Positions 1-49,844 of a DNA stretch of 49,844 bases are shown here, in pieces. The notes beneath the pieces are model-generated. The model saw only the letters and a list, made by a program, of their open reading frames with translations, ran no database searches and was not told where the DNA came from. Positions within the stretch are counted from its first letter, which is position 1. Each line of letters begins with the position of its first letter. The position numbers and the translations under genes are program-made. Source of the stretch: Candidatus Njordarchaeota archaeon (lineage in GTDB: Archaea > Asgardarchaeota > Njordarchaeia > Njordarchaeales > Panguiarchaeaceae); contig JAHKKZ010000003.1 in assembly GCA_029856685.1 (NCBI GenBank), positions 1-49,844 of the forward strand, read 5' to 3'.

Positions 1-343
1 AATAAAACACCAACAACACTAAGGAGAACATCACTCAAAAGATAACCCATATAGTCCGTAGCATATGGAGCGAATCTCAATGCTGAACACTGAGACAATA
101 TATCCCCGCTGATGGGGGAGAGCTCATGAGGAGATACTACATGTATGATGAGAAGTAGGCATCTTCGTCAAGATCAAAAAAGACCTAAAGACACCAATCT
201 AAACGAAAACAATCTAAGTAAGCACTAAATTACATACAAAAACTTCAAAAATCTACTACAAATTGAAAAAACTACACATAGTAAATCAAAAAAACAGAGT
301 TATCCAGTAGAATCCAAAAAAAGACAAACCCAAAGCCCAATGA

Positions 344-435
344 TGGGCCCGGCGGGATTTGAACCCGCGACACCCGGCTGGCCTCAACAAACATTATAGA
401 AGGCCGGCGCGCTTTCCTGGCTGCGCCACGGGCCC
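344..435 (-). tRNA. tRNA-Arg(UCU) with 17-nt canonical 37/38 intron (380..396)
   Basis: Reverse complement folds: acceptor GGGCCCG/CGGGCCC, T-arm GCGGG-TTCAAAT-CCCGC, anticodon stem CCGGC/GCCGG. Removing UAAUGUUUGUUGAGGCC gives loop CUUCUAA. BHB: central helix CUUC/GAGG, bulges UA^U and CC^A. Confidence 0.9.
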
Positions 436-475
436 AGTTCTGTTTAATCTAAGTGTTCTTCAAAGGACGAGGGTA

Positions 476-575
476 TGGTAGGCCCGGCCGGATTCGAACC
501 GGCGTCAGGGGATGGCCCCGCGGGGGATTTTAGAGCTCCAGAGTCCCCCATGCTTGACCGCTACACCACGGGCCT
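476..575 (-). tRNA. tRNA-Gln(CUG) with 24-nt canonical 37/38 intron (514..537), 3' CCA encoded
   Basis: Reverse complement folds: acceptor AGGCCCG/CGGGCCT, T-arm GCCGG-TTCGAAT-CCGGC, anticodon stem GGGGA/UCCCC. Loop CUCUGGA after removing AGCTCTAAAATCCCCCGCGGGGCC. CCA follows discriminator A. Confidence 0.88.
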
Positions 576-585
576 GCTAGGGGTT

Positions 586-673
586 TGGTGCGCCGGGCGG
601 GACTCGAACCCGCGCCACCAGCTTGGAAGGCTTATGCGCATTGCCTGGCATCCTTCCACTAGACTACCGGCGC
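586..673 (-). tRNA. tRNA-Gly(UCC) with 14-nt non-canonical 29/30 intron (632..645), 3' CCA encoded
   Basis: Acceptor GCGCCGG/CCGGCGC, T-arm GCGGG-TTCGAGT-CCCGC. Removing GGCAAUGCGCAUAA restores anticodon stem CCAGC/GCUGG with loop CUUCCAA. BHB: GGAAGG/CCUUCC, AUGC/GCAU, bulges CA^G and AA^G. Confidence 0.9.
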
Positions 674-695
674 TTTGTTTTTCTGGTATTTTATT

Positions 696-1337
696 TTAGT
701 TATTATGTTTGTGGATTTTAAAGGTTTGTTTTTGTGGTTTGTTTGTTGGTTTGGTTGTTTTGTTTGTTCTTCTCAGATATTCTAGTATTGTGTTGAGTAT
801 TTGCTGTTTTATTCTTTGTTTTTGGGTTGTGGTTGTTCCTCTTGTTATTGTGTATATCTTTGTGTCTTTTCTTTTTTGTATGGCTAGTATGAGGGGGTGG
901 TTTACACGTCCTATTACACCTATTATTGGTTTTTGTGTATTGAGTGCTTTTTTAACGAATTCTTCGAATTTTTTGCTTAGTAGCTCCATTTTTCCTATTT
1001 CGTCGATTAGTAGCACTTTTGTTTTGGGGTCTGTTAGCATTTTATTTAGGTGGTCCTCAACTATCTTTTCAAAGCCTTGGACGTTAACCCCATATTTTGA
1101 TACTCGGTGGGGGCTTTTTATTGTTATGCTTGCGAGAATCTCTTCGGGGCCTCCTGGATATACTATTACTTTGAACCCCCATCTTCTCCCACCGATACGT
1201 ATTTCTGGACATATAATTCCTCCTACCTGTATACCCTTATCCAGTAGTTCTTTTGAGATGCTCATAATTAATGTTGATTTGCCCGATCTTGGGGGGCCCA
1301 TTACAAATATGTTCTTTGGGAGAAACTTTGTATTCAT
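696..1337 (-). CDS. nucleoside-triphosphatase, THEP1 family
   Basis: Walker A GPPRSGKST, Walker B VLLIDEIGKMELLS, GGIICPEIR: THEP1 family motifs. Confidence 0.85.
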   Translation of the reverse strand: MNTKFLPKNIFVMGPPRSGKSTLIMSISKELLDKGIQVGGIICPEIRIGGRRWGFKVIVYPGGPEEILASITIKSPHRVSKYGVNVQGFEKIVEDHLNKMLTDPKTKVLLIDEIGKMELLSKKFEEFVKKALNTQKPIIGVIGRVNHPLILAIQKRKDTKIYTITRGTTTTQKQRIKQQILNTILEYLRRTNKTTKPTNKPQKQTFKIHKHNN

Positions 1338-1401
1338 TTTCTATTACACCTTATTTTTAATAATTGTATATTGTGGCTAATATTTTGCTTGGTGTGGAGA
1401 C

Positions 1402-1740
1402 TTGCTTAAAGAATTGAGAAATCTTGGTATTGTTTGGGGCGTGATCGTTGAGCGGAAAAAGGTTTCTTTGGAGGAACTTAGGGCTGCTGTTGCTGAGAGA
1501 GACCCGAAGATTTTAGAGTCCATCGATGAGATTGTTGAGGAGCTCTACACATTGGGACTCATAGACTATGAGGACAACAATATTGTTCTTAGTAATGTTG
1601 TTCCAGATAACATGGTTGAGATGCCCTGTATTCGTTGTGATAGACTTTCTACATGTAGAATTGGGGCGCGTAGCGATCCTTTTAAATGCGAGAAGTTTGT
1701 TGAGTGGTTCATAAAGAATTTCTCTGAGCATTCTTTGTGA
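1402..1740 (+). CDS. TFE-beta/RPC34-like winged-helix protein with C-terminal Cys cluster
   Basis: Winged-helix-like N-terminus followed by PCIRCDRLSTCRIGARSDPFKCEKFVEWF, resembling the Fe-S cysteine cluster of archaeal TFE-beta/RPC34. Confidence 0.5.
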   Translation: MLKELRNLGIVWGVIVERKKVSLEELRAAVAERDPKILESIDEIVEELYTLGLIDYEDNNIVLSNVVPDNMVEMPCIRCDRLSTCRIGARSDPFKCEKFVEWFIKNFSEHSL

Positions 1741-1769
1741 TTAGTACGTAGATTAAGGTTCTCAATGAT

Positions 1770-2033
1770 ATGCAGATCCGCGTGAGTAAATATGTTTTTA
1801 ATGGCGAGCGGGTTAACAACTTTTTAGAGGTTTTTGTTCCGGTCAAAGTTTTAGAGCTTGTGAGTTTTGGAGAGATCCCTATAGGAGTTTGTATAATTAC
1901 TGATATAACTCCTCTTCTCTTAGGTGATGTTACCAATAGGCTTATCTGCGGGTTTTCCTGCTCTACCGATGTTTTGATAATGAAGTCTGGTATCATATAC
2001 ATCTTCGATCCAATCTATATTATCATGGCTTAG
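1770..2033 (+). CDS. hypothetical protein, possibly frameshifted (coding-like sequence continues in another frame to ~2197)
   Basis: 87-aa ORF; alternative frame downstream reads ...FDAALRIASALGFWIKTKSTHYTSAELFFPAKTEENVLRTLERSAIFA*. Confidence 0.3.
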   Translation: MQIRVSKYVFNGERVNNFLEVFVPVKVLELVSFGEIPIGVCIITDITPLLLGDVTNRLICGFSCSTDVLIMKSGIIYIFDPIYIIMA

Positions 2034-2282
2034 TCTCCATCGGCCTGTTTTTCGATGCCGCTCTAAGAATTGCCTCGGCATTAGGATTTTGGATAAAAAC
2101 CAAGAGTACTCACTATACGTCAGCAGAGCTATTCTTCCCGGCAAAGACTGAGGAAAATGTTCTTAGAACTCTGGAAAGGAGTGCTATTTTTGCTTAAACT
2201 TATCTTAAGGCTTGGCAGCTTCTTAGAAAAGAAAATTAAGAGCTTTCTCGAAGAGTTTTTGAAGAAACAGCTATATCAGTAG

Positions 2283-2675
2283 TTATGCTCTTTTAAAGGT
2301 AAGCTCAAAATACGTTATGAAGAGACCGGTCAGAAATCTTAATTGACTCAGTCTATCAGCCTCTACGAAGAAATCTACATAGCAAATCTTGTTTTGGGGC
2401 TCTAAGTGAGCATAGAATATATACGTTGTCCCTCTCCGTAAGCCTACTTCGGAGGTCTCACCTCTGATTGCGATCCTAGGGAAGTATGTCGCTGATAATC
2501 TTTCTTGGCCATCAGTTATTACTAGAATAAGTTTAGATTTCTCTTGTTTTATGTCTTCTAGCTTCCCCATAAACCTTACTGCGTATATATTTCTTCCGAG
2601 TTCTGAGAGAACCTCCATATCCTCTAGCCTCATAGTTAGGATCTCATGAATACTAGAAAATACATATACCATCAC
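2283..2675 (-). CDS. hypothetical protein, possible OB-fold-like
   Basis: 130-aa ORF whose start overlaps the stop of the upstream ribK-like ORF (ATGA-type coupling). Confidence 0.5.
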   Translation of the reverse strand: MMVYVFSSIHEILTMRLEDMEVLSELGRNIYAVRFMGKLEDIKQEKSKLILVITDGQERLSATYFPRIAIRGETSEVGLRRGTTYIFYAHLEPQNKICYVDFFVEADRLSQLRFLTGLFITYFELTFKRA

Positions 2676-3055
2676 TTCTCAGCCTCTAGTTCTATTGTTA
2701 TAGTCTCACCGTCCTTCAGACTATATTTTGCTCTTAGGTTACTTCTTGCTACTATCTCAACCACATCATCCCCATGAACACTCCTAGCAGGCCTTATTAA
2801 CAATATCCTTTCTCCACGGAAAAAAGCAAGAGCATAATAAATTGCACCATGCCCATCAGGAGGCGAATATTTATTGCGTTCTAATCCTATATTATACCAT
2901 CTGGCATTTCTTAGTTTTATGTTGAGTGTACCTTCAAAAACTCTCTGGCCTAATAAGCTTTCAAAGAATTTTCTGTATTGGGGAAGCGAAACATAGTATG
3001 ATCCTCGACCCATGCCGCTGGTCACTACGCCTCTTATTCTCAGTTTTTTTGGCAT
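2672..3055 (-). CDS. ribK: CTP-dependent riboflavin kinase (archaeal RibK, DUF120)
   Basis: RGVVTSGMGRGSYYVSLPQYRKFFESLLGQRVFEGTLNIKLRN matches the archaeal RibK pattern. Confidence 0.85.
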   Translation of the reverse strand: MPKKLRIRGVVTSGMGRGSYYVSLPQYRKFFESLLGQRVFEGTLNIKLRNARWYNIGLERNKYSPPDGHGAIYYALAFFRGERILLIRPARSVHGDDVVEIVARSNLRAKYSLKDGETITIELEAEK

Positions 3056-3262
3056 TTTTATCTAAACCCAGCTAATTCTACTTAGACAAAAGCTTTATTA
3101 CAGTTAGAGACTACTGTGGGAATATACAGCCCTACTATCTATGATTCAATAACCGATAAATTCGGTTTGATTAAAACACTTTCATTTGAATGATAAGTTA
3201 TTTTTGAAACAACTTAAACCAACAATTCTAAATTAGTATATGTCCGATAACTGGTGAATTAA

Positions 3263-3727
3263 ATGAATATAGGTCTTAGCAAAGAGGAAAAGAAGAAAAA
3301 TTCTGATAGGAATACTGAGATGATACCGTTAACGTACCATGAAACAGCGGAACTCTTGGAGAAACTGTACAGGGAAAGAGGAGGTTTTAGGCTTACGGAA
3401 CAACGTCGAGTTTACGAATATGTACAGAAATTTTTATTTGCATCAAAAGAGGAGATACTCTCTCTTGTTAAAAGTCTTGAGGAGGAACTAAAAATTCCAA
3501 GACAAGTAGCTATCCAGATTGCATATCTCCTACCTATCGCACCAGAAGAATTTGAGCCATTCTTCATCCAGCTTAGAAGAATGGGATATAAAGAGCTGAA
3601 TCCTGAGGAATTCGTCTCTAAGGCTACCAAACTCATATTACCCGTGTGGAAGAAAAATCTAAATACAATACTAACACTAAGAAATATAAACATTACAGAG
3701 CTTAGAGCTGAACAAAAAAAGAAATGA
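3263..3727 (+). CDS. rpoF: DNA-directed RNA polymerase subunit F (Rpb4)
   Basis: IPLTYHETAELLEKLYRERG...YEYVQKFLFASKEEILSLVKSLEEELKIPRQVAIQIAYLLPIAPEEFEPFF: Rpb4/RpoF pattern. Confidence 0.75.
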   Translation: MNIGLSKEEKKKNSDRNTEMIPLTYHETAELLEKLYRERGGFRLTEQRRVYEYVQKFLFASKEEILSLVKSLEEELKIPRQVAIQIAYLLPIAPEEFEPFFIQLRRMGYKELNPEEFVSKATKLILPVWKKNLNTILTLRNINITELRAEQKKK

Positions 3728-3750
3728 TATCTGTCCTGTGAGGTGTCCTA

Positions 3751-5097
3751 ATGAGTATTGTTTTCTCAAGGCTACGAAAACTGTTTAATAGGATCAGAGG
3801 ACGCTACATCGATGAAAAAGAACTTAATGCCATACTAATGGATCTTCAGAGGACACTTATTGATTCGGATGTCAATGTTCAGCTTGCGATGGGATTGGCA
3901 GAACGTATCAGAAAGAGAGTTCTCGAACAAAAAATACCTGAGGGCGTATCGCTCGATGTTATTGTTATGCGAGCATTGTATGAGGAACTAGTAAAGTTTC
4001 TTGGCGAAAGAAAATACACTTTAAATATACGTCCAGGTAAGAGAAATTTAATCGTCATGATAGGCTTGCAAGGTAGCGGAAAGACAACAACAGCAGCAAA
4101 ATTAGCTCTATGGCTAAAAAAGAGGGGGCTTAGTGTTGGGCTGATATGTGCTGATACATACAGACCTGCTGCGTATGAACAACTAAAACAGCTTGCTGAA
4201 AAAATCAATGTAAAATTCTACGGGGATCCTAAAGAGAAAGATCCTATAAGAATTATTGAGAAGGGCCTAAGAGAACTCAAAAAAGTCGATATTGTGATCA
4301 TTGATACCGCTGGTCGACATAAAGAAGAAAAAGGATTGATGAAGGAGATGCAAAAAATTGTAAATAAGTTTAAACCTGATGAGGTCATTCTTGTCATAGA
4401 CGGTATGATTGGGCAAAGAGCATATGATCAGGCAAAGGCTTTTAGAGAGGCTGTTGGTAGGATTGGAGGAATTATCGTCACAAAACTTGATGGTAGTGCG
4501 AGAGGGGGAGGAGCTCTCTCCGCAGCGGTTGCTGCGGGAGCTCCAATCAAGTTTATAGGAGTCGGCGAACATTTGGAAGACCTCGAACCTTATGACCCAC
4601 CTAACTTTGTTGCTAGAATTCTTGGTTTGCCCGATAAGGCATTCCTAGAGGAACTACTCCAAACAGTCCCAGAGAGGTTGTTAAAAACTAAAGAATTGAC
4701 ATTAAAGGACCTACGCGACTACTATGAGAATATTGTAAAAGGAAGATCTGGTATTCTCGGAAGAATTAAAGAATATTTTTCCGGTGCTATTAGTGAGAGA
4801 GAACTTCAGAGAAATATAGGTCGAACTCTTGCAGTTCTAAAGGCTTTAAATGGGGATGAACTTTATAACATAGAGCTTCTCAAGGATCCAGAACGCTTAG
4901 ATAGAATTGCAAGGGGAAGCGGCGTGAATCGTACTTTTGTTAAGAAACTTATAAAACAGTTCTATAAACTTAGGAAGATGGTAAACACATTGATGCGTCA
5001 GCGAGGACTCCGAAAGGAGGAGGCATTAAGACAGATTATGGAACAGGGATTCGATGCCGAGACTCTAACGAAAATAGCTAAGAAAATCGGTGCATAG
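3751..5097 (+). CDS. srp54: signal recognition particle 54 kDa protein
   Basis: G domain [36 protein letters not shown] plus Met-containing M domain. Confidence 0.97.
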
Positions 5098-5100
5098 GAT

Positions 5101-6225
5101 ATGCGAAAGAGAACTAGAGACAGAGTGCTCCTACTCTTGGCTATAAAGCCTCCAGAAAAAACTGTAGATTTTGAGCACATCTATGAGAAGGTCAAACGTG
5201 ATTGCGGTGCCTCACGTGAGGAGATAAAACAGGCATTAGATGAGCTTATCGCTGAGGGATTAGCTAAACGAGTAGAAAATAACTTTGCTATTACCGAGGA
5301 GGGAAGAAAAGCTGCCTGGGATCTAGCATTTGACCCCGAAATGAACCGCAGTTATCGACTTGTTTATGTTGCACGTTGGTACTACAGGTATGTCGAAGAT
5401 CTAATATTACCTTTTATCGTTAACAGACCAGTAAGCTTGGTCAAAGTTTTTTCGGATGAATCAGATCCAATAGGTAAAGTCAAACCTATTTTCTCTAGAT
5501 ATGCAAAGCAAAAGCCTAAACAATACAATTATATTTATAACAAGAGGGATCTTTGGAGATATATTAATGCACACGCAATTGACTTTATTCCCTACGTACA
5601 TGCGGATATCAACGCCAAGTATCCAGACTGGTTCATAATAGATATCGACGCAGGAGAAGAATTGAAATCTGCTGAGAATGGCTTCAAATTAATAAAAGAA
5701 GTAACCCTAGAGGTCTACTTAGTGCTATATGAGGAATTCGATGTGAAATCCTGTATCAAATTCTCAGGGGGTCGTGGATTCCAGATATGGACGACATTCG
5801 ATCAGCCGCTTGGAAAGTTCGATGCTTATCGCGATGCTATTAAGCTCATTCAAAAGCTGGTCGAACAAAGATTAGAAGAGAAATACTATGAATTCCGAGA
5901 GAAATACGGGGCTATTTTTGATACCCCGATAACCACAAGCGATGTAGCACACGCAGATAGAAGAAAAAGGAGGATATTACTTGATTGGAGTAGTCTTAAG
6001 CCTGAAGGCGACGTCAGAGCACCTTGGTCAATTCACTGGAAAACAGGGCTCATTAGTGTTCCAGTGGACCCCCACCAGATATTGGATTTTGATATAGAAC
6101 AGGCAGATCCTCGTATGGTTGTTGAGAATCTTAATAAACTGAAGCATTTATTTGAGCTTCCCATATCTAGTTCAGCTATGCTTAGGAAGGCTTTGAAGCC
6201 GTCGTTAGACCTCTTCTTTGGATAA
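5101..6225 (+). CDS. archaeo-eukaryotic primase (AEP) superfamily protein with N-terminal winged helix
   Basis: N-terminal HTH (~75 aa), then DWFIIDIDAGEE (DxD) and KFSGGRGFQIW (SGGRGxH-like, His replaced by Gln), HADRRKRRILLDWSSL...APWSIH. Confidence 0.7.
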   Translation: MRKRTRDRVLLLLAIKPPEKTVDFEHIYEKVKRDCGASREEIKQALDELIAEGLAKRVENNFAITEEGRKAAWDLAFDPEMNRSYRLVYVARWYYRYVEDLILPFIVNRPVSLVKVFSDESDPIGKVKPIFSRYAKQKPKQYNYIYNKRDLWRYINAHAIDFIPYVHADINAKYPDWFIIDIDAGEELKSAENGFKLIKEVTLEVYLVLYEEFDVKSCIKFSGGRGFQIWTTFDQPLGKFDAYRDAIKLIQKLVEQRLEEKYYEFREKYGAIFDTPITTSDVAHADRRKRRILLDWSSLKPEGDVRAPWSIHWKTGLISVPVDPHQILDFDIEQADPRMVVENLNKLKHLFELPISSSAMLRKALKPSLDLFFG

Positions 6226-6397
6226 CCAGTACTGACTGTCCGAACCTACTTAGGGAAATCAAAAACAACAACCTATCGACTTTACACTCACCACTGTTGT
6301 GTAATATTATTACATATTAATGAGGTATAACTGTGGATACCGCTCTTAAATGAAGATTAGACACTTAGAGATTCTAGGATTTTAGGGTGAATTAGGG

Positions 6398-7780
6398 TTG
6401 GACATTGAGCATATATTTAGAGCATATGATATTAGAGGTATCGTGGGAGAGGATCTTCTTCCCGATGTCATTTTGAAGGCATCAGCAATTTTCGCAAACA
6501 TCATAACCGAAAAGGGAGGAAAAAAAGTAGCTGTTGGAGGAGATATCAGAATATCAACACCGTCTCTTGTTTATGCTGCGATGAGCGGAATAATAGCTGC
6601 AGGAGTTGATGTCTATCTAACATACCCCCTGCCTATACCCGTGTTTTGCAATTTTATTTGGCAAAACAAAAACGTTCATGGAGGAGCATTCATTACAGCT
6701 TCCCATAATCCACCACAATACAATGGAGTCAGGTTCAGAAGGGATGATGGTACAGGCTTTTCACACGAAAACATTGAGATCAGAAAAAGATTCTTCAAAA
6801 ACAGAATCAAATTCGTTGGATGGGCGGATTATGGAACTTCAGAAACTATCCAAAATGATGAAGTCATCGATATGTACCTGGAGTTCATTGCATCAAGAAT
6901 ACCCAAACCCGACAGATCGATACGAGTTATCATTGATGGAAAACATGGAGCAGCAAACTTAGTTTCCTTAAAATTATTTGCCCAGTATGGCCACGAGACT
7001 ATAGCCCTTAACAGCACAATAGATGGAACATTTCCAACGGGAATTCCAGACCCGCTTCATGGGGATGTTAGTCAAATAAAAAATCTAATGATTACCACTA
7101 AGGTACCGATAGGAATAGCATATGATGGCGATGGAGATCGTGCAGCATTTTTCGATGAGAAAGGTAGACTTGTCCCATCCGAAATTATCGGTCTATTTCT
7201 TGCGGAGAATCTACTCAAGGCAAATGATGTTATAGTGTATAATACTATGTGTAGCTCTGTGCTTAGACGAAGAGCTGAGGAGATGGGTTTCAAAACCGTT
7301 GAATGCCGCGTAGGAGATGTCTTTATGGCCGAAGCTACTAAGATCCACAATGCTAAACTTGGTATCGAGGAGTCATATCATTTCTTCCTGCCAATATTTG
7401 GTTTTCACTATGACGATGCGATTATGACTTCCATTATTGTAACAAACTTGCTTGCAAGTATGGAAAAAAGTCTAGCCAAGATACATGATTGCTATGGTCC
7501 GATATTTACAATAAGGCAGAATATTCAGGTTGATGATAAAGTGAAGTTCAAAATAATAGAAAAATTTAAGAAGTGGGCAACAAGCGAATATAGCGACATA
7601 AGTACAATTGATGGTGTAAAAATATATCTAGAGAACGGTAGCTTCTTAGCTCGCCCCTCGAACACCGAACCGTTAATAAGAATAGTTGCTGATGGAGAAC
7701 GCAAGGATACTGCCGAAGAAATCCTAAGGAAATTCACTAAAAAACTTAAGGAGATAATCACGAATTTTTCAAAAGGTTAG
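6398..7780 (+). CDS. phosphomannomutase/phosphoglucomutase family protein
   Basis: FRAYDIRGIVGEDL, TASHNPPQYNG phosphoserine loop, YDGDGDRAAFFDEKG metal site, RPSNTEPLIRI. TTG start. Confidence 0.92.
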   Translation: MDIEHIFRAYDIRGIVGEDLLPDVILKASAIFANIITEKGGKKVAVGGDIRISTPSLVYAAMSGIIAAGVDVYLTYPLPIPVFCNFIWQNKNVHGGAFITASHNPPQYNGVRFRRDDGTGFSHENIEIRKRFFKNRIKFVGWADYGTSETIQNDEVIDMYLEFIASRIPKPDRSIRVIIDGKHGAANLVSLKLFAQYGHETIALNSTIDGTFPTGIPDPLHGDVSQIKNLMITTKVPIGIAYDGDGDRAAFFDEKGRLVPSEIIGLFLAENLLKANDVIVYNTMCSSVLRRRAEEMGFKTVECRVGDVFMAEATKIHNAKLGIEESYHFFLPIFGFHYDDAIMTSIIVTNLLASMEKSLAKIHDCYGPIFTIRQNIQVDDKVKFKIIEKFKKWATSEYSDISTIDGVKIYLENGSFLARPSNTEPLIRIVADGERKDTAEEILRKFTKKLKEIITNFSKG

Positions 7781-7781
7781 A

Positions 7782-8717
7782 TTACATAGACCTAGCTTCT
7801 TTTATTTTGAACCTAAACTGAACCTTAAGTTCACCATTAAATGCTTTTTCGGCGCCCTCAAGTATCCTACCTACGAGTTCACTAGCAACAGCATCAGCGT
7901 TTTCAATGTTTATTTTACCCTCCTTAAGATCTAGATAGAACTCGTAGAGAACCTTCCCAACATACTTAGCAAAGGGTGAGCCTCCCCTTACTTTTAGTAC
8001 GGGTTTTATTACCTTCTCTATGAATTTACGTCCACGCTTAATGGCCTCAATTCCTATATTAATACTTACTTTCTTTATGAAATCATCTGTTATTCCGAGC
8101 TCCTTAAGCTTATTTTCTAGTCTTATAACCTCACCATTCTGTATAAATCTTACTCTGTAGAGACCATTCTTAAGTACTTGAATCCCTATTCTCTCTACAA
8201 GTTTAGATAAGATTCTATCAGATAATATAGATTCCTTTTTCATTTCCTTTATACTTTGGCCTCTTCGAGATACTATCACCAGATTTACTTGCCTCGTATA
8301 CTCACTAAGAATCGCTCCTCGCACAGTTTTTTTGCGAGGAATACCTCGAAGATTGACATATCTATACCCTCCACCCTTTTTCTCAAGTTTATAGCGAGAA
8401 AATCTTATGCCAGGTGGCTCTGTGAGCACTATTTTCTTGAGCTCTGTAGTTTCAAGTGACGGATGGTGCATAAACCCAAATTTATCTGTACCCCCCGTTA
8501 TCTTGAATGTATATCCTGGGAGCCCTATAATCTTGCCATCCAGTATCTGTCCAATACGCTTACCGTATAAGGCATTTCTAAGTTTTTCATCTTGAAGTAG
8601 TATCTCGAATGCTAATCCGGTACCAAAGAATGCTTTCCCGTCGCTTATAACTAATATTATTCCATCCGGCTTAGGCTGTCTCTCAGATCTAGCAGGTTTT
8701 TTCTTTCTATGCGTCAA
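7782..8717 (-). CDS. rps6e: ribosomal protein S6e with large C-terminal extension
   Basis: GKRIGQILDGKIIGLPGYTFKITGGTDKFGFMHHP...KKTVRGAILSEYTRQVNLVIV is the S6e core; ~150 further residues follow. Confidence 0.88.
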   Translation of the reverse strand: MTHRKKKPARSERQPKPDGIILVISDGKAFFGTGLAFEILLQDEKLRNALYGKRIGQILDGKIIGLPGYTFKITGGTDKFGFMHHPSLETTELKKIVLTEPPGIRFSRYKLEKKGGGYRYVNLRGIPRKKTVRGAILSEYTRQVNLVIVSRRGQSIKEMKKESILSDRILSKLVERIGIQVLKNGLYRVRFIQNGEVIRLENKLKELGITDDFIKKVSINIGIEAIKRGRKFIEKVIKPVLKVRGGSPFAKYVGKVLYEFYLDLKEGKINIENADAVASELVGRILEGAEKAFNGELKVQFRFKIKEARSM

Positions 8718-8727
8718 TATCGATCAC

Positions 8728-9324
8728 CTATAAGAATACCATGAAATTCTCAACGGGATCATCTATAGTCTCATCAACCCCAAGCATATCCCGTTCTCGA
8801 AGATACTGATTTGCTAGTAACCAATATATAAGTGCGAGTGCTTTGCGTCCCCTATTATTGCATGGTATGACCAAATCAACATTATATGGCTCGTTCGAGG
8901 TATCGGCTAATGCGACTACTGGGACTCCTATTTTATTAGCCTCACGTATAATGTTGGCTTCTTTCATCGGATCGGAGACAAATACGATTTCAGGTTCAAC
9001 ATACTGTGGGAGAGAAGGATTTGTTAATATTCCAGCATAATATTTTCCGATGCGAGCTATAATTCCCGTCCACTTAGAAAACATCAATAAAGGCTTCTGA
9101 GCATAAATCCTCATAGCAAAAGCGAATATTTGTTCAGGTTCGTAGTTAGCCAACATCTTCGCAGCTATCCTTATTCGCTCATCTGTCTTCCTGATGTCAA
9201 TCAAGTATACCCCTGCTTTTTTCGAATGTACATATTGTCTCATTGGTTCTGCAAGACTATGAGTTCCTATGTGTACACCAAACTTCATATATACCTTTGA
9301 TGGTACTAGGAGCTCTCCCGACAT
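8728..9324 (-). CDS. rps2: ribosomal protein S2 (uS2)
   Basis: FGVHIGTHSLAEPMRQYVHSKKAGVYLIDIRKTDERIRIAAK..., VVALADTSNEPYNVDLVIPCNNRGRKALALIYWLLA. Confidence 0.96.
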   Translation of the reverse strand: MSGELLVPSKVYMKFGVHIGTHSLAEPMRQYVHSKKAGVYLIDIRKTDERIRIAAKMLANYEPEQIFAFAMRIYAQKPLLMFSKWTGIIARIGKYYAGILTNPSLPQYVEPEIVFVSDPMKEANIIREANKIGVPVVALADTSNEPYNVDLVIPCNNRGRKALALIYWLLANQYLRERDMLGVDETIDDPVENFMVFL

Positions 9325-9345
9325 CTTATCACCGCTCAGACCTAT

Positions 9346-9579
9346 CTACTTCTCCTTAGTCTCGACACGTATACTCCTAAACCATTTTTGTTCATATAAA
9401 ATCAGTGAGTCAATGAGCTCAATATGGCTAAGAAACATTCTTCTGCAACATTCCTTTTTAATACCTAAGCTATCTAGAACCAATCCTGGGTCTTCACCTG
9501 CTTTTACGCGTTTAGCAAATTCTTCCCATAAATGTCCTATAACCTCCCCACAACTAAAGCAACGAATTGGGATTATAAT
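9346..9579 (-). CDS. rpoN: DNA-directed RNA polymerase subunit N (Rpb10), apparent AUU start
   Basis: Manual translation: (M)[76 protein letters not shown]. Zinc-ribbon CFSCG and CCRRM are present. Absent from the ORF track. In-frame TGA lies two codons upstream of ATT; SD-like GAGGTGA 6 nt before ATT. Confidence 0.93.
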
Positions 9580-9808
9580 TTCTGTTCACCTCGTCTTTAA
9601 TGTTTTACTGTCTAGCCCTAATACTCCGACATTGACACCTTCTTAACATATGATTATGACACTATAAAAGATAGCCTTCACTTTTAGCAAAATTAAAGCA
9701 ACGAGATATACTATTAGCCGACTTACGTATTTCCGATACCAATTAATCTAACCTTAAATTTGTAGAAGTTAATGATAGGAATTGTTCGTATTAGTTGGTG
9801 TTGGCTCA

Positions 9809-10489
9809 ATGAGAATAACAAAGCTAGAAGATCTACAAAAACCCCTTCATAGTTCTATTGAAAAGGCAGTAATGACAGCCCCACCAAGAAATTTTGAGGA
9901 GAGTGTCGAATGCATAATTGTAATCCGAGATATAGATCTTAGACGCCCAGAGAATAGATTCAGAATGTTTGTAAAGCTTCCTCATGAAGTTGCTAAGGTT
10001 GATAGGATAGGCGTATTTGCTGATGGCCCCCATCTTACACAGATACAGTCTGCTAAAATTGATGGCGTGATTTTAGAAGTAATAGACCGTGCGAAACTTG
10101 AGGTTATAAGAGCTAGACCGAGAATGACAAAGAAACTTGCTAAGAATTTCAGAATTTTCGTTGCAAGCGCACCGCTTATGACGGTTGTAGCTAGGTATAT
10201 AGCAAGATACTTAGCACCAAGAAATAAGATGCCAATACCAGTTCCACTAAACAAAAATATGGTTGATGCCGTAAACGAAGCCAAAAAGACCGTAGCTGTT
10301 AGGCTTTCTACAACACCACAAATAGCTACGAAAATTGGATATAAATCTATGCCGGTCGATCATCTGACTGAGAATGTTATGGCGTTGATAAGCAGTATCG
10401 TTAATAAACTGCCAAACGGCTTCAGAAATATAAGCGACATCTATGTCAAGACAACAATGGGGCCTGCTGTTAGGATTTCGATAGATTAA
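9809..10489 (+). CDS. rpl1: ribosomal protein L1 (uL1)
   Basis: L1 pattern through PRMTKKLAKNFRIFVASAPLMTVVARYIARYLAPRNKMPIPVP and TTMGPAVRIS. Internal ATG chosen; the ORF extends upstream to 9782. Confidence 0.93.
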   Translation: MRITKLEDLQKPLHSSIEKAVMTAPPRNFEESVECIIVIRDIDLRRPENRFRMFVKLPHEVAKVDRIGVFADGPHLTQIQSAKIDGVILEVIDRAKLEVIRARPRMTKKLAKNFRIFVASAPLMTVVARYIARYLAPRNKMPIPVPLNKNMVDAVNEAKKTVAVRLSTTPQIATKIGYKSMPVDHLTENVMALISSIVNKLPNGFRNISDIYVKTTMGPAVRISID

Positions 10490-10499
10490 GGGATTATCG

Positions 10500-11531
10500 A
10501 TGTCTTCCTATATGGTATATAAGCGGAAGAAGCCTTATCCCGAGAAGAAAAAAAGAAAAATAAAGGAGATTGCAAATTTGTTTAGGGAATATCATAACAT
10601 TCTACTTATTGGTATACGGGACGTTAATGCTAATCAGATGAAAGAACTGCGAAGGAAGCTTTGGGGCAAAGCTATCTGCAAGGTCATAAAGAACACTCTA
10701 GCTGAGTTGGCAATTGATACTGTTGCTAAGAAAAGAACAGAAGTCGCAATTTTGAAGGATTATCTGGTTGATATGCACGCACTAGTATTTACAAATGATG
10801 ACCCATTTGAAATAGCACGAATAATAGATTCCATTAAGGAAGACAGACCTCTTAAACCAGGACGAGTATCGCCAGTTGATGTTGTTATAAAGAAAGGTTT
10901 TACGGGATTTAGGCCTGGACCAGAACTTAATGAGATGAGAATGGCAGGGCTTCCGGTCAGGATACTTGATGGTGAGGTATTCATAACAAAGGATCATGTT
11001 TTGGTGCGAGCTGGGCAAGTAGTATCACCGTACGCAGCACGTGTCATGGCTCTCTTAGACATCAAACCTTTAAAGATCGGACCTAAAGTAATTATGGGAA
11101 TAGTTGATGGAATGCTTGTTAGTGGTGAGATTCTCCTTAAGCCATTTGAGGAGTATATTAAGGAGATTCAGATTACTATAAATGAAACAAAGACATTAGC
11201 TATTGAAGCGAAAATCTTCGTTCCAGAACTATTTGAAGACTTCGTAGGCCTCTCTATTAGAGAAGCTATAAGCTTGGCTACTATTATTGGATTTATCGCT
11301 CCTGATACACTACCAGAGGCGATAAGAGTAGCACTAAGTGAGATCTCCACGCTCCTAAATACCATAAAAGATGAGATTCCAGAAATCCCGGAGGATCTAC
11401 AGAAACTAATTTCTGCGACACCCACTAAGGAGAAAAAGGAAGAAGAGAAGAATGTGGAGAGAAAGAAAGAGGAGAAAAAGAAGAAAGAGGGTGAAGAGGA
11501 AGCACTAGCGGGATTAAACCTACTTTTCTAA
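10500..11531 (+). CDS. rpl10: ribosomal protein L10 (uL10/P0)
   Basis: L10 core (NANQMKELRRKLWGKAICKVIKNTL) and acidic tail ending [12 protein letters not shown]. Confidence 0.94.
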   Translation: MSSYMVYKRKKPYPEKKKRKIKEIANLFREYHNILLIGIRDVNANQMKELRRKLWGKAICKVIKNTLAELAIDTVAKKRTEVAILKDYLVDMHALVFTNDDPFEIARIIDSIKEDRPLKPGRVSPVDVVIKKGFTGFRPGPELNEMRMAGLPVRILDGEVFITKDHVLVRAGQVVSPYAARVMALLDIKPLKIGPKVIMGIVDGMLVSGEILLKPFEEYIKEIQITINETKTLAIEAKIFVPELFEDFVGLSIREAISLATIIGFIAPDTLPEAIRVALSEISTLLNTIKDEIPEIPEDLQKLISATPTKEKKEEEKNVERKKEEKKKKEGEEEALAGLNLLF

Positions 11532-11879
11532 AACCCTTTTTACTTTCATAACGATACTCTGTATTTTTTCTAAGTCTAAACTTTTTCTAGACATCGCCGC
11601 GACAACAAGACTATAATCACCATGTCTCACAAAAAGCAGGGCCAAACCACTTTGTAAGTATATTGTGAAAAAATTTATTTTGCCTGACATCGAAGGTACT
11701 CTATTAAGAGCATCCTCCGCGCTTTGAGCAATAATACCTGCGAACTCCACTATTTTGTATGCATTTTCTAGGTCTAAGTTCGCCTTTACTATCTCTTGGT
11801 GCCTACATAAAACGACGTATTTTATGTCTTCTCGGTTTACTAGGGCTTCATATATCTCTTCTAAACTCAAACATACCAC
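11520..11879 (-). CDS. hypothetical protein, possible Roadblock/LC7-like fold
   Basis: 119 aa, ...MSGKINFFTIYLQSGLALLFVRHGDYSLVVAAM... resembles the strand pattern of roadblock domains; weak. Confidence 0.35.
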   Translation of the reverse strand: MVCLSLEEIYEALVNREDIKYVVLCRHQEIVKANLDLENAYKIVEFAGIIAQSAEDALNRVPSMSGKINFFTIYLQSGLALLFVRHGDYSLVVAAMSRKSLDLEKIQSIVMKVKRVLEK

Positions 11880-11880
11880 C

Positions 11881-12432
11881 TCATAGGAGTCTACGTATTT
11901 CCAAAAGCAACCTTAAAATTTCTAAGAGATCCTTGATGCTGAGTCTTCTAATTTCGAACTCGAGGGTATAGCTTATTTGATCCAAAATTCTTTTAACAAG
12001 TAGTTCTAGGAGCTTATCGATGTCTTCCATTTCGCTGGTTGGAAATCTAGGCTTTTCTTTCCCTGTATAAGCTCTTTCTTTAATTGTCTTATTCCCAACT
12101 CTAGGTTTCTCCTTAAATTCTACGATCTCTCCGCCACCAACTTCTCCTATAACTTTTATCCTTGATTTATCAATTCTTTTAAGCTCTTCTGGTGTGGCTA
12201 GGAATACCTCACAGTTAGGGCAATATCTTAACCCTACATCTTTTCTTAGAAATAGAATAGCTCCACAGCGGGGACATGTCTCATCGAGCATCCTGTGGCC
12301 TTCCCTGAGAAGCAAAACCATTTTTTGGATAAGCTTATCTTTAAGCTCTGGATTTCTTATCCAACTTTCCTCTTTATCATCTTTTCTCTTCAATATCCAG
12401 CACCTAACTAAGTATGTGGTAAAGAACTGCAA
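11881..12432 (-). CDS. Sjogren's/scleroderma autoantigen 1 (p27)-type zinc-ribbon protein
   Basis: LLREGHRMLDETCPRCGAILFLRKDVGLRYCPNCEVF. Confidence 0.8.
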   Translation of the reverse strand: MQFFTTYLVRCWILKRKDDKEESWIRNPELKDKLIQKMVLLLREGHRMLDETCPRCGAILFLRKDVGLRYCPNCEVFLATPEELKRIDKSRIKVIGEVGGGEIVEFKEKPRVGNKTIKERAYTGKEKPRFPTSEMEDIDKLLELLVKRILDQISYTLEFEIRRLSIKDLLEILRLLLEIRRLL

Positions 12433-12565
12433 AATCAGATATCAGCATTAATTATGATTAAGTTAATATCAACACAAGATTAAAGAATTATCAAAGCGTT
12501 ACCACATTATTTTTATGCTAACAATGTTAGTATGTATGGTATTCGAGGAGTACATGGTGATTCAA

Positions 12566-13081
12566 ATGCCAACTAAGAGAGAGGCAAAATGTTATAGAAA
12601 AATACCTAATCACCTATACACGCGCAGAGAATACATAAAAAGTATACCACAGTCGAAGATCAGGATTTACAACATGGGAAATCCAAACAACAAATATGAT
12701 TATAAGATATTCATAGTGTCCGATCAACGTACTATGATACTGGCGAGGGCATTAGAAGCTACAAGAATCACAGTGAATAGATACATGAATGAAAACGTAG
12801 GAAGAGGAAACTTTTTCTTCCGAATAAGACCTGTGCCACACCATATTGTTCGGGAAAGAAAATTCCTTGGAACTGCAGGAGCAGATAGAATCCAAAAGGG
12901 TATGAGACGAGCATACGGTAAGCCATCCGACCGAGCAGCTGTGGTTGACATTAATGACATTATTTTAGAGTTGTGGGTATATTCCAAAGACCTAGAGCAC
13001 GCTAAACGTGCCGCAAAACTTGCGACATATAAACTAGGCATAGATACCCGAGTGGAGATCGTTCCGTTTGGCAAGCAATAA
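12566..13081 (+). CDS. rpl10e: ribosomal protein L10e (uL16)
   Basis: REAKCYRKIPNHLYTRREYI..., PVPHHIVRERKFLGTAGADRIQKGMRRAYGKP. Confidence 0.93.
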   Translation: MPTKREAKCYRKIPNHLYTRREYIKSIPQSKIRIYNMGNPNNKYDYKIFIVSDQRTMILARALEATRITVNRYMNENVGRGNFFFRIRPVPHHIVRERKFLGTAGADRIQKGMRRAYGKPSDRAAVVDINDIILELWVYSKDLEHAKRAAKLATYKLGIDTRVEIVPFGKQ

Positions 13082-13198
13082 TCGCTGGATTATGCTGACC
13101 ATATATAAGGAATCCTATTGTCTATGTGTTTTTGGTTTAGCTTTTAATTCTAAGAATTATTATGAGAGATTGTTTGCTTAGTGCAAATGGGTGTTTTA

Positions 13199-13696
13199 AT
13201 GGCGAAGAAAAAAGCCAAGATGACGCTACCGAAGACTGTCATAAGCAAATTTATGAGACCTAGTGAATTTAAAAATGTTGTCCGTATAACCGACACGGAT
13301 TTACCTGGTGAGATGCCAGTACTCTATGCATTAACTCGAATTGTAGGTGTGAATATCAGTTTTGCAAATGCTGTTGTTAAACAAGCTGGTGTGGATCCTA
13401 ACCGGCTACTCGGCACACTCTCGGATGAGGAAATTGCTCGTCTTGATAGCATTATCAGGGAACCTATTAGACATGGAATTCCTTGGTGGTTAGTGAATAG
13501 ACGATATGATCGTAAGACCGGTGAACATAAACATCTTATTGGTAGCCATCTTACTCTTCAACTTAAGAGGGATATTGAGTACCTCATAAACCTGAAGCAT
13601 TGGAGGGGAATACGCCATGCAAAAGGACTTAAAGTAAGAGGACAAAGACTTGGGCGGAGTAGGCCTAGGGCTATAATCCACCATCTTAAGAGGTGA
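13199..13696 (+). CDS. rps13: ribosomal protein S13 (uS13)
   Basis: YALTRIVGVNISFANAVVKQAGVDPNR..., LKHWRGIRHAKGLKVRGQR. Confidence 0.94.
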   Translation: MAKKKAKMTLPKTVISKFMRPSEFKNVVRITDTDLPGEMPVLYALTRIVGVNISFANAVVKQAGVDPNRLLGTLSDEEIARLDSIIREPIRHGIPWWLVNRRYDRKTGEHKHLIGSHLTLQLKRDIEYLINLKHWRGIRHAKGLKVRGQRLGRSRPRAIIHHLKR

Positions 13697-14226
13697 TTAG
13701 AATGCGACGTTTAAGAAAGAAGTATAAATCTCCTAGAAAACCTTTTGAAAGGGACAGGTTAATCGAAGAAATGCGCCTAGTCGGAGAATACGGTCTCAGA
13801 AATAAACGTGAGTTGTGGCGTATGAAGACCCTCCTCTCGGAGATAAGAAGGCGCGCTAGAAAACTCCTTGCTATCCCACCAGAAGAAAGGAAAGAAGAGG
13901 AAAAAACCCTCATTGAACGCCTTTATCGGTTAGGAATTCTCGATAGGGACTCCACATTAGATGACATATTAAGACTTAGAGTAGAAGATCTGCTTGAAAG
14001 ACGACTTCAAACAGTTGTTTGGAGACTTGGCTATGCTAGGACCCCTCATCAAGCACGACAAATGATTGTTCATAGACATATTATAGTTAATGGAAGAATA
14101 GTTACAATACCTTCATACTTGGTCAAAAGAGATGATGTGATTGAAATACATCCCCGATCACCATTTGCTAAAATGTTGGCCGGGGAGAGAGAAGCTGCTC
14201 AACAATCAGAAGAGAGTAGACAATAA
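13693..14226 (+). CDS. rps4: ribosomal protein S4 (uS4)
   Basis: S4 domain RRLQTVVWRLGYARTPHQARQMIVHRHIIVNGRIVTIPSYLVKRDD. Confidence 0.96.
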   Translation: MIRMRRLRKKYKSPRKPFERDRLIEEMRLVGEYGLRNKRELWRMKTLLSEIRRRARKLLAIPPEERKEEEKTLIERLYRLGILDRDSTLDDILRLRVEDLLERRLQTVVWRLGYARTPHQARQMIVHRHIIVNGRIVTIPSYLVKRDDVIEIHPRSPFAKMLAGEREAAQQSEESRQ

Positions 14227-14228
14227 AA

Positions 14229-14816
14229 ATGTCTAGTGATAGGAAGTATTACTTACTTATTTTTGAGTTAGAAACTCCCAGCGATCTCTGCCGTGTGCTC
14301 TATTGGGATTTTCTTATACATCCATCACCAAAATTGTTGTTGAGGGAACATAATGAGATTTTCTTCTTTTCATCGTGTTATTTGAGGGGCCGAGATAGTA
14401 GCTATCTTTGCTTCGGGTTTTCTGTTGCAACTTCAAAAAGACAAAACACATACTTGGTTTGCTCGGAGGATAAGGGATACTTATCAGAGACACCAGATAG
14501 CAAAGCGTCGGCTTCCATCCGGATATTCGATGTAGTAGGTCTCTTTGGAGAGCATGTAAAAAAGCTTGAGTTTGATCACAAGCATTTCTTAGATTGGGCT
14601 TATTTCGTCAGAGCGGATGGAAAAGCTGTTAAGCATATAATTTCTAGGAGAAGACGAATATTACTAATGCCAGCATTGGGAGACTATCTGATATTCATTG
14701 GAAAAAATATCTTTAAGATCATTCAACCAAACGACAAACTCAACTTAGGAATTTCTCCAGCAATATTTCGTAACATAAAACTATATCAGATAGCCTCAAA
14801 AAATGAGGCAGTATGA
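14229..14816 (+). CDS. hypothetical protein occupying the position where S11 usually follows S4
   Basis: 195-aa ORF two bases after the rps4 stop; no family recognised. Confidence 0.6.
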   Translation: MSSDRKYYLLIFELETPSDLCRVLYWDFLIHPSPKLLLREHNEIFFFSSCYLRGRDSSYLCFGFSVATSKRQNTYLVCSEDKGYLSETPDSKASASIRIFDVVGLFGEHVKKLEFDHKHFLDWAYFVRADGKAVKHIISRRRRILLMPALGDYLIFIGKNIFKIIQPNDKLNLGISPAIFRNIKLYQIASKNEAV

Positions 14817-14854
14817 ATCTAAAATATTATTGTTGGAGAGATGATCGCTGGTTT

Positions 14855-15475
14855 TTACCAATATGTTATGTCCTCTTCCAACCCTTCTTTCTCCTCTTCC
14901 TCCTCACGTTCTAGTTTTAATAGCTTTTCTGATACATAGATCTCCGCTCCACACTTAAGAGCCACTAATATTGCATGCGACGGTATCATTCTGAAAACTT
15001 TTTTCTCATTATTGCTACTAGGAGATTCCTCAAGCTCTACATCTGCTACGTAAACTCCTAATTCGGGAATTATATCGGATATTATGACCCTCTTTACTTT
15101 AACAAGTTCGCATATTAGGTCTGTCACTGATAAGCGAAAATCCTTAGTGGGTTTTTGTTGTTTGTTATTTGTTATAAACCAGATCTCCATGGCCACTTCC
15201 ACGGGGATTCCCATTAATCGTAATGTCCGATTATCCTCTAGACGGAGTTCGATTATTGGTCTACTCAGCTGCTCCCTAAGTTCTGGTATCAATGAGAGAG
15301 GAGCACGGGTATATCCAACGGGAAAGAGAGGTATTACCGTCTTAACCTTTATATATCTTTTGGCTGTTGCTTTTCTTTCGGACAATTCAGACTCCCAATA
15401 ACTTTGACTATAATTATGTAAGACTTCATCAGCTATATTATTTTTTATTTTTCGGGTGGGATACCCAATTTTCAT
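14855..15475 (-). CDS. bifunctional nuclease family (DUF151) protein
   Basis: PIIELRLEDNRTLRLMGIPVEVAMEIWF...LSVTDLICELVKVKRVIISDI...VADVEL...MIPSHAILVALKCGAEIYVSEKLL. Confidence 0.65.
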   Translation of the reverse strand: MKIGYPTRKIKNNIADEVLHNYSQSYWESELSERKATAKRYIKVKTVIPLFPVGYTRAPLSLIPELREQLSRPIIELRLEDNRTLRLMGIPVEVAMEIWFITNNKQQKPTKDFRLSVTDLICELVKVKRVIISDIIPELGVYVADVELEESPSSNNEKKVFRMIPSHAILVALKCGAEIYVSEKLLKLEREEEEEKEGLEEDITYW

Positions 15476-15496
15476 GAAGGATCTCTGGGATTCAAA

Positions 15497-16336
15497 ATGA
15501 CTGTGATTCAGCCAGTAAATATCCTGAAAGCTTATAGAATCTTAATCTCGCTTCCTAGCGGAATGGCGAGGGAAGAAATATTAGAGTTCATCATGGAGAG
15601 ATTCAAACTAAGTAAGACAACGGCAAAGATCTATCTTCGCGCCCTTAAATCTTGGGGTTTTCTGAAGGGAGAAAAAGAAATCTATGTTGAAAAGACAAAA
15701 CTTGAAAGCTTTATTCATCGATTACGTGAACTTATACTTGATGAGCTTGGAAATGATTTCATTTCCGCGCTTAAATCAGCTATTAATATGTTACCCAGCA
15801 GCTCTATAGAGGGTATAGCACTAATCCTTAAGACCCACGGTTTTGACATCAGTCTCTGGAAGTTAAAAAACATTATTCGTATCCTGAAACAGACGAATTT
15901 GCTGTCTAGAAAATACTTATACGAATTCCTAGAAATGGGCACTTCATTGTCTGATATTGCCTATAATATGATTGTAGCACGAGGTCGTTACCAGTTGAAC
16001 AAATTTTTGGAAATTTTCATATCGAATCTTAGCTTGGATTGCTGTGAAGCCAAGAAAATTGTTGTTCAGCTAGTCCAACATAAAAGAATCATGCTTAGTG
16101 CACCTAGAATCCTAATAAATTTATGGATCGAGGCTATCCAAGAGGGCATCTGCGATGTACTAAGGATTCATAGGGATAGGCTCAGGAAATATGTAGATTT
16201 AGACGAGTTAAGAAATTTATCAGCTGAGTATCCAGATATCGTATCCATCGAGGGAGACTTCATTATTATCAGGATTCTAGAGGGAGACTTCCTAATGGTT
16301 CCAGTATATCCACATAGTGAGTTGAAGTCTAGCTGA
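15497..16336 (+). CDS. hypothetical protein with N-terminal HTH-like segment
   Basis: 279-aa ORF; ARE EILEFIMERFKLSKTTAKIYLRALKSWGFLKGE looks like a winged helix. Confidence 0.55.
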   Translation: MTVIQPVNILKAYRILISLPSGMAREEILEFIMERFKLSKTTAKIYLRALKSWGFLKGEKEIYVEKTKLESFIHRLRELILDELGNDFISALKSAINMLPSSSIEGIALILKTHGFDISLWKLKNIIRILKQTNLLSRKYLYEFLEMGTSLSDIAYNMIVARGRYQLNKFLEIFISNLSLDCCEAKKIVVQLVQHKRIMLSAPRILINLWIEAIQEGICDVLRIHRDRLRKYVDLDELRNLSAEYPDIVSIEGDFIIIRILEGDFLMVPVYPHSELKSS

Positions 16337-17492
16337 AAGTTCTAGTGAATTTCTCTATAGCTGCTGCTGGGCCTCTTAGTATTAGAACATCCCCGGTTTC
16401 TAACCGCATTTTATCCTCGAAACTGAAATACCATGTTATTCCACGCCTAATTCCGAGTAGAAATACGCCGAAGTTTTCTTCCACATTAAGCTCTTCTAAA
16501 GTTTTACCCACTAGCTTGGATGATTCCTTGACTTTAAATGATATTATTTTTTCGTCAGCGACATCAAATATTATTCGGAAGAAAGAAGAGACTTCTATAC
16601 CTTTCTTCACTATTTGGGCTAATTTATACGCTGAGTCCGTTATACGCTCTGTAGCATCGATTATTGTGAAAAAGCCTCTTAATGCATCAATCTCATCAAA
16701 ATGCCTACTGATCCGCAAGGTATAGAGGTATAAGACCTCACGCATATAGTCTACCCACTGTTCTAAATGCTCAACTTCCTCGGCTAGTTTCACGTCTTCG
16801 GTTAGTAAAGCAAAATAGCTGAGAGCCAGACTTGTTTCAGCCATATATTTGAGTGATATTAATATATCGAAGAAATTCCTAAGATGTTCCGCGATGTTAA
16901 TTTTTGAATACATATCTCCTAGTTCTCTTCCTACGAGGTATTCATATGCGTCATCTATTCTCTCTTCGGGTCCTGTTAGGTATAAGGTATCGCCACGCCA
17001 GATCTTAAAATCACCCTGTGGATTTAGAATCCAATGCTTAGCTCTTTTTACAGCAATGACCCTCATACCTGTCTGATGTTCTATCTGGTCTATCTGCATA
17101 CCAGAAACTTTCTCATTTAGAATCTCAATCCGTATTGTCACCTCATCAGCATGTAGCAGAGCTTCTTTGAACACTCCAAGAGATATATCTTCTATCGTGA
17201 GTTTCGCTATATCTGCAGCCGCATCTGATATCTCTTCTAATGCACTAGCAAAAAGTATCAACGCATACATCTTCTCTGCGAGATCTAAATCCCTTCCTGC
17301 CATAACTGCTCTAATAATAACGTATCCAAGATATTCCGTGATTTTTGACTCAAGTCTGAGAGCTTCCTTAGCTGCTTCTTTATCATCATATATCACTGCT
17401 GAGTATGCTAGGTCAAGCTGTATTTCTGCTAGATCTTTTATTTGAACCAGAAGCTCCTTAAGCGACAAACTTGGTGTTTTTAATTTAGACAT
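16329..17492 (-). CDS. PhoU-like/TrkA-C (RCK_C) tandem protein, potassium-channel-regulator type
   Basis: Two helical PhoU-like repeats alternate with RCK_C-like units (RVIAVKRAKHWILNPQGDFKIWRGDTLYLTGPEERI; FLLGIRRGITWYFSFEDKMRLETGDVLILRG). Confidence 0.75.
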   Translation of the reverse strand: MSKLKTPSLSLKELLVQIKDLAEIQLDLAYSAVIYDDKEAAKEALRLESKITEYLGYVIIRAVMAGRDLDLAEKMYALILFASALEEISDAAADIAKLTIEDISLGVFKEALLHADEVTIRIEILNEKVSGMQIDQIEHQTGMRVIAVKRAKHWILNPQGDFKIWRGDTLYLTGPEERIDDAYEYLVGRELGDMYSKINIAEHLRNFFDILISLKYMAETSLALSYFALLTEDVKLAEEVEHLEQWVDYMREVLYLYTLRISRHFDEIDALRGFFTIIDATERITDSAYKLAQIVKKGIEVSSFFRIIFDVADEKIISFKVKESSKLVGKTLEELNVEENFGVFLLGIRRGITWYFSFEDKMRLETGDVLILRGPAAAIEKFTRTFS

Positions 17493-17582
17493 AGTGTTTT
17501 GACCCCATAGTAATTACGGATGTTTCCTTAATAAAAACAAGTATTAGAAGATTTAGAAAAATCAGGTTTTTGTGTTTCTGAT

Positions 17583-19187
17583 TTATTCCCCATGTTCTTT
17601 TATTCCTACTCTTCGTTCTATTAGCTTCTTTAAATCAAAATATTGTGGACGGGGATAGTTTGATGCTTCTAATCCTCGCGGGATGTCTCTAATATATTTT
17701 CTGACGGTTTCTGGCCATGAATCCCTTTCGAAGCCTTTTTGAGCAAGAAACGCTAATACCCAACGCTCTATTCCAAAACCGCTACAACCAGTCCACAATG
17801 TTTTTTCTGCTGCATGGCGGATTCTAAAAGCTTTTGTATATTTCGCTCCATGTATTGAGATATTCCCTATTTCAAGCCAATTTCTATGATCCTCTCTATC
17901 GCCTTTATATGGCAGATATGCCTCGAAGTCTATTGTTCCCGGTTGATTAATATCAATTTCCTCTTTCATCTCTTCTGTCTCCCCCGCATGAACTAAGAAC
18001 CATGGTGTAACCCAAGCCCATCGCCATTCCAAATCTAGCGCTTTATCCATGAAGTATTCGTATCGTTCAAGTAACCTATTTCTAATTTCTATCACCTGTT
18101 CTGGAGTACCTAACCAGACAATCTCAACTCTATGGAATTCAACTAGTCTTTCTATTCCTCTTAATCCCCCTGCTCCTTCCCATCTAAAAGATGGACCTGA
18201 CCTGTCAAACCATTTCAAGGGAAGATGCTTATCTGTGAATATGGTCTTTGATAAGAACCTATAGAAGGGAGGGCATTGAGCGAAGCATAGGTAATATTTT
18301 GGAGGCTCAACGAATTTTTGTAGAAATTCTAAGTCCGCCTCGCCATAGATTGATACATAGTCTTGCCACGCCTCAAATTCTTCGATATTATAGGATATTG
18401 GAAGACTTGCAAACACCATCTGGTTCGGCGTTCCCTTGAGGTGCCCAGTTTTGAGGCCTATCTCTATGGGTTCCATTTTCGGGAATATTGCTTCAACGAA
18501 GCCTAATGGTTTAAGAACAATATCAATTAGCATTTCCTCAAATTTCCTGAAGATATATGTGAATGGAGGAGTAAAGAACCATTGGCCAGGCGCGATATTG
18601 CTTATCCATCCTATTCGTTCTAAAATTACGTTAGGATCATCTTTGAATATTATTCTCTTTTTTCTACTTTCCTTGATTTTCTGCCAATGTTCTATCTTTC
18701 CACCCCATCTTTTTCGCTGCTCCTTTTCTTCGATTAGGGATATTAATCTTTGAAGTATTGGTTTCTGCAATAAGGATTCTTCAAGGGGTTTCAAGGTTAT
18801 TACTGTTTGGCCCTCCTTAGTCTCAATTTTCTCAACTATCGGCACCTCAACACCAACACTGAATTCCTCATCTAGCTCTATCCTCACATCTTTTAGGAGA
18901 AGGGATCTTATTCCAATTTTATACTTTCGACCAAGTATTGGAGCTAGATTATTTTTTATTCGAAGTATAGCCACATGTATAGGCACTGCTCTCCCAGATT
19001 CCATATTGAAGAATATTTCATCATCCTTTATAACAAAACTTGTTATCCTTGCTCCGTCTTCTGGGTGCTTAGCACCTTTCAGTAAAACCTCCTTATTCAG
19101 TTTCTCCACGAGACTTTTTAACTCTTCGGCAAAATCCCTAGGCGGTTGTTTTGAGAGTTTAAGAACAGCTTCCCCATAAAACCTCAT
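17583..19187 (-). CDS. serS: seryl-tRNA synthetase, rare methanogen-type (SerRS2)
   Basis: KGAKHPEDGARITSFVI, SGRAVPIHVAILRIKNNLAPILGRKYKIGIR, PGQWFFTPPFTYIFRKFEEMLIDIVLKPLGF, TGHLKGTPNQMVF, TGCSGFGIERWVLAFLAQKG. Confidence 0.88.
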   Translation of the reverse strand: MRFYGEAVLKLSKQPPRDFAEELKSLVEKLNKEVLLKGAKHPEDGARITSFVIKDDEIFFNMESGRAVPIHVAILRIKNNLAPILGRKYKIGIRSLLLKDVRIELDEEFSVGVEVPIVEKIETKEGQTVITLKPLEESLLQKPILQRLISLIEEKEQRKRWGGKIEHWQKIKESRKKRIIFKDDPNVILERIGWISNIAPGQWFFTPPFTYIFRKFEEMLIDIVLKPLGFVEAIFPKMEPIEIGLKTGHLKGTPNQMVFASLPISYNIEEFEAWQDYVSIYGEADLEFLQKFVEPPKYYLCFAQCPPFYRFLSKTIFTDKHLPLKWFDRSGPSFRWEGAGGLRGIERLVEFHRVEIVWLGTPEQVIEIRNRLLERYEYFMDKALDLEWRWAWVTPWFLVHAGETEEMKEEIDINQPGTIDFEAYLPYKGDREDHRNWLEIGNISIHGAKYTKAFRIRHAAEKTLWTGCSGFGIERWVLAFLAQKGFERDSWPETVRKYIRDIPRGLEASNYPRPQYFDLKKLIERRVGIKEHGE

Positions 19188-19537
19188 TATTAGTGCACCA
19201 TATCAGCCCGCATCGGAATACTAAGTCCGGCCATCGACTCTAGATATCCCGCCTCAAGGCGAGGCTTGCTTCATCATATATACACTATTCGGCCAGACAA
19301 ACCCCCTCATTGACAAGCCCATAAAGCCTCTGGGGGGCATTTCATCCACGTCAAATATCATAATATACCGATTCTCACATTTATAAATTTTGTGTCTTAT
19401 TCTTTAGACCTAATCACTCTTGGGTTAATAACTACTATTATTCAAAAGAATAGTTCTATGATTTTCCTATGATCTCTTTTTTGGAATTCTAAAACAATTA
19501 ATTGAAATCTTCTTAGACTAATAAAACTCAAAATTTG

Positions 19538-20731
19538 CTAAATCCAATCGCCGATCTCGAGTTTAGAAGGCAAGTATTTCTGAGTCAGGAATCTAAATCC
19601 CTTTGATGCTAATGCCTGTATCTCTGCTTTTTCTCTTGTTCGTAACATAAGCTTTATTTCCTCAACATATTTAGGTCGTGCTTGGATAAATGGTTCCTCA
19701 AGCAGCTGTAGAGCTCTTTCTCGGTCTTTAGGAGAAAGCGGTATGCGGACATCTTTAGGTATTTGATACTTATCAAGATCGCTAGGTCTAACTCCTAGCC
19801 ATTTTATGTCTGGCGTTACTAGGAATTGTGATTCATAAGAGAGTCTCTTTGAGCCTACAGCATATACAAGGAGTATGTGGAGACCATAGGGATCCGAGTC
19901 TACCAATCCGAAGACTGGTAGTTTGAGTTCTTTTACTAGAAGTTTCAGGAAAGCTCTTGTTCCTATGTCTGCCTGTCCTTTGCCAGTTATTATTATCGAG
20001 GGAAATCTATCGTAGAATCTATCTTCCGCCAATCGGATAAAAGCTGCTTCTTTCTCAACAACTAATATAAATTCTGCATCGGAGTCTAATATCTCTATTG
20101 TGTCTATAAGTGGTGTTATTGCTTTTCCACCCGTTCCCATTTTGGTGCAGTCTATTATATCCCTTCCCTCTCTAAAAACTAGTCGGCCTATGACCGCCCC
20201 CTTGGCGCTTGCAACCACATGCAATGACCATCTATCGACACCTAACATGGCTGCGACGTCTTCTAATGCCTCATCACTATCCCTTTGTTCTTCAAATAAA
20301 ACAACATCATTATAAAACACTTCTCTCTTTGTTGCATGTATATCTTCTTCTAGGAGTTCATGGACTATATCTAATATGCGCGCTATTATCGTCGCTTTTC
20401 TTATTGATTGAAGAGAACCTAATGAGCTATGCCGGTATATCTGCTTAAGGAAAATAACATCTTGTATTGCATCGTATATGACGTTTTTAGGATCTCTAGA
20501 GGGATACACAAACTCAGGTACTTTGCCCCTGAGAATTTCTCTGAATATATTTTCTATTAATGCATGAATTTCCTTGTGTAGAATTTCCCGAGGTTTTCTT
20601 TCAACTTTGATAGCATCGGACGGCACCACTACTTCATGTTGTTCTATTTTTCTTAAAATCTCTTTCCGCAATTTCTTTACTTTCTTGAGAACTCTTCTTA
20701 CTGAAGCTCCATCGGTCTTTCTTTTTGACAT
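19538..20731 (-). CDS. top6A: DNA topoisomerase VI subunit A
   Basis: FYNDVVLF (catalytic Tyr region), EKEAAFIRL, TGKGQADIGTRAFL, FGLVDSDPYGLHIL Toprim motif. Confidence 0.96.
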   Translation of the reverse strand: MSKRKTDGASVRRVLKKVKKLRKEILRKIEQHEVVVPSDAIKVERKPREILHKEIHALIENIFREILRGKVPEFVYPSRDPKNVIYDAIQDVIFLKQIYRHSSLGSLQSIRKATIIARILDIVHELLEEDIHATKREVFYNDVVLFEEQRDSDEALEDVAAMLGVDRWSLHVVASAKGAVIGRLVFREGRDIIDCTKMGTGGKAITPLIDTIEILDSDAEFILVVEKEAAFIRLAEDRFYDRFPSIIITGKGQADIGTRAFLKLLVKELKLPVFGLVDSDPYGLHILLVYAVGSKRLSYESQFLVTPDIKWLGVRPSDLDKYQIPKDVRIPLSPKDRERALQLLEEPFIQARPKYVEEIKLMLRTREKAEIQALASKGFRFLTQKYLPSKLEIGDWI

Positions 20732-20954
20732 AAATTTTCACTCCGTGACACTCACGGTTCATAATAAGTATTCCTACTTTTAAGACATAAAATGTCTCAA
20801 CACATAATTAGCACTTTAATTCTGAGGGAAAATTATTTTCAATATCATACCACTTCACCAAACTACTTCCCTCGAAACACACTTTTGTATCTATACTTTC
20901 TGAGTGCTACCTTATAGTCAGTATGAAATTATTAGGATAGGGGTGAACATCACT

Positions 20955-21125
20955 ATGAATCGGATGATTAAACGATTAGTTAAATTTCTCCAAGATAATA
21001 GGGGATCCCCTCTCGTCGAAGAGGGGCTTTTGATAGGATTAGCTATGATACTTTTCCTCGTAATCGTGGGTATCGTGGGCAATATTATCGATTGGATCAA
21101 TAGCCTTGCAAGTGAGATACCATGA
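20955..21125 (+). CDS. short type IV/Flp-like prepilin
   Basis: MNRMIKRLVKFLQDNRG|SPLVEEGLLIGLAMILFLVIVGIVGNIIDWINSLASEIP. Basic leader, Gly at -1, Glu at +5, hydrophobic N-terminus. GGGGTGA SD 8 nt upstream of ATG. Confidence 0.65.
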   Translation: MNRMIKRLVKFLQDNRGSPLVEEGLLIGLAMILFLVIVGIVGNIIDWINSLASEIP

Positions 21126-21409
21126 GCACATCTATGTTACACAATATTATGAGGCTATCAGATACGGACAACGTAAAAACAATTGAGGATCTCTTGGAGG
21201 GAATCCTTAGGTTACCGCAGATTATCACATCATTAATTACTGAGGCAATCCTATTGATCGTACATATGATCCTATTCATCGGCATTCTACTTATTATGTG
21301 GGGTGCTTTGGAATGGTTATCGGGTTGGAATGAGATTTCTGGTAAGAAGAATGTGATTAGAGGCGTGGCATTATTGCTACTTGCCTCAGCACTAGGGATT
21401 TACCTATGA
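21122..21409 (+). CDS. two-TM membrane protein, VirB2/CedA1-like by topology
   Basis: IGILLIMWGALEWLSGWNEISGKKNVIRGVALLLLASALGIYL: TM - short charged loop - TM. ATGA overlap with the pilin gene. Confidence 0.55.
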   Translation: MSTSMLHNIMRLSDTDNVKTIEDLLEGILRLPQIITSLITEAILLIVHMILFIGILLIMWGALEWLSGWNEISGKKNVIRGVALLLLASALGIYL

Positions 21410-22035
21410 ATTTGTTTCTACCGACAGTTTCTACCAATACGATATTCTTTGGAATAGCCCTAGCCCTATTCTTATTAGATTTAATAGTCGTCCTGAAAAA
21501 TATGACGTCTTTAGGCACATATCTAAAAATGAAGTCTCTTAGTAACTACAGACACAATATCGATTTTCTACTTTCGCTTATTGCAGTAGAGATGAAATCT
21601 TTAGGACATATAATAAGAATGTTAGATGAATTTCAGATACCAGAGGCTCTTAGAAAAGAAGTGGTAGCTTATATTAATGATGCCATATTTTTTCATTCCA
21701 AAAGGGAAGAATTTACCCGCATGTATCCCTTTTTATCCTCCCTAATATGTTCCGACAACATATTTTTCCGAGTACCAAGCAAAATCCTAGATGACATGTA
21801 TCTTTCTAAGAAGAAAGAATTGATTGAAAAACAACGGATATCCCTAGATGAACTAGATGAGATGCTAAGTATCTATTTTTTCTCCCTATTTTTATTTCCA
21901 CTAGTAATGTATCAGATAGCGCTTCTAACAGGACGGTATTTCTGGCTTCTGATCCCAACTATCTTTTATTTGCTAGTTTCTATACATCAACGTAAAAAAC
22001 TATTTGCTGAAAAAGATTACGAATCGAGCAACTAA
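21406..22035 (+). CDS. uncharacterised membrane protein of the pilin cassette
   Basis: N-terminal TM, ~100-aa soluble region, C-terminal TM pair; ATGA overlap with the preceding gene. Confidence 0.6.
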   Translation: MNLFLPTVSTNTIFFGIALALFLLDLIVVLKNMTSLGTYLKMKSLSNYRHNIDFLLSLIAVEMKSLGHIIRMLDEFQIPEALRKEVVAYINDAIFFHSKREEFTRMYPFLSSLICSDNIFFRVPSKILDDMYLSKKKELIEKQRISLDELDEMLSIYFFSLFLFPLVMYQIALLTGRYFWLLIPTIFYLLVSIHQRKKLFAEKDYESSN

Positions 22036-22042
22036 AACTGGT

Positions 22043-22081
22043 CATTCTATGCCTAGAGAAGGTATTACTAGGCGTAGAATG
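22043..22081. repeat. 14-bp inverted repeat (11-nt loop) after the pilin cassette
   Basis: CATTCTATGCCTAG-AGAAGGTATTA-CTAGGCGTAGAATG; the single deviation is a G-U pair on one strand. Confidence 0.8.
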
Positions 22082-22224
22082 TAACCTTCATTTTGTCATA
22101 TGCCTTTTTCACTCTTCGGACAAGACACCATCCAGAGGCTTTCTAGCTATTGAATATATCGTAAATGAATACACTTAAATACGGCTAATAATTTTATCGA
22201 ACAAGGGGTATAAGGTGATGGTCT

Positions 22225-23877
22225 ATGGCTGGTGCAGAAACACGTAAGGCTATCCCTGTCTTAGTATTAAAGGAGGGGACGCGACGTTCATATGGTACTG
22301 AGGCCTTAAGAAATAATATTCTTGCAGCAACAACACTCGCAAGAATGATGAAGACTAGTCTTGGTCCACGAGGATTAGACAAAATGCTTGTAGATCAGTT
22401 TGGAGATGTTGTAATAACTAATGATGGCGCAACTATACTCGATGAGATAGATATTGTCCATCCTGGAGCCAAATTCCTAGCAAAACTTTCCAAGTCACAG
22501 GACATTGAGGTCGGAGATGGAACGACAACCGTTGTAGTCCTTGCCGGCGAACTACTAAGCAAGGCCGAGGAACTTCTGGATAATGATATTCACCCAACAA
22601 AGATCATAGATGGGTACCTAATGGCTTTGAGAAAATCACTCGAAATTCTTGATAGCCTGGCAATAAAGATAGATCCAAATAAGAAAGAGGAAGTATTAAA
22701 AGTCGCTAAGACCTGCATCGCATCTAAGACTATCGCTCCGTACGCAGATCACTTTGCAAGCATCGCATACGAAGCTGTAAAGACAATCAGGTATGAGGAA
22801 AACGGTCGACTTAGGATTCCACTTGATGAAATAAAAATAGAAAAGAAAGAAGGAGGAAGCTTAACAGACACAGAGCTTATTTATGGCATTGTACTCGATA
22901 AAGAAATAGTACACCACAGAATGCCTAGAAAAGTTGAGGATGCAAAAATTCTTTTGATAGCATACCCACTAGAACTTGAAAAAAGCGAATTTGCCGATGT
23001 TCATGTATTCGCAGGAAAAACTTCAATAGATGCGCTTCTACGCTGGGAAAAAGAAAAACTCCAAGAGATGGCAGAAAAAATTATAAAGACGGGAGCAAAT
23101 GTCGTTATTTGCCAAAAAGGTATTGATGATATAGTACAACATTACTTAGCTAAAAACGGAATACTAGCTGTCAGAAGAGTCAAGAAAAGCGATATGGAAA
23201 AAATCGCTAAGGCTACTGGCGCGAAGATTATACAAAACGAAGAATTTTTAAGTTCTGATGCCCTAGGCTACGCAAATATTGTTGAGGAAAGGAAAGTTGG
23301 CGATGAAACAATGATATTTATCCGTGGATGCAAGAATCCGAGAGCAGTCTCGATTCTTATTCGGGGTGGCTCAAAGTTAACTGTAGAAGAGGCAGAAAGA
23401 AATCTAAAAGATCTGCTCCATGCAGTGAAAAATGTTATGCTTGACCCACGAATACTTCCTGCAGGCGGAGCACCTGAAATGGCCATTGCAATAAAGCTAC
23501 GTGAATTTGCTGAAAGAGAGCTAAGTGGTCGACAAAGCATAGTTGTCAAAGCATTTGCAGACGCCATTGAAGCTATTCCAAGCACACTCATAGAGACAGC
23601 CGGCCTTGATCCTATCGAAGATCTCAACAGACTTCGAACCTATCACGCGCAGGCTAAACATACCTATGGTGTCGATGTTATAAATGGCGGACTAGCTGAT
23701 ATGAGAGAACTTGGATACTTTGACCCCTTTGTCGTCAAGAAGAATGCTATTGAGTCCGCTGTCGAAGCTGCTGTAATGTTACTAAGAATCGATGATATAA
23801 TCGCAGCAAAAGAGGCCTTTGAATTAAAGAAGGAAGAAACAGAAGCAGAAGAGAGAGAATCTGAAGAAGAATTCTAG
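22225..23877 (+). CDS. thermosome (group II chaperonin) subunit
   Basis: [43 protein letters not shown], acidic tail. Confidence 0.97.
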
Positions 23878-23977
23878 CCTTTTTTATTTCTACCATTTAA
23901 TCTTTTCTGGCGAAGTCTCGAAGGAGATCAGTTACCACCTACCAGCTTAGAAAGTTCTACTATAGGAGCCCAAGAAA

Positions 23978-24035
23978 TCAGTGTAACTATGATTCTTCAT
24001 CGCATTTTCGCTCTGGCTTGCCGGGTTCTCATCAC
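23978..24035 (-). ncRNA. C/D box sRNA candidate; D guide complementary to LSU rRNA H69-like GUAACUAUGA
   Basis: Minus strand: C GTGATGA - GAACCCGGCAAGC - D' CAGA - GCGAAAA - C' TGCGATGA - AGAATCATAGTTACA - D CTGA; 58 nt C to D. Confidence 0.75.
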
Positions 24036-24139
24036 CTGAAGGATTATATTAGTCGTTACAAATATTTTTTAACACATTTTAACACAAATTAATTTATATG
24101 TTTTTAGGATTTGTTGAACTGTTGAGGGTCTTGATAAGA

Positions 24140-24628
24140 ATGTCGGACGATGAGCTAAAGGAGCTTACTCCCGAGGAAATAGAAGCTCTAAGAGCCATGT
24201 TTTTTAAGGAAATCTCTGCGGGTCCTGCTGAGGAGCTTAGATTGATAGTTCATCCAGAACTCGAACAGCTACTATACAATAATGTGGATATTATGGCTGC
24301 ACTCTTAGTAGATTCATCGGGATTTCCAATAGATTTTGTTACAAAATACGAAACGAAGCTTAAACAGGAGGACCTCCTGGTGATTGCAAGTGCAAATATT
24401 TGGGGATTATTTGCTGCATCGGAACGAGAAAGCATGGGTCTTAACTTAGGGCACGTTAAAAGAATAATTACTAGGACTAAAAATGGTTTTCTGTTCATAA
24501 CAAGATGTGGAGAAAATTTTGTCTTAGCAGCAATAATTAGGCCGCGAGCCAGATTAGGAGTAATAATGCGCGAACTCGCAGTAACTGCTAAAAAAATTGC
24601 AGAGAAAACATCAAATTATACGCTATAA
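24140..24628 (+). CDS. Roadblock/LC7 domain protein
   Basis: AALLVDSSGFPIDFV...ASANIWGLFAASERESMGLNLGHVKRIITRTKNGFLFITRCGENFVLAAIIRPRARLGVIMRELAVTAKKI. Confidence 0.82.
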   Translation: MSDDELKELTPEEIEALRAMFFKEISAGPAEELRLIVHPELEQLLYNNVDIMAALLVDSSGFPIDFVTKYETKLKQEDLLVIASANIWGLFAASERESMGLNLGHVKRIITRTKNGFLFITRCGENFVLAAIIRPRARLGVIMRELAVTAKKIAEKTSNYTL

Positions 24629-24671
24629 TAAAATAGAATTTTGGAATTCTGCGACCCCTCGTTTTTCTTAG

Positions 24672-25673
24672 CTATATTTTCTCAGCTATAAAGCCTATGT
24701 ATCTCCCAACGCTCCGTAGAATTGGAGCTGACGAGAATTTATAATCGACACCTGCCAGAAACTTATGAAGTATTGAAAATCTCTTCGATTTAAAATCCAT
24801 TGGAAGTGTAGAGAAAATTCCCTTCAGGTATATAAGCCTTAGGCTATTTTTTCGTAACAAGTTATCTAGTTCAAAAATTGTATAAAAGTGTGTTGGTATC
24901 CTTACATAGCCCTGTCTTATAGGCACTCTAATTTTTGCAAATGGTCTATTAGCATAGCGTAGGGTCTTCACGAACAGAGAAAAACTACTAAGAACTTTGA
25001 ATATCCAATCTAGAGCAAATTTGTTAAGAACGGTACCTATGAAAATCCCGTTGGGACGCAAAACACGAGATATTTCCTTAAATGCTCTTGGAAAAATTAT
25101 AGAGTGATCAAGAGCACCAAACACTGCTAAAACAACATCAAAGATCGCATCTTTGAACGGCAAAAACTCCGCGGGGGCGCAGATAAAGTCTATGTTTCTT
25201 GCAGATAGAGCTTTAGATACTATCTTAGCTTCAAATAGGGCTTTAAGAGAGATGTCAATCCCAACGGCCCTAAATCTAATGTTTGTACTTATCCGCTGGA
25301 GGTACTCTCTTATTAGCCATAGTTCCCAACCGCTTCCACAACCTACGGACAGTATGTTAAGCTTTTTGATATTTCTGCTACCAATCAGATATCCCAGTCC
25401 ATGGATAATAAGCTCGGCTTGTTGTCGCCTTAAATGCCTAAACCAATCACTTCTTGATGCTCTCCAAGTATTTGGGGGGATCCGCCTATAAGCAGAGATT
25501 ACTTTTCTAAGATGCCTATGAAGGATTGTTGGATAGATTATTGGAACTCCGTGATATATCCTATAGATGCGATTTGAAGATTTTATGTATCCACCTAAAA
25601 TCTCGCCATCAGACTTCGCTGCATATAGCTCATCAACTCGTATGAGAAGAAAATCAAGGATCCATTCATACAT
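24672..25673 (-). CDS. SAM-dependent methyltransferase (class I)
   Basis: LNILSVGCGSGWELWLI, VGIDISLKAL, FDVVLAVFGALDH, FKEISRVLRPNGIFIGTV. Confidence 0.85.
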   Translation of the reverse strand: MYEWILDFLLIRVDELYAAKSDGEILGGYIKSSNRIYRIYHGVPIIYPTILHRHLRKVISAYRRIPPNTWRASRSDWFRHLRRQQAELIIHGLGYLIGSRNIKKLNILSVGCGSGWELWLIREYLQRISTNIRFRAVGIDISLKALFEAKIVSKALSARNIDFICAPAEFLPFKDAIFDVVLAVFGALDHSIIFPRAFKEISRVLRPNGIFIGTVLNKFALDWIFKVLSSFSLFVKTLRYANRPFAKIRVPIRQGYVRIPTHFYTIFELDNLLRKNSLRLIYLKGIFSTLPMDFKSKRFSILHKFLAGVDYKFSSAPILRSVGRYIGFIAEKI

Positions 25674-25697
25674 TACAGCACCACACTTTTGCTGTTT

Positions 25698-26543
25698 TTA
25701 TTCTGACATCACAATTTCTGTTTCAAGAACATCATAAAATCTCATTATGTAGATCTCCTCATCTTTAGAATAGGCCTTAATAATTACTTCCTTATCCTTC
25801 AGCCGATCTTTGGGTGGCTCTTTAAAGTATATGGCCTGAAACACTCCCGAACTGTCAGCTAGAAGATATCGCCATATGCGTTCTGTTACTGGTTGGTCTA
25901 TTTGACCATGTTCTGGGCAATACCAAGAATCTTCGACCATCTCAACACCCTTGCCACACAGCGGACATGCGGAATATTCGCTGGTGATCTCTTCTAAAAC
26001 GATAGCTTTCACTAACCATGCGCCTCTGTGCTCCATTACAAACTTTAGTGACTCAGCCCAAGCAGGTTTGAGCTCTGTTATCGGAGGGAGCGTAGTATCG
26101 TCTAGAATCTCAATGACAGAATTCTCTGTGACTTTTATTCCAGAATACTTTTCGAGCCTCATCTTAGTATAGCCACGTATCATTATGACATTATCCTCAT
26201 TACTGCGAAGAATTTCAACGTTATGTTCTCCGAATGCCACGCCCAGAACACGCCTTCGCTCATCAACTATGCTAAAAAGAACGAATGGCGTTCTTTCTTG
26301 AGTACCCTTCGTGTATCTCACTGGACCTACTTCCACAATCCTACCTATAATAGGTGGGTAAAATAAATCGTATGACTCTACACCAAAACGCCTAGCAACA
26401 ATAATTGCTGCCGCTCTAGGGCTCAGTTTCCCTTCCGTCTTATTCATTAGATCCCTAACTAGGTTATCAAACTCTTCTCTTGATATATCCGAACGCATTT
26501 TAACAAGCTTATACACATCGTTATATTCCTCCGAGCTCACCAT
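25698..26543 (-). CDS. RPA-like ssDNA-binding protein with OB folds and zinc motif
   Basis: OB-like GRIVEVGPVRYTKGTQERTPFVLFSIVDERRRVLGVAF and zinc motif CPLCGKGVEMVEDSWYCPEHG. Confidence 0.7.
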   Translation of the reverse strand: MVSSEEYNDVYKLVKMRSDISREEFDNLVRDLMNKTEGKLSPRAAAIIVARRFGVESYDLFYPPIIGRIVEVGPVRYTKGTQERTPFVLFSIVDERRRVLGVAFGEHNVEILRSNEDNVIMIRGYTKMRLEKYSGIKVTENSVIEILDDTTLPPITELKPAWAESLKFVMEHRGAWLVKAIVLEEITSEYSACPLCGKGVEMVEDSWYCPEHGQIDQPVTERIWRYLLADSSGVFQAIYFKEPPKDRLKDKEVIIKAYSKDEEIYIMRFYDVLETEIVMSE

Positions 26544-26636
26544 GAATATTACCCATATTAATCAGCGAACCACATCATCTGATAAGTCAAACTTTAAAAA
26601 GACATAAATATTAAAAGACAAACTTCGAAGAAAAAA

Positions 26637-26711
26637 GCCCCGGTGGTGTAGAAGGCCAAGCATCCCGGCCTTTCAAGCCGGGGATCGCGGGTTCAAGTCC
26701 CGCCCGGGGCA
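26637..26711 (+). tRNA. tRNA-Glu(UUC)
   Basis: Full cloverleaf GCCCCGG...CCGGGGC; anticodon arm CCGGC-CTTTCAA-GCCGG. Confidence 0.95.
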
Positions 26712-26905
26712 CTAACACTATATTCTTTCTGGAAGATAAATTCCTCAAACAATAAAATATCCTTGTCATTAAGGACGAATAACATCATATTGTTTCTTCA
26801 AACGTATTGATATACTCTAACTCATGTATATCATTTTATAAAAGAGATAATGAAGTAATATTCGGTGAAATATCAATTTAATAATAATGCTAGGAGGTGT
26901 CAAGT

Positions 26906-28069
26906 TTGGCAGGAGCAGCTCCAACTCACAAAATTCCTGAACTAGAAAGACCAGCAGTAGTAGCAGACCTTGGAACAGGATTCACAAAAGCTGGATTTGC
27001 TGGAGATGATGCACCAAGAACTGTATTTCCGACAGTTGTGGGGTACCCGAAGTACTCAGTCGTAATGCCAGAAGCCGAAACACTAGAATACTATGTAGGC
27101 CGCGACGCAATACACATGAGAGGGGTACTACAACTAGTATGGCCTCTGGAGCACGCTATCGTTGCTGATTGGGATGCTTGGGAGAAACTTATGTTTCATC
27201 TATTCTATAAGGAGCTTAGGGTGAATCCACAAGATCAAGCTATTCTCATTACTGAAGCCCCCTTAAGCCCTAAAGATAATAGGATTCGTATGGCTGAGAT
27301 ACTCTTCGAGACTTTCGGTGTTCCTGGGATATACGTTGCTACGCAGGCTATTCTCTCTCTATATGCAGCGGGTAGAGTTACAGGGTTGGTAATAGATTCT
27401 GGTGATGGTGTTACCCACATAGTTCCCGTGCAAGAGTCATACTTATTAGCCCATGCTGTTAAGAGGCTTAATCTTGCTGGACGCGATGTTACGCGATATT
27501 TAGCTAAGTTGCTTACGAAGAGAGGCATCTACTTTACTTCCTCCGCCGAAATGGAGATTGCTAGAGATATCAAAGAGAAGCTATGTTATATTGCTATCGA
27601 TTATAAGGCCGAATTAGAGAAAGCCAAGAAGATTCCTAAGGCTGTTGCAGGAATGTACGAACTCCCAGATGGACGCGTGATTGAGCTTGTGGAAGAGAGA
27701 TTCATGGCCCCAGAGATCATGTATAACCCTATGCTTATAGGGCTTGAAGCTAGACCTTTGGATGAACTAGTTCTCGAGAGCATTTTCGCTACGGACTTGG
27801 ACGTCAGACCTGCGATGTATTCAAATATTGTGATTTCTGGTGGTAACACTATGCTACCTAACTTCGCTGAGAGGTTAGAAAAAGAGCTCAAGGAAATCGT
27901 CCCTGAAAGAGCTAAAGATAAGATCGCTATTGATGCACCTGAAGAGCGTATATACGGTGTTTTCATTGGTGGATCTATACTGGCTTCATTACCTGCATTC
28001 AAGAAAATTGTTGTTACAAGAAAAGAGTGGTCTGAAGTTGGTCCAGACTCTGTTCTCAGGACTCTATAG
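26906..28069 (+). CDS. actin family protein, eukaryote/Asgard-like
   Basis: VVADLGTGFTKAGFAGDDAPRTVFPTVVG, ILITEAPLSPKDNRIRMAEILFETFGVPGIYVATQAILSLYAAGRVTGLVIDSGDGVTHIVPV, LAGRDVTRYL, RDIKEKLCYIAIDY, ISGGNTMLPNFAERL, FIGGSILASL. TTG start preferred, with GGAGGTG SD 6 nt upstream. Confidence 0.95.
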   Translation: MAGAAPTHKIPELERPAVVADLGTGFTKAGFAGDDAPRTVFPTVVGYPKYSVVMPEAETLEYYVGRDAIHMRGVLQLVWPLEHAIVADWDAWEKLMFHLFYKELRVNPQDQAILITEAPLSPKDNRIRMAEILFETFGVPGIYVATQAILSLYAAGRVTGLVIDSGDGVTHIVPVQESYLLAHAVKRLNLAGRDVTRYLAKLLTKRGIYFTSSAEMEIARDIKEKLCYIAIDYKAELEKAKKIPKAVAGMYELPDGRVIELVEERFMAPEIMYNPMLIGLEARPLDELVLESIFATDLDVRPAMYSNIVISGGNTMLPNFAERLEKELKEIVPERAKDKIAIDAPEERIYGVFIGGSILASLPAFKKIVVTRKEWSEVGPDSVLRTL

Positions 28070-28199
28070 TTTTTTCGTTTTTATTCCTACAAATACATAC
28101 TTAAAATTATCTTTATTTTTCAACAAATGTTGTTTTTTGATAGTAATGGCTTTAGTGGTTTTTTGTACTTTATTAGTGTACTTGTAGGGTGCGGTAGTC

Positions 28200-28823
28200 A
28201 TGGTTTTTAAAGATAAGTATGGTCACTATCGATTTAAAATTGTACTGTATGGACCCTCACTAAGTGGGAAAACAACAATGCTAAAAATACTGTACAATAA
28301 GATAAGGGGCCTCAAAAAGGGGCGGTTACGCATGGTTGCTGACCAATCTGGACGAACAATATTCTTCGACTACTTACCACTTAAAACTTCTGGCAACATA
28401 TTCTTCGATTTATATACTGTCCCAGGACAGAGAAGACATAAAACTCAGAGACGCCTAATACTTAAGGGTGCTGATTCTGTAGTATTTGTTGCGGATTCCG
28501 ATCCAGAAGCTCTCGAAGAGAATATTTATAGCATTCAAGAGCTTAGAACTTTTCTGGGCAACGAATGGGGAGAGATACCAATAGTTGTCGCTCTAAATAA
28601 ACGTGACCTGCCTGATGCACTCCCAGAAGTCATGATGTTACGTGTTATGCGTCTCGATGGTCCATATCCCGTATTTAAAACTGTAGCCATAGAAGGGTTA
28701 GGTGTAAAACGTGTATTCCAGGAAGCTTGTCGTCTAGCAGTTTTGGCCAGAATATTCCCTGAAGCTTTTAGAAGAGAGATCAAAATCTTGGCTAGAGAAA
28801 CCCGACGAAAACTTGGTCTCTGA
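28200..28823 (+). CDS. small Ras/MglA-like GTPase
   Basis: VLYGPSLSGKTTMLKIL (G1), YTVPGQRRHKTQRRLIL (G3), VVALNKRDLPDAL (G4 NKRD). Confidence 0.9.
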   Translation: MVFKDKYGHYRFKIVLYGPSLSGKTTMLKILYNKIRGLKKGRLRMVADQSGRTIFFDYLPLKTSGNIFFDLYTVPGQRRHKTQRRLILKGADSVVFVADSDPEALEENIYSIQELRTFLGNEWGEIPIVVALNKRDLPDALPEVMMLRVMRLDGPYPVFKTVAIEGLGVKRVFQEACRLAVLARIFPEAFRREIKILARETRRKLGL

Positions 28824-28844
28824 CACTTCTATTTTAACTTATTC

Positions 28845-30563
28845 CTATTCGATAGCAGATCTAAGTTCTTTGGCTATATCTCTTGTGTAAGTAAGGATAA
28901 TAACATTTTTTCCTAATCTTCTAATCCTAACAAGCTCATTCGAGAAAGACATGTTTGTTGATGCTTTTTTATCGAGTAGTTTGTTAATAATTTCTGGGTT
29001 AACGTTATAGCTTAATAGCAAACTCCGCACCTTTGAGCAATCTCCTAGAGCCTCAAGATTGAACATGACACGAAAATCATCAAGTAGCTTATACGCTCTC
29101 TCTTCGAGATCCTGAACAATATAGCGAGGAACCCTCTTTAGTTTCTCTATAAACGCATTTATCTTATCAAGAGTAAGATTCACGTTGCTCTCTATTTCCT
29201 CCAGCTCATGTTTTAGTATCTCTCTTATCCTCTCAATCTTATCTAATACCTTCCTCTCGACATACCTATATAGCTCTGCTACTACTAGGTCGCCTCTCCC
29301 CAACTCGCCATGAGCCAATCTTTCTAGTTCCTTCAAGTAGCTTGGAGTATCATTTTTTCCATAAATTCCTATAGCGATCCTTTCTAATTCCTTCGGACCA
29401 ACACCAAGAATTATAGATGCTAATGCCAGAGCTTTAAGCCAAACACCCGGCGTATCAAAAGACCCTATTTTCGTTTCCTTAAGCCACTTAACAAATTTTT
29501 TAAAAAACTCCCAAGGATTATGATATCGGCTTTTCACTAATGGTTTTAGCTCAGTTCTATGTGCAAAAACATATGGTATCGCCCAGAGAAGGTCTTCTAT
29601 ATCAACTGCTTTTCTCCCCCTCAGCCATGCCCTTGCTCGAGCATAAGCAAAAAGCGCTATTGAAGCTCTCTCGTCAGGAGGTTCTTGAATCTTACTGCAA
29701 GGCTCATTAGCATATTCACATTCCGTACATGGAAGCCTCATATATCCTGGCATAAGGTCTAATCTACCAAACTTACATATACGGAGGGATGAAAGTATCA
29801 TTATCCCCAAGAGTTTTATATGTTCGGGTATAGCTATAGACATTACATCATTCCATACACATTCCAGTTCTTCGAAAGACATAATTTTGGGCATGGTTTC
29901 GACAATAGCAAGTTTACCAGATGTTTCTTTCTCACTTTCTAAGAGTCTATCAATTATATTCTTCGATTCCTCTAAGCCTGGAAGTCCTATATAGCAAGAC
30001 CCCCAGAACCTAGATTTTAAGGCCCGATCGATTTCTCCTCGGAATGGATTCATGTCAGCGAAGCATATGTAATCGGGAGTCTCAAAACGCATACCCCCAT
30101 ATTCAATATATCCTTCCTCCAACAGACTTAGAAGAGCATCTTGAACACTCTTAGAAAAGCGATTTATCTCATTGATAAACTTTACTCTTGCTTTTACTAT
30201 GGGACGTACTATGATTTCCTCCTTACCAGTAGTCAGCAATTTAACAAGATTCGTACTAACCAAAACTTTTTGGAGAGTCTTCTCAGGAGCCCCTATCACA
30301 ATTCCTAAAATGTCCTTCTGCCCCATTGAAAGCGCTCGGCTTATGAGTCTTACAAGAGTTGACTTTCCCGCCCCCGGATATCCAACTAATAGGACTTTGT
30401 TATTACGTATTAAGAGAGACGCGATAATAAATTCTTTGAGTGAACGATCCTGCGTAAACCATCTCTCGAAGAGTTCCTTATACAAAATTGCTATTTTGTC
30501 ACGATATTTCTCAATCTCCTCAGAATTTTCCTCCAATGCTACTCCCCAAGGGCATCCATGCAT
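28845..30563 (-). CDS. MoxR-type AAA+ ATPase with Cys4 element
   Basis: VGYPGAGKSTLVRLISRAL, FINEINRFSKSVQDALLSLLEEGYIEYGG, FADMNPFRGEIDRALKSRFWG; Cys cluster ICKFGRLDLMPGYMRLPCTECEYANEPC. Confidence 0.85.
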   Translation of the reverse strand: MHGCPWGVALEENSEEIEKYRDKIAILYKELFERWFTQDRSLKEFIIASLLIRNNKVLLVGYPGAGKSTLVRLISRALSMGQKDILGIVIGAPEKTLQKVLVSTNLVKLLTTGKEEIIVRPIVKARVKFINEINRFSKSVQDALLSLLEEGYIEYGGMRFETPDYICFADMNPFRGEIDRALKSRFWGSCYIGLPGLEESKNIIDRLLESEKETSGKLAIVETMPKIMSFEELECVWNDVMSIAIPEHIKLLGIMILSSLRICKFGRLDLMPGYMRLPCTECEYANEPCSKIQEPPDERASIALFAYARARAWLRGRKAVDIEDLLWAIPYVFAHRTELKPLVKSRYHNPWEFFKKFVKWLKETKIGSFDTPGVWLKALALASIILGVGPKELERIAIGIYGKNDTPSYLKELERLAHGELGRGDLVVAELYRYVERKVLDKIERIREILKHELEEIESNVNLTLDKINAFIEKLKRVPRYIVQDLEERAYKLLDDFRVMFNLEALGDCSKVRSLLLSYNVNPEIINKLLDKKASTNMSFSNELVRIRRLGKNVIILTYTRDIAKELRSAIE

Positions 30564-32167
30564 AGTCTAGACATTTTGTTAACAACAATGTTTACTTCCT
30601 CCTCCTCAGTAGCATCAGGTGATACATATATTATTGGGACGTTAAGAAGATTTAGTGTGGTTTCGGCTTTTTTCCACAGCTCGTGTGTAATTGCAAAGAT
30701 TACTAAAAAAACTCTTTCTCTTAGACCCATCAGATTATTTATTACTTCTGGGAACGCAATATCATATATTGCAGTATCCGTTATTATCGCTACTAACGCT
30801 TTCTCAAATAACACATTGAGGTGCTTTTCAATAAGCTCAAATACGTGTCGAATATTTGTTCCCCCTTCAGAGTCCAATCTCAGCAATAGTTCTTCAATAA
30901 TATCATAATCGAACGTTGGGGGGGATCCCTCCCATGCACCTGAAGAAAAAGTTGAGATTCCGACAGACATATGAAATTTCTTCGCAATTTCAACAAGAGC
31001 AACACCAAGATCTATGGCACGCTCAATAGCATTTCCGTCCATGGATCCACTAGTGTCTATGCAAAGTTCTATATGACGTAGAGTTCCCCTTCCAAAGATC
31101 CTTTCACCACCCCTCTCATAGACGTCGCGTAGAGTTGATATCTCGGGTATCACATAACCAAATGTATCAGCCGATATTTCAATATTTAGCTTTTCTTCGT
31201 CGTCTCCAAGAAACCACTCACTAAATCCATATTTCGTCGCCCTAGGCTCTATGCTTATTATTTTCTCCTCGATTATCGAAAGTAACTTCTTTATACGAGC
31301 CCTCCTAGCAGCAGCTAAGTACCGTCTCTTATCAAGCAATTTCTGAATTAAAACTTTATTCTCAGAGAAAGCTGGTTGCTTACCTTTTCCGCCGAGTTTA
31401 GCATCCAATTTTTTAGCAATTGTTTTTGCAAAGTTATAGTCTATCTCACCTAATAATTCCAACTCACGGGGATTCAAACATATCTTACCGCTACGATCTA
31501 TGATTTCATCGGCTGATATCGGAAGAATATATCTCCTTAAGTTTCTTTCATGGAACGACCATGGACTCAGAGAGCCCATCTCAGATAGAAGTTCCTTAAA
31601 GAAGATTTTGGCCTTGGCGTAGAGTGGGATTCTCAGGGAGACTATCCTGATAAGACGCTTAGTTCTTTCCGAAATTTGTCTCCCGAGCAGACCCTCATAG
31701 AACTCCATTAGAATCCTTCCTAGTGGGCTGTAGAAAGCTTTTTTCTGCTTAACGATCTTACTTATAGAATCCCTTACTATAGGTCTTATGCTCTTATGAT
31801 TTGAGAATTGAGTAAATATTGAGAACAAACACATTAAGGAGACAAAAAACCCATGTATTTTCTTATCGACATTTCCTAGGATTTTTCTAGAAGCTGCTAG
31901 CATTATGAGTCTATTAAGCTCAGTTGCTGGAAGAATAGCATGATACCCAAGACCAAGCAATAGGAGATAGCGATCGAAGTCGTATAAAGTGTCTCCTTCT
32001 GGATATTCAGATAGTATTATTGTGCCCCATGAATTATACCATGCTGACTTTGGCGAATCTATGCGTATGGTAAAGCCAGGAAAAAGATCGTATTCTCTAG
32101 AAACCGTTAGGACAAGATTCCTTAGTTCGAAACATCTTATTTCGTCAAGGCTATATTCTTCCTTCAT
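30539..32167 (-). CDS. von Willebrand factor A domain (CoxE-like) protein
   Basis: MIDAS motif ELCIDTSGSMDGNAIERA, SEGGTNIRHVFELI, VAIITDTAIYD; overlaps the moxR gene. Confidence 0.82.
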   Translation of the reverse strand: MKEEYSLDEIRCFELRNLVLTVSREYDLFPGFTIRIDSPKSAWYNSWGTIILSEYPEGDTLYDFDRYLLLLGLGYHAILPATELNRLIMLAASRKILGNVDKKIHGFFVSLMCLFSIFTQFSNHKSIRPIVRDSISKIVKQKKAFYSPLGRILMEFYEGLLGRQISERTKRLIRIVSLRIPLYAKAKIFFKELLSEMGSLSPWSFHERNLRRYILPISADEIIDRSGKICLNPRELELLGEIDYNFAKTIAKKLDAKLGGKGKQPAFSENKVLIQKLLDKRRYLAAARRARIKKLLSIIEEKIISIEPRATKYGFSEWFLGDDEEKLNIEISADTFGYVIPEISTLRDVYERGGERIFGRGTLRHIELCIDTSGSMDGNAIERAIDLGVALVEIAKKFHMSVGISTFSSGAWEGSPPTFDYDIIEELLLRLDSEGGTNIRHVFELIEKHLNVLFEKALVAIITDTAIYDIAFPEVINNLMGLRERVFLVIFAITHELWKKAETTLNLLNVPIIYVSPDATEEEEVNIVVNKMSRLCMDALGE

Positions 32168-32188
32168 GGCTTCAAAGCCTATTATTAC

Positions 32189-33346
32189 TTATTCCGCAGA
32201 TTCACTTGGTATGGGGATGTTACCAACACCAACAGTATTTCCTATTCCTAGGATAACTACCTTACCGCCCTCTGGCACCTCCTCGACTATTATTTTTTTA
32301 ACAATATCGCATGCTTTGTTTACAGCTTGAAGTAACGTCTCGTTAAGAGGTGTTAAGGCTTCAACATAGTTCTCCTTTATAACAATAGCGAATAAAGGAA
32401 TTTTATATTTAGATGACCAAGACTCAATTCTATATTTCTCCGGGCCCGGATCGCCAATCGCGGCTCCGTAACCCACGTCTACCCGACCGGACCTTTCCGA
32501 TTCTAGGCGAAGAGCAGCATCAACAGTTATTATCGCATTCACACCACCTCCTATCTTCTCAAGAAGTTTTTCTAGAAAGCGACCTGGATATCCTACTTCG
32601 CTACCGGGCCCCCTAGCCTTGACCGCCAATACGTAGCGACCATAAATCTCAGAAGAGCTAAAAACAACTTGTAGCTCCTCATCCGTATCGACCTCAGTAC
32701 CAAAGAAGTTGAGCGCTACGAGGGCACCTACACTATCCCCTATGGGAACGCCCTCTATAAATCCTTTGAGAGCATCAAAATAGCTTAGGCAGAGCTCTCG
32801 GAGAAACGGAACAAGCAACTTCAATTGAAGTAGATAATAGATATTTTTCGTCCGGTACCCTATCTCATATATATGGGATGTTATTTTCCAGAGATATCTT
32901 ATCGCCGCAGCGGCTTCTAAAGCGCTTTCCAGATCTCTTTGGACATATTCTGGAGCGTCAGGTATTATGTGTCGTGCTACATTCCTCAACCTGCTACGCC
33001 TAACATCGAGTATGTGCTCTAGCCGTTGCAAAACACCAGTTGGATCTAATGTCACGGGTGCAATAACAAAACTATTTATAATCTCATCAATCCACCTTAG
33101 GATCCGTGCGAAGTCATCTGATTTCTTCAGATTTTTTGCGATCACATCCACGTTCGTTGCAACTTCTGGTAGTATGTCCTGTCGATGCATCAAGATTAGA
33201 CGCATAAACATTCTCTTCGAAAGCTTCTCATACAGCGTGATCTCATTAATAAATGACCTTAGGCTCCAAACAATGAATTGTACCTGTATTTCGTTGATTA
33301 GAAATATGAATAATAGGAATATTATGAGCGATATCAAATAGTCCAT
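32189..33346 (-). CDS. DUF1512-like membrane-anchored protein
   Basis: N-terminal TM; VRKxx...EVGYPGRFLEKLLEK...ITVDAALRLESERSGRVDVGYGAAIGDPGPEKYRIE. Confidence 0.7.
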   Translation of the reverse strand: MDYLISLIIFLLFIFLINEIQVQFIVWSLRSFINEITLYEKLSKRMFMRLILMHRQDILPEVATNVDVIAKNLKKSDDFARILRWIDEIINSFVIAPVTLDPTGVLQRLEHILDVRRSRLRNVARHIIPDAPEYVQRDLESALEAAAAIRYLWKITSHIYEIGYRTKNIYYLLQLKLLVPFLRELCLSYFDALKGFIEGVPIGDSVGALVALNFFGTEVDTDEELQVVFSSSEIYGRYVLAVKARGPGSEVGYPGRFLEKLLEKIGGGVNAIITVDAALRLESERSGRVDVGYGAAIGDPGPEKYRIESWSSKYKIPLFAIVIKENYVEALTPLNETLLQAVNKACDIVKKIIVEEVPEGGKVVILGIGNTVGVGNIPIPSESAE

Positions 33347-33457
33347 GCTCAATTGCACGAACACCCGCACAACACCAAAAATCCTCTTTCTCAAATTAAG
33401 GACACAAATAACTTAATTTTATTTATTCGAGTATCAAAAAGGTATTTGGGGGTATCA

Positions 33458-34507
33458 ATGGGAGTTAAATTCGGACCCCTATTCAGGGAAAAAGGAGTCA
33501 CAGGCCAGATAGTTGAGAACCTAACCATCTTAGAAGGAAAGATCATTGCTATAGATGCATTAGTGACGCTATATGAGATGCTTTCGATTATCAGAGACCG
33601 ACAGGGAAAACCATTGAGAGATTCCCGTGGAAGGATAACATCACATCTAGTTGGGTTATTCAATAGGACATGCCGCATGTTAGCCTTAGGTATAAAACCT
33701 GTTTATGTCTTTGATGGTCCACCTCATCCACTTAAGCTGAGGACTATACAGGAACGCCATATAAGAAGAGAGGAAGCAGAACAAAAATATATCGAAGCCT
33801 TAGCTCGTGGAGACTTTGAAGAAGCGAAGAAGTACGCAAAACAGGCTGCGCGAGTCGAAGATTATATGGTAAGCACAGCTAAGACATTACTAGAGTATCT
33901 CGGTGTCCCAATAATTCAAGCTCCACATGATGGAGAAGCACAGGCAGCTTTTATTGTTAGGAAAGGAGATGCATACTCTGTGAGCTCACCAGATTACGAT
34001 TCGTTTCTCTATGGATCCCCTCGGGTTATAAGAGGACTCAGGATCACCAAGGGGGGAGGAAGAAGGGGCGAGGAGGAGATAAAGGAGTATACCCTAGATG
34101 AGGTACTTACCAAGTTAGAACTCACATATGAGCAACTAATCGATCTAGCAATACTTATAGGCACGGACTTCAATCCAGAAGGTTTCCCGGGAATAGGGCC
34201 TAAACGTGCATACGAATACATAAAGAAGTACGGTAATCTGGAGAGAATTGTTAAGTTGGGTTTAGTTAGATGGCGCTATCCATTCGAAGTGGATGAAATC
34301 CGAGCGATCTTCCTTAACCCACCAGTAACAACTAATTATAAGATAGAGTTCAAGGAGCCTCAGCGAGAAAAAATCATAGAGTTTCTTGTGGAAGAGCATG
34401 ATTTTAATCCAGAGCGTGTTAGCAATGAATTAGAGCCCGTCTTTAAACGATTGGAACGCGAAGAGAAGGCTGGGCGCCAGGCTAGTCTATTTGATTTCTT
34501 CAGATAG
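33458..34507 (+). CDS. fen: flap endonuclease 1
   Basis: MGVKFGPLF, IDALVTLYEMLS, YVFDGPPHPLK, DGEAQAAFIVRKGDAYSVSSPDYDSFLYG; C-terminal PIP box QASLFDFF. Confidence 0.96.
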   Translation: MGVKFGPLFREKGVTGQIVENLTILEGKIIAIDALVTLYEMLSIIRDRQGKPLRDSRGRITSHLVGLFNRTCRMLALGIKPVYVFDGPPHPLKLRTIQERHIRREEAEQKYIEALARGDFEEAKKYAKQAARVEDYMVSTAKTLLEYLGVPIIQAPHDGEAQAAFIVRKGDAYSVSSPDYDSFLYGSPRVIRGLRITKGGGRRGEEEIKEYTLDEVLTKLELTYEQLIDLAILIGTDFNPEGFPGIGPKRAYEYIKKYGNLERIVKLGLVRWRYPFEVDEIRAIFLNPPVTTNYKIEFKEPQREKIIEFLVEEHDFNPERVSNELEPVFKRLEREEKAGRQASLFDFFR

Positions 34508-34517
34508 ATCTAAATAC

Positions 34518-34883
34518 CTATTCGGCATAGATCCTACTATTCTTTGTCGCCAATTTGTCGAAAAAGTTTTTTAGCATTTTTTCTATATCTATCCTCAGTA
34601 GGGTAGCTAGGATCACTATCTCTAACAACGCTCCTTCCAAATATTGATAAATCATATGAACATCCAGATTTGCCTCTACTAGGAGTTCCTCCGCCAAACG
34701 TTTCGCATCTTTCAGAAGGTCACTTATATCAGGATCTTTCTCAAGTATCAATTTTTTAATAACTCTTTGAAGTTCACCTAATCTCACTAGCATGCACCAA
34801 TAGGCTTCAGAGCTGAGCAATAAAAAAGAAAAGTCATATATGGCCTCTATCCCAAGATACTCCCAGACATGTATCATTGTCAT
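34518..34883 (-). CDS. hypothetical protein
   Basis: 121-aa ORF overlapping the stop of the EndA-like gene. Confidence 0.45.
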   Translation of the reverse strand: MTMIHVWEYLGIEAIYDFSFLLLSSEAYWCMLVRLGELQRVIKKLILEKDPDISDLLKDAKRLAEELLVEANLDVHMIYQYLEGALLEIVILATLLRIDIEKMLKNFFDKLATKNSRIYAE

Positions 34884-35434
34884 ACAATCTTTAGTCTGCG
34901 CAGCTTCAGACTCACTTTAAACCTTAATGTGCTTTCAATGTTATAGTAAACTATGTTTCCATCTTGATCTATTATTGCTAGAACTAATATTTTTCCTCGA
35001 TTTCTTGCCTTCTCAAGCGCGTTATAAAGTATCTGAACCGCAACACTTTTTTCTGAGGGAAGTATCATCACATAGTATTTAGACTCGGACATGAGAGGGT
35101 CCGATCCCCGCCCGAAGACCTCAAAGCTTATAGGATACTCATCTAGTACTCTAACTATGAATCTCCTTTCTCGCAGATCCAGATATACCGAAAATTTTAA
35201 TGGGAAAAGAGGGTCACTCTCAGAATACCTATATATTATGTCCTCAACAGTCATAGTTGGTTGCAGGCAAACCTTGTTTTTAAGGATCAAATACGCAATT
35301 TCGATGGGACTTAGAACTATATGTTCTCCTTCTATATAGCCAAAACCTTCCGCTATGAGGATACGCCAATTCAGATTCTCCTTTTTATGCATTAGGAATC
35401 TATCATCCTGTAATCTCACAACAAACCTTGGCAA
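34880..35434 (-). CDS. tRNA-splicing endonuclease EndA-like subunit, probably non-catalytic
   Basis: PLKFSVYLDLRERRFIVRVLDEYPISFEVFGRGSDPLMSESKYYVMILP...RGKILVLAIIDQDGNIVYYN aligns by eye with EndA, but catalytic Tyr is Phe and catalytic His is missing. Confidence 0.75.
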   Translation of the reverse strand: MPRFVVRLQDDRFLMHKKENLNWRILIAEGFGYIEGEHIVLSPIEIAYLILKNKVCLQPTMTVEDIIYRYSESDPLFPLKFSVYLDLRERRFIVRVLDEYPISFEVFGRGSDPLMSESKYYVMILPSEKSVAVQILYNALEKARNRGKILVLAIIDQDGNIVYYNIESTLRFKVSLKLRRLKIV

Positions 35435-35440
35435 TGAATG

Positions 35441-36043
35441 TCACTCCCCACAACTTATCCTATCCCTAACCATCTTCCATATGTCCTCGCCGACCGCCTC
35501 AGGATCTCTATCCGCATTGATGACCTCAATTTGTCCATCGAAATTTTTCAATATTTCTGGTATTCTCAGATATATTTCTCTCACACGTTCTAAAAACTCT
35601 CTGGTTTCGAAAGTATCTTTTTTCTTTAGCCTACCTAGTGCTGTTACAGGATCTATATCGAGTATTATTATTATGTCTGGTTGTGGAAGGTTTTTATGAT
35701 CGTTCAGAATCCTATCTATAGGTATCCCCTGAGCACCTTGATAAGCTATTGTTGATATATAATATCTATCTAAAATCACTATATACCCCCACCTAAGTAA
35801 ACTTTGTATATTTTTTGCGTTTAACATACGGTCTTTAACGAATAGCTCATAGAGCTCTTCAGCTGTATAATTTCCTTCTCTAAGTTTTTCTCTGATTTTC
35901 CTACCATAAACACTTCCCGTCGGCTCTGCAAGTAAAGCTACTCTGTAGCCTCTTCGGATTAATTTCTTAAAAAGCATCTTCGCCTGCGTGGTTTTTCCAC
36001 TTCCGTCGATACCCTCTATCACTATGAATAGACACAATCTCAC
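35441..36043 (-). CDS. tmk: thymidylate kinase
   Basis: FIVIEGIDGSGKTTQAKML, EPTGSVYGRKIR, VILDRYYISTIAYQG. Confidence 0.95.
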   Translation of the reverse strand: MRLCLFIVIEGIDGSGKTTQAKMLFKKLIRRGYRVALLAEPTGSVYGRKIREKLREGNYTAEELYELFVKDRMLNAKNIQSLLRWGYIVILDRYYISTIAYQGAQGIPIDRILNDHKNLPQPDIIIILDIDPVTALGRLKKKDTFETREFLERVREIYLRIPEILKNFDGQIEVINADRDPEAVGEDIWKMVRDRISCGE

Positions 36044-36123
36044 ACACCTGCTCTGAAATTACTAAAAAGCGTTCAAAGTAATCTTGTTAAATTGACGGGC
36101 GTTGACTCTAGTGAGTGATTCTA

Positions 36124-37329
36124 ATGGTGGAATACCTAGACGAAACAACAAAATTTGATGGAATTTATCTTAGAAGAATAAGAGAGGGGGGAACACTTTA
36201 CTGGATACCAGATCCACAACACTATGCAAAACCAGGTTACTATCTCCCATTTGAGCTACCATTATTTTATAATCCCATGATGGAGATCAATAGGGATCTA
36301 TCAATAATAGCTCTCGCAACATTCCTAAGAGTGTCTGATAAGGAGCCAGAAGAAATTACATATATAGAACTGCTTGCTGGGACAGGGATACGAGGTTTCA
36401 GAGCGCTAAATGAAGTTGGATTGCTTAATGTTATTATGAACGACATCAACTCCAAGTGCGTGAAATTTATGCATTTCAATGCAAAATGTTTTTCCCCAGA
36501 GATACAAAGCCATGCGACGATACTAAACTATGAGGCTAATCACCTACTCAGCTCAATTAGGCTCTGGAAAAAACCAATAGACGCCATAGACATAGATCCC
36601 TTCGGGACACCCACACCATTCATAGACTCCGCGGTAAGAATACTTAGGAGAAAAACAGGCCTATTACTAATAACAGCAACAGATACCTCGGCTCTCATAG
36701 GAAAATTCCCTCAGTCAGCCCGTAGGAAATACGGAGTCTACACAAAAATCACACCTTTTGGCGGAGAAATAGCCATCCGTACATTGATCCATTATGCTCT
36801 TAATACAGCCACAAAATACGGAATAGCACTCAAACCGCTATTTGGATTCTTCTTAACGCACTTCATAAAAATCGCACTTATCACAATTCCAGGAAGAAGA
36901 GTCGCAGATAAGTTTCTTTGGGATAGATCAGGCTGGATTGCCATCGAAGATGACAAAATACACATACTCAGAAAACCAAAAAACACACCCAAAGGTGACC
37001 TCATAGGCCCAATATGGCTAGGACCCATATACGATGAAGAATTCGTAAATGAGGCCCTAAACATAACAAACAAGCTACCCATAAATAAAAAATCGAAAAC
37101 AAAAATTGAGACATGGCTCAAAGCAGAACTTAAAACAGCTCTTATCCCCTTCTACTACAATATAGAACTAATAGCATCAAAACTCCGAAGAACAACACCA
37201 CGAATCAAAGACGTCATAAACGAACTACAGAAACAGGGCTACATAGCAGAAAGAACACACTTCCATCCAAAAGCTATAAAAACAAATGCCCCTCTCGAAA
37301 TCATACAGAAAATTATTAAAAAACTCTAA
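36124..37329 (+). CDS. trm1: tRNA (guanine(26)-N(2))-dimethyltransferase
   Basis: FYNPMMEINRDLSI, ELLAGTGIRGFRAL, DIDPFGTPTPFIDSA, TATDTSAL. Confidence 0.94.
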   Translation: MVEYLDETTKFDGIYLRRIREGGTLYWIPDPQHYAKPGYYLPFELPLFYNPMMEINRDLSIIALATFLRVSDKEPEEITYIELLAGTGIRGFRALNEVGLLNVIMNDINSKCVKFMHFNAKCFSPEIQSHATILNYEANHLLSSIRLWKKPIDAIDIDPFGTPTPFIDSAVRILRRKTGLLLITATDTSALIGKFPQSARRKYGVYTKITPFGGEIAIRTLIHYALNTATKYGIALKPLFGFFLTHFIKIALITIPGRRVADKFLWDRSGWIAIEDDKIHILRKPKNTPKGDLIGPIWLGPIYDEEFVNEALNITNKLPINKKSKTKIETWLKAELKTALIPFYYNIELIASKLRRTTPRIKDVINELQKQGYIAERTHFHPKAIKTNAPLEIIQKIIKKL

Positions 37330-37402
37330 CAGAAAAGCTCAGCTTGCCCATCGGCGCTCATGATTTTTCGCACAAGGCTGAATTCATCATCGCGTATAAC
37401 TA

Positions 37403-37651
37403 CTAGTCAAAAACCTGGATCATCAGAATGGTTGACCCACGCAGAAGAACTGTTCCCCATTTACGTACAATTTCTCCTTTTTCATTAACTTCTTTCGTAT
37501 CCACAAGCATTATGTTCATTACCTCATCCGTCGACATTACTACGCCATCCAGTATCGTACCATCTTTAAGCCACACTTTTATGCGTTTGTTTACTGAACG
37601 CCTAAGAGTCGCTAGGGGTAAATTCGAGGATGACATTGAGAAGCCCCCCAA
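37403..37651 (-). CDS. Sm-like (LSm) archaeal protein
   Basis: LATLRRSVNKRIKVWLKDGTILDGVVMSTDEVMNIMLVDTKEV...GTVLLRGSTILMI. Confidence 0.9.
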   Translation of the reverse strand: MGGFSMSSSNLPLATLRRSVNKRIKVWLKDGTILDGVVMSTDEVMNIMLVDTKEVNEKGEIVRKWGTVLLRGSTILMIQVFD

Positions 37652-37661
37652 GGAGTAGTAT

Positions 37662-38012
37662 TTAGCCGAATAATGCTGCCAAGCCTGCTAGCGCTTCCTC
37701 TTCCTTCTTTTCCTTCTTCTTTTCTTCCTTCTTCTCTTCTTTCTTCTCTTCTTCAGCAGGTGGCGCTGCTGTTGTGGCGGGTGCCGGAGCTGCAGCCACT
37801 ACTGGTGCTCGTTTTGCTTGCTCTATTATCTCATTGAGATTCACTTTACTTACAGCGCTCACAATTGCTTTTATGTATCCCTCTTCATAATCTGTTATGC
37901 CTGCCGCCTGAAGGATATTCTTGATATTCTCCTCATTTATCTCTTTTCCCGCGTAGTGTAGTAGCATGACGGCATGCAGATATACCATCCCAGATGTCAT
38001 GTCGATCCCCAT
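37662..38012 (-). CDS. rpl12: ribosomal protein L12 (P1)
   Basis: [29 protein letters not shown]...KVNLNEII...acidic tail [13 protein letters not shown]. Confidence 0.94.
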
Positions 38013-38217
38013 TACTAATGTTAATCTCAGTTAAATTCAGCAACAATTATATGTTTATTTGACTTTATAAAAATACCACAATACTAAACTTAGGAAAGAA
38101 GAAAATTCCTTCTAAATCTTACATTAACAAGCGGTGGTATTTTCTTTGAAAATTCCCGCCTCTGGCTCCTAGTATTTCCACATCAAATCTATGAGGATAT
38201 TACCCTTATAATATCAG

Positions 38218-39273
38218 GTGTTAATTATTTCTTTGGGCTTCCCATTTCACGCTGAAATGGAGAGAATTATGTCGGTAGATGAGATAAAGCTTTTTCGATG
38301 TGAGAGTATCGAGGGGGTCATTGATTATGTCAAATCTTCAGAAATAGATGAAAAAGCAAGACATCAGATACTTCTATTCGTGGACGAACTCAGGATGAAG
38401 GGATTTAGCCCATTCCGTATAATGGCATATGCTTTCACACTAGTTGAATTAGCAGATATAGTGAAGAAAGATTTTGCTGAGCTCACAGCAGTAGATTTCA
38501 GATACTATGTAAGCTATCTACTCAACAAAAAGCATAATAAGCATAGCACAATTCGGGAGAAGATGATGAGAATCAGAGTATTTATGAGGTGGCTTCTTGA
38601 TTTGCCGCCTAGAACTACTCCAGAGCCCATGCGCTGGTTCTTTACGATAAACCCAAAATCGACAAAGGGAGAAAGAAAACTCGAAATACTTGAAAAAATA
38701 ATTAGCTATAAAGAATATGTAAAGCTTCTACAAGCAGCCAGCAATCCAAGAGACAAAGCATTGCTTCAGTTTATGTATGAGAGTGGAGCGAGGATCCTTG
38801 AGATACTTAAGGTTCGCATAAAGGATCTGCACCTAGATGAGAACTATGCTGTGGTAGGTGGAGGAAAAAGACTAGTTCCTCTCGCAAACAAGGAATTTAT
38901 CGAGGAGTGGCTCAGAATACATCCACTAAAAAGCGAACCAGAGGCATACCTATTCTGCAACTTAAGAGCCCCAAAAAAGCCTCTCAGTTATCCCGCGGTT
39001 AGAAAGCTTCTAAGAAGAATATCAAGAAAAGCTGGGCTTAGCCGAAGAATAACAGCCCATATGTTTCGGCACTCACGAGCGACGCTTCTAGCTAAGCTAG
39101 GGGTTAGCCCATACACGATGAACCAGGTGATGGGATGGAGCACATCTACGAGAATGTGGCAGGTATATCTACATATTACACAAAAAGATGCAATACAGGA
39201 GGTACTTAAGAAATATGATGAACAAGTAGCAAAACTGAGTTATAACTCTAAACCGGCTCGTATGTCTCCATGA
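38218..39273 (+). CDS. tyrosine recombinase (XerA-like)
   Basis: LQFMYESGARILEILKVRIKDL, ITAHMFRHSRATLLAKLG, WQVYLHITQ: R-H-x-x-R-Y motifs. Confidence 0.88.
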   Translation: MLIISLGFPFHAEMERIMSVDEIKLFRCESIEGVIDYVKSSEIDEKARHQILLFVDELRMKGFSPFRIMAYAFTLVELADIVKKDFAELTAVDFRYYVSYLLNKKHNKHSTIREKMMRIRVFMRWLLDLPPRTTPEPMRWFFTINPKSTKGERKLEILEKIISYKEYVKLLQAASNPRDKALLQFMYESGARILEILKVRIKDLHLDENYAVVGGGKRLVPLANKEFIEEWLRIHPLKSEPEAYLFCNLRAPKKPLSYPAVRKLLRRISRKAGLSRRITAHMFRHSRATLLAKLGVSPYTMNQVMGWSTSTRMWQVYLHITQKDAIQEVLKKYDEQVAKLSYNSKPARMSP

Positions 39274-39339
39274 ATTTTTAAAAGGTCTGATTGTTATCTG
39301 ATAAATAACTGGTATAATTCCTTAAGCCTTTTCAATCAA

Positions 39340-39422
39340 GCGGGGGTTCCGGAGAGGTCAAACGGGCGGGACTTAGGATCCCGTGGCGTATGCCTTCGCG
39401 GGTTCGAATCCCGCCCCCCGCA
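39340..39422 (+). tRNA. tRNA-Leu(UAG)
   Basis: Cloverleaf with long variable arm; anticodon arm CGGGA-CTTAGGA-TCCCG; T-arm GCGGG-TTCGAAT-CCCGC. Confidence 0.94.
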
Positions 39423-39442
39423 CTTATTTTTTCACTCTTTAT

Positions 39443-39528
39443 GGGCCGGTGGCCTAGTGGCTATGGCGTCCCGCTCACAGATATTTTGAGACACGGGAAG
39501 GTCGGCGGTTCGAGTCCGCCCCGGCCCA
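39443..39528 (+). tRNA. tRNA-Val(CAC) with 13-nt canonical 37/38 intron (39480..39492)
   Basis: Acceptor GGGCCGG/CCGGCCC; anticodon stem UCCCG/CGGGA. Removing GATATTTTGAGAC leaves loop CUCACAA. Central helix CUCA/UGAG, bulges CA^G and AC^A. Confidence 0.92.
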
Positions 39529-39656
39529 CTTTTCTGTGTCTTTTGTGTATTACTTCCATGTATTACACAAAACTATATGCCCATCGCACCAGAATCATAA
39601 AAAGCATTAAAATACCTTTGCTTCCTTTGCTAGATAGTGTTCAGGTGCTAGTCTTA

Positions 39657-40160
39657 ATGGTTACCGTGGTAAGTATGGAAGAAGCTGATAAACTAGATGT
39701 AGCTCTAAGGAAGATCTATGATAAGCTGAACAAGCTCATTAGGGAAATGGCTAGAAGTCTTGGAAATGTCGAATTAATAGTTGTAAGCGCCGACGGTGTT
39801 CCTATAGCCGACTATAGTGCTAAGCCGAGAAGCGATGAGAGAATAAACGAGATAGCATCGCTCCTTAACGGATCTTTAGAGGGGCTTCAAACGCTCTTCA
39901 CGGAAATCTTAAAATTGGACATAAGTTTTGGTAGGGATTTTCTTTTCCTCGAGACACAGGACTCTATAATTGTTTTGCTTCACATAGGCAAAGCAACATT
40001 ACTCACACATGTCCGTAAGCCAGCTTTATTAGGAACTGTTCGTGCTATCATTAAGAATTATCTACCCAGAATCAGTAAGCTTATAGAAGAGCTTCAGAAC
40101 GTCCAGAACAAACTCCTTGTCGCCGAGGTATATCGAGATATAATTCCGCAATCGAAGTAG
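39657..40160 (+). CDS. Roadblock/LC7 domain protein
   Basis: VELIVVSADGVPIADYSAKPRSDERINEIASLLNGSLEGLQTLF...LFLETQDSIIVLLHIGKATLLTHVRKPALLGTVRAIIK. The upstream part of the ORF overlaps tRNAs. Confidence 0.75.
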   Translation: MVTVVSMEEADKLDVALRKIYDKLNKLIREMARSLGNVELIVVSADGVPIADYSAKPRSDERINEIASLLNGSLEGLQTLFTEILKLDISFGRDFLFLETQDSIIVLLHIGKATLLTHVRKPALLGTVRAIIKNYLPRISKLIEELQNVQNKLLVAEVYRDIIPQSK

Positions 40161-40172
40161 AAATAGATCTGT

Positions 40173-40715
40173 TTAGGACAACTCTTTTATTTGTGCTCCT
40201 CTCCCAATCAGCAATTCATAGTTTTTCGTGGGAATATTCGCAATAGTTCCTTTTCTCAAACCTCGATAAACCAATCCATCCATCCCGACAAGACTCCTTA
40301 TTTCAGTTTGCACTATTACTGGTTGGCGTTTGATTTTTTTGTCTACTCTTTTTTCTACTCGTATAAGCTCTAGGGGATCACCAATAATTTCTTTTTCTCT
40401 TCGTGTTGTCTCTATGATTTTTCTAAAAGCATCGGCGAACACAGCTTCTTCTGGCAATAAATTTTTTGGAACCTCATTATGTGCTATGATAAACGCTACT
40501 ATTTTTAGTCTTCTTAGAAGCTTAATATCGTCTAAAATCCACCTAAGAAAAACTCCATACATGGAAAATATTTTCCTATGTATATCATCAATATCCACGG
40601 ATTCCTGTCTCTTAAGCTCCTCTAGAAAAAGATAGATATCAGATAATGTCTCGGGGCTTATGTTTTGTAGTTCTGCATTCTCATACTCTTTTGTCCAGAT
40701 TAACACAAGATTCAT
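40173..40715 (-). CDS. GINS complex subunit (archaeal Gins15/51 type)
   Basis: Helical N-terminal region and C-terminal VGMDGLVYRGLRKGTIANIPTKNYELLIGRGAQIKEL resembling the GINS B domain. Confidence 0.65.
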   Translation of the reverse strand: MNLVLIWTKEYENAELQNISPETLSDIYLFLEELKRQESVDIDDIHRKIFSMYGVFLRWILDDIKLLRRLKIVAFIIAHNEVPKNLLPEEAVFADAFRKIIETTRREKEIIGDPLELIRVEKRVDKKIKRQPVIVQTEIRSLVGMDGLVYRGLRKGTIANIPTKNYELLIGRGAQIKELS

Positions 40716-40769
40716 GAATGCTTCAACGAATTTCTTCTCTATTGTAACCCCCTATTTACTGGCTATCTC

Positions 40770-41573
40770 TCATGTTATACCAAATTCCTCTGTTTCTGGC
40801 TCAAAACGTTCTTCTTTTCTTTGCCTCATTTCTTCTCGAGCTCTCATCTCCATGAGACGAGAAACCTCAAGTTGAATCCTCGTATCGAAGGGAGACAAAT
40901 CTAAACCAAAATCGAATGTTTTTGCTATCCTCTTTGCTAGTTTCAATGATGCTAGACTATCAACATATCCTGCTTGGGCATACGTAGGAGCTAATAAGCT
41001 CACTGCAGGAACCCCCTTCAGTTCGGCAAACATCAGGAAAATAGCTATGCCTCCAGACACAACAACACCAGGTGGAGATTTCTCTATATCCCATTTAAAT
41101 GCACCGGAATTCAGCATGGTTTTAAATACCGAGTTACTGGTATAAACTATATCCGCGTTTTCACGCTTAATGGAAGGAAAAACCTTTATGTCTATTCCTC
41201 CTGCAAGTATCAGTATTATTTCGTATTTCTTCGCAAGATCTGTTATTTTATCTGCAATGCTCACATGAAGACCGCTGGGAACTTGGTATCTGAAGAGAAG
41301 AACACTTGCTCTATCGCTTATCTGACAGAGCTCCACAGGATAATTAAATGTCCCATTATTATTTACTTCGACGATTGGTGGAAGGCTTGCTGACCACACG
41401 AGGCCTATTCGACGTAGGCAGCCGAGTTCCTCCGCCACTTCACAAAGATATCTGGAGGTTAAATATCCACATAAGCCAAGGCCGTAGAAACCAGTTACCA
41501 TATACTTTATCTTTTGTAGAGCTTCATAGTTTTCTACTATTAGTTTGATTTCGCTAGTATTCCCTAGCTCCAA
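40770..41573 (-). CDS. PAC2-family (proteasome assembly chaperone-like) protein
   Basis: VTGFYGLGLCGYLTSRYLCEVAEELG, ILILAGGIDI, PGVVVSGGIAIFLMFAELKGVPAVSLLAPT. Confidence 0.75.
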   Translation of the reverse strand: MELGNTSEIKLIVENYEALQKIKYMVTGFYGLGLCGYLTSRYLCEVAEELGCLRRIGLVWSASLPPIVEVNNNGTFNYPVELCQISDRASVLLFRYQVPSGLHVSIADKITDLAKKYEIILILAGGIDIKVFPSIKRENADIVYTSNSVFKTMLNSGAFKWDIEKSPPGVVVSGGIAIFLMFAELKGVPAVSLLAPTYAQAGYVDSLASLKLAKRIAKTFDFGLDLSPFDTRIQLEVSRLMEMRAREEMRQRKEERFEPETEEFGIT

Positions 41574-41588
41574 TAAGCAAACACCTAT

Positions 41589-42227
41589 TTATGCGAACTC
41601 TAACTCGGAGAGAGCCTTTAATATGTCCTTCTCTTTTTTCTTAAGCTCCTTAGGGGATACAGGTTTTCCCTCTTCTGTGTCTGGAGACACCTCAGGTATT
41701 GCTATTTCCTCAGCAGACGGGACCTCGGGCACTTCTAATTTTTCTAATCCTTCCAATTGTTCTAATCGCTCCAGATATTTTTCTAAGTCGAATTCCTCCT
41801 CAACTTTTCCTTTCTCAGTAGAAACACTAACTTCTTTTCGTTCCTCGGTGATACTTGGTACCGGAGGAACAGGCAAACTTTCTGCTTTTTCTTGGGCTTC
41901 GGCGCCTTCGATTTTAGCTTCAGTTCTAGGGGCTTCCAATTCCTCGATTGACGGGACTTCGGGTAGCACCATGTCAAGCTCTGTTCCGATCGCTTCTTCT
42001 GGGGCACTGGGTGTAGGAGGTATAGCGGGCATAGCACGCCGTTCAATTCTTGATAATTTAGCTTTTATTGTGTCTACCTCAGCTTTCAAAGTTTCTACAT
42101 TTTTCTCTAATCTCTCAAGATGCTCTTTTTGTCCCTTCAATTCCTGCACTATTATTTTTAGGTACTTCTTAACTCTCTCAATGAATTCTTCAAGCGTAAC
42201 CCTTTTTGTTTCGAATTTTTTGGGCAT
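41589..42227 (-). CDS. coiled-coil protein with acidic/proline-rich disordered region
   Basis: Heptad-like VKKYLKIIVQELKGQKEHLERLEKNVETLKAEVDTIKAKLSRIE, then P/E/S-rich low complexity. Confidence 0.6.
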   Translation of the reverse strand: MPKKFETKRVTLEEFIERVKKYLKIIVQELKGQKEHLERLEKNVETLKAEVDTIKAKLSRIERRAMPAIPPTPSAPEEAIGTELDMVLPEVPSIEELEAPRTEAKIEGAEAQEKAESLPVPPVPSITEERKEVSVSTEKGKVEEEFDLEKYLERLEQLEGLEKLEVPEVPSAEEIAIPEVSPDTEEGKPVSPKELKKKEKDILKALSELEFA

Positions 42228-42363
42228 TATTTATAACCTCCTAAATAGAACAGTAATGCTATTTAACACAAGAATAATGCAATAACATCACTTAAAAAAG
42301 AATGCAATTTATGAATTATGAACAGTATACAAATCAGCTTTTTCTCCCAATAAGATTGAAAAA

Positions 42364-42660
42364 CTAATCTATTTCATCGATTACTTCGAGAATACCCAAA
42401 ACAAATTCTATCGCCGCAAGAAAATCATCAATTGTCCTCAAAATACTGCGTATCCTATCATCAGGTCTTTTCTCTACCCGTACGTCTAGCGTAATTATAT
42501 CTCCACTAAGAACTTGTTTTATTTCTATATCTTCGAACTTTATTAAGCTCTCTGGTAGAACTGCTAGATTTATTAGCTTTGTGCATCTACCTTTTGTTTT
42601 TATTTTTGCTGTAGCTTTGATTTCTTGGATAATATACGCATTGCTATATTTGCTATTCAT
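42364..42660 (-). CDS. Pcc1-like (KEOPS subunit) small protein
   Basis: IITLDVRVEKRPDDRIRSILRTIDDFLAAIEFVLGILE resembles the Pcc1 C-terminal half. Confidence 0.5.
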   Translation of the reverse strand: MNSKYSNAYIIQEIKATAKIKTKGRCTKLINLAVLPESLIKFEDIEIKQVLSGDIITLDVRVEKRPDDRIRSILRTIDDFLAAIEFVLGILEVIDEID

Positions 42661-44054
42661 GATAAGATCTCCTTGCTTAGAATACTTAAGAATAGGTCAA
42701 GACTTTCCTCTGGTATATATGCTCCTGCTGCTGATTCATGACCACCCCCAATAATGTTTGGCATTTTCTCTGAGATTTTCTTAAGTATGTCTGTTAGGCT
42801 TTTTTCGAGAAGGTTCGTCTTTCTTAAGGAGATCTTTAGAATACCTTCAATGCTTCTAGCGATTGCAATTACGACCTTAACTCTATCTTTTAGTGAGGAT
42901 GCTAAGATGCTCGATATCGTGCTTGTTAGCTCCTCATGAATCTCATCCCTACCATCATAGATAGCCACCTCTCCCATCAAGTCGATTTTAGTGTCCAGAT
43001 TCGAGAATACTGACGACAGGATTGCTCGGTATCTCTCATATAACTGGAATATTCGCTGAACCGCAGATTGGTCTGAGGGATTAAGCAGACCTTTTATCGC
43101 TATTTCTGGAGCCCTCATCTTACCACAAGCATTAAGAAGTATTGACATATCCCTAGCATATCGGCAGAAGAACTCCTTATCAGCTAGAAATTCATATACA
43201 TAGCCCCGCAATATGTTGTTTAGCTCCTCTATGGAGTATTTCCCAGAGTATTTCAATACTAATGCTTCAAGAAGCTTTCTTCGTAAGACATCTTTCTGCT
43301 CTGGAGTAAGTTTCTCCCAAAATATCTTTTCGGGATCATCATCGTGACTCATTATTCCGATTCTGATAAGGAAGTCTATTGCTCCGTCATAGCTTCCAGA
43401 TACTCCAGGAATTTCAAAAATAAACATTTCAGCGAGAAGTCTATATAGAGGTTTAAAGCCCCTTCCGATTAGGATGTAGTCCTCATAACTACATAATATG
43501 CCATGTCTCTTGCCATACTCGACAATTGACCGATTTAGCCCCAGTAAGGATCTCTTCGCACCGATATCTTGTGCGTCACCCAGAGCTCCAACCACCGCGC
43601 AGAAGAGAGAAATTGGATTGTTTGCGAAGAAATTGCTAATGGTATTTGCTAACAGAAAAGTCATCCCTGCTGAACTTATTTCAACTCCTCCGTCGAGCCC
43701 CCAGAATCTTGGGTTAATGACTAATGACTTCGAATAGCTATTGCGAATGCTAAATACATGATGATCTATAACTATTCCCAGAGATACACCAGGAGTATTC
43801 TCAATATATTCTAGTGGGGCATCCGTACCTAGATCCAAAAATATGGCATAGCGAGGTTCAACTTCTTGCCAGAACTCCCTAAAGCTTTCTACAGATATCT
43901 GCGGAAAGAAGTTTAACACAAAAGGCTTATTCATTTCGATAAGAAGCTCTATGATTATTGCTGCGGAGCAAATGCCATCTGCGTCTATATGGGAGAATAT
44001 GAATATGGGGTCATCTCTCCCCATATGTATCAGGACTTTTGCTATCCGTGCCAT
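42657..44054 (-). CDS. DHH/DHHA1 family phosphoesterase (RecJ/GAN-like)
   Basis: FIFSHIDADGICSAAI, YAIFLDLGTDAP, GIVIDHHVF, FCAVVGALGDAQD, GGGHESAAGAYIP. Internal Met chosen; the ORF extends to 44198. Confidence 0.85.
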   Translation of the reverse strand: MARIAKVLIHMGRDDPIFIFSHIDADGICSAAIIIELLIEMNKPFVLNFFPQISVESFREFWQEVEPRYAIFLDLGTDAPLEYIENTPGVSLGIVIDHHVFSIRNSYSKSLVINPRFWGLDGGVEISSAGMTFLLANTISNFFANNPISLFCAVVGALGDAQDIGAKRSLLGLNRSIVEYGKRHGILCSYEDYILIGRGFKPLYRLLAEMFIFEIPGVSGSYDGAIDFLIRIGIMSHDDDPEKIFWEKLTPEQKDVLRRKLLEALVLKYSGKYSIEELNNILRGYVYEFLADKEFFCRYARDMSILLNACGKMRAPEIAIKGLLNPSDQSAVQRIFQLYERYRAILSSVFSNLDTKIDLMGEVAIYDGRDEIHEELTSTISSILASSLKDRVKVVIAIARSIEGILKISLRKTNLLEKSLTDILKKISEKMPNIIGGGHESAAGAYIPEESLDLFLSILSKEILS

Positions 44055-44221
44055 ATCACTTATTATTCCTGAAAGTCTACATGTTCTAACTGTGCTTATT
44101 GAGACTCCCCCTATCCCCCCAGACAAATTACATCCCAACAAACACAAAAATTTATTTTTACTATTTTTTGACAGAATTGCAACAAGATATATTAACAATC
44201 GACATTAATGAGGTGATGATT

Positions 44222-44566
44222 TTGGGAAAGAAAAAGGCTAAAGCTGAAGAAAAATTCGTAACTTTGCAGGAGGGAGATTTAGTAGGACTTCTCTTGCGCA
44301 TGTTGGGTGGTGACTGGATTGAGGTTTATTGTAGTGATGGACTAATACGCAAGGTTAGAATCCCTAGATCAAAGAGATCCATCCGTGTACGTCCTAATGA
44401 TATAATCATTATTAGGCCTTGGTACGGCATAGATGAGACACGTGCCGATATGGTAAACAAGCTGACTTCTCGTGATATTAAACATCTGCTTAAAACAGAA
44501 CATGCAGACAAAATAAAGAAAGTATTAACTGAAGAACTCAAAGAATTGTATGGAATAGAGGAATGA
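44222..44566 (+). CDS. translation initiation factor aIF1A
   Basis: LGGDWIEVYCSDGLIRKVRIPRSKRSIRVRPNDIIIIRPW; TTG start preferred, SD AGGTGA 5 nt upstream. Confidence 0.9.
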   Translation: MGKKKAKAEEKFVTLQEGDLVGLLLRMLGGDWIEVYCSDGLIRKVRIPRSKRSIRVRPNDIIIIRPWYGIDETRADMVNKLTSRDIKHLLKTEHADKIKKVLTEELKELYGIEE

Positions 44567-44579
44567 TTTTTGTGCGCTG

Positions 44580-45788
44580 ATGTTTATGGGGAAAATTATT
44601 GTAGCACCAGAAACATTAGATCACTCATTCATTCCAGAGAAATTACCGACACGAGAGAATATCCGATCTGAGCTTTTTTTAAAGATTCGACAGTTTTTTT
44701 CTCAGTCCTCTGGGAAGGGATTTAAGGGCATCCATATCTCTGGAAGTGTTGGCTCTGGAAAAACAGTCTTATCACGTAGGGTTGCTGCTGATTTAAAGAC
44801 AGTGTTTAGGGAGAATCTCATCATATGCTATGTTAATTGCAGGTTTTCTAAGAGAGTCTATCGCGTACTCGCACAAATAGCGTCGCAAATATCATCTTCC
44901 CTCCCCCAGCGTGGTCTGTCTAAGGATGAGTTTTTAGAGCTAATATTTCTTGCAACAAAAGAAAGAGCGCAGAGACTCCTCATAATATTAGATGAAATCG
45001 ACTCTCTATTTTGGGGAAATGAAGGTGAAAAAGCTACGGATATGCTTTATTCTCTATCGCGGTATCTTGAAAAAACAACATTCAGCAACTTTTTTGTCGC
45101 AACTATAAGTATCAGCAGAACCGAAGAATTCATATTTAGCTGGCTTGATCCAGCAACTAGGGCCTCGTTTATCCACGAGAAAAAACATCTTGAGGCATAC
45201 GGTCCAGGGGAACTTGTTGAGATACTAAGATATCGAGCCAAGTTGGCCTTCAGAAATGGAACTATTAGCGAAGAGAGTCTGTCATATTTAGCTAACTTTG
45301 TTGCTAATCAAGCATGGGGCAATGCAAGAACGGCAATAGACCTTTTGCGACTTGCTGGTGAGATAGCAGAGCATAAGAATGAGGATGTTGTTAGACCAGA
45401 ACACATCAGATTGGCCATAAAGGAGTATGCATTAATACCTGCACTCGACATGGAAAAGCTTATTGGGCTAGGACGACATAAACTTATTCTGCTCCTAGCA
45501 ACAATATTGGCGCTAAAAAACAGTAATAGGAGCTATGTCACAAGAACTATGGTTCAGGAATACTATCGAGAACTCTGTGCCGAATATGGCGAAGAACCAA
45601 GAAAGACAACACAGATATGGCGCTACCTGAGAGAGATTGAATACGAACTTAGTGGTATTGTTGAAGTTACAGTAAGTGGAAAAAATCAGCGAGGACGTTC
45701 AACCAGGATATCAATAAACGTGCCTCTGGATACCCTCGAAAAAAATATTGTTAAAATTCTAAAGAAAATCCCTTCAGGGTTGGGGTAA
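44580..45788 (+). CDS. cdc6: Orc1/Cdc6 replication initiator
   Basis: PTRENIRSEL, HISGSVGSGKTVLSRRV, LLIILDEIDSLF, WGNARTAIDLLRLAGEIAE, C-terminal winged helix. Confidence 0.93.
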   Translation: MFMGKIIVAPETLDHSFIPEKLPTRENIRSELFLKIRQFFSQSSGKGFKGIHISGSVGSGKTVLSRRVAADLKTVFRENLIICYVNCRFSKRVYRVLAQIASQISSSLPQRGLSKDEFLELIFLATKERAQRLLIILDEIDSLFWGNEGEKATDMLYSLSRYLEKTTFSNFFVATISISRTEEFIFSWLDPATRASFIHEKKHLEAYGPGELVEILRYRAKLAFRNGTISEESLSYLANFVANQAWGNARTAIDLLRLAGEIAEHKNEDVVRPEHIRLAIKEYALIPALDMEKLIGLGRHKLILLLATILALKNSNRSYVTRTMVQEYYRELCAEYGEEPRKTTQIWRYLREIEYELSGIVEVTVSGKNQRGRSTRISINVPLDTLEKNIVKILKKIPSGLG

Positions 45789-45795
45789 TTTCGTT

Positions 45796-46170
45796 CTATT
45801 TTGTCCCCTTGAACTGCTCCCTTATTTGCTCTATGGTTACTCCCTGTATTCTCTTGAGCAATTCATTGAGTTCCTCCAACTGAAGAAACTTTGGTTCCCC
45901 TATATCTGGTAAAAATAGGAAAGCTGGGATGTATCGCCCATCTTCTCTTAGTTTCTCACGAATAGGCTTTGTTATATCAATGAATTTTTCTGGCATGAGT
46001 ATTATCGCGTATTCGGTTTGTTTTGCCTCGAGAATTTCTCTTAATACGGCTAGAAGCTCCGCATCATCCTCCATTATTTTTGCTTCCACACCAACAATTG
46101 CGAAGATTTTTCCTAGGTCTTCATAGTCCTTGGTAGCGGCAAACAGAATTTTGTATGCCTCCGCACTCAA
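45796..46170 (-). CDS. hypothetical protein, possibly V/A-type ATPase subunit F-like
   Basis: YAIILMPEKFIDITKPIREKLREDGRYIPAFLFLPDIGEP is reminiscent of subunit F; weak. Confidence 0.35.
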   Translation of the reverse strand: MSAEAYKILFAATKDYEDLGKIFAIVGVEAKIMEDDAELLAVLREILEAKQTEYAIILMPEKFIDITKPIREKLREDGRYIPAFLFLPDIGEPKFLQLEELNELLKRIQGVTIEQIREQFKGTK

Positions 46171-46172
46171 GT

Positions 46173-47543
46173 TTATCCTCTCAGATAATTCTCTATAAAT
46201 TCATCCACAACATTTTCTAGTGTATATCCAGAAACTTCAACAATATCATACTTGACCTGCACAATAGGCTTATTCACATTTAAGCCATATACTTCAAAAA
46301 TCCTACTGAGCGTCACCGGTGTTCCCGAGACAATCACATCTGCCTTCACATGATTTATTACATCAAGAAGCACTTTGACCTGCTTCTTATTGTAGCCTAT
46401 TGTAGGTAGAATCTTACCTAGGTGGGGGTATTTTCCGTAAATCTCTTCCAAAACAGAATCTTTAGGTACATAGGGACGAGGATCAACTACTTCTTTCGCA
46501 CCAAACATTCGCGCTGCAAGTAGGCCTGCTGCTAGATCGGCTTCTCCATGGGTTACTGTTGGTCCATCCTCTATTACTAAGACCCTCTTATTGCGTATCA
46601 TTGATGGGTCCTCAACATGTATCTGTGATTCTGCAAGTATTATTCTAGCTTTTGGATTCACTCTTTGAACATTCCTGATTATCGCTTTCCAATTGTCGAA
46701 CGGCGCCGGCCCAATCTTATTTATTAGTACAACATCACACATCCTTATGTTTACACTACCTGGAAAATATGTTAACTCGTGGCCTGGTCGAAGAGCATCG
46801 GCAACAGTTATCATCAAATCTGGCTTTATGAATGGAAAATCGTTATTGCCTCCATCCCAAAGAATCACATCGGCATTTTTCTCAGCCTCTCTGAGGATTT
46901 TCTCATAGTCTATCCCAGACCACACTTCGAAACCATTCTGCAAGTAATGCTCAAACTCCTCTAACTCTTCTATAGAAAGATCTCCTGTTGCCAATTTTTT
47001 GTATGCATCATCCATTGTCTTGAAGCATTCCACTACCTTCTTACTTAGATCCTTCGCATATGGCATGGGATGTCTTATAGCTGCGATCTTTATTCCCTTC
47101 TTACGGAATATCTTAGCAAGCTTCCTTGAGACTGAAGATTTACCTGCTCCTGTCCTAACAGCTGTAACTGCTATGACAGGTTTCTCACTTTCTAGCATAG
47201 TATCCTTTGGGCCTAGCAACATAAAAGACGCTCCATTCGCTAGTGCTATCGATGCGCGCTCCATCAAATACTCAAAGCTTATATCTGAGTATGAGAATAC
47301 TACTAGGTCCGCTCCTTTCTCTCTAATAATTTTGGGAAGGTCCTTTTCAGGAATTAAAGGTATTCCTTGAGGATACAGTTTTCCTGCTAGTTCTGGGGGG
47401 TATATCCTATCCGAAATCTCTGGGATTTGAGTCTGTGTGAAAGCAACGACTTCAAAATCTGGGTTATCTCTAAAGAAGACATTGAAGTTATGGAAATCCC
47501 TACCTGCAGCGCCCATAATCACTACCTTACGTCGCTTAGCCAT
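46173..47543 (-). CDS. cyclic 2,3-diphosphoglycerate synthetase-like P-loop protein
   Basis: KVVIMGAAGRDFHNFNVFFRDN, TAVRTGAGKSSVSRKLA, DVILWDGGNNDFPFIKPDL, VEDGPTVTHGEADLAAGLLAA. Confidence 0.82.
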   Translation of the reverse strand: MAKRRKVVIMGAAGRDFHNFNVFFRDNPDFEVVAFTQTQIPEISDRIYPPELAGKLYPQGIPLIPEKDLPKIIREKGADLVVFSYSDISFEYLMERASIALANGASFMLLGPKDTMLESEKPVIAVTAVRTGAGKSSVSRKLAKIFRKKGIKIAAIRHPMPYAKDLSKKVVECFKTMDDAYKKLATGDLSIEELEEFEHYLQNGFEVWSGIDYEKILREAEKNADVILWDGGNNDFPFIKPDLMITVADALRPGHELTYFPGSVNIRMCDVVLINKIGPAPFDNWKAIIRNVQRVNPKARIILAESQIHVEDPSMIRNKRVLVIEDGPTVTHGEADLAAGLLAARMFGAKEVVDPRPYVPKDSVLEEIYGKYPHLGKILPTIGYNKKQVKVLLDVINHVKADVIVSGTPVTLSRIFEVYGLNVNKPIVQVKYDIVEVSGYTLENVVDEFIENYLRG

Positions 47544-47634
47544 GCTGAGACACCTCTAAAAGAAATTAATATCATTGAGAATGCATTGTTGATTAACAGG
47601 ATTAAAGATAAGTGAAAATATTCTGGAAAGAGTA

Positions 47635-48285
47635 ATGAGGGATAAGAATATGTTCTACCCCCTAGCAATATATCTTTCCCCTGAGAAAAAATTTATCTTG
47701 GAATTCAAAGAAGCCATCATATTCCTCGACCCACGCAACCTAGAAAATATAGCTGAATTTACGGATAAGGTACATAAACCTGTAAATATAATGCTGAGCG
47801 GAAAGGAATCGGATCTAAGCATATCTGACCTTAGTGAGATGTATAGGGTCATAGCGCCGCCCATACAGAGCTTCTATCACCCTCTAGTATCAATATACAG
47901 GGAAGAAGAAACAGTCTTCCTAACAAAAAATTTACTTGGATATTTTCTTAACCCACCTACCATAGATAGGGAAAACAATACTATAAGCTACTTCATCTTC
48001 CTAACGACTACACAGTTGGAAGTATTATATGTGCCGAGAATAACATTTGTCGCAAATCCACCAAACGTTGATATAATATTGACCTATAAGCATGTATTGG
48101 ACCAAGCAAAAAAGTTTTCAGAAAAACCCAATAACATTCCAAAATATCTCGGAGGAACCCCTCAATGGTGTATAGTATTAAGCAAGAAAGACAGCGTCGA
48201 ACCGCCCATCATATACATAAATAGGAAGAAGTATGGGGTGTATAGACACCTCCTAGAGGTTCGTATAAGGGAGATTAGAAGCTAA
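47635..48285 (+). CDS. hypothetical protein
   Basis: 216-aa ORF; no family recognised. Confidence 0.5.
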   Translation: MRDKNMFYPLAIYLSPEKKFILEFKEAIIFLDPRNLENIAEFTDKVHKPVNIMLSGKESDLSISDLSEMYRVIAPPIQSFYHPLVSIYREEETVFLTKNLLGYFLNPPTIDRENNTISYFIFLTTTQLEVLYVPRITFVANPPNVDIILTYKHVLDQAKKFSEKPNNIPKYLGGTPQWCIVLSKKDSVEPPIIYINRKKYGVYRHLLEVRIREIRS

Positions 48286-48353
48286 TGCATATTAGAAACA
48301 TCCTAAAATCCCTTAGAATAACCAAAGATTACCACTAAAAAATAAGCAATAGG

Positions 48354-48403
48354 TCAGAGTGGTGCACGTTCATCACTAATCAGAGCAGGTCAGACATCAT
48401 CAT
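48354..48403 (-). ncRNA. C/D box sRNA candidate with consensus C, D', C' and D boxes
   Basis: Minus strand: ATGATGA-TGTCTGACCTGCT-CTGA-TTA-GTGATGA-ACGTGCACCACT-CTGA; 50 nt, intergenic. Confidence 0.85.
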
Positions 48404-48446
48404 CAGAATTTATAATAAGCAATATTATGCACTTAAAGCCATCCAT

Positions 48447-49160
48447 CTAGAACTTAAGAATGCACCTAGGATCTTCATCCCACCTAACGAACAAAATCAC
48501 CTTGGTCTTCATTGAGATACCCCATGGCGTCGGCTCATCTGTCTGAGCAATAGCCCAACGAGCAAGAGGAAGGAAGATAGGTGTATACCCATACCTCCTA
48601 GCAAAAACCCTCAAGTCGGTGAGATTGATAGCATGCATCCAAGAAGACTCAGCACTAGGGCCTTCCCCAATATCTAGAAAATACCTGACGAAAGGAAAAC
48701 GCAGAATTTTAACTCCGTATCCCTCATTTGCGGGGATCCAACTACCAATAACCGTTGAGGGAGCATAAACCTCGAGAGCTTCCTCAATGCTCATTTTCTC
48801 CACACAAATCCTCTCTCCCCATAACCGCCACGAGTAGTCATCCGTAGCAATAATATCCACACCAAACTTCCTAAGCCAAAAAGAGAGCTTCCCACGACCA
48901 GCACAAACCTCAACCTTTGGATCTGGAAGCTTCCTAAGAACACTAGACAAAGCAACAACAAACTCAAAAGTCTCAACATTAAACAACGAAAACCTTGAAC
49001 AAAAACGAAGCCAACCATCTTTACCCAAATATCTCACTAGATCCACAACCTCAGCATATCGCGGTATTGAATTGACGTCGAGAATCTTGCCAACAACAAA
49101 GCCATAAGATTCGGAATTATGACTAATGTAGTATGACTCATTCATTCCCCAATAACCCAC
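48447..49160 (-). CDS. Rossmann/SAM methyltransferase-like protein
   Basis: PKVEVCAGRGKLSFWLRKFGVDIIATDDYSWRLWGER resembles motif I/II of class I methyltransferases. Confidence 0.6.
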   Translation of the reverse strand: MGYWGMNESYYISHNSESYGFVVGKILDVNSIPRYAEVVDLVRYLGKDGWLRFCSRFSLFNVETFEFVVALSSVLRKLPDPKVEVCAGRGKLSFWLRKFGVDIIATDDYSWRLWGERICVEKMSIEEALEVYAPSTVIGSWIPANEGYGVKILRFPFVRYFLDIGEGPSAESSWMHAINLTDLRVFARRYGYTPIFLPLARWAIAQTDEPTPWGISMKTKVILFVRWDEDPRCILKF

Positions 49161-49333
49161 TTTGGGAACCCAATTCTCATTTCTACTTCACAGCATGTAG
49201 CAACACTTCTGTTTCGTAGAAGGTCACTTATGAGCATATAGTCAAAAACTTATGTTCACAGCTACTTCTATTAGTATGCTTTAAAAATAACTAAACCTAA
49301 GATACTATAGCTACTCAGATAATACTGGGGTTT

Positions 49334-49408
49334 GCCCCCGTGGTGTAGTGGCTAGCATGTGGGCCTGTCAAGCCCGAGATGCGGGTTCGATTCCCGCCGG
49401 GGGCGCCA
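49334..49408 (+). tRNA. tRNA-Asp(GUC), 3' CCA encoded
   Basis: GCCCCCG...CGGGGGC-G-CCA; anticodon arm TGGGC-CTGTCAA-GCCCG. Confidence 0.95.
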
Positions 49409-49719
49409 ACACATCTATTTTACCTTCTATCCAAAATGATATATAGCTCTGCGAATATTGGCAAAGTCCTCTATATGATCATTCGACAGAACAAATATGC
49501 TATACTCTATATCAGCTTGCAAGGTCCCAATCTTACGTTTTATTAATTCTCTACTGTTGAGATTTATTTATTGGTCTTAGTTGAGAACAAAAATTGGCCG
49601 CATAAAAGCAAGAGCAAGGACACGTGTTGGAAGGATAAAGGTGCGGGAGAGTGGCAGTAAGACTAAGAATAGAGATTAGGAGAGGAAATAAGAAGGTAGA
49701 CACAGTAGCGTTTCACTTT

Positions 49720-49767
49720 GGGTAGATATTCCCAAATTTAGTTATATTTGACAAGGAATACCTACCC
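49720..49767. repeat. long two-step inverted repeat
   Basis: GGGTAGATATTCC...CAAAT-TTAGTTAT-ATTTG...GGAATACCTACCC. Confidence 0.75.
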
Positions 49768-49796
49768 CCTCATCGCACATATCATCCCCTCCCACG

Positions 49797-49832
49797 GGCA
49801 CCCATCGGCGGAGACGCTCCGCCTTTGGTGCC
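49797..49832. repeat. GC-rich two-step hairpin at the window edge
   Basis: GGCACC-CATC-GGCGGAG-ACG-CTCCGCC-TTT-GGTGCC. Confidence 0.8.
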
Positions 49833-49844
49833 TAGCTCATCGGG

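Follow-up and report, generated by a model that had tools for sequence, protein, structure and literature searches.

The three overlapping genes for small membrane proteins at positions 20955 to 22035 of the window (the whole stretch of DNA analysed, 49,844 nucleotides) are likely to encode the pilin subunit and part of the platform, as the core of a Tad-like archaeal type IV filament machine whose genes are dispersed over the genome; the machine may serve DNA exchange. It is the local version of a system found widely in Asgard and TACK archaea. The original prediction of a compact filament or transport module is partly supported overall; it had missed the fusions of the first two genes in sister lineages, the HerA/VirB4-type partner and the spread of the system through both archaeal groups.

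Asgard archaea are the closest archaeal relatives of eukaryotes, but how they acquire DNA or exchange it is, to our knowledge, not known. Since most Asgard genomes and several TACK lineages have the filament system, with a DNA-translocase-type gene coupled to its pilin gene, the question can be tested in relatives that grow in culture. Type IV filaments and type IV secretion are normally regarded as separate classes of machine; the fusion of a pilin to a VirB2-like protein described below would physically link the two.

Layout and conservation of the gene trio

The source is a 1.93-Mb draft genome (G000) of 252 contigs, 78.7% complete. It was compared with a genome of the same genus (G001), both being about 80% complete, and with order-mates (G002 to G009). 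The three open reading frames and the two ATGA overlaps between them lie where the original prediction had placed them:

20940..20946, + strand: Shine-Dalgarno-like GGGGTGA, 8 bases 5' of the ORF1 ATG (sequence)
20955..21125, + strand: ORF1, probable Flp-like type IV mini-prepilin of 56 residues (family, G-x4-E motif, T2SSE/TadB/TadC neighbours in relatives)
20955..21005, + strand: basic leader of 17 codons ending NRG, predicted cut after Gly17 (sequence, conservation of the motif, A24 peptidase in the genome)
21122..21125, + strand: ATGA, overlap of the ORF1 stop and ORF2 start (sequence; kept in G001, L003:1214-1217)
21122..21409, + strand: ORF2, two-TM protein of 95 residues with a basic loop, possibly VirB2/TrbC-like (family alignment, weak Pfam matches, fusions to ORF1)
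21406..21409, + strand: ATGA, overlap of the ORF2 stop and ORF3 start (sequence; kept in G001, L003:1492-1495)
21406..22035, + strand: ORF3, TadB-type (T2SSF) inner-membrane platform half of 209 residues (hhalign against TadB and TadC profiles)

G001 has the same trio, joined by the same two ATGA overlaps, at identities of 61, 44 and 35% for ORF1, ORF2 and ORF3, respectively; this recurrence is more than chance. In both genomes the trio is flanked by a topoisomerase VI A-type gene and a thermosome gene (both named from reading the sequence). The thermosome gene has the opposite orientation in G001, however, so that the trio is the conserved unit. Counterparts of all three genes are present in the order-mates G002, G005, G007 and G008, as expected of the conserved module originally proposed. 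G003 has counterparts of ORF1 and ORF2 only and G009 has ORF1 alone, of another subtype, while no counterpart of any trio gene was found in G004 or G006.

In several distant lineages, pilus or HerA genes have a thermosome-type gene no more than about 2.5 kb away (L124, L196, L210 and window positions 22225-23877), which reflects either an ancestral adjacency or coincidence.

The mini-pilin encoded by ORF1

ORF1 starts with the ATG at 20955, and cleavage after Gly17 (NRG/SPLVEEG) would leave 39 residues, in agreement with the leader and the mature length of about 39 residues first read from the sequence. In an alignment of 23 family members the Gly at position -1 is nearly invariant, the Glu at +5 is invariant and the hydrophobic helix is kept. 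ORF1 has the features by which Flp pilins are defined, namely a length of 50-80 residues, Gly at -1, Glu at +5 and a hydrophobic helix beside the cut. It departs from the Flp signature G/XXXXEY, in which +6 is Tyr; ORF1 and most members have Glu there, although some members (L050, L060 and L068) carry the classic motif as EYALLIG or EYALLLG.

Family members were found in 101 of the 119 genomes of the Asgard phylum, and a profile scan of genome contigs located others in Brockarchaeota, Bathyarchaeota, Methanomethylicia and other TACK archaea. Genes for a T2SSE ATPase, TadB and TadC adjoin ORF1 homologues in Freya-, Sigyn-, Jord-, Heimdall- and other Asgard genomes (pilus genes stand beside ORF1 in, for example, L175, L176, L178, L181, L182 and L185). 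It is because of this neighbourhood, more than of sequence scores, that ORF1 is assigned as a type IV pilin, the Flp-like pilin it had been taken for. Searched singly against Pfam, ORF1, ORF2 and ORF3 gave nothing significant, and ORF1 obtained no significant Pfam or NCBIfam name of its own; three members of its family match Flp_Fap weakly. Profile searches of the PDB with the ORF1 and ORF2 families returned nothing meaningful.

The two-helix protein encoded by ORF2 and its fusion to ORF1

ORF2 has two hydrophobic segments around WLSGWNEISGKKNVIRG; its loop, GKKNVIRG, is basic and its N-terminus acidic. AlphaFold2 predicts two helices, residues 3-67 and 71-94, with a mean pLDDT of 88, and the two-TM hairpin with a basic loop is common to 29 aligned relatives. 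The predicted topology places the basic loop in the cytoplasm and both ends outside, with the orientation taken from the positive-inside rule.

Weak Pfam matches in the ORF2 family include TrbC (PF04956) in 8 of 29 members and T4SS_pilin (PF18895) in 4 of 29, besides other families, with a best E-value of 2.7e-4. Reversed ORF2 sequences served as the control because the set of unrelated two-TM proteins, which held one sequence, was too small; among the families listed for 28 reversed relatives, neither TrbC nor T4SS_pilin occurred (0/28). A sequence search of the PDB gave no match to ORF2, and Foldseek of the ORF2 model against the PDB gave generic helical matches only (E >1). The two TM segments around a charged loop that had been predicted are thus present, and the proposed likeness to VirB2/TrbC is weakly supported, by Pfam matches that the reversed controls lack, by the positive-inside topology and by linkage to HerA/VirB4 in relatives, but has no match among solved structures.

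In G002, G007 and G008, ORF1 and ORF2 form a single continuous frame of 149-151 codons, with no stop between the two parts, and no methionine separates the helix of the pilin from the first helix of ORF2. Because the three genomes come from a single genus, the fusion may have arisen only once. The fusion puts the N-terminus of ORF2 at the outer end of the pilin, which fits its acidic N-terminus and basic inner loop.

An ORF2-type gene is absent from the TACK operons examined, and ORF2 is therefore not core to the system. It adjoins a HerA/VirB4-type ATPase gene in three genomes of family f15 (L118, L129 and, by coordinates, G037) and lies within about 25 kb of one in families f6, f16, f12 and f21, while the two are unlinked in the source genus. 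The idea that ORF2 is the detached TM pair of HerA, which the HerA of the source genus lacks, was set aside, since both are found in families f6, f15 and f16. Another small two-TM gene with a basic loop, which the ORF2 profile does not match, follows ORF1 after a gap of 16 bases (L180:3620-4193) in a genome that has a Heimdall-type locus.

ORF3 and the membrane platform

The original prediction could not place ORF3. Its layout is one TM segment, a soluble stretch and then two TM segments, and by profile comparison it is a diverged TadB-type (T2SSF) platform half. A profile of six order-level homologues aligned with a TadB profile of 22 Asgard and TACK sequences from pilus loci with an hhalign probability of 95.2% and an E-value of 2.5e-8 over 178 columns, while it did not match TadC (E 0.26); a direct Pfam T2SSF search gave no ORF3 match. 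An AlphaFold2 model of ORF3 built from two sequences (pLDDT 52) was set aside.

In order-mates, a fourth gene, ORF4, directly follows ORF3 and resembles TadC (hhalign E 6.1e-6) rather than TadB (0.25); thus the ORF3-ORF4 gene order is that of TadB-TadC. Neither G000 nor G001, each about four-fifths complete, yielded the ORF4/TadC half. A direct PF00482 search of these two genomes detected no platform protein, and ORF3 is therefore the only platform candidate seen.

Candidate motor ATPase and prepilin peptidase

The trio has no prepilin peptidase, secretion ATPase or complete TadC next to it, just as first noted, and the motor was correctly expected elsewhere: a search of the genome located the cognate T2SSE ATPase and a short A24 peptidase on other contigs. 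T2SSE ATPases of the TadA type are encoded by P0007 (PF00437, 8.3e-16) and P0008 (PF00437, 9.8e-14). P0007 is the one T2SSE ATPase of the pilus-operon family in the source genome (phmmer 3e-32 to 5e-40). It adjoins a TFIIB-like gene, a kind of gene also seen close to pilus loci in relatives (pair profile against pilus-locus TFIIB-like proteins, hhalign E 6.7e-6). The A24 prepilin peptidase (L005:8645-9052) has 135 residues and matches PF01478 at 1.5e-9.

The second T2SSE-type protein of the genome, C68 (L013:7791-9395), was rejected as the pilus motor; its N-terminal half is PIN-ATPase-like, and phmmer with P0007 does not detect it. It is apparently a PIN-domain ATPase and is kept in G001.

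Association with a HerA/VirB4-type ATPase

In 15 TACK loci an ORF1-type mini-pilin gene is followed directly by a HerA/VirB4-type ATPase gene, with gaps of -16 to +36 bp; several pairs overlap or touch. Such tight coupling of ORF1 and HerA genes suggests joint function. Several of these pilus-linked TACK HerA proteins carry two N-terminal TM segments, and in L196 the HerA frame is broken in two, with the N-terminal TM part separate from the ATPase part. One pilus-linked HerA-type protein matches the TraG P-loop model above the cut-off. HerA is also enriched near ORF1 across many Asgard families: the pair lies within 30 kb in 35 of the 68 Asgard genomes that have both, against about 2 expected, a figure to be taken as a guide, since a single family supplies 20 of the 35 linked genomes and the expectation uses approximate genome sizes.

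In the source genus the HerA gene is unlinked to ORF1, and its product is without the N-terminal TM pair. In a midpoint-rooted FastTree phylogeny of 54 HerA-type proteins, the source-genome HerA on contig C7 groups with the pilus-linked proteins in one clade (local support 0.97). The remaining HerA paralogues of the sample, mostly of 500-680 residues, lie outside that clade, and among the DUF87/HerA proteins of the source genome in the tree only C7 is placed in it; the others were rejected as pilus partners. Beside the C7 HerA gene is a gene (L116:2600-3751) whose product has an N-terminal hydrophobic segment, a caspase-like domain (PF00656, 4.8e-11) and a bacterial Ig domain.

ComEC (PF03772) was absent from 16 genomes in a search that was positive in 10 of 14 control genomes; a Com-type route is therefore unlikely.

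Comparison with known systems

The system resembles the bacterial Flp/Tad (type IVc) pilus in having a mini-pilin of 50-80 residues cut after Gly with Glu at +5, a TadA-type ATPase, TadB and, in relatives, TadC as separate proteins, a short TadV-like peptidase and parts that may be distant from each other (PMC4322843). It differs by the Glu at +6 in most members of the ORF1 family, by the ORF2 partner and by the scatter of the source genus's genes over four or more loci; other Tad accessory genes were not seen. Flp pili are required for transformation in Micrococcus luteus (PMC4322843), but here a HerA/VirB4-type partner takes the place of ComEC.

With archaeal type IV pili it shares a T2SSE ATPase, in relatives a TadC-like platform, TFIIB homologues near the pilus genes and an A24 peptidase encoded elsewhere, as described in the main text of the 2016 census by Makarova et al. 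(PMC4858521). In contrast, that text names no HerA, VirB4, VirB2 or Flp component of a pilus, and no ORF2-like partner was seen in it. The main texts of this census and of a 2019 survey of type IV filaments do not mention HerA as a pilus component. The operon of a type IV pilin with HerA and the ORF1-ORF2 fusion appear undescribed in the main texts of the accessible literature.

Among DNA-transfer systems it is comparable to Ups and Ced of Sulfolobales and Ted of Thermoproteales, where a type IV pilus (Ups) acts with Ced, which has a two-TM VirB2-like pilin and membrane HerA/VirB4-type ATPases (PMC9905601, PMC11868833). There, the pilus and the import machine are separate gene sets, whereas in the present system the gene of the mini-pilin is itself joined to such a gene: in TACK archaea it is coupled to HerA, and in Njordarchaeia it is coupled, or fused, to a VirB2-like gene. 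ORF2 resembles T4SS pilins (TrbC/VirB2 PF04956, T4SS_pilin PF18895) in its two TM helices and short basic loop, although the profile matches are weak.

Proposed mechanism and alternatives

If the dispersed parts work jointly, the A24 prepilin peptidase encoded on another contig would remove the ORF1 leader after Gly17. ORF2 would be a partner membrane subunit that accompanies the pilin, with its basic loop inside the cell, at a ratio of about 1:1 through coupled translation, and would be covalently joined to the pilin in sister lineages. ORF3, as the TadB half, would join a TadC half and, again from another contig, the T2SSE ATPase in extracting the pilin from the membrane for assembly. The pilus-linked HerA/VirB4-type ATPase of the source genome would then most likely move DNA through or alongside the complex. 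The pairing with a DNA-pump-type motor in relatives suggests DNA exchange by cells; taken by itself, this role is a tentative one. In a bolder version, the machine would be a hybrid of two classes, in which a type IV pilin and a VirB2-type conjugative pilin form one subunit, a Tad-type motor extracts it and a HerA/VirB4-type motor moves DNA; filament and DNA-transfer machines that are separate in Sulfolobales (Ups, Ced) would then be one device in Asgard archaea and in the TACK operon. We regard this version as unlikely.

The pilus could instead be an ordinary one of the Tad or archaeal type IV kind, made for adhesion or aggregation, with the neighbouring HerA of relatives serving another process. 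This would agree with the adhesive nature of most known Flp/Tad pili (PMC4322843), with the large secreted proteins with a C-terminal TM segment in Asgard clusters and with the unlinked HerA of the source genus. The position of HerA directly after ORF1 in the TACK loci and its enrichment near ORF1 across Asgard families argue against it, and make it the less likely case. ORF1 could also be held in the membrane by ORF2 as a pseudopilus-like sensor or secretion piston, with no external fibre. The pilin joined to two further TM helices in three order-mates would oppose simple extraction, and the TadC half was not found in the source genus (G000, G001); but in most relatives the mini-pilin is free and comes with all of T2SSE, TadB and TadC, and two-TM VirB2-type subunits are themselves extractable (PMC9905601), so that such a non-filamentous complex seems distinctly unlikely. 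Finally, ORF1 gives a match to NCBIfam secE_euk_arch (E 0.04, below the cut-off) and a few other family members match SecE/Sec61-gamma weakly, which would make it a single-TM protein of a translocation cassette. This is disfavoured and very improbable, given the G-x4-E conserved at the cleavage site, the EYALLIG of some members, the T2SSE/TadB/TadC gene neighbourhood in relatives and the TadB-like ORF3. The filament machine remains the preferred reading.

Other genes in the window and in pilus loci

Further along the window, an actin-like gene (26897-28069) is closely followed by a small GTPase gene (28200-28823), a pairing kept in G001 (L004, partial), and at 28845-32167 a MoxR-like AAA ATPase gene overlaps a vWA-type gene head to tail; these names come from reading the sequence. 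The main text of the archaeal census lists MoxR-like/vWA-type pairs as possible pilus regulators (PMC4858521). Asgard pilus loci (L122, L120, L123 and L124) often hold Ras-like GTPase, roadblock-type and Orc1/Cdc6-type genes, named mostly from reading the sequence, as well as large secreted genes with a C-terminal TM segment.
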